DNA from: Paracyclopina nana
Lineage: Eukaryota > Arthropoda > Copepoda > Cyclopoida > Cyclopettidae
Reading direction: 5' to 3'
Length of the DNA: 64,000 bases
Assembly: GCA_019096065.1 (NCBI GenBank)
Contig: JAGUCH010000004.1
Coordinates: 7,502,001-7,566,000, forward strand
Of the stretch, positions 1 to 64,000 are shown in pieces; position 1 is the stretch's first letter; each line of letters opens with the position of its first letter. Both the position numbers and the translations under genes were made by a program. The notes beneath the pieces were generated by a model. The model did no database searches. It was given only the letters and a program-made list of their open reading frames with translations, and had not been told where the DNA came from.

Positions 1-913
1 AAAATTATCCATTGTGAAAAGGTGGGCATGAAAATCCTTACTTATATACAAATTCCGTACAATAGAGGGCTTTCTAATATTTTCCGATTATGACAAAAGC
101 GCCATCTATTTAAGATGCGCGCAAATACAAAAATGCGAGCGTACTACAAAACCTCGGAACTTTTCTTGTTAAAATCACGCAACTTTTCAGTGCAATGATG
201 TAACGGAACTTTTCTTTAATTTTCCGCAATAGTGCTGTAGTTGGAAAGTTTTGCTTTTTACCCACATTTTTTTTTGCGCAGCAAAGGCAAATTTTTTGCT
301 CCTCCCTAAATTGAGTTAAAACTTTGGCTCATTTTTCAGCCTAATTACTCCACTTTGTGCTATAAAGCAAATGGAAGAGAATGTGAGACTGTAGCTGCTT
401 TTACCTACAAAGTCGAGATGTAAAAAAGGCCGAGTTTTCCTTGTTTACAAGAGAAGAAGAAACACTCGCGCCACAGTGGGCATTTTTGTGCCTTGGAACG
501 CGCATTAAAAGTCATCATGCAAAAATTAGTTACGCATCATTAATTTTGTAAGATTACTTCTTGCTAATCATTTCCTCAAGCCCAAAATTGAATAAATGAA
601 TTAAAGTTTACATTTTCATTGATGAGCCCGAAAACTCAAAAATTATACACTTTTAAGTTATTTTTTGTTGAATTTTTGTTATCCAAAATATTGCTTGGTG
701 AATTCTGGCCAAAATTCAATTTTTAATGAATTTTAATTTTATTATGGAAACATAAAGTTCTTTAAACGTAATTTCTTTCTTGAAAATGTATTCCGAAAGC
801 CATTTGTACTTGTCTTTACTTAAAAATGAGCTCACAATGAGTTGCATCTCATGCGCGCGTCCAAAAGGCCTGATAAGCCACTGTGTCACGTTTTCTTGGA
901 TGAAGCTTTTATA

Positions 914-1299
914 CCGTCTGACCGTTCAAAATTGGACGGTGCGGGAATCAAAAGTTTGTGTTATGAATTCATGAATTTTGTGGCTTAATGGGTATCGTTG
1001 GAAAGCTTGAACCTTTAGACATCTTTTTTGTTTTCTGACAAAATGAAAAATATTATAGTGAATTCCCGTGACATCAAAAATAAATGACTCACCAGTTTTT
1101 CGTGACAATTTTCTGGATTACCTTGGGAAAATTGAATTTTCCCGGTTTTTTCCTCCTTAAATTGATTTTTTCTACTTATACAAAAAAGATAGAAAAAGGC
1201 TCAATCTTTCCAACACTATCATTTAAAAGTCTTGTATTTCTTGAATATGTGACAAAAAGTTAAGATTCCGGTACCGTCCAATTTTGAACGGTCAGACTG
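914..1299. mobile_element. Short TIR element (MITE), TA-flanked
   Basis: The ends are inverted repeats of about 38 bp: 914-952 reads CCGTCTGACCGTTCAAAATT at its start, and 1262-1299 is its near-exact reverse complement. The element is flanked by TA on both sides (912-913 and 1300-1301), as expected for Tc1/mariner-type insertion. The 386-bp body has no meaningful reading frame, so it is a non-autonomous element. The superfamily is inferred from the TA flanks only. Confidence 0.75.
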
Positions 1300-4200
1300 T
1301 ATATGTAGCAAAGTTGGTAAATTACTAAGCATGCACATGGCACAGACACACACACAAGCACAAAAGAGACATATAAAGCTGGGCTAGCATATTCCCCATA
1401 TGACAAGGGATGCTAAGTTGCAACTTGTGAATTGTAGTACTATAGAATAAAGTATTTCCTTGTAGACATATGCTTTGGTGGTGGGAAATTGTGGGCATTC
1501 AATTAAGATCCTGCTACTGTAATACAAATACACATAAATAATTCCCATCCGTCGTCCTTTCTTGCCTATAAACCATTTCCAGGCACGATTTATGGGATAC
1601 AGCACACAATACTGTATTTGTGTAGGCAAATTCACTGTGATTCACCATATTCGGGGAAAATGTATTTGGAAGTGTGTATTATCATCCACCACACTCACAC
1701 AAAAGAGTCTGAAAATCCCCTATAATGGAAATTGAGTAGGCTTACGCAAAATGTATCCAGCTGTATCCGGTCCAAATTAGATTTCAATAGCATTCAAAAT
1801 GGGAAAATGTTAATGGCTGCAAGAGGATTTGGAAATTGGCAAACCAGAGCTACATTTGGCAAGGACTAACAAAAACTAAGTTAAAAAGGCAGTATTTTAA
1901 ATCTATATAAATGAAGTATACATACAGTTCTCTATGTACTAAGATGTATTCAGGCTCCCAAAAAAGTTTGAAGGACATCCCATTCCATTTGTCATGCAGT
2001 TGTATGTACAAAAAGCACTGAATGTATTTGGTCGTATTTGGATGTATCCTCAAATGAAAGTGATTTTTGAGCCTAAAAAACCTAAGTTGGCCAAAAGTTG
2101 CATTCAAATATTTAGTATTCATGTCCGAAAAAATGTAGCTGAAATACAGCTATGTATTCGGATACAAATCCACTTTTAATTAGACACCTTCACTTAATTA
2201 CTCGCATAAATTAGCAGCTAGAATGCAACATTCTAAATGATTACAGCAGCAGGCAAAAATATCACAACTGGAAAAATGTACTATCTACTGAAAATACTAG
2301 CTTACTCTTTGTATCTCAATACATTGTAAAACTTGAGCTGATTCAGCTCAACACACATGTACATACTAGATGTGAATCATATGGTGAAATCATATCTCTC
2401 CTTGGGCTGTCATTAGGTTTTTCCCCTTCTTTTTCTCAGGGAAGAAAGCAAAGTAGGAGCAGCTCCAGTGTAAGCAAGCAAGCAGCACCTGCTGTTTTTT
2501 CCTCAACGAGCAACCAAAAACCTTTTTGCTCTCCCCGGTCTCCCAGATTTGGTCCCCGGACAATTGTCCCAAAAGAAGCATGGAAGAAGTAGACTAGCTT
2601 TCCATTTCACAAATAGAGTCCTGCAAATGCAACAGATCATGATAAATTGTATCAATGCAATTGACTGCATTATCTATTTAATCTTGGCAAATAATTTAGT
2701 TTACTACTAATTAACTAGATGGCGCCAATGTTTAAAGAGCAGAACTACCAGAAGTGGCTTTTTTTCAATGTTTGTAATCTTTTGCTTTTTTTCTGGGTGA
2801 ATGGCCTTTATTATTGGGTAAAATATGAAAATTTTGCTAAATCAAATTACTGCTCCCTCCAGCGGACTTTATAAGCGAAAGCTGGGAGATTTTTAAATAT
2901 GAGCACAAAATTCTACTGGTGCTTTTTAAAGCAATTTTGGAATTTTGTAAGATACTACTAAAATTATTCAGATGTTTGTGAAATTGCTTTTTAGGAACCA
3001 CATTTCCCAATCGGAAGAATTTTAGCTTAAAAAAAGCTTGAGAAATGGGAACATGCAACAAACAAAGGCATGTGTATTTCTATTGTATTGGTACAATTTA
3101 AAGTAGCTTACATTTATGATACAATTGCAACTGCGTGGCATATTTTACAGTGCACTTTTCCACATGGATCCCGTTCAAGAGGTGAATTAGCCCACCATGC
3201 CTAAAGTATAGTAGCATAATACAGCTTTAAATGGGTCCCATGGGACTTCAGCTTTGCTGTATTGCGCCGAATTGGAAAACCATTATCTTAAGAAAGTGAA
3301 TATGCTAAAGGCCAATTATTGGAGAATTTGGGCTGTTCTGCGAAAAAAAGCTTCCAAAGTCATTCTGAAACTACACTGCACACATTTAATTGTCATTCTC
3401 GCCGCCAGGCGATCGAGTGGCGCTAGCGTCTATCAAAAGTGTTACCAGCCCGTAAAGTTTCCCTTTGCTTACATTTTGGCATTTTTTCAAATCAAATGGC
3501 CCAAAAATGTCCAGATATTCCCAAATCAACTAACATGTCTGAAAAACATCCACTTAATTATAAAAAAGTGCTTAAAAATACAAGAATACTCAAAAGGGCC
3601 CGAGAGCCTGGTACATACTGTATGTATTTGGCAGTAAGGAGCCCGGATCTTTGGAAGGTTGTGGCCTTTACTCCTATAAAGGCGCGTTCTTCGCAGCTTC
3701 TACAGTAGAATAAGAGGAGAAGGATGCTCCTCTCTGGCTCAGTCATGTTCCACCACTAGTCCACCAAATAAGTCTGAAGCTTTCACACGTGTGTCCAAGA
3801 AGAGTATTTTGCATTGTTTGCGGCCCCTGTGATCATAGCTGAATTTTGCAAGGCCATAAAGGCAAAATGGCGTTCGCGGCCGCGCGTATGATTATGCCCA
3901 AGGAAAAGGTAGCACGCAAGCCTTCCACTGAGTTCCAATCGTCTGCCAATAAAAAGGTACCTAGAAAAAAACAAAGCCATTCAAATATGGCAAACTAAAA
4001 TAAAGCAATTAAGGCAGTGAAAAAAAGTTAGGCCAGACTTTTTCATTTCACTTATATACAGTAGTGTACTTACATATGTTAGTAGTTGTTGTCCCCTCCT
4101 TTGTATAAGTAGTTTATCATATCATCGTAATTCATTATGCATGGCTGTGTGTGTGAGTGTGTGTGTATTGTGAGAGCTTCCATAGAGCTCGCATATTGTT

Positions 4201-4580
4201 TGTGACATCCTATTACTATTACTAGAATAATAATAATAATGGCCTGCTGAGAATTCTGTTAATTAACTCCATTCCCCGCCCACTGGGATTCATCATTGTC
4301 ATTAATGCCATAACAATTTGACCTCAAACAGGGACATGATAATATTCTCTTTGAAGGCCTCCCCCAAAATCTGAGATGCTCATAGGGAAAGAATAGTACC
4401 TATGATGATGTCCCTTTTACTGGTTTTGAAAAGGCCTGTTCATCACTCTTCTTCATCCTCCTCACAAATCTGGGAAGGAGGAAGATATCCACATTTGCAT
4501 TTGTGCTCCTGCTTCTTCTCCTATATGTATATGTATACCAGCAAAAAATGCTATCTAAAGTTTGGTTAGGAACCTATTTG

Positions 4581-4670
4581 TCCGCCAGGTGGCGCTGCCT
4601 GCTTTAGCTGCAGCTGCCGGGCCGGCCCGCCGCCGTGCAGCCAGCAAGGATGAGCACTAGCGCCACCTAT
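4581..4670. repeat. GC-rich cassette copy 1 with convergent CTCF-like motifs
   Basis: This GC-rich block is unlike its A/T-rich surroundings. It starts with CCGCCAGGTGGCGCTGCC (4582-4599) and ends with TAGCGCCACCTA (4658-4669), the same core on the other strand. A second copy at 5691-5781 shares the two end motifs and the inner CCGCCGTGCAGCCAGC. The core resembles the CTCF consensus of animals; binding is inferred. Confidence 0.6.
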
Positions 4671-5577
4671 GCCAATTTTTTTAATTAAAGCTAAAAAATG
4701 GCCCTAATTTTCAAATATCGCCCAGGCAAGTTTGGCAAAGTTTCTTGGCTGTTGCTTCAGGCTTTATGTCATGGTACACTTTAGTTGGCTTTCTAAAGTA
4801 TGTCTTTGAGACATTGAGATGCCAAAGCATCAGTTTTCTGCATTTTGATACCAGTCACGTGAGATGCACACATAAAGAAGCTCCTATAAAGAATGATTTA
4901 TGGGGTGCTGTTTGCCATTTTGAAAAAAAGCTTCTCCTTAGGAGTCTGGGGAATTAGAAAGCTGCGTCCTGCACAATATCTTAATTTGCAGAAGAATTGA
5001 AATTCTTTATGAAAAAATAGAGAAGAAAGCCCCAATCGACATTAATTCGGTTCACGCACTCATCTCTGATGGCCCCAAACCCTCACGTAGTCTTACATGA
5101 GGAGCTGCTGCCTTTTTAACTTCTCCTTGTTGAACTTTCTTGCCATTTTCCCTGGGAAAGTCAATCACTTTCGTTGTACTAGAGTAAGGGCATTTCCTAG
5201 TGAATACAATATCCAAGCTTAGAGAGGGATATGTCAACACTGATTTAAGCAAACACTTTGGTGGTCAATCACTCAAAATCAGACAGTGCATAATCTGCTA
5301 GAGTGCTTTTTTTCAGTTATGCCACTGCTACTTCTATGGCATAAAGGAACTAATGCCATTTTTCTGGAGAAAAATAATGGCCAGTTTTCCTAAGTAAAAA
5401 TGTACCAGGCTTGAGATTTCATTTTCTGATATGTATTGGAACTTGTGCCTCTGGGGGACTTTTAGCACTGAAAAAAAGTGGGCCAAAATGGAGTAAAAAA
5501 TGGGCATGACAATCAAAAGTACTAAGGAGTGTACAAAAAAAAACACACTGTACTGTTGTCTTTCCACCCTTTTATAG

Positions 5578-7385
5578 TCGAACCTTAGACCGTCAAGATC
5601 GCCGAGCCTCGTGTCCTCAACAAAGTCCGGACTAAGTACCGACTCTTACAAGGTAATCATTAAAGCAAGCAACAAGTTAGGGACACTAGTGTCCGCCAGG
5701 AGGCGCTGCTTGGCTTTACTGCACCGGCCGAGCCAGCCCACCGCCGTGCAGCCAGCTGGGAAAGATACTAGCGCCACCTGGAGGCACAAAAAGCTCTTCT
5801 TTTGTAAATAAGCTTAAATTAAGGTTATCAGTCTACTTATTTGAGGAACTGAATCAGGCTATACATAAGTTAATGTGCATGCTGCATGATTACTTGTTGT
5901 ACTATATGGGACATAGAATTTTACATAGGGAATGGATGGTGGTGAAAAAAAAAGAGAGTAAATGTCTCTTTTTTGCAGAATAAGCCTCCGGGAATCCCAA
6001 GGTCGGCCTCCGGAAGACCTTTGGGCAAACCACCCATCTCAAGAGGACATGTTAAACACTTCAAAAAGAAGGGCAAGAAAGGGGGTAAAGCTGATCTCCA
6101 ATATGATCTGATTGTCAACATTGACCTAGTGAGTTTCACCTTGTATAGCTATGTTCTAAGATGGAAAATACTCACATTTTTCTACATTGAAGGATGAATG
6201 GCAGCTCACGGACGAGCAAGTGGCCGAATATAAGGAGGTCTTCATGCTTTTTGACAAAGATGAAGATGGCGTGCTGACCTTCCCAGAGTTGAACGTGGTC
6301 ATGAAGAGCCTGGGACAACGGCCAAGCGGTCCGAATACATAATTTGATGCATTTTTGTCCAGTCCTGATCGTTTGTAATGCTCTTGTTTGCATTGCAGAG
6401 AAAGAGCTGCTCCAAATGGTGCGCGAGGTGAGCGAGGATCGCATTTATGACACCATTGAGTTCAACGAGTTCCTCCAAATGATGTCCAAACAGCAGAAAA
6501 ACTACACTCAGGACTCCCTAAAAGATGCATTCAGGTAATGAAAGAGTACCAATGCGCGAGAATACTTGAATTCACTTTCTTTTGGGGGCAGAATCTTTGA
6601 TAAAGATGATGACGGGCTCATTTCCGTGGAAGAGCTGCGTCACATCATGCTCAGTCTTGGCGAAAAAATGACCGAAAAAGAGCTTGATGAAATGATCACA
6701 GAGGCCAATTGTGATCAGGACGGACATATCGACTATGAAGGTAAATCCAAATAAGAAACTTTCGTCACTTTTTTGTATTTTTTGCCGAGCTGGGTCACTC
6801 TCGCTCAGCTCTAGTTTGAAAGCTGAAACTAGAAAGCGCCCTCTGCAATTTGACGAGATATTTGAAAGTGTAAACAATGCAAGAAATTCTAGAGGGCGCT
6901 AAGCAAAATTGTGTCATCTCAGCAGTGACCCAACACGACACATTGTTCACACCGTATGATAAAAATGTCAATATGTCGCAGAGTTTGTCCTCGTTCTTTG
7001 CAACGATGGCAAGAAATCTGGTGCCAGAAGGAAAAATCGCAAAAACAAGAAAAGGCCCACATCAGCAACTCCTTCTTCAGTGGCGGTCAACTCCACAACT
7101 GCCAAGGCTGCTGTGGCCTTGGCCACAACTTCGAGGCCCATAGTAAATACACATATACATGCCAATATGCCCATTATGTCTGAGACAAACTCCATTTTTT
7201 CACAGATGACCTCCAGCACTAGTTGCAATGGCAACTTGATGATGGCTGAGGCTGCCAAATCATCCAAATCCTCAACCATGGTCAGCATTCACGCAGCGGC
7301 AACGGCGGACAATAAGAATAATAATAATGGCGTAACTACCAACGCCTCAAATAGCCATAAGAAAATCAATATAGTTCTAAAGTGA
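5578..7385 (+). CDS. Calmodulin-like EF-hand protein with long basic N- and C-terminal tails (5' partial)
   Basis: The visible exons are 5578-5652, 5979-6128, 6193-6328, 6399-6534, 6592-6740 and 6982-7385; they join in phase and give 349 residues without the start. After an Arg/Ser/Pro- and Lys-rich leader come four EF-hand units. Loop 1 ([12 protein letters not shown]) and loop 3 ([12 protein letters not shown]) are canonical. Loop 2 ([12 protein letters not shown]) is degenerate, and loop 4 starts with Asn ([12 protein letters not shown]). The last exon finishes EF4 and then adds about 125 residues: a Lys/Arg-rich stretch followed by a Ser/Thr/Ala/Asn-rich tail. Calmodulin itself is about 149 residues, so this is a calmodulin-related sensor and not calmodulin. 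The donor after 6328 (GTCCGA) is weak, but the phase and EF-hand alignment support it. Role unknown; presumably Ca2+-dependent target binding. First exon not found. Confidence 0.85.
5691..5781. repeat. GC-rich cassette copy 2 with convergent CTCF-like motifs
   Basis: This is the second copy of the 4581-4670 cassette, with CCGCCAGGAGGCGCTGC at 5693-5709 and TAGCGCCACCTGG at 5769-5781. It lies in the first visible intron of the calmodulin-like gene. Both copies keep the end motifs while the middle has diverged, which would fit selection on the ends or simply a terminal-inverted-repeat element. Confidence 0.6.
6835..6900. repeat. Short inverted repeat in intron
   Basis: AGCGCCCTCT (6835-6844) and AGAGGGCGCT (6891-6900) are perfect inverted copies 46 bp apart, in the last intron of the calmodulin-like gene. 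It may be a minimal MITE or a pair of divergent CTCF-like sites. Confidence 0.5.
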
Positions 7386-8125
7386 TGATATATGAAAGTA
7401 TATTCATAACCACAAAGCATAGAATAATATATTTGAGCGTTTTGTCATAACCACGTTCTATTGCTGTTATATATTCCTTTTTAGCAGGAATAATGTCATT
7501 TTGAAGAAGTTTTGCAGCAGCATTTGCATATGAGCAGAAAAGTTGAATACCATTTCCAGGTTCCAGCTTTCCCTCCTTTAGTTCCCAAATGATTCTCATC
7601 AAATGTCTTGAAATTAGTTTATCTTTTATTCGTTTTGGATAACTTTTCTGCTATGTAGCAGTAGAAGAAAAGTTTGCCAGCTCTTTTTCCCCTCTCTTTT
7701 GGAGCATCTTGATGGAAACAATGGATAAGCATTAAACTGCTTGACTGCCTCAACAATTCCATCTTCATTACAGGTTATTTGTTGTTGCAGCAGCATATAG
7801 TATACCCGTTTTGTATGGCTCATGAAACGTGCTCTAATCGATTATGTACGTTATATGGCACCATAAAAAGTTCTGCCTCTTTCCTAAGGAGGTATGAACC
7901 CCGATGCTTTCTCACAAAAGTATTTTATTTCTTTGCTAACAAAAAAGCAAGGTTTATGGGCTTTTTTCACAACAGGAAATGAAGCCCACCACCTTCTGAC
8001 CAAGCCATTTGCCCCCTGCTCAGAGGTAGACAAGAAAATGATAAATTATCATTTGGAGTGAAGCGGAGCAAAAATGCACATTCTTTTTTATTAGCACAAT
8101 TCTACATATAGTATACAGTATAATA
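7386..8125. other. Intergenic, tail-to-tail
   Basis: This lies between the 3' ends of the calmodulin-like gene and SARNP. I see no exon or clear repeat; it presumably holds both 3' UTRs. Confidence 0.4.
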
Positions 8126-9051
8126 TTAGTTGGCAGGGGTGATTCCGAACTTTTCTGCACGTTTCAGCAGCTTCTCATCTGTAACAACCTTGGGAGCCTT
8201 CAAGGTTTTATTGAGCTCGATGGTTGACAAGATCTCGCTTTTCTTCGCCTTCTTCGTCTCGGGCTGCACCTCACCGAATCGTTCTTGACGCTTTCGAATT
8301 TTCTCATCCATCTCAGCCTTTTTGATGACAGTCGAAGAAGACTGGCCGAAACGCTCAGCCCGTTTCTTCAGCGTCTCCAGATCCACACTGGGAGCACCTC
8401 CAATCTTCTCAGCGCTGCTGTTGTTAGCTTTGAGGCCAAACCGTTCAGCTCGTGATTGTTTCTTTGTTTCGGATGCGACGTCAAGGGTGGCTCCAAATCG
8501 AGCTGCTCGCGCTGCGGCTCGTTCGGCATCAGTCATCTTGGGGGCTGTTGTGACGGAACCTTCAGATACTGCTGCTTCAGCCTTGCTTCCATCACTGAAA
8601 ATTAATTTATATTGTTGACATGCCTTGAAAACTGACAGTAGGAAATCTTACGCCGTGGCAGCAGGCTTGTCAACCGCGGTCACTCTGTTGATGGCCACTT
8701 TCTTGGCTGCTGCAGGTGCAGGTGCGGTAACCTCCTTCTTCTTGGGCGGCTCAGCGACAGCTTCAACGTCATCGTCGTCATCATCGCCGAGGAGCTCATT
8801 GGCGTCCTCGAGAAGGTCGTTGTCATTGTTGGGGTCGGTTTCTTCGGTTTCTGTCGCCAGGGCCAGCTGGAGCCTGTCAATTAGATCCTGTTTCACGCCT
8901 GTTGTCGTCAAGCCTTTGGCTTTCAATGCCTTCCTCAACTCGGCGACGGTCATCTACGGGCAAAAATTATACATCAATCCAGTCTAAGGCCCTAGCGAAA
9001 ATTATGCTGTCTCACCGAAGCCAAGTCAGTATCAGCTGAAATTTCGGCCAT
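8126..9051 (-). CDS. SARNP: SAP domain-containing ribonucleoprotein (Tho1/SARNP/CIP29)
   Basis: There are three exons: 9016-9051 (MAEISADTDLAS), 8652-8953 and 8126-8594, all with GT-AG borders in phase, giving 268 residues. Residues about 12-45 form the SAP helix-turn-helix (TVAELRKALKAKGL followed by KQDLIDRL), a nucleic-acid-binding module. An Asp/Glu-rich linker follows. The C-terminal half carries four spaced R-x-x-R/K-FG-type repeats (RAARFG, RAERFG, RQERFG, KRAEKFG). This layout is typical of SARNP/Tho1, a nuclear mRNA export factor that works with the UAP56 helicase in the TREX complex. Human SARNP is 210 residues; this one is longer mainly in the linker. It is divergent with the TDRKH gene, and the roughly 0.8-kb gap probably contains both promoters. 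Confidence 0.93.
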
Positions 9052-9789
9052 TTTTTTCTGTGATGTTTTTTCTGTGATGTTCCAGCAACTCGAGCTCTGT
9101 AATCTTGATGCGGAAGATTGATTTGTTATGTTTGTTATTTTGAACTCAGCTTGCTGAATGCCGATGGCTGATGCCGCTGAAGCTGCTGTCTGCCGGCGTG
9201 CTGGGTGGCTACTTTGGGCCGCGGAAGCAAAAATCTTTTTAAACTAACTTTTCTTTGATGTCTCAAAATTGATATCGATCAAAATTGGTTGACTTTACTC
9301 TTCTGTAATTAACGTCGCATGATTTGACGAGAAAATAATCGTGAGATCAATTTTAATTTTTTGTCCGCGAAATCGCTTGGCGAAATAGTTTTCAAGAGCA
9401 AAAGTCAAAGAGTTGAACTTTAAAAATTAAAGAATTCCTAACTTTTGCTTAGGAGCCTAAAAATTGTTTTTTAACGGTTAAAAGTGAGCGTGTTTTTCAA
9501 GAACTTTTTCATGGTCGTCTCGGAGTCAATTTTACTGCACGAAAACGAGCCGGCTTTACTGGCCACAAAACTCAGCTCAGCCGCTGATTTTTGGCGTTTG
9601 CGCCGACTATTTGACTCCCTCTGCAGTTAAACAATCTGGCGACGCGCGACAACGTGTCGATACATACACAAGTTTGCAGCAGCAAGTTTACTTCTGCTTT
9701 TTTCACATTTTCCACGTGGTGATCGTGTCAAGTGTGGCGGCCCAGACCCAAAGCGTGCTTTTCAAGTTCTTTTGCTCCGAACTTATCTG
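9052..9789. promoter_or_regulatory. Probable bidirectional promoter region (SARNP / TDRKH)
   Basis: This short non-coding gap separates two divergently oriented genes. It is richer in G+C and CG steps near 9160-9230 and 9540-9660 than most of the window. No specific element could be identified, so the promoter role is inferred from arrangement. Confidence 0.4.
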
Positions 9790-9888
9790 ATGCCTGCTAC
9801 GGTTGAGTCAGGTGAGTGTGCCACCTCGAAAGCACCCAAATCCAGCGTTTCACCCACCACCTTCTTTGTAGGCTTCTTCGTAATCTAA
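9790..9888 (+). promoter_or_regulatory. Upstream ORF whose stop overlaps the TDRKH start (TAATG)
   Basis: An ATG at 9790 runs across the 5'-UTR intron (9812-9871, GTGAGT...GTAG) and encodes 12 codons ending in TAA at 9886-9888. The last A of that stop is the A of the TDRKH ATG. Such an overlap could favour re-initiation. It depends on transcription starting upstream of 9790, which is inferred. Confidence 0.45.
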
Positions 9889-12388
9889 TGTCTAACTCAT
9901 TTTCTGGCCTCACGCGCCCCAGACATTTGTTAATTCTTGCGGCAGCGGCGACTACAGCAGCGATTCTCTCAGCTTCTATCATGTTCAAAAAGTCGAAGAA
10001 GAAGGACTCGAAGAAGCAGCAGCAGCAATTGACGACCATGGAATCATCACCTTTCATTCCAGAGAAAGAAGAGTGCAACAACAGCAAACAGGAAGACAAC
10101 AACCGATCTTGGGCTGATGACATCGCCGAGGAAGAAGAGGTGAGTGCAAAATATCTGCGAGTGCTCCGAGTTTCATGCGTCTAATTTTGAAGATTGAGGT
10201 GAAAATCGCAGAGGTGGCCTCGGCCATGGCCCATTTCGGTCTGGAGGATGTCGGGTCCACACCGACAAGGCGTGATTCCGGCATTGGATCCCCGGATGAG
10301 GCCAATGCTGGAAGGCAAGGAGAGGAGCCCAAAATGGTGATGAGAGCTCCCACGCCGCCTTCTTCCGTCGACGAGGTTCCGTTGAAGAAGGACAGGTGTG
10401 ATTCCGGTTGCTCCTATGGAACCTCTGACGAGGTCAAGCTGGCTGGCAAAGTTGTCACCAGTGCGGACAGTGGCAATGGCTCCACTGAGGGCACGGATGG
10501 CATCATTTTTGCCTACCACTTTGCAGTGCCTAGCACCTTGTGTGGTAATTCACTTTGATTTGTCTCATTTTGGCCGTTTTTAATTTTTGTGCCTAGGTCA
10601 ACTCATTGGCACCAAGGGCAAGTATGTCAGGCAGCTTAGGGAGGCCACGAAATGCTCTGTCGTGGTGGACTATCCTAGCAAGGCATCCAGAACCTCTGGC
10701 AACGAAGACAAGGTAGAATTTAGTTGATTTTCACTTTGAGCCACTAGAAACCTCTATTTCCATTGGCAGGTGTGCATTATTGAGGGGACAAGGTCTGCGA
10801 TTGATCGCTGCCTCCTCCTCATTCGTGAGAGGCTTCCGCTGAGTCAGTTCCCAAGTTTGACCCTGGAGCAGATCAACTTGCCTCAGCAGAAAGATGTCAC
10901 CGCAGCCCTCATCACCACTGAGCCTTTGATGCCACTGACACTCACGCCCGGACAGCTGAACAATGTCATCGTCTCCTCCATTGTCTCTGGCAACCACATT
11001 TTCGTCCAGCAGCTGGATCATCCCACATTCGGCGATCTTGAGCGGTTGGAGAGCTGCATGTTCAGTGTGTACGAGAGCCTGTCCCTTCACCGCAAGCCGA
11101 AAGTCCAGCGTGACCACCTCGTGCCTGGCCTCGTGTGCGTGGCCAAATTCAGCGATAGGTATTATCGTCTCCAAGTGTTCTCGTATGACACCACACAAGA
11201 GAGCTGTGACGTCAAGTTCCTCGACTATGGTGGCTACGATGTGGTCAATGTGGATGACCTCCTGGAGATTCGCTCAGACTTCACACTTTTGCCCATCCAG
11301 GTATTCAAATTACTAAAAAATCTTCATCAAACCACGTGTGGAAATGATCCGCAAGATGGAGCTGCGATTTGTTTTTGTGCAAGTTGTTTCGAAGCATTAA
11401 CTTTTTTCGCCATCCAACCATCAATAATGCCCGATAGGCTTTATAGCATAAAAATCCACTTCTGGTAGCCAATTTCCGGGACATAAGTTCCGTCGAACTT
11501 GCTCGGATGTAGAGATTTAGGACCTTTCCATGTGCTTGTACAAAAAATAAAACTGAAAAACGATTTTTGATGGTACAAAAAATTGGTCTTTGGCATGTAG
11601 CAAAAGAAGTAAACAAATAAATAAACATCCAGTACGCAAAAAGTAAACAAAAACGTAAATTAACAATGAAAACGGTCTTGCTAAAACGGTCTTGCGTGGT
11701 ACATTTTTTTGTACCTGAAAACCAAAAGTGAGCTCATGGAAAGGACCTTAGTTCAGGCTTTTTTCACAACCTCTGGAGGTAGATCCACTAACTTAGTGGC
11801 TATATTTGTATTTTCGCTTCTTGAATTTACTTGACTGATGAATGGCGAATATGGTTTGGTCACTTGAGCAAATTTCGCTGGAACAAATCGTTGCTCCACC
11901 CTACGGATTAGTGCCACTTGCGCTTTGTAATGGCTTTTTATGAAAATGTGTGCTTTAACTTTCCTGCTACTTGTCAGGCTGTGGAATGCTATCTTGCCAA
12001 CGTGATACCTCCAACTGGGGCTGAGTGGCCTTATGAGTCTGTTGTCCACCTTGAGGAACTTGTCCACAATCAGGTACACCTCACTTTTTAAGTCTTATCT
12101 TATAAATATGTAATGAAACTAACCAGGAAGATTTTAAGCTTTCAACTGTTCTTATAATTAGCTTTAGTTTATTTAGAGGATATTTATTTGCACTTAGACG
12201 ATTATTTATTGCATTTCCAGAGCAACTCGTGTCGAGTCGTTGGTATTTCCCCAGACTACATCCCCATTGTTCAACTGTTCAGCACTTCCCTCAGTAAAAG
12301 TACCAAGGAGATTGAGACGAGATTTGTGAACAAGGAGCTTGTAGAGAGAGGAGCAGCCATTTGGGTGGAGCATTCTATAGCAGCATAA
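9888..12388 (+). CDS. TDRKH: Tudor and KH domain protein (TDRKH / Papi)
   Basis: The exons are 9888-10139, 10193-10544, 10597-10712, 10770-11300, 11978-12073 and 12221-12388, for 504 residues. The N-terminus has a hydrophobic segment (about residues 12-31, LLILAAAATTAAILSASIMF) followed by Lys-rich sequence, matching the outer-mitochondrial-membrane anchor of TDRKH/Papi. A long Ser/Pro/acidic linker follows. One KH domain then carries the GxxG loop (CGQLIGTKGKYV) and ends near LLLIRERL. A Tudor domain near residues 330-400 has the usual GLVCVAKFSDRYYRLQV and VKFLDYGGYDVV strands. Family members act in piRNA trimming by binding methylarginine Piwi proteins on mitochondria. Known orthologues have two KH domains; only one is evident here. 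An intron of 677 bp (11301-11977) is longer than the others. A short upstream frame ends in TAATG at the start codon. Confidence 0.92.
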
Positions 12389-13371
12389 TTTGACACCTCA
12401 CCAACAAGAATTTTGAAAAAAGTACCTTCAAAAAACGATGATAGTTTTCATTCTCTTCTTGCTCACCAATATCTCAAGAATGAGGCAAATTTTGGTTGGA
12501 TATCTCAATTGTTGCTGTGCAATGGCCATGTGTGTGTGTACATAGCATTTTACCATATCTGCTGAGGAATTGCACAAAAAGCCCTCTAGTGCCTAATTAA
12601 TATTGCCCTCAACTCGTTACCCTGTATTTTTGTGCTGTTCTTAAAATTAGTCTTTTTTACCAGCAGCAGCTCCCAAATCTAAATAAGTAAAGTTATACTG
12701 TATGCAGCAGCCCTTGAAAAAAAAACAATCTTGGAATTGCTAAAAAAGTACTCAGCTAAAAATTAAAAAGATGATCATTTTTTTGTATTTGGTTACACAG
12801 TTTTGAAATACATTCTCTAGAACTCGAAAAAACTGACTTGTTGGAATTTGCCATTCGTCACATGAAAGAGGAGGATTCTTGAGGCTCAAGGAGGATTGTG
12901 ATGTAATCAGCTGTGAGGGTGTGACATTACCTTGTCTGGCACAATATTTCTTCCTTTCAAAACGCTGCAACAAATCCCTTTTTTCATGCACTTTAGGAAA
13001 AGAGGAGCTGAAAAGGCTCCTTTACTAAATTCTTTTCATTTCTCTTATTTTTCATGTGATGCCTTTCTGGCTACCGTAAATAATTAAAAATAGCTGGATG
13101 TTGATAGCTTTGCGACAAAAAGTCATTTTACTAGCATACAAAAATAATGGAGTCTTCATTTCACTCAACATTGTAAACAAACAATAAAGTTGCGAAAAAA
13201 GGGAAAGACTCGTCAAATCGCCTAGCGTTAAACAAACTCCTCACGATTCGCCTCACGCGAGCATTTTCAAGGTATTTTTTTCTCGTTAAACAGGCCGTAA
13301 TACAACTGAAGAACACAAAATGTCGTAAAAGCGTATAGAAATGAGTCAAAGCCAGCTCAAATTCCCAAGTC
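12389..13371. other. Intergenic
   Basis: This separates TDRKH from the next plus-strand gene. I see no exon or clear repeat. The 3' UTR of TDRKH and the promoter of the downstream gene are expected here. Confidence 0.4.
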
Positions 13372-14286
13372 ATGTCGTGGAATTTCGAAGACAATTTCAC
13401 TCAAGCCGCCGGACCGAGCAAAACTCAGCATATCGACATAGTTTCAACGTCATCAGAAAGTGAAGAAGATGAAGACCAAAAAGCTATCAGGCCGACTCAA
13501 AAAGTGGCCGAGTGCTCTGACAACGAGCAGCTCCGATCGTCATCGCCAGTGTTTCACTCGAAAAAGCGAAGGACACTTTCGCCGGTGTTTCCATCCTCTC
13601 AGTCTTTACTTGACAGCAAAAGCAAAAGAACCAAGCGAGCGCTGCTTTTTATGGCTCAAAAAAACCACTCGAGTGGAAGTGAAGACTTGTTTGCTGATAG
13701 CCAGAGAATCGACAGCGATCCCTCCTCCCTTTCTCAAGCTGCCAATGTTGTCAAATGCTCAAGCGGAGAGTCCAACGTGATCTTGTCTACCTCAAGCTCT
13801 GCTTCAAATAACGCAGAAGCTTCAAACGATGACTGGCAAATTCATGAGAAACTCATGCAGCAAGCTTTGCAGTCAAGCAAGAAAAAGTCCACGAGGAAGA
13901 GGCGAAAGAAACATGGCCTAGCTGAGCAATTGGACAAGGCCTTGAAGAAGCTGGTTTCGGATCGAGTGCTAAGGAACCATTTACCCCAAAAGCTCCTTGC
14001 AGCTGACAGCGCCAAACATCAAGTGATGAAAGCCAAGGTGCTGAGCAAATCTTGGCACTTTTCAATGCTCCTGCTCAAGTGTGTGGACTTCCAACTGGAC
14101 CCAAACACTGGGGAAAAGCTGACTTTCCTAGTCATAGTAGACAATATTCTGGACTTGGGCAAAAAAGTTGGACCTGGCTGCGAAATCATGCTGGAAGGAC
14201 CTTGGCTAGAGTTCAAAGATGACCAAGGCCAAAAAGTTTTGACGCATGTCTCGAAAATTCTTGTGATAGTTGAAAGAAACGAGTGA
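13372..14286 (+). CDS. Hypothetical nuclear-looking protein with a possible OB-like C-terminus
   Basis: A single open exon of 304 codons starts at an ATG (MSWNFEDNF). I do not recognise the family. Residues 1-165 are rich in Ser, Glu and basic clusters (KKRRTLSP, SKSKRTKRA), as in a disordered nuclear protein with SP phospho-sites. Residues about 175-195 are strongly basic (KKKSTRKRRKKHG). The last 90 residues alternate beta-like strands (SWHFSMLLLKCVDFQL, LTFLVIVDNILDLG, GCEIMLEGPWLEF, THVSKILVIV), which could be an OB-type fold as in DNA-repair scaffolds; that is a guess. Base composition and codon pattern look coding. It ends only 83 bp before the Dr1 start codon. A short overlapping upstream ATG at 13341 is in another frame. 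Confidence 0.7.
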   Translation: MSWNFEDNFTQAAGPSKTQHIDIVSTSSESEEDEDQKAIRPTQKVAECSDNEQLRSSSPVFHSKKRRTLSPVFPSSQSLLDSKSKRTKRALLFMAQKNHSSGSEDLFADSQRIDSDPSSLSQAANVVKCSSGESNVILSTSSSASNNAEASNDDWQIHEKLMQQALQSSKKKSTRKRRKKHGLAEQLDKALKKLVSDRVLRNHLPQKLLAADSAKHQVMKAKVLSKSWHFSMLLLKCVDFQLDPNTGEKLTFLVIVDNILDLGKKVGPGCEIMLEGPWLEFKDDQGQKVLTHVSKILVIVERNE

Positions 14287-14369
14287 AGCAAATTTATACT
14301 GATGAAATCTCACAATGCTAAGTGAACATATTTTCACTAAAGAGGAAATTATCTCCTTTGCAGGTGAAG

Positions 14370-14973
14370 ATGGCCGACTCTGACCATGAAGATGACATAA
14401 CTATTCCAAGAGCTGCTATGAACAAAATGATCAAGGAACTTTGTCCTCAGACCAGAGTAGCAAATGAAGCCAGGTAACTATAAGCCCAAATTTATTCTCT
14501 TATTAACGGTGTTAAATCAATGCCTATTTGCAGAGAACTGATTTTGAACTGCTGCACCGAATTCATACACTTGGTCTCCTCAGAGGCCAATGACATTTGC
14601 AACACCCAGCAAAAGAAAACCATAAATGCAGAGCATGTTCTAGCTGGTAAGCCCAGGAAGGGAAAAACATTCTGCTGAATAATATTTTTACTTTGAAGCT
14701 CTTGAAAATCTTGGCTATGGGGACTTCCGCAAAGATGCTGAGGATGCTCTGGCTCAGTGTAAAGATGTTGCTGCCAAGAAGAGGAGGCAGAGTTCAAGGC
14801 TGGAAAACTTGGGGATTCCAGAGGAAGAATTGCTTAGGCAGCAACAGGAGCTTTTTGCCAAAGCTCGCGAAGCAGCTGCCAAGCAAGAACTTTTGCTCTT
14901 ACAGCAACAGCAACAGTCTGATCCGGGTCCGACCACAAGTACAAGTCCAGACCAATCTACTTCGACAACATAG
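14370..14973 (+). CDS. Dr1: Negative cofactor 2 beta (Dr1), histone-fold transcription repressor
   Basis: Exons 14370-14473, 14534-14646 and 14699-14973 give 163 residues (human Dr1 has 176). The histone fold spans residues about 12-95, with the family's signatures ITIPRAAMNKMIKE, NCCTEFIHLVSSEANDIC and the AEHVLAALENLGYG turn. It is followed by the conserved SSRLENLGIPEEELLRQQQ segment and a Gln-rich tail. Dr1 pairs with DRAP1/NC2-alpha, binds TBP on DNA, and blocks TFIIA/TFIIB. A splice-acceptor-like TTTGCAG precedes the ATG by six bases, so a 5'-UTR intron is likely and could span part or all of the upstream hypothetical gene. Confidence 0.97.
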
Positions 14974-15071
14974 CATTTATTTAAAAAAAAAACGATACTA
15001 CTTCATGAGTGATTTAAGCTTGCTGAATGAATTTCTCTACTATTGACTAATCGTTGTTTTACAGGCCATTT

Positions 15072-15149
15072 CTTCCACTGACAGATTGTATTCAATGTTC
15101 TTGGAAGATCCTGGCTAAAAGTCGGAAAAACACCCTGGATCGACCATTT
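15072..15149 (-). pseudogene. Decayed copy of the last exon of the neighbouring membrane-protein gene
   Basis: This segment aligns with 15310-15390 of the adjacent gene: shared runs include CTGACAG or TTGACAG, a TTCTTGRAA-type stretch, AAAAGTC and GGATCG.CCATT. Read in the matching frame it gives MVDPGCFSDF, then a stop where the gene has Trp (MDDPRFDIDFW). It is therefore a non-functional tandem fragment. Confidence 0.65.
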
Positions 15150-15262
15150 TAAATCATGGCATTTCTTGATCAATTTGCGCTGTAATATTGCTTGATTCAA
15201 TGATGTCAAAGGCAGTCGCCAGGATGTCTTCGAATACTACAGAATTTGTCAGACAATCTTGG

Positions 15263-15945
15263 TCATTTAGTCAGCATCTCTTTGATTTCAGCAAATCTCA
15301 TGCCTAGGCTCTCATTGACAGTTGGCCTGTTATCAATTTTCTTGAAATATCCCGACCAAAAGTCAATATCGAACCTAGGATCGTCCATTGGAATGTTCGC
15401 TCTTCGCGACAAGTACGCAGCATCCTTGTACTTGTCATAGTCCTTCTCATTGGATTTCATGACTGCCTTCTTGACATCATCAGTGACTTCTACTTTTTCA
15501 TAGGATGAAAAGCCCAGGCCTTTTACCTTGTACATGACGATTTTCTTGTTCTCGTCATCAAACGAGTTGATGTTGTTATACTTGGCGATCGTTCTTATGC
15601 TCTTGGCATCTTCTTCACCAGCCTCATTTGCTGCCAGTGCTCTTTCTTCTTCACTAAATTGTGATTTGTACACAACATAGCCCAAGACAGTCCTGAAAAT
15701 GCCAGTTTTTTCAAGATGACATTCAAATTGGGTGGGCAGAAATCAACTTACCAAGCAATGGCGAAATAACTGAAGGCATACAATTGAGACTTTTTGTAAT
15801 ATGCTTCTCTCATGGCTGGACTTGTCGGCTTCATATGTGGCATTCGATTACGAATTAGCTCTGATATGTAAAGCGAAGGGTAGAACCATTTGGTCCAAGA
15901 AACGCCCAATTTATCTTTCGTATTGCTAACAGGAGGCTTCTTCAT
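15263..15945 (-). CDS. Hypothetical single-pass membrane protein
   Basis: Exons 15752-15945 and 15263-15692 join in phase (the split Trp codon TG|G) to give 207 residues. One hydrophobic segment lies near residues 54-74 (LYAFSYFAIAW running into TVLGYVVY). Before it is a basic, aromatic N-terminus (WTKWFYPSLYISELIRNRMPHM); after it is a hydrophilic charged domain of about 130 residues ending EIKEMLTK. The short positively charged head and single anchor would fit a mitochondrial or ER membrane protein, but I do not recognise the family. It lies tail-to-tail with Dr1. A broken copy of its 3' exon lies just downstream. Confidence 0.75.
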
Positions 15946-16232
15946 TCTGCCAACTTTTTTAAGCAGCAGCGATTTCCCAACTTTTCTGATGTTTGTTTAC
16001 TTTTTTCGTTTGGGAAAAGATGGAGCGCGAGTCGGTAAAATTAAGGCAAGTTGCACTTCTTGACCGGCTTTCTCATCGACACAAAGGACACATTTTTGCC
16101 TAAATAAAGGATTTTTTTTTTGAAAACTTTCGTTGATTCACAGGCATTTTTAGTTCAGAATAATCATAACAAAATTGGCTAATTTTTTATTGTTTTGATT
16201 TATCCGGTCTATTTTTGATGCATTTTAGTCTC

Positions 16233-17357
16233 AATCCAGTCAGAGTTATCAACGGTGGTCGGAAACGACCAAAGTGGTCGTTTTTGACTGACTTTGGTCG
16301 GAAAAAAAATTGGTGGTCGGTGGTCGGAAAAGTGGTCGTTTTTGAAACTGACCAGAACTTGCTAAAAATAGGCACTTTTAGACAAAAAAGGACCAAAATT
16401 CCAATTTAAAATTGCACATTTTTTCCTTTGGGAAGTAATCTAAAATATATAAACTTAGCAAATAAGATTGGTCTCAATAGAAATATGAAATTAGATAAAC
16501 AGCTTCTCATGAGTAAGGCTACTTTTTTGCTCAGAGATGCGACATCAAAATAAAAATTCTGATTTCTTGTAAACATTTTCCTAAGTGACTTATTTTTTAC
16601 AGCAAACATTGCTCAAAAAGACTTTGCAGATAAAAAAAAGGACATTTTATGCATAAATTGGGCTTTGCTCACGGTGTAGTTACATTTTTCCGAATAAGGT
16701 AAAAAAGATGGCATTAGGAGTAACCTCCGATTCTTTTTCAAAGTTGCATCAACTAGTTTGTCGCATAGTCGTTATCATTTGGCTTTTTGACTCTTAAAAA
16801 CTCAATATTTGGCGTTCTTGTTAAGAAACGAGAGATTTTCTGCCTTTTCCAGAAAGCTCCACCATGTATCAAGCTTGATTTTCTTGGGCAAATTGTCCTA
16901 CAAAGTATGCAATTATTACTCAATTTGCCCATAAAATGACTACAAAAGTAGATTAAAACTTGCTTTTCATAAATTAGCAGACTAAAATAGTTGCATAGTA
17001 GTTGTAGTATATCAAATCTGGTTGCTTTAAAAATTGATGGGAGGTTCAATATTTTTAGATCGGGGCTAGTAGTGGGGCAGGTGCAAACAGAAACAGATCG
17101 AAATTCAATTTTCAGCCCGCTTAGCTTACGCTGCTATTAGCTGGGGTATCATTAGCTCCTCCTGGCGGCAAAAATCATTACTACCACAGCCTCCGTAAGC
17201 AAAGCCCAATTGTGTGAGTTTTGGCCGTTTTTGTGTAGGTGGTCGGAAAAGTGGTCGTTTTCGAAATAGCCTGAAAAATGGTGGTCGCAAAAGTGGTCGT
17301 TTTTGGCCAAAAAGGTGGTCGGAAGCCTAAAAATCCGTTGATAACTCTGAATCCAGT
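16233..17357. mobile_element. hAT-type non-autonomous DNA transposon with 8-bp target duplication
   Basis: The element itself is 16241-17349 (1109 bp). Its ends are perfect 15-bp inverted repeats, CAGAGTTATCAACGG (16241-16255) and CCGTTGATAACTCTG (17335-17349). It is bracketed by identical 8-bp direct repeats AATCCAGT (16233-16240 and 17350-17357). An 8-bp duplication with CAG-starting ends is the hAT hallmark. Next to each end are arrays of GTGGTCG-type heptamers in inverted arrangement, plausible transposase subterminal sites. No transposase reading frame is present, so it must have been moved in trans. Confidence 0.88.
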
Positions 17358-17877
17358 TAGTTCACACTTCACACTTCAGCTGTGATTAGTAAAGTGAGTT
17401 TTTTTTTAAATCTCCATTTTGCTTCTTGACATTTTTGATATTTAAAAAAAATAAGAACAAACACCAGTTTCAGGCTGCCCCTTTTTGCCTACTGCGCTTT
17501 TTTGAAAATGGGTTTTAGACATGACATTGGCCTTTTTTTGGCCGTCACCCTTTCCTTTAGTTGTCCTTTTACTTTTCAACTCTGTATTCTTTACAGGTTG
17601 ACTGCAAACGTTATGCTTCCAACAAGGAAAATGGCTCCAATTAACACACAATCTCGGTGAAACTCATCTGGTTGAGGAGGTTGTGAAGATGCTGCTAATT
17701 ATCTCCATCAGCTACAAAAAACCTTGAGCTTAAAAAGGAAAATCTGTATGTAGCTCAATTAATTCTCAAGAAATCCAAATATGTCCTTTTTGAATGGCCC
17801 TGATATATAAGAAAAGCCTCCCATTGCAATTCAAGTGGAATATCCAGAAAAGGTATTTTCTGTACTTGAATAGGGCC
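17358..17877. other. Spacer between two transposons
   Basis: About 0.5 kb of A/T-rich sequence with no exon or recognisable element. Confidence 0.4.
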
Positions 17878-17879
17878 TA

Positions 17880-19240
17880 CCCAGCGAACCCTTTTTGAAG
17901 TCGGAAAGCCGTATCGAAGCTGGTTAGATTTCGTTCATTATGGCGACTTCGAAAGTCAATCCTTATTATTGTTAGCGTTACGCAAAAGGCAGCCAAAAGT
18001 TGTTGATTGAAAGTGGCTTTCAGAACAACTTCCAAAGTCACTAAAAGTCGTTAAGTATCTATGCTTAGATGAAAGTCACCTGAGCAACTTTGGAAGTGAC
18101 TTTCTACGAGGAAAAAGTCATTCAAATGCATTTAAGAAAGTCGTTGAAAGTCGTTCTGTAAACTGCTCCATAGCCACCCTAAACGGCCTTTTGGGCCTTG
18201 CCATTCATGAAGGCTGATTAAAGTTAATTTGTACAGCAAATTGCACCTTTACTTTGAAATTATCTCACAATTTAATATCAAATATAAATGACTTTGCGGC
18301 CCTGTTAGCCGTGATCTCCAGTTTTCAGTCTGTTTGCCCGTTTTTGGCCTGTTTGCCCGTTTTTGGTCTATTTGCCGGTTTTTGATCTGTTTGCCCGTTT
18401 TTGGTCTATTTGCCGGTTTTTGATCTGTTTGCTGTGATTCGCTGTGTTTGCCATATTCGCCGTGTTTGCTGTGATTCGCTGTGTTTGCCATATTCGCCGT
18501 GTTTGCTGTGTTTGCCGTGTTTGCTGTGTTAGGCTGTGTTAGCAAAGATCACTCTTGTAAGCCGTGATTTTCTCAGTTAGCCGTGATCGCCTGTGTTCCC
18601 AGTATTTGCCGTGTTCTCGGTGTTCCGCCATGCTAGATGGCCTCTTAGATATAGTGGATGACTATTGAATGAACTGCATTAAGTGAATTTGAAAATTGAA
18701 GTGATGAATGTTAAGCTGTTGCCTGTTAGTCCGTTACTGGCTTACTGCAACGGCGGTTAGATTCCGCCAAAATTGGGCTGGGCCGGCAGTCAAGGCTTAC
18801 TGCAATCTGGGCAGAGCTGTTTTTTCTTATGCGAAAGCCAAACTGGCATGTTTTTGGTTGGAAATGATGAAATTTTCATTTTTTTTTCAGCTTCCAAAGC
18901 CAATTAAACAATATTTTAGGTAGTTTGCTAGGACTTCAGCATAAAAGTTGCTTCAGCATTTTTTCAATGAGAGTCATTTGGCAGGAGCAACTTTTAAAAA
19001 AGCCACTTTGATTTTGTCAACATTCAGCTGTTTTGTGAACAACTTTTACAAAAGCCATTTAGAAGTTCCATCAAAAGTACTTCAATGGCGATTTCAGAAA
19101 GTCACTTCAATGAAAGGCAATTCAACTAACTTCGGAAGTCACTTTTAGCAACTTTCTTTTATCAACTTTTATAGAAGTCATATAGATGTTTATGAAAGTC
19201 ACTTTTCCCCCTGATCATTTTTGAAAAAGGGTTCGCTGGG
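17880..19240. mobile_element. TIR element, TA-flanked, carrying internal minisatellites
   Basis: The ends are perfect 17-bp inverted repeats, CCCAGCGAACCCTTTTT (17880-17896) and its complement (19224-19240), flanked by TA at 17878-17879 and 19241-19242. Both inner flanks are packed with AAAGTCAC/AAAGTCGTT-like motifs in opposite orientation. The 1361-bp body contains no transposase. A TA duplication points to the Tc1/mariner group, but with these ends the class is uncertain. Confidence 0.78.
18330..18540. repeat. Two adjacent minisatellites (19-bp and 37/9-bp units)
   Basis: 18330-18424 is five units of 19 bp, alternating CTGTTTGCCCGTTTTTGGT and CTATTTGCCGGTTTTTGAT. From about 18431 there follow two 37-bp units (TGTGATTCGCTGTGTTTGCC...) and then shorter TGTGTTTGC repeats to about 18540. 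They lie inside the 17880-19240 element. The minus-strand open frame here (ANTANTANT...) is a by-product. Confidence 0.8.
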
Positions 19241-19242
19241 TA

Positions 19243-20851
19243 ATGAAGAGTTTTTTCTACTTAAGCATGATTTTAAGTACTTGTCTGATCTGATTTGAAG
19301 TTTCTTGAGTTTACAACCGTTAAAATGGGTGACATTTTTAATATTTTAAAAACTCAAAAAAAAAGAAAATACTCTTGAGAAATTCTATTAAAAGCCCAGC
19401 TTGAAGTCAAATTGATCTATTGAAGTTCTTACTGTGCAATTTTGTAGCAAAGGAAAAAAGTGATATCCCCAATAATAGGATCATCTTTTTGTGATATTGA
19501 ATTCTACGCGAAGCCATTCAATGGGCTCATAAATTCCGGGGAAATAGCATTCCTCATATTTTATGCTCTACTTCGGTGCACATATGCGAAAACTCCATTT
19601 TCGTGTTACAATTTTCCGTTTTGCCTGCCGCAAAAGTTTGCATCTCTGAGAGTGACACCTCACACATAACACAAAGATTTTGCCATTTTCTCATTTTTTT
19701 TATATAGATTCTTTTAAGCACAGTGGATAATTTACCCGACGGATAGAGGAGAATAAAATGAAGCTGATAATTATCTTTCATTAAGAGAACAAGACTGCAC
19801 TAGAATTGTGAATTTCCATTTGGAAGTCCAAACAAATAAGGAAAAACCTTTCAAAACACGAGTACACTGAAAATTGTTGCAAAAAGCTTTCAACAGTGAG
19901 AAGATCACAGTGGACTTTTCTGCCACTTTGACTCGCATTGAAATAAGGTGAAAAATGTCTCGAAAATCAAAAAGGCTCTTGATTAAAAAATCACCTCAAA
20001 AGTTTCTTCTCTAAATAACCCATAGTGCAAATGCGTAGTGTAAATTAGGATTAAGGATTATTTTGGACCATTTTTGGCATTTTTCCTCCTCATCAAAGGA
20101 AAAGAGCTTTCTCCGTTTTTCACCTTTTTTCTACTTTAGTACTAGAGCCTTCTTATTGCAGTATATTGTTAATGTTAAGCTCAGATGTTAATTTGCATTA
20201 GCTTTCATTCATGTTCTGAAATAAAAGCAGAAATGTGAATTCAACCTTTTATCATGATTAGTCTTTTTAAAAAATACCAAATTTCGATTTACGTAATGTT
20301 CCTCCTGCTTTTTGTATTTTTCTATTTTCTGCCAAGCAATTTGGTAGCTTTTTAACAATCCTGGATGTGTGGGCTGAAAGCAGTCAAATACGCAGTAAAA
20401 TGAAAGACCAAGAAGATTTTTTTTCATTTTTGATAGAGAATTAGTTTTCAGAGAAAACTAATGTATTCAAGGTTTATTTTTGCCTCTATTGGAAGCTTTT
20501 TAGGTGGTAAGCAGCTTATGCTGACCAAAGGGCAGAAAAGATCTTTTGGAAGGACTTGATTGATCAGAAATAAGCCTTAGTTCTTAAAAAGCTGAGTACA
20601 TCTTTCCTTTGAAGGATGAGCCATAAAATAAGCCTTAATTTCATGAAAATCCACATGTCCTCTCAATTTGGTGTGAAATTTCCTAATTGGATGACCTAAA
20701 AAGGGATATTTTTCAATTGGTATATTTGAAACTCTGCCTCTCATTTCCCTAATTAAAGTAGTCACGTGAAGCCTTGACCACGTGGCATTGATTACGTAAT
20801 CACAGGAAGTAGTTGCATTACAGTTATGAAAAGCTGCAAATCCTCTTTTTT
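19243..20851. other. Intergenic
   Basis: This 1.6-kb A/T-rich stretch lies downstream of IFT70. Reading frames are short and unsupported, and no repeat with clear borders was seen. Confidence 0.4.
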
Positions 20852-23800
20852 TTATTCCATTTCTAATTGAAGTAATAGGGCTTTCAGCAGTCTTGCCTCA
20901 AAAGTGACAGTATTTTTGCCTCGGTGCAATTGCACTTCTTCCAGGGGCTGCTCAATCACAGTCTTGACATTTTTGCCATAGATCTCGCACTGCTCAAGGA
21001 ACTGGATGCACTCCTGGATCACACTGTCCCTGACACTGATCATGTGCTTGGCCAGGTTCTCAATCAGGGAGAGAAAGCAGCGTTTGGCGTAAAACCAGGT
21101 GTCAGTGCCCAACTTTTTGTTGTACGGTTCCAGGCTCTTGATGACTCTGGACACGCCAAATTCGTAATTGCCTTTGGCGCAATACAATGTGCCAATCACC
21201 AAATTCACTATGCATAAGTGGAACACTTTCTTGTCCGGATCCTCATAAGCTAGCTGAAATATCAATTGCAAATTAGTTGAGAGAGGTGTGGAAAGTGGTA
21301 AATCCCGAGTAAATCATGCAAAGCCGAGCTTGCGAGGGCTGTTATGGATGAGATTAGCTGTTTTATGCATTAAAAAGAAATCTTTTTAAGCTTTCTAAAG
21401 TTTTCATTGGCAATGCTAAGTAACTTTATGTACCCATGGGGATATAAAGTTTTTTACAGCCCCGAAAATTTTAAGATAGTGTAGCATATGTATTTTGTAT
21501 CACCTGCTCCTCTTCCTTTTCAATTTTTCTCATGAGTTCCTCAGCTTCCTCGTTTTGAGAGGTCATAATGTAAGATACACACAGATTGGCCAATACAATT
21601 GCTGACACGTTCAAAATGCTAGGAAAAGACTCAATTATTGACACCTTTTGAGTGACCAAATCTTGTTACTTACCTGTCAAAGTTCTTCCTCACAATTGGC
21701 TCATAGAAACCTGTGGCCTCTTTGAATTTGTTCTCCTGCATGAACAGCACATGAGCCACATTGAGCTTCCAAATGTCACTTTCATTGCAAAATTCCACAC
21801 TTTTCCTAAACAGCTTTTCAACCTAAGAGCACAATGGGAATGTCATCATTTCAACATGTTCATCTTTAATTATTTACTTCTTTGCATTAGCTCATAATTA
21901 AGTTTTACCTGCTGGTACATTTCTAGGTCCCAGTAGATTTTTGCTTGAGCCATCAGAACTGGAATGTACCTGCCCAAAGCATCCTCATACTCATTAATAG
22001 CTCTCTTGACTGACTCATCATCATGTTGATTTCTGGCTTCCTGAACCTGCAATTAGGGCTCATCTAATTTACTTTTAATGTCACCACCACTCCAAGCCTA
22101 TTAATTTTCCATAAAAAGAAGTAATCTAGTGATTTTCTCACTTTGCATGAATGTACTACTTCTCCCATGTCATGTCTCACTTCAGCTAAGTACTAATGAT
22201 AAGTAAATTAAAGGAGAAAAGTCAGTAACCTGTTTGGTAAATTTCCTGAGCTGCTCAGTTTGCTTTGAGGCAATTGCATCAAACTTTCTGTAAGCCTCAT
22301 CTGGAGATGTTTGTTGAGTAATCAAAGCTTCCAGAAAGTCATACAAATGTGGACTCAAGTACCTTAAAAAAATAGTTGATCCAAAATTGGATATTTCATT
22401 CATGCAGATAAAATGTGAAATGTAATACTTGTATGTGAGGTGGGCATTTTCTGCCAAAACATCAGCTGCAAGGTCATAGTATTCATATTTGCAATAGAGC
22501 AGCAGCAAGTTGCCAAAAGTTTCTGGTGGAAAGGGGTTTTGCTGCAGGAGAAATTGCAATTTTTCAAATCCTTCAGTGGGCTTGTTATCCATATTCATTA
22601 GTGCCTGATTGTGCAATGTGACAGCATCCAGCTCATCCTCAGACCTGCAACAATAACAGAGGCATGTAGCTTACATCACTAGACACCAAAAATACGTGGT
22701 GTTACAACCATACATTAAATAGGAAAGCAACCTATTTTCAGGCTTCAAGAATTGCTACAGTCTACATGAAAGGTAAATACATTTTGATAATTGTACTTTG
22801 CAATTGCCTCTAACTAGTTTTTCTATAACAAAATATGATCTTCTTCTCAGGTTACATGAATACAGTTGAGTACAACAGCCTTATAGATGTAATTACCTTG
22901 GTGGCATGTCTGTCAAAGCCTCTTTGGCATTATCCATGTTTTTGAGAACATACTCTATGGCAGCCTTCAGATTAAAGGCTTCAATTAAAGCAGTCTCATG
23001 TAATGTCAATGTATTGCCCACACTTCTCACCTGGAGGAAATTTGAATGCATTGAAGCAGAGTTTTACCAAGTACACTTACTTCTATGCCCTCTGTTTGCA
23101 TGCCCACACTCAATTCAGGATGTTCCCTAATGCCTCTTTCAATTATATCAGCTATGTGCTTCAAAGCTGGAGCAAAGTCCTTCAGTCTAGTATAAGTAGG
23201 GAAAAACAAAAGTAGAGATCTGACATGTATGGGAATGGCCTACTATTACCTGTAGTAGCACAGAGCCACATTATAAGAAAGATGAGGATCATAGCCAACC
23301 ACATGTTGAGCTGTGTTGAACTTTGCCAAGGCTTCTTCATACCTGGCCTCTTTGTAGAGCAAACATCCTGTCAAATGTAAGCAATGTAAGCATGCCTTTA
23401 AGAGCTGGAATTTGTAATTCACCTCTGTTAATGTCTGTGTCAGGATCATCTGATGGACATTGATCCACTAAACTTTTTGCACCTGCCAGATCCTCTTCTC
23501 CATATTTAATGGCAGCTTGCAACTTTAACATCTGAAATACACCATATGTGTTTCAAGATGAATTATTAGCATAAAACTCCTCTTGGATGCAGTTGCTGTT
23601 CAATGTAATTTGCTGCTTGAGCTTTTGTTAGTAGATTTAGGTCCTCAAATTGGATATTTTGAGGGGAACATTATTTGAGCCAAAGCCAGAAAACTTTGCT
23701 AATAATCCCTTGAGTGCTCTAAAGAAAAATGGCTGCATTTACCTTCCCTTGTAGTTCAGGGTTTTCAATTTGGACAGTCACTTTCATGGCCTCTTCATAA

Positions 23801-24210
23801 AGGCAGGCTTGGTACAGGGCTTGTGCATAGTATATTTTGTAGTCTTCATTATCAGGGTAAAGCAGAGTTAATTGCTCATAGCAATTGGCTGCATTCACAA
23901 AATCCTTGTGATATTAATAATTATAATTGCATGATGGCTTTGCCAATGAAATAACTCTTCAAATGTTTGTTACCTGAGTGTAAAAGTAGCAATAAGCTAG
24001 AAGAGACAATGCAGCCCTTGATGAGGGGTTGGTGTCATAGATGTAAGAGAGGACATGAATAGCTTCATTAAACCTATAGCAAAAAGGTAGAATTACCTAG
24101 CACAAAAGTACAAAAGCTCAGCAGACAAGTTAAAAAGAGTACCTTTGCTCCTTTATCATGGTGTAAATGGTTTTTGTATACTCTCCATCCTTGATTTCAA
24201 TTGCTGCCAT
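20852..24210 (-). CDS. IFT70: Intraflagellar transport protein 70 (TTC30 family)
   Basis: Thirteen exons: 24143-24210, 23974-24073, 23743-23904, 23423-23531, 23250-23367, 23081-23186, 22897-23030, 22644-22429, 22230-22362, 21909-22046, 21674-21822, 21504-21618 and 20852-21253. They join in phase to 649 residues (human TTC30 proteins have 665). The protein is a chain of TPR helices. It contains near-invariant family blocks such as AALSLLAYCYFYTQ, LKLQAAIKYGEEDL, EAFNLKAAIEYVLK, FEKLQFLLQQNPFPPETFGN, MTSQNEEAEELMRKIEKEEE and IKSLEPYNKKLGTDTWFYAK. IFT70 is an IFT-B subunit wrapped around IFT52/IFT88 and is needed for cilium assembly and tubulin glutamylation. All introns are short. It is divergent with the first protease gene. 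Nothing looks damaged. Confidence 0.97.
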
Positions 24211-25141
24211 TTTGATTTGCAAGTTGAAGTCTTTCCAGTCAAATAATATTTGGAAAGCTTTATGATTATACCTGTGTTGTTCACTGACTCTCGGCTTTCT
24301 AAAATGATTCATTATCATGGTGGTTTGAACTATACCTGGGAGCTATTTTGCCAAAAATATTACTTCAATCTGGTAGCACTTTTTTTTCTAAAGCACTAAC
24401 TAAACGAGAATCAGTGAAGCTGCAATGCTCTTTTCAGTTAGTGCGCCATTGATGTATGCAGCCAAATTAACAAGTAGTATCAATTGAAATATTTCACTAA
24501 AGGTGGCTGTGAAAAATCTACTGGTTAATGATTATTGAATGACTTCATAAGCGGTCTTTATTGCTTTAAAGTACAAATAAGGATTTTTGCATGATAGGTG
24601 GCTTCCTAACATAATGTTATGGATAAAAAAAAGAAACAACTTGCTTAAAGATGAAAAACATGCTTTATTTCTCTTTCAAACAAAGCTTTGAAGAAAGAGA
24701 TTTAGGTACTCTGCATTATTCATCCACCTGGCCATGGATCAAATTGCAAGTGGTAATGCTATTTTGAGACTATTTCCTAAAAAACAAGGTTAGAGAAAAC
24801 ATCAATTTGCGCCTCTTGTTGCTTCACAGTGGCATGAGATATTTGCCTTTGTCTTGGGCTGTCCAAACAATTCAAAAGATAAAAGTCCTCTTTTTCTTTG
24901 ATGCTCAAAAGTAAATAAATCTAAAAGCCATAGTGAAAAATCCTTGTCAGCTGCCATTTTGGCCAGCCCTGACATTAGATATTCTTGAGATGCTGACATT
25001 ATTACTTAGTGTAACTTATATTAGCTCTAAAAAAAGAGAGTGGCAGTACATGACTAGGGTCCACTTATGAAAGATTTATCTGAATGCAAGCTTTTATCTT
25101 CTGAGTGGGTTTGAACATGCTTCTAGTAGCCGTTAGTAGCC
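24211..25141. other. Intergenic, divergent
   Basis: This gap lies between the starts of IFT70 (minus) and protease 1 (plus). A 65-codon minus frame at 24802-24999 has no family resemblance or splice support. Promoters are expected here but none could be pinpointed. Confidence 0.4.
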
Positions 25142-26202
25142 ATGAAGGCCTCATTAGCTTGTTTCACTTTTATCCTATTTCATTTTTCCACTTTGGCATT
25201 GGCCAAGTCCAGAATTTTAGGTGGCTCTGATGCAGCCCCTGGACAGTTTCCTCATCTTGTAAGGCAAAAGGTTTTTTTAAAGGATACACACCACATATCA
25301 ATATGATTCTCTTAAGGTGTCAATTTATGATGCAAAAAATAGTGACAATATTTGTGGGGGAGCCATTTTGACAGACTTCACCATTTTGACTGCTGGTCAT
25401 TGCTGTGAAATGATTGATCAAGCCTTCCACTATCACTGGTCAGATTTGGTCATTAAAGCTGGTGACCTAACGCTGTCTGACAATGCTGGAACAGAGCAAA
25501 CAGTGAAAGTATTCAATCATACCCTTCACCCTGATTACTCCAATACAGTTGGGCCCAAAAATGATGTCTGTCTCCTCTTCACTGACTCTAGTTTGTCCCT
25601 GAGTCATGCTGTCAATTCTAAGCCTTTGGCTGAAACTGAAGTGGAGCCAGGGACAGCTTGCCAATTGGCTGGTTGGGGATCTGACATGGTGGGTTAATTA
25701 GAAAAATTACTGAGAAGAGCTGTTCTCCTTACTGTTCAATATTTTAGTTTGGAGGAAACCCAACAGATCACCTTCAATTTGTAGATGTGAAGATAACTGA
25801 AGAAATAACCTGCCAATCAGCCCATCCTAGTACTTTTGATGCATCAATAATGCTATGTGCAGCTGAAGAGGTATCATTAACCAGTTTATATTAGTCATCT
25901 TCTGAAAGTAGAAATTACATTTGAAGGGTAAAGATGCCTGTGAAGGAGACAATGGCAGCCCATTGGTTTGCAATAACTTGATAGTTGGAATCAATAGTTT
26001 TGGAAGAGGTTGTGGCAACCCTTTGTATCCAAGAGTTTTCACCAAGGTATCAAAGTATACCAATTGGATCAAAGAAAATTGGGTTGGCAATGAACCCACT
26101 TCAACTGTTGCACCAACCACTACTTCAACATCAGGTTCTTGGGCTGTAATGGCCCCATCCTCCATCTTGATTCTTCTCTCAGGGTTTCTTTGCTTTCTCT
26201 AA
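25142..26202 (+). CDS. Trypsin-like pseudoprotease 1, GPI-type tail, catalytic Ser replaced by Asn
   Basis: Exons 25142-25258, 25317-25688, 25748-25870 and 25927-26202 give 295 residues. It has a signal peptide (MKASLACFTFILFHFSTLALA), an activation site at Arg before ILGG, His57 in LTAGHCC and Asp102 in NDVCLL. The Ser195 motif reads GDNGSP, so the nucleophile is Asn. Asp189 and Gly216/226-equivalent residues of a trypsin pocket remain. After the last helix comes a Thr/Ser/Pro stalk and a hydrophobic end (SSILILLSGFLCFL), which looks like a GPI signal with a small-residue site at SGS. The protein should be secreted and inactive as a protease; a binding or decoy role is possible. Introns are all phase 0 and shared with the other five paralogues. 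A polyadenylation-type AATAAA is at 26206. A decayed copy of its 3' end follows at about 26400. Confidence 0.9.
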
Positions 26203-26397
26203 CTGAATAAAAGCTCCATACCATAAACTTCCATCTCCTATTTGTACTCTTTTAATTTTACCAAGAATCTTCTAAAAGTTGGTATAGATGAAATGATGGC
26301 TGATATACCATTTAAGTAATTATTAACTGCAGATGGATTGAGTTTCTTTCATAATCCAACACATTTTCTAATACTTCTTTGAATTCAAATTAGCTTC

Positions 26398-26660
26398 TGG
26401 TATGCGATAATGTCACAATTGGTGTCTATTGTTTTGAAGTGGTTGTGGCAACACTTGATACATGTAGGTATCCCCTTTGGTATCATAGAGTACCACTTTT
26501 CTTAAAGTAAATATTGTTGGCAGTGAGCCAGTTTCAATAACATTATGACTCACAAGGGCCACATCAGGTTTTCTGCATTAAAAGGAACTTGATTCTTGTC
26601 TATGGGCTACTTCACTCTGTGTAACTGAATAAAAGCCAATGACAGTAAACTTCAATTTCC
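26398..26660 (+). pseudogene. Decayed duplicate of the last exon and 3' UTR of protease 1
   Basis: The segment aligns with 25970-26235: both carry ATTGGTGTC/TTGGAATC, then GGTTGTGGCAAC (26009 and 26441), a GTATC-A-AGTA-CA block, GTTGGCARTGA, ACATCAGGTT, and AATAAAAGC in the 3' UTR. Frames are broken by indels and stops. The period is about 430 bp and the similarity continues past the UTR, so it arose by tandem duplication. Confidence 0.7.
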
Positions 26661-27228
26661 TTTCTTGGCTAAGAACATTCAATAGAAATTTCCAGTTAAA
26701 GGGACACGATCACAAACTTGCCAAATATATTAGTTAGATGGATTTTGTCAAAAATTAGACACATTTTCTACAAGCTATTTGAATTTCTTAAGCAATTACA
26801 ATAACCATGCATTTTTTTCTAGGTATTGTTAGGAAAAAGTGAGTTGTACTTATACCACACAAAAGGAAGGTATTGCTCTGATAAAATAAAAATGTTTTGC
26901 CATGTGTTAGATGAATATGGGGATACTGAGCAATAAGATAATCAAAAGTACTATGTGACTCAGCATCAGTAAAACATTTTTGTCTCATATTTTATGTAGC
27001 ATCCAGGCTGAAGAAAAGTGCAAGGTAGATTTTGTTCCTCATAGTCTATTATTTTTAGAAAAATTGGTTGCTGTGATACAGTCAGTGACCTTAAGCATCA
27101 AAGCGTAGAAATATTCAGATAGCATGATATAATTGAGGCTTTTATTTACTTAATTACTCATTTTATGCTCAATTAGAATTGATAGATAAGGGAGTTGAGT
27201 TGAGAACATTGAAGTGAGTTCATCAAAA

Positions 27229-28288
<1,060 letters not shown>

Positions 28289-28465
28289 AAGGCAAATAAA
28301 AAGATGAATAGTTACTGCTGCGGCTTGGCTTTATCCACTTTATTGATGTCAGTGTCAAAACAGCATTTGAGTGCTTATCTTGGCCTTTTAAGTTTTTGTA
28401 GGGTAACAAAGAGATGTTGTGTTGTGTGAGATAATATGAATGAATCATAGATAGGCAACCTCAAT

Positions 28466-29557
<1,092 letters not shown>

Positions 29558-29754
29558 TTTTTTATTCAAGTCTTTTTTACATTGATTTTTTGTGTCATGC
29601 TTAATAATGAAACAAGAATAAAGAAGTTATCTGGAATATAGAAAGTTTTTACATAAGTCAATCAACATTCAACTACAATAACATGACAGATTTGACTAGA
29701 TAAGATAAATAGAACAGAATGCCATTTAAACTAATTGTGTGAGAGAGGACAGAA

Positions 29755-30858
29755 ATGACAAACTTGCTAGCTTTCTTCCTTCTCATAGTGCCATTTTTTG
29801 CTTTGGCAGCCTCTAGCAATGTAAAGATTGTTGGTGGAGAAGAAGCCTCACATGGGCAATTTCCTTATATGGTAAGCTATCCTTTCTTTGAGAAAGAACC
29901 AAGTTAATTTGATTTTACCTGTGCAGGTTTCCATTTATTCCAAAAAGAGCAATTTAACTCATTGTGGTGGTTCAATTTACTCAGGGGAAGTTATCATAAC
30001 TTCTGCTCAATGCTGCTTGAACATGGGTGATTTATCAGGGTTTCAAGTAATTGCTGGTGAATTTAACTTTGACCATGAGGATGGTACTGAACAGGTCAGA
30101 AATATTGACACAACCAGAATGCATCCTAGTTACAATGACTCTACTCATGAAAATGATGTTTGCTTGGTCTACTTGAAAGTACCCTTGGATACTTCAAGCA
30201 ATTTTGTTGAGCCAATTGAACTCACTAACATCCCACCAGAGACTGGCTCGAGCTGCAACGTTTCTGGCTGGGGGCCACTTAATGTAAGTTAACTTTGCTT
30301 CACTAAAAAATCGAAATTAACCTTGCTGCTGTTAAAGGATGGATCACCTAGTGCTCAAGTTCTCCATTGGGCAACTGTCAAAGTAGATGAATTGGATGAT
30401 TGCAAAAAGGCTTATGGAACTTATGGCATAACTGTTTTTCAGGACTCAATGTTGTGTGCATCTGAAGAGGTAAGGCTTTAAAATGCTCAAATCACTTATA
30501 TTGCCTTATTGTGGACTTACAGGGAGAGGACTTTTGTGAGTCAGACAAGGGAGGTCCTCTGGTGAGCAGTAAACAACTAGTGGGAATTGCCAGTTTTTAT
30601 ACAAGCTGTGCAGCAAAATTATTTCCTGGAATTTATGCAAATGTTGCTCACTACAAAGAATGGATTGAGTCCAATGCTAATCAGAAGCCAAGCTCCACTT
30701 CTTCAACATCAACAATCACAACAAGTTCTGTAAAAACTAGTACAACTGTTGCTACCTCAGAAACTTATTCCACTACCACTTTAACTACATCAGAAGCCTC
30801 ACAGCTCGAGCTTTGTCCAATTTTCTTAATTGTAGCTTATATCTTCTCACTTCACTGA
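29755..30858 (+). CDS. Trypsin-like pseudoprotease 4, His and Ser both lost, long mucin-like stalk
   Basis: Exons 29755-29871, 29927-30283, 30338-30469 and 30523-30858 give 313 residues. A signal peptide (MTNLLAFFLLIVPFFALA) and KIVGG are intact. The His57 site reads TSAQCC (His to Gln), and the Ser195 motif reads ESDKGGP, with Lys at 195 and Ser in place of Gly193. Asp102 (NDVCLV) and Asp189 (EDFC) persist. With two of three triad residues and part of the oxyanion hole gone it cannot be a normal protease, yet the reading frame and splice sites are clean. It has the longest stalk of the family, about 45 Ser/Thr-rich residues, followed by a short hydrophobic end (CPIFLIVAYIFSL). A GPI-anchored, O-glycosylated binding protein is a reasonable guess. 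Confidence 0.9.
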
Positions 30859-31789
30859 GTGTGAAATAAACAAAAATGAATGAGCTTGTTATAAGCTGGC
30901 AAAAAGTCGATATTTCAGGGAGGAATGCTATGCTGAAATTTGCCAGAAATGAAGCCACTTAAGGTTAGGAATTTAGATATTCTACAGTATGGCAAGCATA
31001 CTTTTTATCACAGATTCCAATCCCCAAGTATTGGCTAAAAATCTGCTCACAAAGCAGATTTTACTGAAGAATTTTACCTTTTCCAAGTTCCATCAACTAT
31101 TTGCAATAACAATATACTGAGCATGCTCTATTTTAAGATATGAGCCCTTCTCTTCAATGCCAATTTGGATTATTTAAACATTGAAACAAGCCGATTTCTT
31201 TTTAATTTCTTTGATTTTGTCATGCTCAAAATGTGTCTCATTTTGCGCGCATACTGCATGCTCTTAAAAGGTACAATATGAAAAAGCAATAAAAAGGTGT
31301 GCAAGTAACATGTAAAAGTTACTCTTCATATTTCTAATTTCCTAGTTGGTAGGTGACGTTGCAGTAACGAGCCAAGTCAATCTCATGTCAGCCGCATACA
31401 TCTGTCCAAATCATTAGCTGAAATCAAAGGCATCAAGGAATGAATAGTGTTGACAAGTGCGTTGTACATGACCAAGTGTTCCCAAATAACTTAGAATTGC
31501 TTACAAGAAAAGGAAGAACAAGGCAAGAAAAATAAAAGAAAAAAAAATTATTGTGGATTTTGATCATTGGCCTCAAATATTGATGTTCGGTTCAACTGGC
31601 GTGCTAAGTTTGTTGTCATAACACAAAATGTAAACAAAGTCCACGCGGCCAAAAACTTGACTCGCAATGCTGGGTTCCATGCAGAAACTCTGATTCCTTT
31701 AATTATTGGGTGAGCAGCGTACTCGAGATTTGTATTTATAAATCACTAATTGAAAAGCTTCTTTTCATTGGTAATTCCAGGCAGAAAGG
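30859..31789. other. Intergenic
   Basis: This gap lies between protease 4 and the glycosyltransferase. An acceptor (TTCCAG) ten bases before the glycosyltransferase ATG implies a 5'-UTR exon somewhere here. No other feature was recognised. Confidence 0.4.
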
Positions 31790-34700
31790 ATGAGGCTGAA
31801 AGCTTCTAAGCTGCTTTGGATTACAGCTGCACTTGGTTCGCTGCTTTTTTTGGTTTACCATAAAAGCCTCCATATTTCTCTGCCAATATGCTCAAGACAT
31901 CCAGTGAATACTTTGCTTGAAGATCTTTCAGCTCCACTAAATTGCAATCTGATCAGTTCCAATTGCTCAGAAATCAACTGGGAATTTTACACTGAACATG
32001 CAACCATTTCTAGGCTTGAGAATTGCTCAAATTACTTCCAGAAGTTTCCTTCAACTGCGTTTTTCAAGGTGAGTTTTCTACTCTTTCTAAAAGTTACTAA
32101 TTGAGCATTTTTTCAGAGTTGCTAGCCTGACTGAAAGATTTCTTATATTTGCTAGGCCTCTGAGGGAAATGACCTCAAATTGAGTTTTGCCATTATGGCT
32201 CACAATGAGTTGCCTTTGCTAGAAGTACTTTTAGCCTCCATCTTTCGGCCTTATCACTCCTATTGCTTTTTTGTGGACGCCAAGTCTGATAATTGGTATT
32301 TCGAGTGAGTCAATTACCTGACTTTCATAAGACCCAATTTTTTTAAATAGCAGTTTTTTCAGAAGTGTTGTGAAGCTGATCAACTGCTACAAGCTCCATT
32401 TTCCAAAGGTACCTTTCTCATTTGATTTTCAGCTAAAAACTTGGTTGACAAGAGTAACTAACTAATAGCTAATGCCCACACATTATAGATTTCCTTGAAA
32501 GAGCTTGGTGAAAGGTAATTTCCCATTGAGTTAATTAAGCTATTAGACATGGGTTTGGAGGTATGAGGATGCTAATTATTGATGAAAGCATTATTTATGC
32601 CTCGAGCAAACCATTTCACAGTGGTTAAAGTTACCGCTTTCAATCTCATTCAAAATAGGCGCGAAATTGACGTAGTACCTTTTTCTTATAACCGTAAGCC
32701 ATAAACAGGCTCTCATAGCTCCTCATATACTAAAATGCGCGACATGCGCGACATGCGCGACAAACTACTAAAATGCGCGACATGCAAAGCACAATACTCC
32801 AAAGACATATTCTTAAAGTGATTTTAAAATAAAAATAAAACTTAAAATTTCTCATTTTGGCTTAAAAGAGGAGAGTGCTCATATTAAAGCTATTAAAAAG
32901 TGCCAACTTTTGCCAAAAAAAGGCTCAAAACACAAATTGCTTCAATTTTAACTATTATTATTAGTAATAACTAAATGCGTTACAGCTTGATAATTAATAT
33001 AAGGCTTGGTTCACGTGTACTTTTAATGAAAGATAATTCATAATTTCTGGCAAGATTATTCTTCTCAGTAAAAGAACTATGCCATAATTTCGACCGTAAT
33101 CTAAGGTTAACATATGGAGCTCTATCAATGTAATTACAAAAAAGGTAACTAAGAATCAATAATAGAAAAAATAGTATTTTAGGAAGTAGTTACAAAATTA
33201 TTTTTTTTGCATATTAGCTGTTTGTCGTGCATGTCGCGCATTTTAGCTGTAGCGCATGTAGCGCATTTTAGTAGTTTGTCGCGCATGTCGCGCTTGTCGT
33301 GGCCATGGCTTCGACTAAAATCCGCAAGTAAGAATATGGCTCTTCTAGTTTCACCCTATGGCTGCTTGAAAATAGCCAAAAATGGCTCTTCTACCATTTT
33401 TCCAAAAATAGGCTTTATTCAAGACAAATTGATTTGTTAGGCAAATTTTCATCTTTTTCGGCCAATGCACACTTATACGTATATGGACACTTTTAAAAGC
33501 CTAGAAGTCATTCATATTGATGTCATCTCATTTCTTTTCTTGATCTGTTTTAAATCTGTTTTTGTTTTTAAGTACTGAAAAGTTTATTCAACAGAAAATT
33601 CATTTTCATGTAAAAGATAACATAAGTAAAGTTAATTTTCATTAATTTGGTATTTGCATCACTTTTTGAGTTTCTCTCCATTATTGTGCTAATAGCTGAT
33701 TCTGTTGTTGTGGTGGTAGTTGTAGTAATATCATAAGATTTGATCCAGTCAACATAGTGCATGACTTTTGTGTAAACACCTGCATAATCAGAATCAGCAC
33801 ATCCAATGCCATAGCTGGTTATACCAACCAGCTGCCCATTGCAAGCCAATGGTCCACCACTATCACCTTGGCAAGTGTCTTTTCCCTTAAAAGAAAGTAT
33901 ATTTTATCTTAATGTAACTAGAAACAAAAAATTCAATTTACAGGGCTTGATGCACAAACATGAATGTCATTCTTGATTTGATATCCTGCAAGTGTGTATT
34001 GAGATTGACAAGCTTGGTGGGATTGAATTGAAACATTAGCATATTGAAGCACACTTGAAATGGAAGAGCCATCTGGATTAGTCTAGATCAACTAAATTAC
34101 TTTTTGGTGTTTCTTTAAAGGAACAATTGTACCTTGCCCCATCCTGATATAACACACTCTGTACCAGCTGGTATTTCCTTAGTTGCCAAGGGCAATTTTT
34201 TTGCATAATTGCCATTCAAGTTTAGAGGACTTTTTAGAAACAGCAGGCAAATGTCATTTTCTAGGGTACTTGATTCATACGAGGGATGGATTAAAAACTC
34301 ATCTATGTATCTCTTTTGCTCTGTTAAGTCACTAAAGAACAAATTTTGTTCTCCTGCCACAATTTGAAGACTGTTGAGGCCTCCAACACCTTCACAACAA
34401 TGAGCAGCAGTGATTATCATAATGGATGAATAGATAGTCCCACCACACACATTATACCCATCAGTGTATTGCCAAGATACCTATAATTAAAATGAGATAC
34501 TTTGAAGTTATTAATCATTTCATAGAGTCAGAGTACTTGAACCCATTCAATTACAGCTTATCTCGATATGCTCCTATCACATTTTTTGCAACTAAGTTTT
34601 AAGTACTTTTACAAAGGTTGAGAACTCAATAAAAGTAGGCTATTCATAAAACAACAAGCATAAGCTCGCATAGTTGCCTCTGGATTGTTACTTTACAAAA

Positions 34701-37317
34701 TTTGCTCGGCTATTTTAAAAGTTTCTTTTATAAATTGTTTACATAGATAGAAATATATAGTACTTACTTGATATGGAAATTGGCCAAGTGATGAGGCAAT
34801 TCCTCCAACAATTTTAGTTTCTGGAGTTGTTGCCAAGATTGCATTATGGGTGAATAGATAAAAATAGAAAACTGAATTGGGCCACATAATCAAGTGAGTC
34901 AATGCTGAACAACTGCTAATGTGGTTGCCCTGCCTAGATTGTGATTAACTGCTAATGAGGACTACTAATTAAAAAGTATCCTCATGGGCAAAGAAGGAAA
35001 GGCTTTGTATTGTGACTTTTCTCTCTGAGACTGACTTTATTTAATTTACAAGTGCGTTTTTGACTCATCTCAAAGCTTGTGATGTTTATTCACCAAGCCT
35101 GATTATGCCTAAATATAGGAGAATTAAGGTCAAATGCACTGATCCACTTTTGGCTCCACAACTTTCTTGAGAGGCATCAGGGTCATTTTGACTAATCCAA
35201 TCCTTGTAATTAGCTATTCTTGTGAAAACTGATGGATATTCTTGATTGGAACATCCATGGGAGAAACTGGTTAAACCAACCAACTTGCCATCACAAGCCA
35301 AAGCTCCTCCACTGTCCCCATAGCAGACATCACTTTCCTTTGGTGGCCTTGTTTTATTAGCATGTACGATATACTAAAAGTGTCAAAATAATCTTACAGA
35401 ATCTGCAGCACACACATGTTCATCAGAATCAAGGATAAAGTACAAGTCTTTGAAGTATTTATCAAAGCATTGGCTAAAAAGGCTAATGGACAACTCAGTC
35501 CATTGTAGCACTCCTTCAGTCACCAAATATGATTCATTGCCCTAAAAGTACCAAATTCTTATTTGTAATTTGCTGTGAGGAAAATATTTTAAGAATCTTG
35601 CAGTAGTTGATCCTCAGCCAGCTGCAATACATGTAGTATTTTCAGCAGGATCTTCAGTGGCCAATGGCAAACTTTTGACCCATTCTCCACTGAGATCCAA
35701 AGGTTCACTTCCATTGATGATGATCAAGCAAATGTCATTCTCCAAAGTAACACCATCATAGTCTGGATGCATTATTAGCTCATAATCTTCAGGCTTGATT
35801 CTTTGCTCAGATTTATCATAAACAGTCAGATCAAATTCCCCAGCTACAACTTGAAAGTAACTCTTGTAATTATTTTCTTCCATGAAATAACAACAATGAG
35901 CAGCTGTTAATATTAGACGTGAGGAATAAATTACTCCTCCACAAATATTTGTTCTTTGAAAACCAGGCCAAGAAAATTGCCACGATACCTTTTTTGGTAG
36001 GAAAAGTAATACAAATATTTGTTTTATCTAACATTTCCCTTACTTGGTAAGGAAATTGACCTTGAACTGCATCAGCTCCTCCCACAATTTTAGCATCACT
36101 GTTTTCTGCCTTTGCTAGGTTTTTGCTTGCAAAGCCCAAAAAAATCACTATTACAGTGTTCATGCGTCTTGCCATTATGAAGCCCATTGACTGTTTTGTT
36201 TCAACTGACAATAGCTCTTATTGATTAATGAACAGGGAATAATTAATGCTTCCCCTTTTTTATAATTCTGCTCAACTCATATATGTGCATTAATTTTCAG
36301 ACTGATATATTTCTGATAGAGGATAGACATGAGGTCTTTTGGGGCCACTTTTCAATGCTGGAAGCTGATTTGAAATGCCTCAATAGATTATTGGAAATTC
36401 CCAATTGGAATTTTTTTATCAACCAAGCTGCTACAGCTATGCCCCTGATGAAAATTGGCCAAATTGAGGAGAAACTGAGACATTTTGGCCTATTCCAAGA
36501 CAGCATCCAAAGTGAATTTACCAGGCCTGGCATGCAGCATAGATACCAATACATTCACCAATTAATGTAAAACATAATTCTTACTACATTAACATATCTC
36601 ATTTAATTTTTTTTTGCAAAAGGAGACCACCTCATTATTTTGAGAATGTGCCTGGCTTGTATGATTTGATCAATGTTCCAACCAGCCAAATGAATTCACC
36701 TCCTCCTTACAACTTGACTATTTTCAAAGGGTACAAAGAAAATGTAATTTCACGTGGCACTGCACTTTTCCTGACAAAAACTGAGCTTGCTCAGACATTC
36801 CTCAATTGGCTTAAAGCCACTGGCTGCCCAGAAGAATTTTACTATGCAACTTTAGCCAGAGTTAGCCAACACAATTACTTGACAGAAAATGGAAGGATTA
36901 TCCAAGGTAGGTCATTTCCTTCATTCCTCTATTATTGAAGTAGATATTGGTATGTTTGTGCTTAAACTAAGGCTAAGGAAATATCTATATGATGATTGAA
37001 ATTATGGACCATTCTTAAATTAATTGAAAGTGTTTTTATGACTAAAAATGGGTACATGGTTTCTTAATTTAGATCTAAATCCCTACTTTGATGGCACCAA
37101 TGGTATTTGTCCAAGATTTAGCTGGTGGATTTCTTCAGTAGCTGATCAAAGACTCTGCCAAGGTGGAGTAAAACGTTTCATGTGTATTGTGAGCTTGGCA
37201 GATTTACCTAAAGTCTATGAAAATGGTGGAGGAAATTGCTTTTTTGTGAACAAACTCCAGCTCAAATCCAGTGTTGATGCCCTACAATGCCTACATGAAT
37301 TCCACACTGTATCATGA
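31790..37317 (+). CDS. Core-2/I-branching beta-1,6-N-acetylglucosaminyltransferase-like protein (GT14)
   Basis: Exons 31790-32068, 32156-32304, 32363-32408, 36301-36566, 36623-36906 and 37073-37317 join in phase to 422 residues. It is a type II membrane protein with a short basic N-tail and an anchor at about residues 9-24 ([16 protein letters not shown]). A Cys-containing stem with NCS glycosylation sequons follows. The GT14 domain starts at [21 protein letters not shown], continues through [31 protein letters not shown] and [14 protein letters not shown], and ends with conserved Cys residues. Such Golgi enzymes add branching GlcNAc to O-glycans or poly-lactosamine. Intron 3 (32409-36300, 3.9 kb) holds two complete protease genes on the other strand plus an inverted-repeat element. 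The join across it fits the family alignment, so it is not two genes. Confidence 0.92.
32729..33302. repeat. Inverted repeat element with GCGCGACAT tandem units
   Basis: The left arm (about 32729-32786) contains ATGCGCGACATGCGCGACA and CAAACTACTAAAATGCGC. The right arm (about 33210-33302) carries the reverse complement with extra copies. The two arms are about 430 bp apart and would fold back. There is no open frame, so this is likely a small non-autonomous element inside the glycosyltransferase intron. Confidence 0.65.
33568..34887 (-). CDS. Trypsin-like serine protease 5, predicted active, Thr-rich stalk
   Basis: Exons 34768-34887, 34133-34480, 33942-34082 and 33568-33885 give 308 residues. 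The start [19 protein letters not shown] is a fair signal peptide before ETKIVGG. His57 (ITAAHCC), Asp102 (NDICLL) and Ser195 (CQGDSGGP) are present, and Asp189 and [15 protein letters not shown] keep a trypsin-like pocket. The tail has a run of eight Thr, a charged linker, and an end that is aromatic and hydrophobic but broken by Lys and Asn ([18 protein letters not shown]). GPI anchoring is therefore less sure here than in paralogues 1, 3 and 4. It is nested in an intron of the glycosyltransferase, antisense to it. Confidence 0.9.
35086..36187 (-). pseudogene. Trypsin-like gene 6 with an in-frame TGA at a conserved Trp
   Basis: Exons 36044-36187, 35602-35988, 35398-35541 and 35086-35337 follow the family pattern and keep phase. 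His57 (LTAAHCC), Asp102 (NDICLI) and Ser195 (CYGDSGGA) are all present, with Asp189. In the invariant GWG motif, the Trp codon is TGA (35614-35616). The donor after exon 2 has GC in place of GT (ACT|GCAAGA), which works for GC-AG introns. The C-terminus has a Cys/Ser linker and a hydrophobic end ([11 protein letters not shown]). With one stop in an otherwise clean frame it could be a young pseudogene, a null allele or a sequencing error. Start at 36187, or at the in-frame ATG 36175. Confidence 0.85.
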
Positions 37318-37545
37318 AAAAAACTGTAGCACAATTGAATTATAGGTGTATTTCAAATACATTCATACTGACAGTCTCCTTTTTAAATTGTATCATCAAA
37401 AGTATTCAGTCTTCATCTACTGTATTTAAATAATTATTGAGAGTAGTACAATTTCACAACAATTATAGGTTAGTGTATTTCAAAAAATTAAAGTAGTGTA
37501 TTTTTCTTCTGTGTTAATGTATTTGGTGTAACAACACGGATACAG

Positions 37546-39780
37546 CTAAACTTTGTAGCTGAAGCTTCTTGAGAGGGGACGGGACATTTGTATTAGGGAT
37601 TTGATTGAAGCTCCTCTGGACTTTTTTGTGGCTGCATTAGCATTGGTAGCAGCTTCCTTGTTGTGGCTGTCCAGCTTTGAACTATTGATAGAGGAGGTGA
37701 GTGAGACATTGGTTGAGCTGGTCCTTGTCAAAGAGGGCTTGGCTCTCTTGTCAGCATCCTGGATGAAGTGTGGCTCATTCTCAGGGCTCTTCATTGGAAC
37801 ATCCTGGCTACTGCTCAAGACTGAAGCAGTAGACATTTCAGGTGTGCTTTTCAAATTGCTGTGCTGATTCCCACTTGAGGAAAATGGGCATTTTTGAGGA
37901 CTTTTCTCATCTGCCTTGGTGCACTCATAGCTGGTTTTCATGTAGTGCACAATGAACCTGAAAATTTTCAAATTTTGCTAGATGAATTTTTCAAGTTTGT
38001 TTAATTAAAAGGATTTTACTTGAAAAGCTGTCTCCAAGCTTCTTCGCACTCTTTGGTCCAATCATCCTCCAAAGCTGGTTGAAAAGAGACAACAAAGCTT
38101 TCTCCCATCAAATCCAGCATTTGAGGTGTCACTCCATACCCACAATGGCGTTTACCATACACCGACAGCATCTAGAAAATGAGGAAAAATGATTTTTTGC
38201 ATCTATCTTTTGTTGCTACTGCTAATTATTGTGTAATTAAGGTTCCTTTCCTTCTAATTTTAGCCTTGAATGAAGTGAAGCACTCTACTTTTTCATGTTT
38301 GGTGATCTTATTATCATTTTTGTGATGCCATTTCACATTGACAACATAACAAGGAAATAACCTGATTCCTTATGTTTATCTTTCCTCATTGTAACTCAAG
38401 CTTTGTTGTTGCGTAATTCTGGCGCCACGTGGTTTTGTTTTGTTTTCCAAATTGGATCAACAAACAAAAGAAATAAGAAATGAGCTTGGAAAAGTTGGCA
38501 ATTCCTGTTTAGGTTGCATCACCATCTAAATTGAGTTTGGCAGTACATTTCTGTTGGTCACCTTTTTCATTGCACTAAAAGCGTTGGCTTGTGCAATGTC
38601 AACTGGTGTGATTACCCAATAATTTGGTGTACAAAATAAAAAATGGAGTATTTCCTTTACCTCAATAGCTCTGTGCTCACAATCCAGTCTGTGCATGGTC
38701 TTTTCAACAACTGCCATCACTCTCAGGGCATGAACTCGAAGCTTTTCTTGATACCTGGAATTATGGACAAAAATTAATAACTTAAAGACTCAGTATAAGG
38801 CATCATTTGATTGCTATTTATTTCCGCAGTGGAAAAACCAACATATATTTATAGGCTAAATTGTAGGTTTTCTAAGGGTCTCTTTATTCCCCTAAAAATA
38901 AATTAAGTCACCTTTTTGCTTTAACTGCGCAGTATCCTACCAAATTTTAAAACGTACTAGCTTTTTTCAAGCACTCTTTGCCATGAAAGCACTTTGAATG
39001 AAAATTCCACTCACACACTATTTAGGTTTTTGCTATACACATGAGATTCGTTGATGTAAGCTTCATACTTAAAAAAGTTTATGTCATGTTGCTCTAGGCA
39101 AAAAAGAAGCAAGAAGCATTGATCATAAAAACAACATGTTTTCAGAGCTTTATGGCAAATTCCACTCAAACTAAATGCATTTCTCATATAAACAACATAC
39201 TGTGGTGTTCATCTGCTCTGACAAAAACTGAAGAAAATTTGAAATACTCTTTGTTTCTCCTTCAAGGTTTAATTTTTTGCTTTAGCTGCTTCAATTTGAA
39301 ATCAAACTTCTTTGTAATGAGGCTTGATTGTATCCTTTCCACATTGCTTTCAGTTGATGCAAATGAAAATAGCCTTCAAAGGCCAAAGTTTCTTTTTGTA
39401 AAAAATTCAGCTCACCACTCGTCCATTTCAATTTCCTTGACTGCATTGATGTGATGTAGGAATGGTCTCAGTGTCTCAGGATGAGTCTCAAAGAGCCTCA
39501 GGAATGAGACAACTCCAACAGCATCCATCTTCTTTTGCAATTTGATCCAGGTTTTTCGCAGGATCACCTTCTGACCTTCAGTGATCCAAGGAGCAGGTTC
39601 ACCCACTCCACCTGCCTCTTGCATGGTGATGTTCTGGTTCTCAGTTTTGTTCAAGTTGTTCAAGCTGTCCCTTTTGCTGCTGCCATTGTCATTGCTTGGC
39701 CTCATGATGATTGGAATCCTCACTTGGCAGCTTTGCAAGTTTTGTGTGCAAGATGATGAAGAAGATGAACTGATTCCCAT
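37546..39780 (-). CDS. Globin X-like globin with N-acylation site and long C-terminal tail
   Basis: Exons 39416-39780, 38661-38754, 38020-38171 and 37546-37957 give 340 residues. The globin fold spans residues about 62-220. Helix A contains ILRKTWIKLQ; Phe CD1 lies in RPFLHH; distal His E7 and Val E11 are in VHALRV; proximal His F8 is in YGKRHCGYGV. The N-terminus MGISSSSSSSC offers a myristoylated Gly2 and a nearby Cys, the membrane-anchoring pattern described for globin X. The C-terminal 120 residues are Ser/Thr/Lys-rich and disordered, with several RxxS/T sites. Membrane-bound globin X is thought to act in redox or lipid protection, not O2 transport. A 38-bp piece of its first exon is repeated upstream at 40036-40073. 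Confidence 0.88.
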
Positions 39781-42194
39781 ATTGTTGAGGGTCTTAAGTT
39801 ACTTGAGGTCTGCAAAGTCTTGACTTTGGATCTCTACTGAAACTAGTTTGAGTCTCACTCTCTCTTTCTGAGTTACTTTTCTGCTCCTCTCTGTCTCTCT
39901 TCTAGTGCAGTGGCAAAAGTAAGCGCATTGATGTTGCTTTGGGAGGGAGAAAAATGCTCTCCTTTTCATCATTTTGTGATCTTATGATTGGAATCCTTCT
40001 TTTTCTTCAATTAACTTTATTACTTATTTTAATAAGTCTCAGTGTCTCAGGATGAGTCTCAAAGAGCCTCAGGTAAATAATAATAAGTAATAAAACAACT
40101 TGTTGGCAGAACAGCCAAAAACAATGATGGTTTCTTATTTTTTTTTTTAAGTGGCTTTTACTTGTGGGATCACAAAGAAGTCAACACAAGTCTTGACGTA
40201 AGGAAACTTGTCTCCTGTTACGTGGACTGAAAGCAAATAGAAAATATTTCAATTGAGTCTCATCTTGTGAATATTTGATTTGAAAAGAATGTCATGCCAT
40301 TTCGGACCAACAAAAATGAACCTTATTGAATCTGCATAAAAATTGAAGGCAAATGACACAATTCAGGTATTTATACATATATATGAGGATATGACAAGTT
40401 TAAGTTCAGTCAAAGTTCTTTGTTGCCATCGATTGTGAAGGGAAAAACACTTGTGGTATGGCCACGTGACTTTTATCAAACCCAAACTAATTGATACTTG
40501 GAGGCATGGCTTTTTCCCATGGGAGAAAAAAGTTGAATTCCTTGTTATTCTGAAAGGCTCTGAAATGAAACTTTGCTCCCCCTTTGCCACATTCTCAAAT
40601 TCTGAAGATAGCCTATGCTCAAAAGCTCTAATGAGCAAAATGCCTACTTTTGTATGGTAATTTGAGTCCATAAGTAATGCTTCTCATTATGATCTCTATT
40701 TGATGTTAGGTAAGGTATAAAAAAAGACATGCTTCAGTTTGCTTAAGAAAGTAACATAGAGGTTAATTGATTGGATTTCTTTTGTTATTAGCATTTTTCC
40801 TTGACAATCGTGAAAACTTCTTTTAATCTGAAAAGGGCACCAATTTCTTTTGATGTCAAAGTCAGAGCCAAAATTGCTTGTTTCCTTATTCAAAATTGGA
40901 AGAATCAGCCTGTTTTCCCTGCAAACATTTGCAACAATGGCAATTTTCCATTAGTGAATTGAATTGGGAATCTAGTGAAAGGATCCTTTTTTGAGCTGCA
41001 AATAATGGAAGTGTGAGTTTCAATCAGGCAAGATCAAAGTCACCCATGGTGAATCCCTCTTTTATCTAAGATATTACCAAGAAAGTATCTCAATTTCTAG
41101 GTAAGCTCCATCAAGACACAAAAAGTAATCCTCATTGTTTTGTAACACAGCCTTAAGTTAAGTAAGTCTCTTTTTTGAAATGAGAAAAGCTTCTTTTGGC
41201 TTACATCAATGTACCATTACTATTATGACACATGCTTGTATGTATCTTACATAAAAGACTTGTTGTCATGCCATTGTTTAGGCAAAATACATAAAAGTCA
41301 TGCTAAACTTTTAAAAATTCATATTTCAAATGATCCAAGACTTCTTATTCTTGAAATGATCCTCCCAAGGGAGGGATAAAAGGCTTTCTCTGGATTCTTT
41401 TTCAGCAAAAACAAGCAAATAAAAAAAACCAGATTACTTCTTAAGGTGGCTTTCTTAAGTCTATACTGAGCATGAAGCTGAGATTATAATTGCCAATTAC
41501 CAGCTTTACTAAGTTCACTGTGGCATGATGCGAGTATAGCCCAAGAAATGGCGCATTTTGAGACCATCTCAACTGCGTAGATTTAAGGCCTAATTTCAGA
41601 CTGCATTCATGTTACAAGAAGGTTTTTAGCCTGCGCTTTAGAGGAAATTAGTAATGATACTTAACTTTTTAAATGGCCCCTTTTTTATAGCATTTGTAAG
41701 GTTTGTGATTTGAATATTAGATACCTGTTTTTTTGTCTTGTTGAATAATAAGAAAAACTAGCTGCATTTTAATAAAGTTACTGGATCACCTTCTACTAGA
41801 AAAACCAATTACAAGTATTTCTTACAATAACCAGCCATTGCGGTTCCAGATGAGACCAAAAATAGCAAAGAATGATTGTATTTGGCTTTTTCTTGTAATA
41901 TCTGCCCTATATATAGCCAAAACTATACTCTGGCAACTTTTTCATTATTGGATTTTCTAGCGCTGAAACTATCCTGAAGATGTGGAATTCCATCAGTCTA
42001 GTATTTTAAAAGATTTTTTAAGTCACATATTTTTCATCTGCAATTCTTCAAAAGCTTTTTGTGGAAATTTTATGTAGTACTTTTTTTGTCAACCTTTTGG
42101 CTTTTTGTCTTGTGCAACTAACTACAGCATAACATTTGGTTAAGTGGTCTTTTAATATGTATTTGCACCTATTAGGCAAATTATGCAACCCTAA
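39781..42194. other. Intergenic upstream of globin
   Basis: This 2.4-kb A/T-rich region has no supported exon. It includes CT-rich promoter-proximal sequence (39848-39906), the 38-bp duplicated globin exon piece (40036-40073), and the far 3' flank of the Rh gene. Confidence 0.4.
40036..40073. repeat. Exact 38-bp copy of globin exon 1 sequence
   Basis: This stretch is identical to 39465-39502, which encodes the LRLFETHPETLR segment of the globin, in the same orientation. It is bounded by A/T-rich runs (TTATTTTAATAA and TAAATAATAATAA) and lies about 255 bp upstream of the start codon. It looks like a recent templated insertion. Confidence 0.85.
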
Positions 42195-45100
42195 TTATTT
42201 CGACCATGCTCCACTTTTTGTTCTTGCATTACTGCTATTATTTCCATGCATGTTGCTTTCACTTGATCCTCCATTGTACTCATCAATTAAAAAGGGAGAG
42301 GAAATTCGTCTTCCATTGTTGTCCACAATAAGGCCTTTTTGATGCATCATTTGGAACACTTGTCTTTGGGCTCCAGCATCAAATGATCGACTAGAATGAA
42401 GTTAAACTACTTATCTTGACGGAAGGAAATGTTTTATTTTAGTTCTCCATTTAAGTTATGGAGACTGAAAACTACTATATTTAGAGATGTCAATCAAGTT
42501 TCATTAATTTGGTATAAGAAAATGTCACTTTGTCACAAAAATGAACTTTCTTGAGGCACAACTAAAAATATTGATAGCATAAGCAATGCAAAGTTACCAA
42601 ATTCTATAATGATGTAGATTTACCTCCTGGTGATTTCCAAGTCAGTTCCTAGTGTTGACATTGGAGCCAGAAATGCATCTGACTTCATTTTAGCATTTTC
42701 CACTCCTACCATTTCATTGTTGTTGGTTATAGGCCTTTCAGCAGCAGTATTGGCTTTATCAAAGCCATCATCATGTGAGGACAGATTGAAGAAGTATCCA
42801 TCTTCAAACAGTTCATGGTCTGATAGCCTGTGAAATAGCCAGTCATTGTTGATCAAAGCTCCTTAAAAATAAATCCATGTAAGTTATTTTACCATTTGAA
42901 GCATAATATGTACCTGTTATTAGCCCACCAAGAATAGACAGCAGTATGGTAATACCCAAAGCTGATAATTGAGCCAAAGCTTGATCTCCAGCTGTATAAT
43001 TGGTACCATTTATAGCTGGAAAGTATAGGTTCAGCCTAAGGATCATCAAAAGTGAGTAGGTGTAAATAAACTTTTGATAAGCTCTCACTTTTCTCCATAA
43101 GTCTCTTCTGAGGCCAGACCACAAAATACAGCTGACAGGAAAGAGGACAGAATACCAGGCATTCCATGCAAATTGTGCACTCCACAAGAGTCATGGAGAT
43201 TCAATGCAGTTAAAAGGCCATTCTAGCAGAGTACTAATCTTTAGCAATTTTAAGTCTAGCATTTAGCATAGGATACTGACTTGAACTATTTGGAATCCCA
43301 CAGTGGAGATCATGCCAGCAAAAGATCCAATGAGAATGGCACCATATGGCTGAAGCATCAAATCAGCTACAGCACCAATGGCCACCCCACCAGACAAGAT
43401 GGCATTTTGAGCATCAACAATGTTCATTTTCATCTCACTAAAAGCATGATAAAGTAATAATAAAGTAATAAAAACATAGTAAATGTACTTTGTATTTTGA
43501 TAGTGTTTTTTTGAGAAAGTACTTTTTGTGCACTCAAAACATTGTCAAAAGCTGGATTTTTCATAAATATTTCTTATCAGGAACATATCACAATAAATCA
43601 CATCATTTTTTATTGTTTTATGAAATACAGTTAGCTAAAAAACTAAAAAATTAATTCATTATTGATGTATTTGACAACACTGTCTTCATGCTATACATTC
43701 TTTGCAAAATATCGCATTTCTTGGCTATAATTGGCTTAGCCTTGATAATTAGTGGAAATCTTATCATTGATTGCATGTCTCATTCATAAGATTCATAGAG
43801 ATGAGAAGAAAAAGCAATCTTCCATATTGTGCATGTGGTGCTCAATTGACAAAAATCTGATTGCTTTCCTTAATATTTTTAGTATTGTACTTAGAGTTTT
43901 GGGAACCAAAAAACAACAGCAAGCAAAAACTGGAAGAGCCTAAGTTAGATTGAAAAACTGTTGATGCAATTTTTCTTTTCCAAGAGCAAAAAGTAGAAGT
44001 AAACATTACATTGATGATCACCACATACACCAATGATAGCATGACCACTCCAGATTCATGACGTCATCAGAGAAAAAGAATAATTCCCTTCAGAAGATTG
44101 CTATTTTCTGGCTTTTTGAAAGCATGGCTTAAAAAGTTATGAGCATTGAACTTACTCTCCCAAAAAGGCTGAAAATAGGAATGTGGTCATGGTAGAGGCA
44201 CACAAGGACAAATAAGTATTGAATGAGGCTCTGTGTTTTCCTTCACCATTCAAAGCCAAAACACCATTGAAGCTTGGCCAATAAATCAATAGCATCAAAG
44301 TTCCCAAAATTGAAAAGATATCAGATGTGTGGTCAGATCCAGATCTTGTGCTGGCCTCAGGATGGGAAAAATCCCTTTTCCTATCCATGAGGCTGACAAA
44401 GAGGCCAAAATAGGCCCCAAAAGTGTGAATGAAAATGGAGCCACCTGGAAAATTGACATACTTTCACTGCAATTTCAGCTAGACCATTGCAATCAAAAAT
44501 GAATTTGAAATCAAGTGGGTCAAACATTTTTATGTGACAGCAGCTGCTGTAGTTGGTCCAATTAGTGGAGTTAATTGGCTCTTTCTTACTTACCTACATC
44601 AATTACACCCAAGAGAGTGTAGCCTATGTAGCAATTAATGATGTACAAAGGTACTTCAATGAGTGACATGGCCAAAAGTTGCATTGGTGTGGTCTTGCCA
44701 ATGATGACACCAAAGCTGATCAAGATGGATGCAGCTGCAAATCCTCCATCCAAAAGTGAAATCCAATTAACCCTGATGGTCATGCTGTCATCTTCCAAAT
44801 CTCTGAAATTGCAGCACGGCATATGTAGACAAAAAGTGGTGAAAACTAGTTGCCAGTAGTTTTTTTAGCTAGGGCTTAAATACTGGTTGTACATCAATTT
44901 TTTTTACATTTGTTAATGTAAAAAGTACTCTTCCAGACATTGCACTGAAAGGTTTCAAGCAAAGTACTCAGAAAAATCTTTGAAAGCTCCACAATGACAA
45001 CTAAATATTACTTTTGTTTTAAAAGAAAAATAACTAAAAAAGGCATCAAAACAAGTTTGCACCATAGATAAAAAACTCAGATTTCTAAGGCAAATTAGGC

Positions 45101-45924
45101 AAATTGGATTTCTAAAATGGTCTATTTAATTGAGAAATGGGAGATAAAACATAAAGTTGAGAATGGCCCAAAAGAACTTTTTTCATAAATAATACAGTTC
45201 AGTATTTAAAAATACACACTCCATCATTTTTGAAAAGGAACTGAGGTCAGAGTTGAAATGTTAGCTATGGAAGTGTAACCGACCGGACGTTGCCTAAAAT
45301 CTCCATTAAGTTATGAAATGAGCCAAAAATAACTAAAGGATACAAAGTTATGAAGGATTGAGAAAAAACCTGCTGTTTTTAAATGACTTACATAAAACCC
45401 TTCACAAGCACAGCATATTCCACGCAAAAAACGGTCAATAGCATGGTAAAGCACACTGCAGAGTAGCCAAATCTCCTCAGAAATGTCATCAAAAAGCCAA
45501 ATCCAACAAACAGCATTATTTGGATGTCAATTATCACTGCAAATAAATGATTAGGTAAGATCTTCTTTATTGGATTTCATAATTCAATTTCCTTTTTCTT
45601 TTGTTCACTTGAGCATGTGAGATCTGTTATACAATTGAGCTTTATGAAAGTGAATTATGAAATGGCCAAAAAATGGAGTTGAAGGTTTGTACTTGAGTAC
45701 TGATGGTCCATGACATTGTCTAGTCCTGTGAAAGCTTCTCCTGATGATGTATTGTGCCTTATAAATGCAATTTTATGTTACTATGATTTGAAAAATTCAT
45801 GTACTTATGCTTACACTGGATCCAAGCTTTCATCATATCTAACAAAAATGCAGAAGAGCACAATAGCTATAAATTGGAAAATGGAAATGAAAATGATGAA
45901 TTTCCTCTGGGATCGGTCTGCCAT
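42195..45924 (-). CDS. Rh-type ammonium transporter
   Basis: Ten exons: 45815-45924, 45693-45757, 45392-45536, 44594-44802, 44156-44444, 43281-43437, 43089-43222, 42914-43035, 42624-42861 and 42195-42390, giving 554 residues in phase. It has about twelve hydrophobic segments. Family blocks include MLFVGFGFLMTFLRRFG, GGSIFIHTFGAYFGL, YWPSFNGVLA, NAILSGGVAIGAVADL, DSCGVHNLHGMPGIL and LGGLITG. The two pore His residues (IHTFGAYFG and NLHG) are intact, so NH3/NH4+ conduction is expected. The cytosolic tail of about 140 residues is acidic, then Asn/Ser-rich, with a typical HELFEDGYFF segment. One intron is only about 53 bp (43036-43088). In arthropods such proteins serve ammonia excretion at gills or other epithelia. 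Confidence 0.95.
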
Positions 45925-46564
45925 GATTCTGATTGACTTGAGCCAACTGATTAATCCACTTATCTGAGGTCATAAATATGTTAAAGATTGACATGAAGCA
46001 CAGTAATTCTCAATGTCACTGCACCATAGGGTAAAAATACTTGGAAAGCTTCATCTTGTCCAACATTTTCCTCACATCTTCTTTTGGCATTAAAACTAGG
46101 CCATGGGGAATTGCTTCCTGAGCTCATTTCTCAGCAACTTGAGAGTGCAATTAATTGATAATTAACTTTAAAAGAAGCCTTCAAAAATATATTTTGTACT
46201 TTACTTGAGCTTTAGATAGCTGCAAGAACTACTTGTTAAAATAATGTGCTTCTCATTTTACCTAATTTGCCAAGAACCAGTATGACACATTGAGCCTATC
46301 AAATTCAGGCAATTAATTCTGTATTTTCAATGAGTGTCATCAACTCACTTACATTTACTTAAATGAATTTGAATGTGTTCATGTTTGAAGTCATTTTGAA
46401 ATAGATAACCTGGTCCATTACTATTCAGCTGATTCGGGCCAATTCTAATTAGATGTTTGATTTTATTGACCTTTTTAGTAGAAATTCAGCACTAAAGTAA
46501 GCTCTTAGCATACTTTACCCCACAGTGCTTGAAGTAAATCACGCAGACATTTTTATTTCATGGC
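45925..46564. other. Intergenic
   Basis: This spacer lies between the Rh gene start and the 3' end of the 5'-nucleotidase, both on the minus strand. No exon or repeat was recognised; it should hold the Rh promoter. Confidence 0.4.
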
Positions 46565-49246
46565 CTACAGGGCAAAAATAGTAGCCAAAAATAAGCCTAA
46601 AATAGAAAGATTCATGACAGATCGAGCTGCACCCGAACCATCATCATCATCATCATCATCAGGAAGAACGTATTCCACTGTGATTCTTCCTTCAAGTGAG
46701 GCAGTCAAATTCTGCACACTTTTGATGTAATTTTCCAGGCACACATAATCGGGTGGGCCTACAAATCGATCCTTCAAGATGCCAGCAAACTTGAAAGACT
46801 TTCGGTAATTTTGGGTGGCCAAAAAGCTGGGCAAAGCCACATTGTAGGTCTTGTCATCCTCCAAATCACACCACTTTTCACCTTCTCTCATCTCACAGCC
46901 TTCTTTTGTACCCTCTTCTTGGTCTGGACAAATGGTTTTTAAACTTTGGATCCTGTGGCCAACATTGTCAGCCTTGATGACATACTTGACCTCCAACCCA
47001 GACACTTGCACAAACCTAAGAAAAAATAATCAAAACATTGTCATACTATAAAAAGGCATTATATTTGTATTTTATCTAAGGCTGATAACTTTTAAAATTA
47101 GCTTCTTTGAGGGGAGATTAGATGATTTAGCCCTAGTACAAATTTACCAGCCCGAGCAAAGTGAGCAATCTGATACTTTTTTGACCCAATTAATGCCACT
47201 CTTTTTATAGCTGTACTCACAAAAAATTGGTGGAACCATTTTTCCAATAAGGATCAGACTTCATTGTTTAATGAGTCTTTTATAGTCCAATTATGGTTGT
47301 GAAACTGAACTTCCTTGTCTTGCTCTTATTCACTTTTTTAGCTTTATTTTTACCTGTCAGCATAGCAAGTTTGGTTAGGGCAAAGCTCCCTCACTGTATT
47401 TTCCAACATTTCCCTCAAATCTTTGCCAACAATTGTAATTTTGTCAATTGTATTGTTGAATGGCCAAACATTGAATACATCTTCTCCAGTCACTTCACCA
47501 GCAATAATATCTGACCTGAATAAAAAATACTACATTCATTCATTGAAAAAGTAAACATGAAATAGCTTACCTGATGCCACCATTGTTATGGAAAGCTATG
47601 GTGGTGTCATTCCAGCAAAAGGTTCTCATGACATCAGTGAGTAAATTGCCAATATTGCTCTCATGGCTGCCATTTCTCTGCAAGAATACTTGAGATGTGC
47701 CAATTTGCTCTTTGTAAGGCTCCAACTCTTCAAGCCATTCTTGCATTGCCTCTTTGACCTCTACATCCTCTTCCACTTGATAATCCAGCAGAATTGGTTG
47801 GGCAAAAGATACTCCAGTCCCTTTGACAGGTTTCAACAACTCACCCTGAAAATATAGCTATTCAATATTGCACTCTTTTAATTACTAAGGCAGTACAAAC
47901 CATAGTTTGGCTGTATTTAGTAGAATACATTTGGGATACATCGACTTACCTCACTATCAAAATGGAGGGTCAAATGGCCAAGGTATTTGGTGTAGCAAAA
48001 CACTTGTACCACAGGGACAACTTTTCCTGAAGGTTGGGTAATGTAAGTGGGATAGTCTCCCTTGGGCTCATCAATGGAAGGCAAGTTTTCACCAGTGAAG
48101 AGAAAAGTGTGAGAATGTCCACCCACTACCAAATCCAATTCTGGTATTTGCTCAGCCATTTTCATGTCAATTTCATAGCCTGCATGACCAGCTGCTATGA
48201 TAATGCTAACATTGGCCTCATTTTTAAGCCTGCTGGCTTCCTTTTGCACGGACTCAATTTCATCAGCAAAAGTTATGTTTTCAATGTTGTAGCTGCCATA
48301 GACTCCCCTTTGTAATTACATGCAAATTGGCCAGTTAGGAGCTGTTTGCTCATGAGATAATGGCCATAATTACCTGTCTGAAATGATGTACCCAATGACC
48401 CCTATTCTGACTCCATTCACCTCAATGATGGCTGATTTGTCAATCAAGTTGTCCAATTCAGGGAAGGCTGAAATGTCCAGGTTAGAGCCCACCACAGGAA
48501 ATCCACAGTCTTCTACAAAAGGCTTGAGTCCTTCCACAGAGTCATCAAAGTCATGATTGCCCACTCCCATGACTGTGTAGTTAAACATTTTGGCAATCTT
48601 CAAGATGGGCTCATATTTGAACAAAGAGTACCAAATTGTGCCCTGAAAATGTTGAAAGGCACTTCAGTAGTAAGACTCACTGCAAAAAGACACTTTCTGT
48701 AAAAAAGCTAAAGTACCAGTTAAAAATCCTTTTGTATACTATGTTTTTACATAGCTAATGTGAAAATCATTGAAAAACATCTTTTTAGAAAAAAACCCTG
48801 CTTAAATGTTACAGTAAAAGTGGTAAAAACTTATTTTATTAATTGTATGTACTAATAACTGCCCAAAAAAGACACCGTAAAAACTAAATTTTGCTCAAAA
48901 AACGTATGGAAAAGTTTTCTATCTCCACCTGATAATAGTCTCCAGCATTCAAGAAAATGGACTCAAAGTTTGAGTTGTCTCTGATTTCATCCACTTTGGT
49001 CTTCATCCTTGCCAAGCCACCAAAGCACTTTTTCTCCTCAGCTTGCTCTTTATGGCATCTGCCCACATTTTCATTCACTTCTTCAAAGTGAGCATGAATA
49101 TCATTGATGTGAATCAACTCTAGTGACAAAAACGGGTCTTCTTCTACTGACCTTCCAAAGCAAATTTGGCCATAATTTCCCAGTAGCAAGAAAGCTGTAA
49201 GTGCTAGGAAACAAGGCAATGATGTCCATGCTGTGAGAGGCCCCAT
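46565..49246 (-). CDS. Ecto-5'-nucleotidase / apyrase family enzyme, GPI-type
   Basis: Exons 48929-49246, 48374-48642, 47950-48307, 47571-47845, 47354-47515 and 46565-47015 give 610 residues. After a signal peptide (CFLALTAFLLLGNYG) comes the metallophosphatase domain with the dimetal ligands: LIHINDIHAHFEE, GDYYQ, GNHDFDD, AAGHAGYE and GGHSHTF. The C-terminal substrate-binding domain begins near GELLKP and contains HNNGGIRSDIIAGE. The tail has seven Asp in a row (a CAT repeat at 46638-46661), then Gly-Ser-Gly-Ala and a hydrophobic end (MNLSILGLFLATIFAL), a good GPI signal. It should hydrolyse extracellular AMP or other nucleotides at the cell surface. AMP versus ATP/ADP preference cannot be read from the sequence. 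Confidence 0.94.
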
Positions 49247-49566
49247 TTTGAAATATTATTCTTTGCGAGTGTCTGATAAAAGATGTGTATTTGCTCTCAA
49301 TGTTTACAGTGTTTGATAAGGATTAAGTGCTTGTAATTAATGGCCTTTGTGTTTGCCCTCGAAATGCTTTTTTGGAGGTTTGGAGAGGTGCAGCTTCTAA
49401 GCTTGCGCTTTACTGAGAAAGCACAAATAGTAATCTAAGATAACAAGGCTCAGAATTTGACATCATTTGTATAATTGATGTACTGTAGTCCACCACATTA
49501 GCATGAGGAAATGATATGATAAAATGCTACATTCAGAATTCTGATGATCCAGTTTAGTCTGAAATA
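49247..49566. promoter_or_regulatory. Bidirectional upstream region of 5'-nucleotidase and SLC22 gene
   Basis: A 320-bp gap separates two divergent start codons. It must contain both proximal promoters, but no element is identifiable. Confidence 0.4.
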
Positions 49567-51952
49567 ATGCAGGCTGATGATAATACTGAGACTCAGCCCT
49601 TATTGAGAACATCTAAAACAAGTACAAAGGGAGGAAATGTGGTCAAGAACTATGATGAGATCCTGGCTCACATTGGAGATATGGGAGTTTGGCAATTCTA
49701 TGCCATTGCCATTTTATGGCTGCCCTCAATGGCTGGTGGCATTATTGTGTTACTCTCCAGTTTTACAGCTTTGGAGCCTTCTGCATTCAGATGTGCAATA
49801 CAAGTATGTATTCCTACTTCAGCACCAACCTAGAAAGTTAGCATTTGACCAACTAAGATCATGTCAGTTTTGAAAACTGAAAAGCAATTTGGAAGGAAAG
49901 AGTCTCTTTTATTTGATATTTAATTTGTAGAGCATACTTGTCACTACACATAAATACATAGTTGCTCGAATGTATTTGAATACATTTTTCATTTTTTAGG
50001 AGTGTGATGGACCTTTTGCTAAATATGATGATATTTTAAGCAAAAGTGTTTTGTATGGTAATAACCAGACTACAGATTCCTGCACAAAGCCGACATTTAT
50101 GACGAATGGAACTGACGCAAAGAATTGTTCAGCGGACAGGTTAATCCAGACCGGTTTTGACAAGTGTCACTCAGCAACAGATAGATTCCTCTATGACGAC
50201 TTCGAGTTTGAGTCCACAATTGTAACAGATTTCAGCCTTGTTTGTGACGACAGGTACAAGGTGAGATTTTAATGGCATAATTGTAGATGTATCCAAGGAG
50301 GAAATACACATCTGTATTCTAGGTGGCCTTATCTGGCACTCTGTACTTCATCGGTCTCATTACAGGCGCTATGACAGCAGGATTTCCAGCAGATTATTTC
50401 GGGCGTAAACCTGTGCTCATTTTCTTCATCATCATTGGAGGTGTAAGCAACTTAATTGGTGGCCTTGTATCCACATTTCCGCTTTATGTATTCTTCCGGA
50501 TTCTGGCTGGCATTGGGGAAGAAGGATTGACCATTCTGACCTGCACCATGAGTGTGGAAATGGTGGGGGCAAAATACCAATCTGTGGTGGGCAATGTGAA
50601 CCAAATCTTCTTTGCACTTGGCACAGGCATTGTAAGCAGTATTCCTTACAGTTGCGTTAATGTTGAATACTGTCGCAAAGAATCTTCTTCCTCAAGGCTT
50701 CAAATTCAGTACATGGGACTGAAAGCAAAATTGAGAGTTGATAACCAAGTCTCAATAAAAGTGTATTTTAATCACTTTGCCATAAAAATGTATTGGTATT
50801 TTAGAAAGCAAAGGATCGTTTAATTGTATTCGCTTTTTCAGACTGGGCTGTGTGCATTCTTCATTAGGGATTGGAGATCATTACATTTGGCCACTTCTTG
50901 CTTGATTTTGCCTCAAGTCCTATTATGGTGGGCCATACCAGAGTCTCCAAGGTGGTTGATCACCAAGAAGAAGTGGCAGCCTCTGTCCAAAATCATGGCC
51001 ACCTGCTTCAAATGGAACAAGGCTGAAATGCCATCAGATCTGATCATTCCTTTGGCAAATGAGCCACAAATAAGAGTGCACAAGATTGAGAGGAAGACTG
51101 ACAAAAGTATCTTACAGTGGTACAGTATTTTCACCAGGCCCATTTTGCTGAAGAGAACCTGTATTTTGATCCTGGACTGGGGATTGGTGGCTCTGGTGTA
51201 TTATGGCATAGGCATGAGTATGACTCAGCTTGGAGGGAATATTTTCATCAACTTCATCATGTCAGCAGTGGGAGAAGTTCTTGGCTGTATCTTTAACATC
51301 ATAGTATCCAATTGCTGGGGGCGTAAGCCCACTGTTGTAGTTGGGTAATTCACTTTTCAGCAGCTTTTATCTACTGAAGTAGATCACAAGACACTCGGTA
51401 CACTTTTGTATTTTCCAGTTTCCTAGTGTCTGGTTTATGCTGCATGACAGCTGGCGTATTGCCCACTTCAGGCAACGACTTGCACCAGTTGAGGCTTTTT
51501 CTGCTCATTTTTGGCAAGATTGGCTGCTCAGCTGCCTTGAACACCTGCTATGTCTACACTTCTGAGCTGTTTCCCACTCCAATCAGAAATACAGCTGTTG
51601 GATTCTGGTGAGCTGCCAATACAATATGCAAAATACAGCTGAATACAATTTTGCCCCCTTTGCCAGCTCAATGTCCAGCAGGTTGGTGGCCATGTCAGCT
51701 CCCTTTTTGACTTTGTACTTGCCTGATGTCACTTTCACTCAATTGCCCTTCATCATTTTTGGCTTTGGCACCCTGCTTGGAGCTGGCTTGTCTGTATTTC
51801 TGCCAGAATCTTTGGGCCACCCTCTACCTGACACCTATGAAGATGCTGCCCAAATGGGAACCAAGCCTTTCTGGTCATGCTGGTCCATGTCAAAATTGCA
51901 GGAAGAAATTGACAAGCAAAGAACTTCAATGCTAAATAAACAGCAAAATTAG
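49567..51952 (+). CDS. SLC22-type organic cation/carnitine transporter
   Basis: Exons 49567-49803, 50000-50260, 50323-50631, 50842-51344, 51419-51607 and 51667-51952 give 594 residues. The layout is the SLC22 form of the major facilitator superfamily. A cytosolic start (YDEILAHIGDMGVWQ) leads into TM1. A large Cys-rich extracellular loop with N-glycosylation sequons (NQTT, NGTD, NCS) follows. Then come SLVCDDRYK, TM2-3 with the GRKP motif (FPADYFGRKPVL), VEMVGAKYQSVVGN, and WWAIPESPRWLITKKK before the central loop. The second half has the matching WGRKPTVVVG, YTSELFPTPIRNTAVGF and LPESLGHPLPDT motifs. Twelve TM segments are expected. The substrate is unknown. A copy of a dispersed repeat sits in the 50632-50841 intron. 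Confidence 0.94.
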
Positions 51953-52584
51953 CTGCATAAATTAGCTCACATCTTCAATACACCTTCACTTTTTTGAATT
52001 ACTAAAATTACCCTTATCAGTAAATGCCTCTGTGTAAGCATAAAAGTATTTAGAAAAATACAGACACATTGGCACTAATTGAGGGCTACTTGAAAATTCC
52101 AGCATGTATTAGCATACATACAATGGGACAACCATCAACAATGTTGATATATGTATTTTCCAAGTCAGTATTAATTACATATACATAGTATTTTCGTCTA
52201 TCAATATGCGTAGTTGTAGTACATATATCTGTAGTTGCAGTAGTAGTTTGGGGAGTCAGATCATAATGGTTAGTATATCCTTTTTCTTTAAGTAGGCTTC
52301 TTTTTTCAAAGGTAAAATAATGTGGATGTATTTTTGCTTTTCCAGGGGATATTCAGATCACATTATGAGATTGGAAAAAAGGGTGGATATTCAATGATAA
52401 CAATTACTCCACATCATATCATGCTATTCTCTTCACAATAATCAATGATAATACGAATAATGATGATAATAATAATAATAATAATAACAAAAAAATTGCA
52501 CCAAACGCTTCTCTTCTTGTTGCTGCTGATGAATTGCGAGGTCTTCTATCTTTCATGCTAATGTATGATAATAATTATGATTAA
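51953..52584. other. Intergenic with TAA microsatellite
   Basis: This lies between two converging genes. It is A/T-rich with an ATA/TAA microsatellite at about 52452-52488 and no exon. Confidence 0.45.
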
Positions 52585-55500
52585 TCACTCATTTTCGGCT
52601 GCAGACACAATAGGTATGCTGCTACTGCTAGAAGTTACTGCAGAACATTCAGAATGACCAGCTTCACAGGAGGTGCCATTCTGCATACTTTCTTCAGCGC
52701 TGGCAGCCTCCGCTGGATGATGAGGATGATCTGTGGTTGCTGCGATGTCTTCTTCTTCATTAATATCACCGGCAGAATCAGCCAACAAAATCAAGGCTCT
52801 TCGAGCTGCATCACTTTGACTGGCTACTTGACTGGATCCTTTGCCATGACATACCTGAAAGTAACAGTAATAATGATGGCAAGTCGAGCGGAGCGAAACC
52901 TTCACTGCAGGGCCACAGGGTAAAGTGAAGCGGGAAAAGTAAAAAAACCCCGCTTTTCTTTTATTTAGGCGGATCAATTTCAGCGCAACAGCAAAGTCTC
53001 TAATCATAATTTAGAGTAGCTACAGTTGAGGGTGAAATGTAGCGGAGCGAGTGGATGGAGTTCAGTGGAGGAATGTATGGAGTGTAGCGAAACGAGTGGA
53101 TTTAGAGTAGCGAAATTAGTGGATATAGTGAAGCGGAACGAGTTGACGAAGTGCAGCGGAACGAGTTGATGAAGTGTAGCGGAACGAGTTGATGGAGAGT
53201 AGCGGAACGACTGGAGTGAGTGTAGAGAGATGAGTGGATGGAGTGTAGCGGAACAAGTGAATGTAGTGAAGCGGAATAAGTGAATGTAGTGAAGCAGAAC
53301 AAGTGGAAGGAGTGCAGCGGAAAGAGTGGATAGAGCGCAGCGGAACGAGTGGAAGGAGTGTAACGGAATGAGTAAATGGAATGAAGCAAAACGAGTGCAT
53401 GTAATGTAGCAAAATTAGTGGACGGAGTGTAATTGAACGATTGTAGCGGAAGCATTGGAACGAGTGTAGCGGAGCGAGTAGATGGAGTGTAGCGGAACAA
53501 GTGAATGTAGTAGAGCGGAACAAGTGAATATTGTGAAGCGGAACAAGTGAATGTAGTGAAGCGGAACAAGTGGAAGGAGTGTAACGGAAAGAGTGGATAG
53601 AGCGTAGAGGAACGAGTGGATGGAGTGTAACGGAACGAATAAATGGAATGAAGCAAAACGAGTGCATGTATTGAAGCAAAATTTGTGGACGGAGTGTAAT
53701 TGAACGATTGTAGCGGAAGCATTGGAAGGAGTGTAGTTGAACGAGTTGATGTAGTGTTGCGGAACGAGTTGATGAAGTGTTGCGGAACGAGTGGATTGAA
53801 TGAAGCGAGGAAAGTTAGTGGATGGAGTGAATCGGAACGAGTGGATGGTGTAGCGGACATTACAATTGAATATATGGTAGAGGAATCTTTGGAAGAGATA
53901 AGCGGAGCAATTGCTATTTACTCACTCATTTTTTCATTACGATGGGTTTCGGTTTATATCATTAAAATTAGAAAATGTATGTATCCCATTTAGCTAGCAA
54001 ATAATTCAAGGCATGTAAAACCCAGTGCCGTAGATTAGAGTGTATGCCGCTATGCTTTGAGAGGTTTTAGTGATTGCAGGTTTTTGGACTATGTCGGGAT
54101 GCAGTCAGCCACGCAGGTTGTGGCTGAACTATTCTGGCTTGCCTTCAGCCATGCCTTTCTCACTTTGACTTGTATAATTCAAAATGCTTCATTAATATTT
54201 CACTTTGAGAAACCTTAACTGAATTGATTCTTCATCAAATTATACTCAATTTAAATTTTTCTAGTGAGATAAGGCCAAACATTTCAACTTTTGTTTCATA
54301 AAGCATTTCATTTTCTCTCTCTCCCTCCCTTTGAACGCATACGCATTATTGCTTTGCCAGTGTGACCAGATTTTCCTTCGACTTCATCAAAAGATGCCAA
54401 GCTGATGTAAAAACAGCCAGTCTCATTGCAAACTACATACAATTTTTATATGTGCTTTTTCATGTTGTTAAGTTATTCTTCCCAATAATAATAATAGCAA
54501 TCTTTGCTGATAATAGACAGCCAGCACTGATATCTATGATATTATAGGGAACAAAAGGCAAGCATAATGCATTGGATGATACTGAATTTTTGCGCTCTAT
54601 TGATATATAGATCACAAAGATCATAAAGATCATAAAGATCACTGATCTTTGTGATCTATAAATGGACATTTTTTGTTAATATTTAGATTATAGTGGTGGA
54701 CGCGCTAGCAAAGCTGATCTATGTATGGACATTTTCTATTTACAGAAAACAGAGATTCATATTTAGATCACAGTCAGTGTTTATGATCTGCACATTTTTT
54801 TCAAAAGTCTAGGGTAAACTAAGGCCTTGTTCACCTGCAATAATATTAACAAAATTATGTGCGACTTAATCTGATATTTGCAAATATCTGGTATTTATAC
54901 AATCATTTTTCAGATTTTGACTTTGGAATTGGTCTTTTCCTATCAAAAGCCATCCAACACCAACATTAAAATCCTCAGTGTTTCAGTATTTCTCTCCAGC
55001 ATTTTGACAAAATAACAGCCATGATATGCAAGTTAACAGGCCCTTAATTGGTTTATTTGAAAAGGCAGACTATTCCTCTGTTGGCTCTGGGATATTTTAC
55101 TCATTTTATTTTACATAGTTTGGTAAGGGAACAGGGTATTTAGTGCTCAGGTTGATGTGAGTTGCAATAAAAAAAAGGAACTGAAAGCCAACAAATACTG
55201 CATGAAATTGAAATTGCTCTTTGGCATTTTGTCTCCACTGTTCTGAAAACTGAGTTCATGAAAAATATTAGTAATATTGACACCATTTTGATTTAAGACA
55301 GAATAATATTGAATTCTTAAATCAAGTCTTGCAATTTTAAATAAATCAATGTAGCTTATCCTAGGCTAAGTAAAAAGCTGTGAAGAGTCTTCAATGATCT
55401 TAAAAGGTCCACTTTTGGATCATAAACACTGATTGTGATCTAATCATGAATATCGGTTTTCACTAACTAGAAAATGTCCATATATAGATAAGCTTAGCTA

Positions 55501-58500
55501 GCGCGTCCACCACAGTGATCTAAATATTAACAAAAAATGTCCATTTATAGATCACAAAGATCAGTGATCTTTACAATATTTATGATCTTTGAGATCTATA
55601 TATGGATGGAGCCGAATTTTTGGCTGTCTGGCGTTCATGCGTTCACGCGTCGCAATTGCCGAAAAAATAGCGCATTTTTGTCAGCTTGGCGGTGGGTTCA
55701 CTACATACGGCAGTGAAGCGAAAATCCCGGTATTTTGCTGAGATTTGGCGTGCGCTCGCATCTACCGTACAATAATGACTTTTATTTCGTCACATGTGAA
55801 GAAATAATATCCATTATTGTACGGTTGGCAACTTGAGAGTTCATTCTTCAATTTAAAAAAGACTTGACCGGGAATCGAACCTGGGTCGGCTGGGTGAAAA
55901 GGTTGCACACTGCCAATGTACTAACTGAACTCACATGTTACAAGGCACTTCTGTCATTAAACGCTCTACCAGTTAGTAGTAGGAATTAGTGATGGAATAA
56001 ACACTTTTTTCATCAATTGAATCAAACTTGGATAAAAAATCGGCTAATCTATTAAGTTAATTGCTGAAAAATAAAATGAGCTAGTCAATGCGAATTTGCT
56101 CGAAAATTTCCGCAACACGGTACACTATCGGTCGATCCCGATTTTTTCGGCTCACTTGATGGAATGCTGAGCTGCTACCTGGAGATGCGCGCACTCTATT
56201 GACCGCAAGGCTTGACCTGAAAACGAGCTGACTTTTTTAGGGCCAATTTAATTGTAATATTTTAATATTTTCAGCATTAAAAAGTACTTAAGGGATTCAG
56301 AACCATCACAAAGCTGACAAAAATGTCAATACTGTCCTGATGACTCGTCCATATAGGGTTTTTCGCTCATTCGTAGTAAAATTCCAGATCACTCGTGGCT
56401 TCGCCACTCGGTGATCTTTCATTTGACTACTCATGAGCGAAAAACCCTATATGGACTCGTCATCAGGACAGTATTGTTACATTTTCAAAAACATAAACAA
56501 AGCTGTTTTTGCAAATTTAGTAAAACAAGTGGTAAAGAAAGTGCTCAGATGGTGCTTGTAACACTTAGAATTAAACAAGGAACAGAATGGTACAGATTTG
56601 AGCAATTTTCATGATAGTCAAGAAATTTTGGATCATGAGACATATCATATCCAGGCTTGAGCATGATGGATCGAAAATAAGAAAAATGCCTTAGATTAAC
56701 TTACTCAATTCTCTTACAGTTCCAAACTAGCAGGTTCAACTTGAGAGGCATGAACTATGAAAACAGTGTGACTTAATGAGCATTTATTGCGATTTTTTAA
56801 GCTAATTAATGTGGCATTTTTTAGAAACAAAAATCCGTTTGTTCACTCACATTAGCTGGTGATTTTTGGCGCTATTTTCAAAAAACAATAACAAATTTAA
56901 AACTGGCATATTTTTGCAATCAGGGCACTTTTTTAAATAATTTATTTATTGTTTTATTTATTTCATTGGTCTGAACAAATGTCATTCTCATAAAGGCTTT
57001 GAAAAGTGGCTATATTTGAACTTTTATTAGTAAGCGCAACAATTTGAATGACAAATGCAAATTGAGAGCGCGCAACCCTCTCATCAAGCGGCCCTAGTAA
57101 AACCCTGACTTTGTCCTCCTATTTATATGAGGATGCTACTTTCGAACTGGAGTTAATTGAGTTTTGAATTGATATCATCAATATTATATATCAGCTACTG
57201 AGCAAATGTAATTTTGCCTGAATGCACGCACAAAATACATTTGGTAAATGTATTTGATTGCATGTAGTACATTGAGTGCATATATTGGAACCAAATTTAG
57301 GTTGACTGTATATGTATATGGAGGATTAAATTTGGTCCCATTCTACAATGCTATAATCTGCTGGCAGCCAGAAACAAAGTTTGTCATCCAATGTATTGGC
57401 ACCAAAAGGGAAGAAGTAATGAATACAATTTACCTTAATTAAATTAGAAGCATTCTGAGTGGAGTTTTATATGCATAAGAGCTCAAACTTCCTACATAAA
57501 TTTTTCATTAGAAATTCATGCAGAGAAGCATGCAACTTGCTTAATATTTCAGCCCTGCTGTGGTATAAATCCAAAATGTAGTACTATACAAAATAAGGAG
57601 AACATTGGATTTCAATCCAATAATGGATAATCTACCCTCTTATTTTGTGACTGCATTCATTCATAAATATTTTTTTACCACATTTCACTTTTGTTTCCAA
57701 CTATTTTTTTACCAGCCACATTATTAAATCAAATATTTTGCAAAAAATAATTTTCAGTGCAAAACACTGAAATTGAAGATCACAAAAATGCATTGCTTCT
57801 CATTAATATTTTTCTATTTTTCGCTTACTTCTGAAGCCACAAAAAACTACAGTAAGTTAATAATAGCCCTACCCTTTTATTCTCTTTTCATTATTTGGCA
57901 AACTTATTTTACTGAATTCAGTAGGAGGAGAACTTCCAATTAATGAGGAGGAGAAAGGAGGACACATTCACATATATGAGGGAGAAAAAAGCAAAAGTTC
58001 CAAGATGATGTTGTGACACAAGGTCCCAAGGGACTGTGCATACCAAAAGCAGGAGGAGCAAAAGGTTTTCTGCTGAGAAGTGAAAAGACCCAGGAGATTA
58101 AAAAGCCACCTAGATATTTGCATTATAAAGCAAGCAAAAAATAGGATGCAAAATAAGCCATCTACTATCTAGAAAAAATAGCACTGAAGAGTGATAAACT
58201 GCAGCCAAAACTGCTATGTATACTAGTAAATGGGCTTTCATATTTGGAATAGCATAAAATGCACACAATAAGAGTAAAAGCTCCACTGAGGCAAAAGAAG
58301 AACCCCAAAATGGTGCTTTCACTTCTGGCAGCAGCTCTGGGTGTTAAATTATTGATGTGTCCATAAGAAAAGTTGCTTATAAGTAGTAGTTCTTGGTCAA
58401 GACTCCTCCACAGTTTTTTAATATATTATGCAAGCCTGTAGAACTTTGGAAAAGAATGGGAAGAAAGTAGAAAAGCATCTCATTCAAAAGGCTGCTATTA

Positions 58501-60227
58501 TTCTCTAATACTTCTACAATGTAGCAGGTATTTGGATACATATAAAAAGGACTCACAATGGAAGGGGAAAAAGAGAAAATGTATCCAAACTTGCCACAAA
58601 AAACACACAACCAGCTTTCTTCTGCTAGTGCACAAAACCCTTTCAAGAAGAAGTGCACATCTTGCCAATTGGTGAACTTTAGATGTAGTATCTGGTCCCA
58701 ATACAGTTATGTATTTTCTCTAGCCAGCCTTTAATTTGCACTGCAGCTTGGAAGAGTCAGTTAGAGTGAAAAATGAGGCTCTACTTTACATATTTGCAAT
58801 GGGTTTTGGGGCCAAATGAGAGGGAATTAATTAAAAGTGAATTAACACTTGCCTTTGGAGGTTTGGTAGATAATTTGACAAGTGTGATGTATTCTGGAGC
58901 AGCCCTGGAAGAGGTAGCCCCCTTTTTGGAAGCTGACTTCTGAGGGAAGTCTGTGTAAGTCACTTTGAAGCCCAAGACCTGAGACAAGTATTGCAATTCT
59001 TCCTTGGGCTCCAAAACTTTGCTGTCCTCTTCTTCATCAGCCACCAATGGAGGAGTGTTGAACCCATTTGTTAGCTTGGTGCTAGTTGTGACAACTGATA
59101 TGCCTTCAGATTTACTTAAATGCTGAAAAAAAATACAACATTACAATCTAAAAATTGTTGCAAAAACACTTGGAGCATGGACATTCTCCAATATGTAAAC
59201 TTTTTTGACAATTTCATTTTCTGGCTCAATCTCTCAATTTTGCTTTCAATATGCAAGACTGAAAATGAATGACAAAGTAATTGGACAATTTTTAAGAACT
59301 AGGATGCATGAAACATCTAGGATAGGAAATGTTTATTTAAATTATTCCTTTTCATGCTATTGGGTCCCATTTCTCACCATCACAAACTACAGCATTTGAG
59401 GAAAGCTCCTTTCAAATACAAAAGCAATAACAATTTCTAGAATTTTTATGGCCAACTTCTGGCATACTCATTAAAAGTTGGCTTACAAAGGCTAGCTCAA
59501 AACCACTACTACTGCTAGACTACTAGTTTTCAAAGGCCTCTCTTGACAACAAAGGACCACCTGGTCATTTAATGATAGTAATTTGCTATGAAAGTTTATG
59601 TCCAATGCATTCCAGTGGTTCAGAATAAGGCAAGAAATTCAGCTTGACATTTAACCCTGAACCATGACTCCCTGGAGAAAAGTGGGGGAAAATGATCCTG
59701 GAATTGCAATGGGGGAAACAGAAAAAGCAATTTTGCTACACATACAGTAAGGACTGATGCAACATCAATCAAACAAGTTTGCAGCTCATAAAGAACATTT
59801 TAAAAGTATCTATTAATGTGATACCCTTATAAGTTGTCTAATTACTTTTTTCATTCAATCTTTGACGACATTTTATGTTTTGCAGTAATGCACAATTTTC
59901 TGGCACTGTATTTGTTCCAACTCAAATATCAAAGTAATGAGAGTCTTAATGCATGCATCAGTTTTTCTTTCAGTTTCCAAAACTGACATTGAAGGGGGCT
60001 TGATTTAATTGCTAAATGACAATATTTTTCATGGCCTGAAAATAGGGCGCCTTGTCATGCATTGGATAAGGGCTAACTGTACAATGTATTCACAAACTTA
60101 CATTCACTTCACCATCCTTCTTTGTTGAAGAAGCATCAAGGTAGAGAATCCCTGGTATGCTATTGAGTGGTTCTTTCTGTCCATTGGTCCTCATGTCACC
60201 AGCCTTGACTTGATCAACAAAGGTCAA
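52585..60227 (-). CDS. stau: Staufen, C-terminal part with dsRBD5 (5' partial)
   Basis: Three exons are visible: 60102-60227, 58853-59122 and 52585-52854, all joined in phase 0, encoding 221 residues. The middle exon starts the final double-stranded RNA-binding domain (ELQYLSQVLGFKVTYTDFP, then EYITLVKLSTKPPK). The last exon completes it (VCHGKGSSQVASQSDAARRALILL) and adds an acidic, Ser-rich tail ending ENE. This arrangement matches dsRBD5 of Staufen, which binds Miranda-type adaptors more than RNA. The exon at 60102 (LTFVDQVKAGD...) is the linker before dsRBD5. The last intron (52855-58852, about 6.0 kb) has a GC donor (AAAG|GCAAGT) and an ordinary AG acceptor. Exons for dsRBD1-4 must lie beyond position 61,900 or outside the window; the PPxY gene at 60.4-61.8 kb would then be nested on the same strand. 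Confidence 0.85.
53030..53870. repeat. 23-bp minisatellite, about 36 copies, with higher-order repeat
   Basis: The unit is about 23 bp, e.g. GTAGCGGAACGAGTTGATGA and AGT, with many variants. Blocks repeat at a larger period: the string AATTGAACGATTGTAGCGGA occurs at 53431 and 53698, 267 bp apart, with matching neighbours. Because 23 is not a multiple of 3 and no unit has stops on the minus strand, long minus frames (53102-53860 and 53116-53679) arise by default. It lies in the last Staufen intron. Confidence 0.9.
54603..55603. mobile_element. Long-TIR (foldback-like) element, 1.0 kb
   Basis: The left arm (54603 to about 54795) and right arm (about 55420-55603) are inverted copies of nearly 190 bp. 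Both begin ATATATAGATC, continue through GATCACTGATCTTTGTGATC and AAATGGACATTTTTTGTTAA, and share GTGGTGGACGCGCTAGC. Arms are closely similar but not identical. The core has no transposase. A TA target duplication is possible but masked by the TATATA ends. Confidence 0.82.
55764..55828. repeat. Short palindrome, 14-bp arms
   Basis: ACCGTACAATAATG (from about 55763) and CATTATTGTACGGT (to about 55827) are inverted copies around a loop of roughly 36 bases. It lies just upstream of the tRNA-like sequence. Confidence 0.6.
55861..55934 (-). tRNA. tRNA-Glu(TTC)-like sequence, probably a pseudogene or SINE head
   Basis: Read on the minus strand it has the pol III B box (GGTTCGATTCC), the anticodon-arm stretch CCTTTTCACCCAG typical of tRNA-Glu with TTC, and a run of six T directly after the 3' end. 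The acceptor arm pairs poorly (GAGTTCA against TCAAGTC, five of seven) and the T stem has one mismatch. It is unlikely to be a working tRNA; a tRNA-derived retroelement is possible. Confidence 0.5.
56327..56476. repeat. 150-bp near-perfect palindrome
   Basis: CAATACTGTCCTGATGAC at the left is the inverse of the right end, and CCATATAGGGTTTTTCGCTC pairs with its complement nearer the centre. The middle is itself a GC-rich hairpin (CTCGTGGCTTCGCCACTCGG, around 56392-56411). Arms are about 70 bp with nearly no spacer. It may be a small MITE or hairpin-forming element. Confidence 0.8.
57788..58016 (+). CDS. Possible small secreted peptide (two exons)
   Basis: ATG at 57788 opens MHCFSLIFFYFSLTSEA, a plausible signal peptide, and runs to a strong donor (ACA|GTAAGT at 57852). 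An acceptor (GAATTCAG) at 57921 continues the frame (IGGELPINEEEKGG...) to TGA at 58014-58016. The product would be 52 residues, acidic then Lys/Ser-rich. No family was recognised; it would lie antisense in the Staufen intron. This is a tentative model. Confidence 0.25.
59862..59990 (+). repeat. Dispersed repeat family, copy in Staufen intron
   Basis: It starts TTGACGACATTTT and ends CTTTCAGTTTCCAAAACTGA. It aligns end to end with 61101-61230 (minus) and 62733-62860 (plus), sharing TAATGAGA and the palindromic CTTTCAGT...ACTGAAA end. Confidence 0.7.
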
Positions 60228-60438
60228 CTAAAAATGGATCAAAATGCCCAGTCAAAACAGAGCCAATCATAATGGTCAGTCATTAAACTTGGTCATCATC
60301 ATCATCATTAGAGTTCAGAGCATCAGCAGTAGTACAGTAGTACATAGAAACATGCAAAATCCGAGTTGTTTGCTAAAAGTCACTGAAAAGGCCACCATAA
60401 TGGCGCCCAGTGAAGAAATTGATGCCACCCTCCTCCTG

Positions 60439-61821
60439 TCACATTTTTGAAGACTGGCCTTCGCAACAGTGACTGGCACAATTCACACTGTGCTGCTTGC
60501 GCAGGCTCTGCACACCTCTGTGCCTGGAGGCTGCACCTGGGGTCACCTTCACAGGTGCTGAAGGTGTCACAAGAGGAGGATAGTCATAGAGGACATTGCT
60601 GGCACCACCTGCATCAACCAAACCACCATGAGCTGCAGCTGCACCTGCACTAGCTGGCCTCTGGAGCAAGTCAGCTGATGAGTCTGCGACAGCTGACGCG
60701 TCAGCTGTAGGCATACCGGTCATGTTGTCAAGGTAGCCTATGTTCATGAGCAGACCAGAGGAGGCTGTTCGCCTTTGTTGCTGGAGCACCAAGGGAGGGC
60801 CCATAATGGCATCCCCATTATAGCCAGGAGGTTGGGTGCTCCCAGTGTTGTTGGTAGGTACCCAATAGGTGGGGATTGTGCTGTTGTTGGATGAGGAGGT
60901 GACAATGAGGGCAGCTGAGGATGCACTGCTCACAGGGAGTGGCCTCCCATTGGTGGTAGAAGTATGGTGGTAGTGCCTGGCATGCCTGATTATTTGAAAA
61001 TCTGCTTAGCATATTAAGCTTTCTAAAGGCAATAACTCCTTCATGTTTATGCAAGAGTCAAAGAAAATATTGACGCAAAGAAATGTGGAGTTTGGAAGGA
61101 ACATTTCAGTTTGGGAAACTGAAAGCAAAATTGAGTGATGAGAACAGAGTCTCATTAGGATGAAATTTGATTTGGAGGAAATGTAGTGCCACAAAAATGA
61201 GCTTCAGGACAAAAGACAAAATGTCGTCAAATGCATAACTCTGTTTGAAAAAAGGATAGTAATCAGCCATGCCAGGCTTAAATTCCTTTGAGTGGGAGAC
61301 CTGTCCAAAGCCACAGAACATGGAGGTGGAGGCGGGTGGTAGCTTGGGGGTACAGGTGTGCTTGAACTAGGCTGAGCCTGCGACTGAGGCTGCTGCTGAA
61401 TAGGCTGAGTCTGCTGAGATTGCTGCTGAGTCTGAGCCTGTTGGCCATTGTGGGTCAGCAGGTAAGGCTGCTGTCAGCAGTAGTACTCAGAAGATTTGTT
61501 AGGTAAGATTGTGGTGGTGTTATTTTTGTTGCTGGTATTTTGGATGAGGGATCCACAGGAGTTGCTGTTGAGGCTGTTGACCATGCCAGTGTGCCTCATG
61601 AGGCTGTGCTGGAGGCTGTCTCTGCTACTGTAGGTGGTTGTGACCATGGAAGGAATCCTGGCCACATTGGTCTCCCTGCAGCACTTGCAACATCTGCAGC
61701 AAGAACAGTGGGACTCACTGCACAGGGAGAGCACCAGAAAAATGAGGAAGCAAATGGCAAAAAATGTCACCCAGCAAATTGTCACCACAGGCACATTCTT
61801 GTACATGAGAAGCATAGTCAT
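60439..61821 (-). CDS. Membrane protein with Cys-rich juxtamembrane motif and PPxY tail; in-frame TGA
   Basis: The first visible exon (61301-61821) opens at MTMLLMYKN or at an acceptor just inside it (ACAAG|AATGTG). It encodes one hydrophobic span (VVTICWVTFFAICFLIFLVL), then a Cys cluster (CSCCRCCKCC) and a Ser/Asn/Thr-rich tail to TGA at 61474-61476. The same frame stays open beyond the TGA for 57 codons of Gln-rich sequence with a PPSYHPPPPP segment, a WW-domain ligand. It reaches a weak donor (ACAG|GTCTCC) whose phase fits the acceptor at 60986. The next exon (60439-60985) adds 181 codons, again Pro/Ala/Ser-rich, with a normal stop. TM plus Cys cluster plus PPxY recalls Shisa/VOPP1-type adaptors, which is tentative. 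The extracellular part is not visible. Confidence 0.6.
61101..61230 (-). repeat. Dispersed repeat family, copy in the PPxY gene intron
   Basis: This is an inverted copy of the 59862-59990 repeat, with TTGACGACATTTTGTC at one end and CTTTCAGTTTCCCAAACTGA at the other. It lies between the two exons of the PPxY membrane-protein gene. Confidence 0.7.
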
Positions 61822-64000
61822 GATATTGTTTTTTTGGGGTTGGTTGAGAAAAGTGGGTTGAAAGTAAGAGTGTTAGCCAGATTCTCTGATGACTTTTTCC
61901 CCCTGACAACTACACTACTACACCATAATGGTGGTCTTGGTCTGAGCACCTGAGAAGAAAAAGCTGATGTAGACCTCTCTCAGTAGTAATAGAAGAAGTT
62001 ACAGCAACAGCTTTCCACACTAAACTGAAGAGATCTCCCTTATGTGCACAGTGAGCTCTTGCTGAGCGCCTAAGTAAAAGAACAACCTCCTTTGGCAGCA
62101 CACTGGATACACACTGACCTTCAAAGCCCACCTTTTCTCCTGCTGTACTCTGCATGTTTGGAAAGCATCAAAATACAGACAGTTCCCTTTCCTGACCCTT
62201 ACATAACATAATGGATAGTTAATAGCTTTCAGGAATGAAAGAGGATTAAATGAAGTGGAAAGGGAGAAAAACCTCTGTAATTGACCACCAGGAGACATAA
62301 ATGTACCTTTCACTACTGCAAAAAATGGTGTATTGGAAAAGTATTTTTCTACTGCAGCAAGCAATGCATTTATGGTGAGTGGATCTTTAGCACCTTCAAT
62401 ACTTCATATTATTGGACTGTTTTTGACAGATGGGTGAGCATTCTTGCTTATATGGGGAAGAAAGGGGGCTTTGAGTAATTTATGCACACATATACTATGC
62501 TGGATAGGCATTACCAAATATACCACCACTTACTTTGCTCAGCTTCTGGTATCCAAAGTTGTTACCTAACTGCTAGAAGTGTTGAATGTTATAGCATGGA
62601 GGTATTTTATGCAGGCACCAACTTTTAACAAGTTCAAATTTGTTGCTCTTTGCCATCTAGGATTTGGTCTGCTATGCAATATGTGCTGCTCATTTGCTTT
62701 TTGCATTTCATCGCAGGAAAATTGTACAAGCCTTGACGACATTTGAGGCTTTGACGCAAGAAACACTTTTATGGCACAACATTTTTTTCAAGTCAAACAT
62801 AAATCTAATGAGACTTGATTGCTATCTCTCAAATTTACTTTCAGTTGGCCAAACTGAAATGATTGTAAAGCGAATAAAGTTTCCTAACAGAAATTTTTTG
62901 TAGTTGAGCACCTGAAAGAACTTGGTAGTTTTGAGCCATACAGATGGTTTTTGCAAGGCTTTTCCATATTGCATACTAAAGCCATAGAGGCATAATGTAA
63001 AACCATATTACTGGCCTAGCTATATTTGATTATACAAAAAAGTTGCACCACCAAAAAACTGTGATTGAAATCAAGGCTAGGAAGGAAAGCCTTGATACTC
63101 AATGCAGTAAAAAAAGCAATCATATGTTCAAGTCAGTTGTAAAAAATTATCATAAAATTAATTCTTTTAAACAATTAAAATGTACTTTTAAGGCAATGTG
63201 AGTTATTTTAGGAAGGATTTCAAGAAGGAAAAGAGAGAAAGAAACTGAATGCAGCAAAATTTTGCAGTGAGCAATTATTTTTTATGGCAACCCACAGCAT
63301 AGAAGAAGAAGTAGCTGAGGCACAAAAAAATGATGCAAAGACACAAAATTGGCTATGACAATGACAAATGCTGAGTTTACATCAGCAAATTACTTCTCCC
63401 ATCTTTTTTTTTTGCTGACAATGTATATACTATCTTGAGATGCATTAGCCAAGAATGATAATCCCCACCTCCAACTGAGGAAAGCAAGCAAAAAAGACCA
63501 TTTTTCAAGCCACATGCACTGTCCAATCTTTCACATTATTACTAGTATTTGACCAGAATCAACAAGCTGCTTGCCTGGATAATTGTCAATTATGCACCAT
63601 ATTATTTATTATTAATCAATCTTTAAGTATGTTTGCTCACTGCTTTTTGTCTTTGATGGACAACACTTTTGCTTCAGAGTACTTTAGCTTCAGGATTTGA
63701 AGATTTACACTTGTTTTTCAAAAACAAGCTTGGTAAGAGAAATACCTTTTATCCAACATTTTAATGGATCTACTTCTTGAATTTTAGCAGAAGAGTTCAT
63801 TTTTAATACAAAAAATTATGCTAAAATTGGATTAAATCTCAAGAAAGTCCTAAAAGGATTTTTGTCATGGCAAAAACAAAGGGCTGAAGAAGTGTTTTAA
63901 ACTAGCTTAATTAAGTGGTTGTTTCATCTACATTTGATGATATTTTGATGCAGGAAAGTCTTGTAATGAATAAAGACATGCTTAAAAACACTTATCTATA
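61822..64000. other. Right-end region without recognised exons
   Basis: I found no exon I can support. Upstream exons of Staufen and of the PPxY membrane protein may lie here or beyond the window. One copy of a dispersed repeat is at 62733-62860. Confidence 0.4.
62733..62860 (+). repeat. Dispersed repeat family, third clear copy
   Basis: It begins TTGACGACATTT and ends CTTTCAGTTGGCCAAACTGA, with the shared CTAATGAGACTTGATTG in the middle. Shorter, more diverged relatives occur at 39290-39370, 50717-50790 (minus) and 59205-59265. Confidence 0.7.

Follow-up and report, generated by a model that had tools for sequence, protein, structure and literature searches.

GPI-anchored trypsins are a familiar group in mammals. 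Prostasin and testisin are cited as mammalian GPI-type extracellular trypsin-like proteases in a 2024 study of the beetle Tenebrio molitor, whose clade A2 is described, in the available part of that source, as a group of putative trypsins, together with one inactive homologue, that carry GPI-like C-terminal tails (PMC11172050). The same part reports a C-terminal transmembrane (TM) domain and feeding-stage transcripts for SerP76, SerP84, SerP104, and SerP125, names these four also in the passage on GPI-like tails, and states that for some such tails Phobius makes a confident TM call. The Cys59/Cys104 bridge is reported, in an excerpt of PMC2689223, to be conserved in the earlier described single-domain trypsins of the salmon louse; gland enzymes of that species have been run through NetGPI, and the available part of the source states no GPI result for the serine protease (PMC10828956). 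Literature searches for GPI-tailed trypsins in copepods found none, and the available parts of a crab (PMC3547057) and an annelid (PMC11083476) paper mention GPI solely for other proteins or in references.

Positions 25142-36187 of the window (the whole analyzed stretch of DNA, 64,000 nucleotides, from the copepod Paracyclopina nana) contain six trypsin genes, A through F, four on the plus strand and two on the minus strand:

25142..26202, plus strand: gene A, predicted pseudoprotease (S195N, G226R) by splice model, residues, and Pfam Trypsin; exons 25142-25258, 25317-25688, 25748-25870, 25927-26202
26071..26199, plus strand: Thr/Ser stalk of gene A (linker of 21 aa, 9 S/T), followed by its 22-residue hydrophobic C-terminal tail, which passes the GPI rule given below
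26394..26660 (approximate borders), plus strand: degraded copy of exon 4 of gene A that includes the CTGAATAAAAGC 3' end, recognized by alignment
27229..28288, plus strand: gene B, intact trypsin (H57, D102, S195, D189, G216, G226), stalkless, with a hydrophobic tail; exons 27229-27345, 27419-27790, 27853-27987, 28046-28288
28493..29557, plus strand: gene C, intact trypsin with a short Pro/Thr stalk and a hydrophobic tail; exons 28493-28615, 28670-29035, 29092-29223, 29279-29557
29755..30858, plus strand: gene D, predicted pseudoprotease (H57Q, G193S, S195K, G216Y) with a hydrophobic tail; exons 29755-29871, 29927-30283, 30338-30469, 30523-30858
33568..34887, minus strand: gene E, intact trypsin with a Thr-run stalk; its C-terminal stretch does not pass the GPI rule; exons 34887-34768, 34480-34133, 34082-33942, 33885-33568
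35086..36187, minus strand: gene F, with codons for the triad and for a tail passing the GPI rule

Each gene comprises four exons separated by phase-0 introns (18 of 18) at three common sites, as the earlier note had described. Splice borders follow GT-AG in 17 of 18 cases and GC-AG in one (intron 2 of gene F). Chance open reading frames were ruled out, since splice sites, phases, and residues are concordant across the six genes. Gene C may alternatively start at an in-frame ATG lying 27 nt upstream; a single 9-bp tandem array within the cluster (32735-32762) is unrelated.

The Pfam Trypsin model (PF00089) scores above cut-off in all five intact members (A-E), and the window trypsins have, by eye, hydrophobic N-termini. 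Both the triad (H57/D102/S195) and the pocket (D189/G216/G226) are intact in B, C, and E and altered in A and D, which, on these residue changes, are predicted to be pseudoproteases. The claim that active and inactive members coexist thus holds at the level of residues. The claim of six members stands for trypsin genes and not for intact ones: exon 2 of gene F carries an in-frame TGA (35616-35614) at the position occupied in its kin by the Trp of GWG. Given this stop and the GC donor after 35602, gene F, with pocket residues S216/S226, is probably a pseudogene, unless the stop is a base error.

A Ser/Thr(/Pro)-rich stalk is present in A, C, D, and E, in agreement with the claim that most members have one; B and F are stalkless, and the stalk of gene D is the longest in the window (linker of 41 aa, 26 S/T). 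The tails were scored by a home-made GPI rule, which demands a small-residue site and spacer before the hydrophobic core and at most 6 residues after it; three of five known signals pass, as do 2 to 21% of shuffled window tails. Five of the six window tails pass (A, B, C, D, and F; four of the five intact members). The GPI-like C-terminus attributed earlier to all six therefore stands for most, and does not for gene E, whose hydrophobic stretch is broken and Lys-bearing and which also fails a simpler hydrophobic-tail criterion. A search by eye for alternative splicing of gene E yielding a better tail found none.

In all six genes, a poly(A) signal, A(A/T)TAAA, begins between -21 and +59 nt from the stop (scan of -30 to +200), the chance expectation for AATAAA alone being about 0.06 of 75-nt stretches. 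These signals make 3' exons beyond the tail, which the earlier note had considered as replacements for it, unlikely on genomic grounds. For the same reason, the possibility that the tail is a misread intron was rejected as unlikely.

The tail sets the window genes well apart from other trypsins in the same genome. Among 57 trypsin terminal exons elsewhere, 41 stop within 14 residues past the domain, and the GPI rule is passed by only three, of which two belong to a contig-7 sister cluster and the third, L061, lies on contig 4. L061 is probably intronic: its tail is preceded by a sequence resembling a donor site (GTAAG), and the examined stretch lacks AATAAA. Such rarity indicates that the window tails are not due to chance. 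The simpler criterion marks 16 of 211 sequences as tailed, a rough count given that it misplaces the domain end of gene C (extension of 4, not 44). The tailed family extends beyond the six window genes: contig 7 contains two apparently complete tailed genes and a degenerate one, and contig 1 contains a more distant hydrophobic-tailed copy that fails the GPI rule.

Domain-only trees place the window genes among tailed proteins from outside this genome. The 14 core rows of the tailed clade (support 96/92, then 95/91) are the five intact window genes, Oithona nana P0138, and eight JGI rows (P0003, P0121, P0122, P0123, P0125, P0129, P0131, and P0149), P0138 being the only outside row with a copepod name. 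All nine outside rows end in a hydrophobic tail, the final 22 residues being hydrophobic in each row, and six pass the GPI rule (P0003, P0123, and P0129 fail). For the core rows overall, these figures become 13 of 14, gene E being the exception, and 10 of 14. Linkers in the outside rows vary from 4 to 78 residues, and a Thr-rich stalk is present in three of the nine. Inactive or doubtful copies recur here as well (P0131, S195G; P0129, D102N). Since the five intact window genes join nine tailed outside proteins, the tail is older than the window cluster.

The finer branching is less stable. Neither gene F nor the degenerate gene of contig 7 entered the trees, and the contig-7 genes that did were hand-joined exon translations. 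In the first tree, where domain trimming shortened P0164 and own_L043, the five window genes are grouped (96/73) and the contig-7 genes fall outside the tailed clade at an unsettled position. In the second, from which own_L040, own_L043, own_L046, own_L048, own_L051, and C1_L086 were dropped for long branches, the contig-7 genes enter the tailed clade (90/85, not starred), and the grouping of the window genes is lost. A constraint adding P0171 to the tailed clade is not rejected (p-AU 0.494); one making the window and contig-7 genes alone a clade is borderline (p-AU 0.071).

In our opinion, the locus likely consists of tandemly arrayed single-domain trypsins of copepod type, ancestrally tailed and mostly GPI-anchored on the outer cell surface. 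An ancestor of these trypsins would have gained the hydrophobic C-terminal tail. The zymogen would enter the secretory pathway, where, in most members, the tail would be cut off and GPI put in place, so that the trypsin domain would be displayed on the outside of the cell. Some members would raise it on a Ser/Thr-rich stalk that presumably bears O-glycans. B and C, and probably also E, would be K/R-cleaving enzymes. A and D appear to be catalytically dead, with the pocket partly lost; their frame is still open, the activation site and tail are retained, and they probably survive as binders at the cell surface. Gene F would be dead as assembled, and gene E may have lost its anchor. By analogy, these proteins would most likely be located apically on a feeding or gut epithelium, with the digestive-type trypsin held at the membrane. 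The tails of the outside kin are a poorer fit to GPI signals: K/R-P, absent from the window genes, opens the tail in eight of nine, and several have further Lys near the end.

A regulatory role would add to GPI anchoring rather than replace it, and the likelihoods of the two need not sum to one. The earlier note suggested a surface protease/pseudoprotease system made up of active and inactive members; here A and D would compete for substrates, or bind and present active members, as in prostasin-type signaling. The dead copies do retain frame, splice sites, the K/R-I activation site, and tail, and kin too contain inactive or doubtful copies (P0131, P0129, and the degenerate contig-7 gene). Tandem birth and death, however, also predicts dead copies, gene F and the decayed exon near 26394-26660 being examples, and we regard the regulatory role as rather unlikely.

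A slightly poorer prospect is that the tails are single type I TM spans with a near-zero cytoplasmic part, and not GPI signals. Hydrophobic stretches are indeed present, a short run of polar or charged residues follows the stretch in B and F, many kin tails contain Lys, and some Tenebrio tails receive the confident Phobius calls noted above. Against it, A, B, C, D, and F have the short end and the preceding small-residue site and spacer of the GPI rule, and a basic cytoplasmic tail is, by eye, absent. That the tails are incidental to ordinary secreted digestive trypsins, their hydrophobic ends being cleaved or tolerated, is improbable: the domain is of the ordinary trypsin type and the degraded tail of gene E may mean that the tail is dispensable, but most other trypsin exons of the genome stop soon after the domain, and the core rows keep their hydrophobic tails despite whole-protein identities down to 31%.

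Preferring GPI anchoring, we tentatively consider a wider reading possible, namely, a single copepod origin of GPI-anchored trypsins with freely varying mucin-like stalks, which repeatedly shed dead, still-anchored copies; these would comprise A, D, the contig-7 gene, JGI P0131, and perhaps P0129, and would share the membrane with active members as a tunable surface protease system. If true, such a system would exist in one of the sea's most abundant animal groups. A copepod clade in which the tail apparently arose once, stalks vary, and dead copies recur would be an invertebrate test case for what is gained by tethering a digestive-type trypsin and for the functional retention of anchored pseudoproteases. 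Practical use is modest: better-annotated copepod proteases and a clean test set.

Most window genes resemble prostasin (PRSS8) and testisin (PRSS21) in encoding a trypsin-like domain with a putative GPI signal at the C-terminal end. The prostasin activation peptide carries a Cys, whereas the short activation peptides of the window genes, by eye, have none; the window genes group with copepod trypsins, in trees without vertebrate prostasin or testisin rows. With copepod single-domain trypsins (Lepeophtheirus, and P0008 and P0185, which we take from their Tk/TCALIF labels to be Tigriopus), they share the domain, the K/R-I activation site, and Cys59 and Cys104. Both cysteines are present in A-E, the N-terminal piece of F, the two contig-7 genes, P0008, and P0185, and neither is present in Penaeus P0232, the sole decapod row examined. 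Unlike the window genes, P0008 and P0185 are tailless, ending a few residues past the domain. Oithona nana P0138 and the eight JGI proteins share both clade and plan with the window genes, the JGI rows being a separate expansion. Tenebrio clade A2, as described in the available part of PMC11172050, shares the hydrophobic GPI-like extension, the inactive homologue, and a propeptide without a regulatory domain; it differs in belonging to a beetle and in that stalks and tandem arrangement are not mentioned there, the tails being likened by description. The claim that such a tandem family is unusual in an invertebrate is weakened accordingly: GPI-tailed trypsins with an inactive homologue have already been proposed in a beetle, and the copepod cluster joins a known kind.

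The six trypsin genes of the window (contig 4:7502001-7566000 of a 92-Mb, 10-contig genome) form a real family, and most of their C-termini are likely to be GPI tails. The models below were made by reading the DNA directly and joining exons.

25142-26202, + strand: gene A
27229-28288, + strand: gene B
28493-29557, + strand: gene C
29755-30858, + strand: gene D
34887-33568, - strand: gene E
36187-35086, - strand: gene F

Each gene has four exons, with intron 1 after the FP(Y/H)x that ends exon 1, intron 2 a short distance past GWG, and intron 3 immediately ahead of the exon bearing Asp189 and Ser195. The earlier note's description of six paralogues with phase-0 introns at common sites is borne out, as all 18 introns are in phase 0. 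Splice sites are GT-AG in 17 of the 18 (F intron 2 is GC-AG), and introns measure 50-73 nt, except for E intron 1 (287 nt). Whole-length identity among the five intact proteins (A-E) is 34-42%, rising to 50% over the domain (B vs E); the array is therefore old.

Active and inactive members do coexist, as had been proposed. Residue alignment shows that B, C and E keep H57, D102, S195 and D189/G216/G226, whereas A carries S195N and G226R, and D carries H57Q, G193S, S195K and G216Y. Cys201 is replaced in B (Phe) and D (Ser) while Cys136 is retained, leaving one unpaired cysteine in each; B is otherwise an intact enzyme by its residues. Gene F has the triad codons, with Ser at both 216 and 226; a TGA in its exon 2 (35616-35614) takes the place of the GWG Trp of its kin, so that F may be a pseudogene or contain a base error. 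The frame, activation site and tail retained in both A and D hint at use as binders. A live alternative is that A and D are products of tandem decay rather than kept binders, instances of such decay being F and the following remnant.

~26394-26660: decayed duplicate of A exon 4

The proteins extend past the domain by 43 (A), 32 (B), 44 (C), 63 (D) and 57 (E) residues. In the linker, defined as the extension minus its last 22 residues, Ser/Thr account for 9/21 (A), 3/10 (B), 6/22 (C), 26/41 (D) and 15/35 (E); a stalk is therefore present in A, C, D and E and absent from B. It is absent also from F (3/13), so the stalk that the earlier note ascribed to most members belongs to four. Its GPI-like C-terminus in all members holds for A, B, C, D and F, and not for E, under a home-made rule: omega in S/N/G/A/D/C, omega+1 not P/W, omega+2 in G/A/S/T, 15-32 residues beyond omega, and an uncharged 11-residue core of mean Kyte-Doolittle ≥1.5 followed by ≤6 residues. 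All three tails of the sister cluster on contig 7 pass, and that of a distant copy on contig 1 (L086) fails. The rule is rough in both directions, because only 3 of 5 known GPI signals pass, shuffles of the window tails pass at 2-21%, and P0190, labelled 'protease serine 21', has a hydrophobic tail yet fails; a 5'-nucleotidase-like C-terminal exon of the window (46565-47029, - strand) passes. This exon, recognized by Pfam and serving as an internal control, combines a GPI-like tail with a run of acidic residues.

For the genomic background, 71 regions were taken from the matches listed in a Pfam search and a search with gene C; 57 terminal exons were located by motif in unspliced reading, and under a similar motif 15 of the 71 regions had none. 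Most of these exons (41/57) end ≤14 residues past the last helix, and 3/57 pass the GPI rule: two of these lie on contig 7 (L029), and the third, in region L061, has a tail that we think is intronic. Thus, the plain secreted trypsin is the norm in this genome and the tail is special to the family. Alternative 3' exons, named in the earlier note as a possible refutation, appear to have little room, as a putative poly(A) signal lies near all six stops: A(A/T)TAAA starts, measured from the base that follows the stop, at +3 (A), +6 (B), +59 (C), +6 (D), -21 (E) and -5 (F). AATAAA is expected in ~0.06 of 75-nt stretches of the window. The positions in the three contig-7 genes are +12, -5 and -1; L086 has no such motif from -30 to +200 around its stop.

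Other features of the genome and window are as follows.

L029, 4301-5142 (within contig 7:5984500-5994400), + strand: degenerate tailed trypsin homologue, Glu at the His57 position, no GDSGG
L031, contig 4:7667300-7677200: tandem trypsin array, untailed (ends ...DWIAENSF and similar)
L041, contig 4:654500-656400: trypsin, then LNR-like cysteine repeats and long Thr/Pro linkers
Window 31775-32104, + strand: ORF between D and E, start like a type II membrane protein, no Pfam match
Window 36543-36938, + strand: core-2/I-branching glycosyltransferase-like fragment (Pfam Branch, 19 bits, below the cut-off of 23.4)

The degenerate L029 gene adjoins two tailed trypsins on the opposite strand, which in hand-made models have apparent extra introns past the signal peptide and within the second domain exon. 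The L031 array lies ~130 kb from the window cluster. Core-2/I-branching enzymes branch mucin-type O-glycans; the Branch-like fragment adjoins the trypsin cluster, and its nearness to stalked proteins may be coincidence. The plan of L041 resembles that of the Oithona nana trypsin-LNR proteins (PMC8301441).

A profile search (best 120 of 159) yielded P0003, a JGI protein with the plan of the window genes, Thr stalk included. Among the matches listed in a search with its domain (best 120 of 6246) were P0138, which carries an Oithona nana label, and seven more close JGI proteins. A domain end was readable in 211 of 237 proteins, and 16 of the 211 had a hydrophobic tail by a simple criterion, namely these nine kin and P0033, P0083, P0167, P0171, P0190, P0206 and P0234. 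Six of the nine kin pass the GPI rule (P0003, P0123 and P0129 fail), three have a Thr-rich stalk, the linker reaching 78 residues, and in eight the tail starts with K/R-P. Dead or doubtful copies recur here, given S195G in P0131 and D102N in P0129. Domain-only trees unite the five window genes with the nine kin, both with 46 rows (96/92) and with six long-branch rows removed (40 rows; 95/91). Two contig-7 genes are sisters to this tailed group in the 40-row tree (90/85, not starred) and fall outside it, unresolved, in the 46-row tree; the window genes form their own group in the 46-row tree (96/73) and not in the 40-row tree. The simplest reading is that the tail arose once in copepods and that the family then expanded in each lineage; P0138 is the only outside row of the tailed group with a copepod name. 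P0171 and P0206 represent another JGI type of tailed trypsin (tail EHSGSNHF...), and a tree test does not reject a tailed clade that includes P0171 (p-AU 0.494; P0206 is absent from the trees).

The window's IFT70 gene shows that the animal is a copepod. Over the 587 residues joined, which lack the 5' end, identity is 92% with a merc-source entry, 90% with Tigriopus californicus, 89% with a 'Tk' entry, presumably Tigriopus kingsejongensis, and 88% with Lepeophtheirus salmonis, followed by cockroaches and termites (83-86%) and a shrimp (83%). All five intact members have both Cys59 and Cys104, as do P0008 and P0185, which are labelled as Tigriopus proteins; Penaeus P0232 has neither. A salmon louse paper names this bridge as conserved in the single-domain trypsins previously described from that louse (PMC2689223).

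In the working we consider most likely, the proteins would be secreted as zymogens and activated at K/R-I, and the activated trypsins, part of them on O-glycosylated stalks, would be tethered by GPI and act at the cell surface. We tentatively place them on feeding or gut epithelium, a possible site given that their domain belongs to the copepod single-domain type, that the trypsins expressed by gut cells of the salmon louse are considered digestive, and that the analogues in the beetle Tenebrio are transcribed at the feeding stage. Insect midgut aminopeptidases are GPI-anchored and have Thr-rich stalks, and the window trypsins recall them, an analogy for which the literature searched gave no supporting paper. 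Among male-specific genes, the Oithona nana paper finds 16 trypsins, and it does not use the term GPI (PMC8301441); a non-exhaustive literature search listed no paper on copepod trypsins with GPI tails. In Tenebrio, one study reports a GPI-like tail in a clade made up of putative trypsins and a single inactive homologue, a finding claimed 'for the first time' for insects. The study also lists feeding-stage transcripts for trypsins that have a TM domain at the C-terminus (SerP76, SerP84, SerP104 and SerP125; PMC11172050). As far as we searched, putative GPI-tailed trypsins are thus new to copepods, while the kind is already known.
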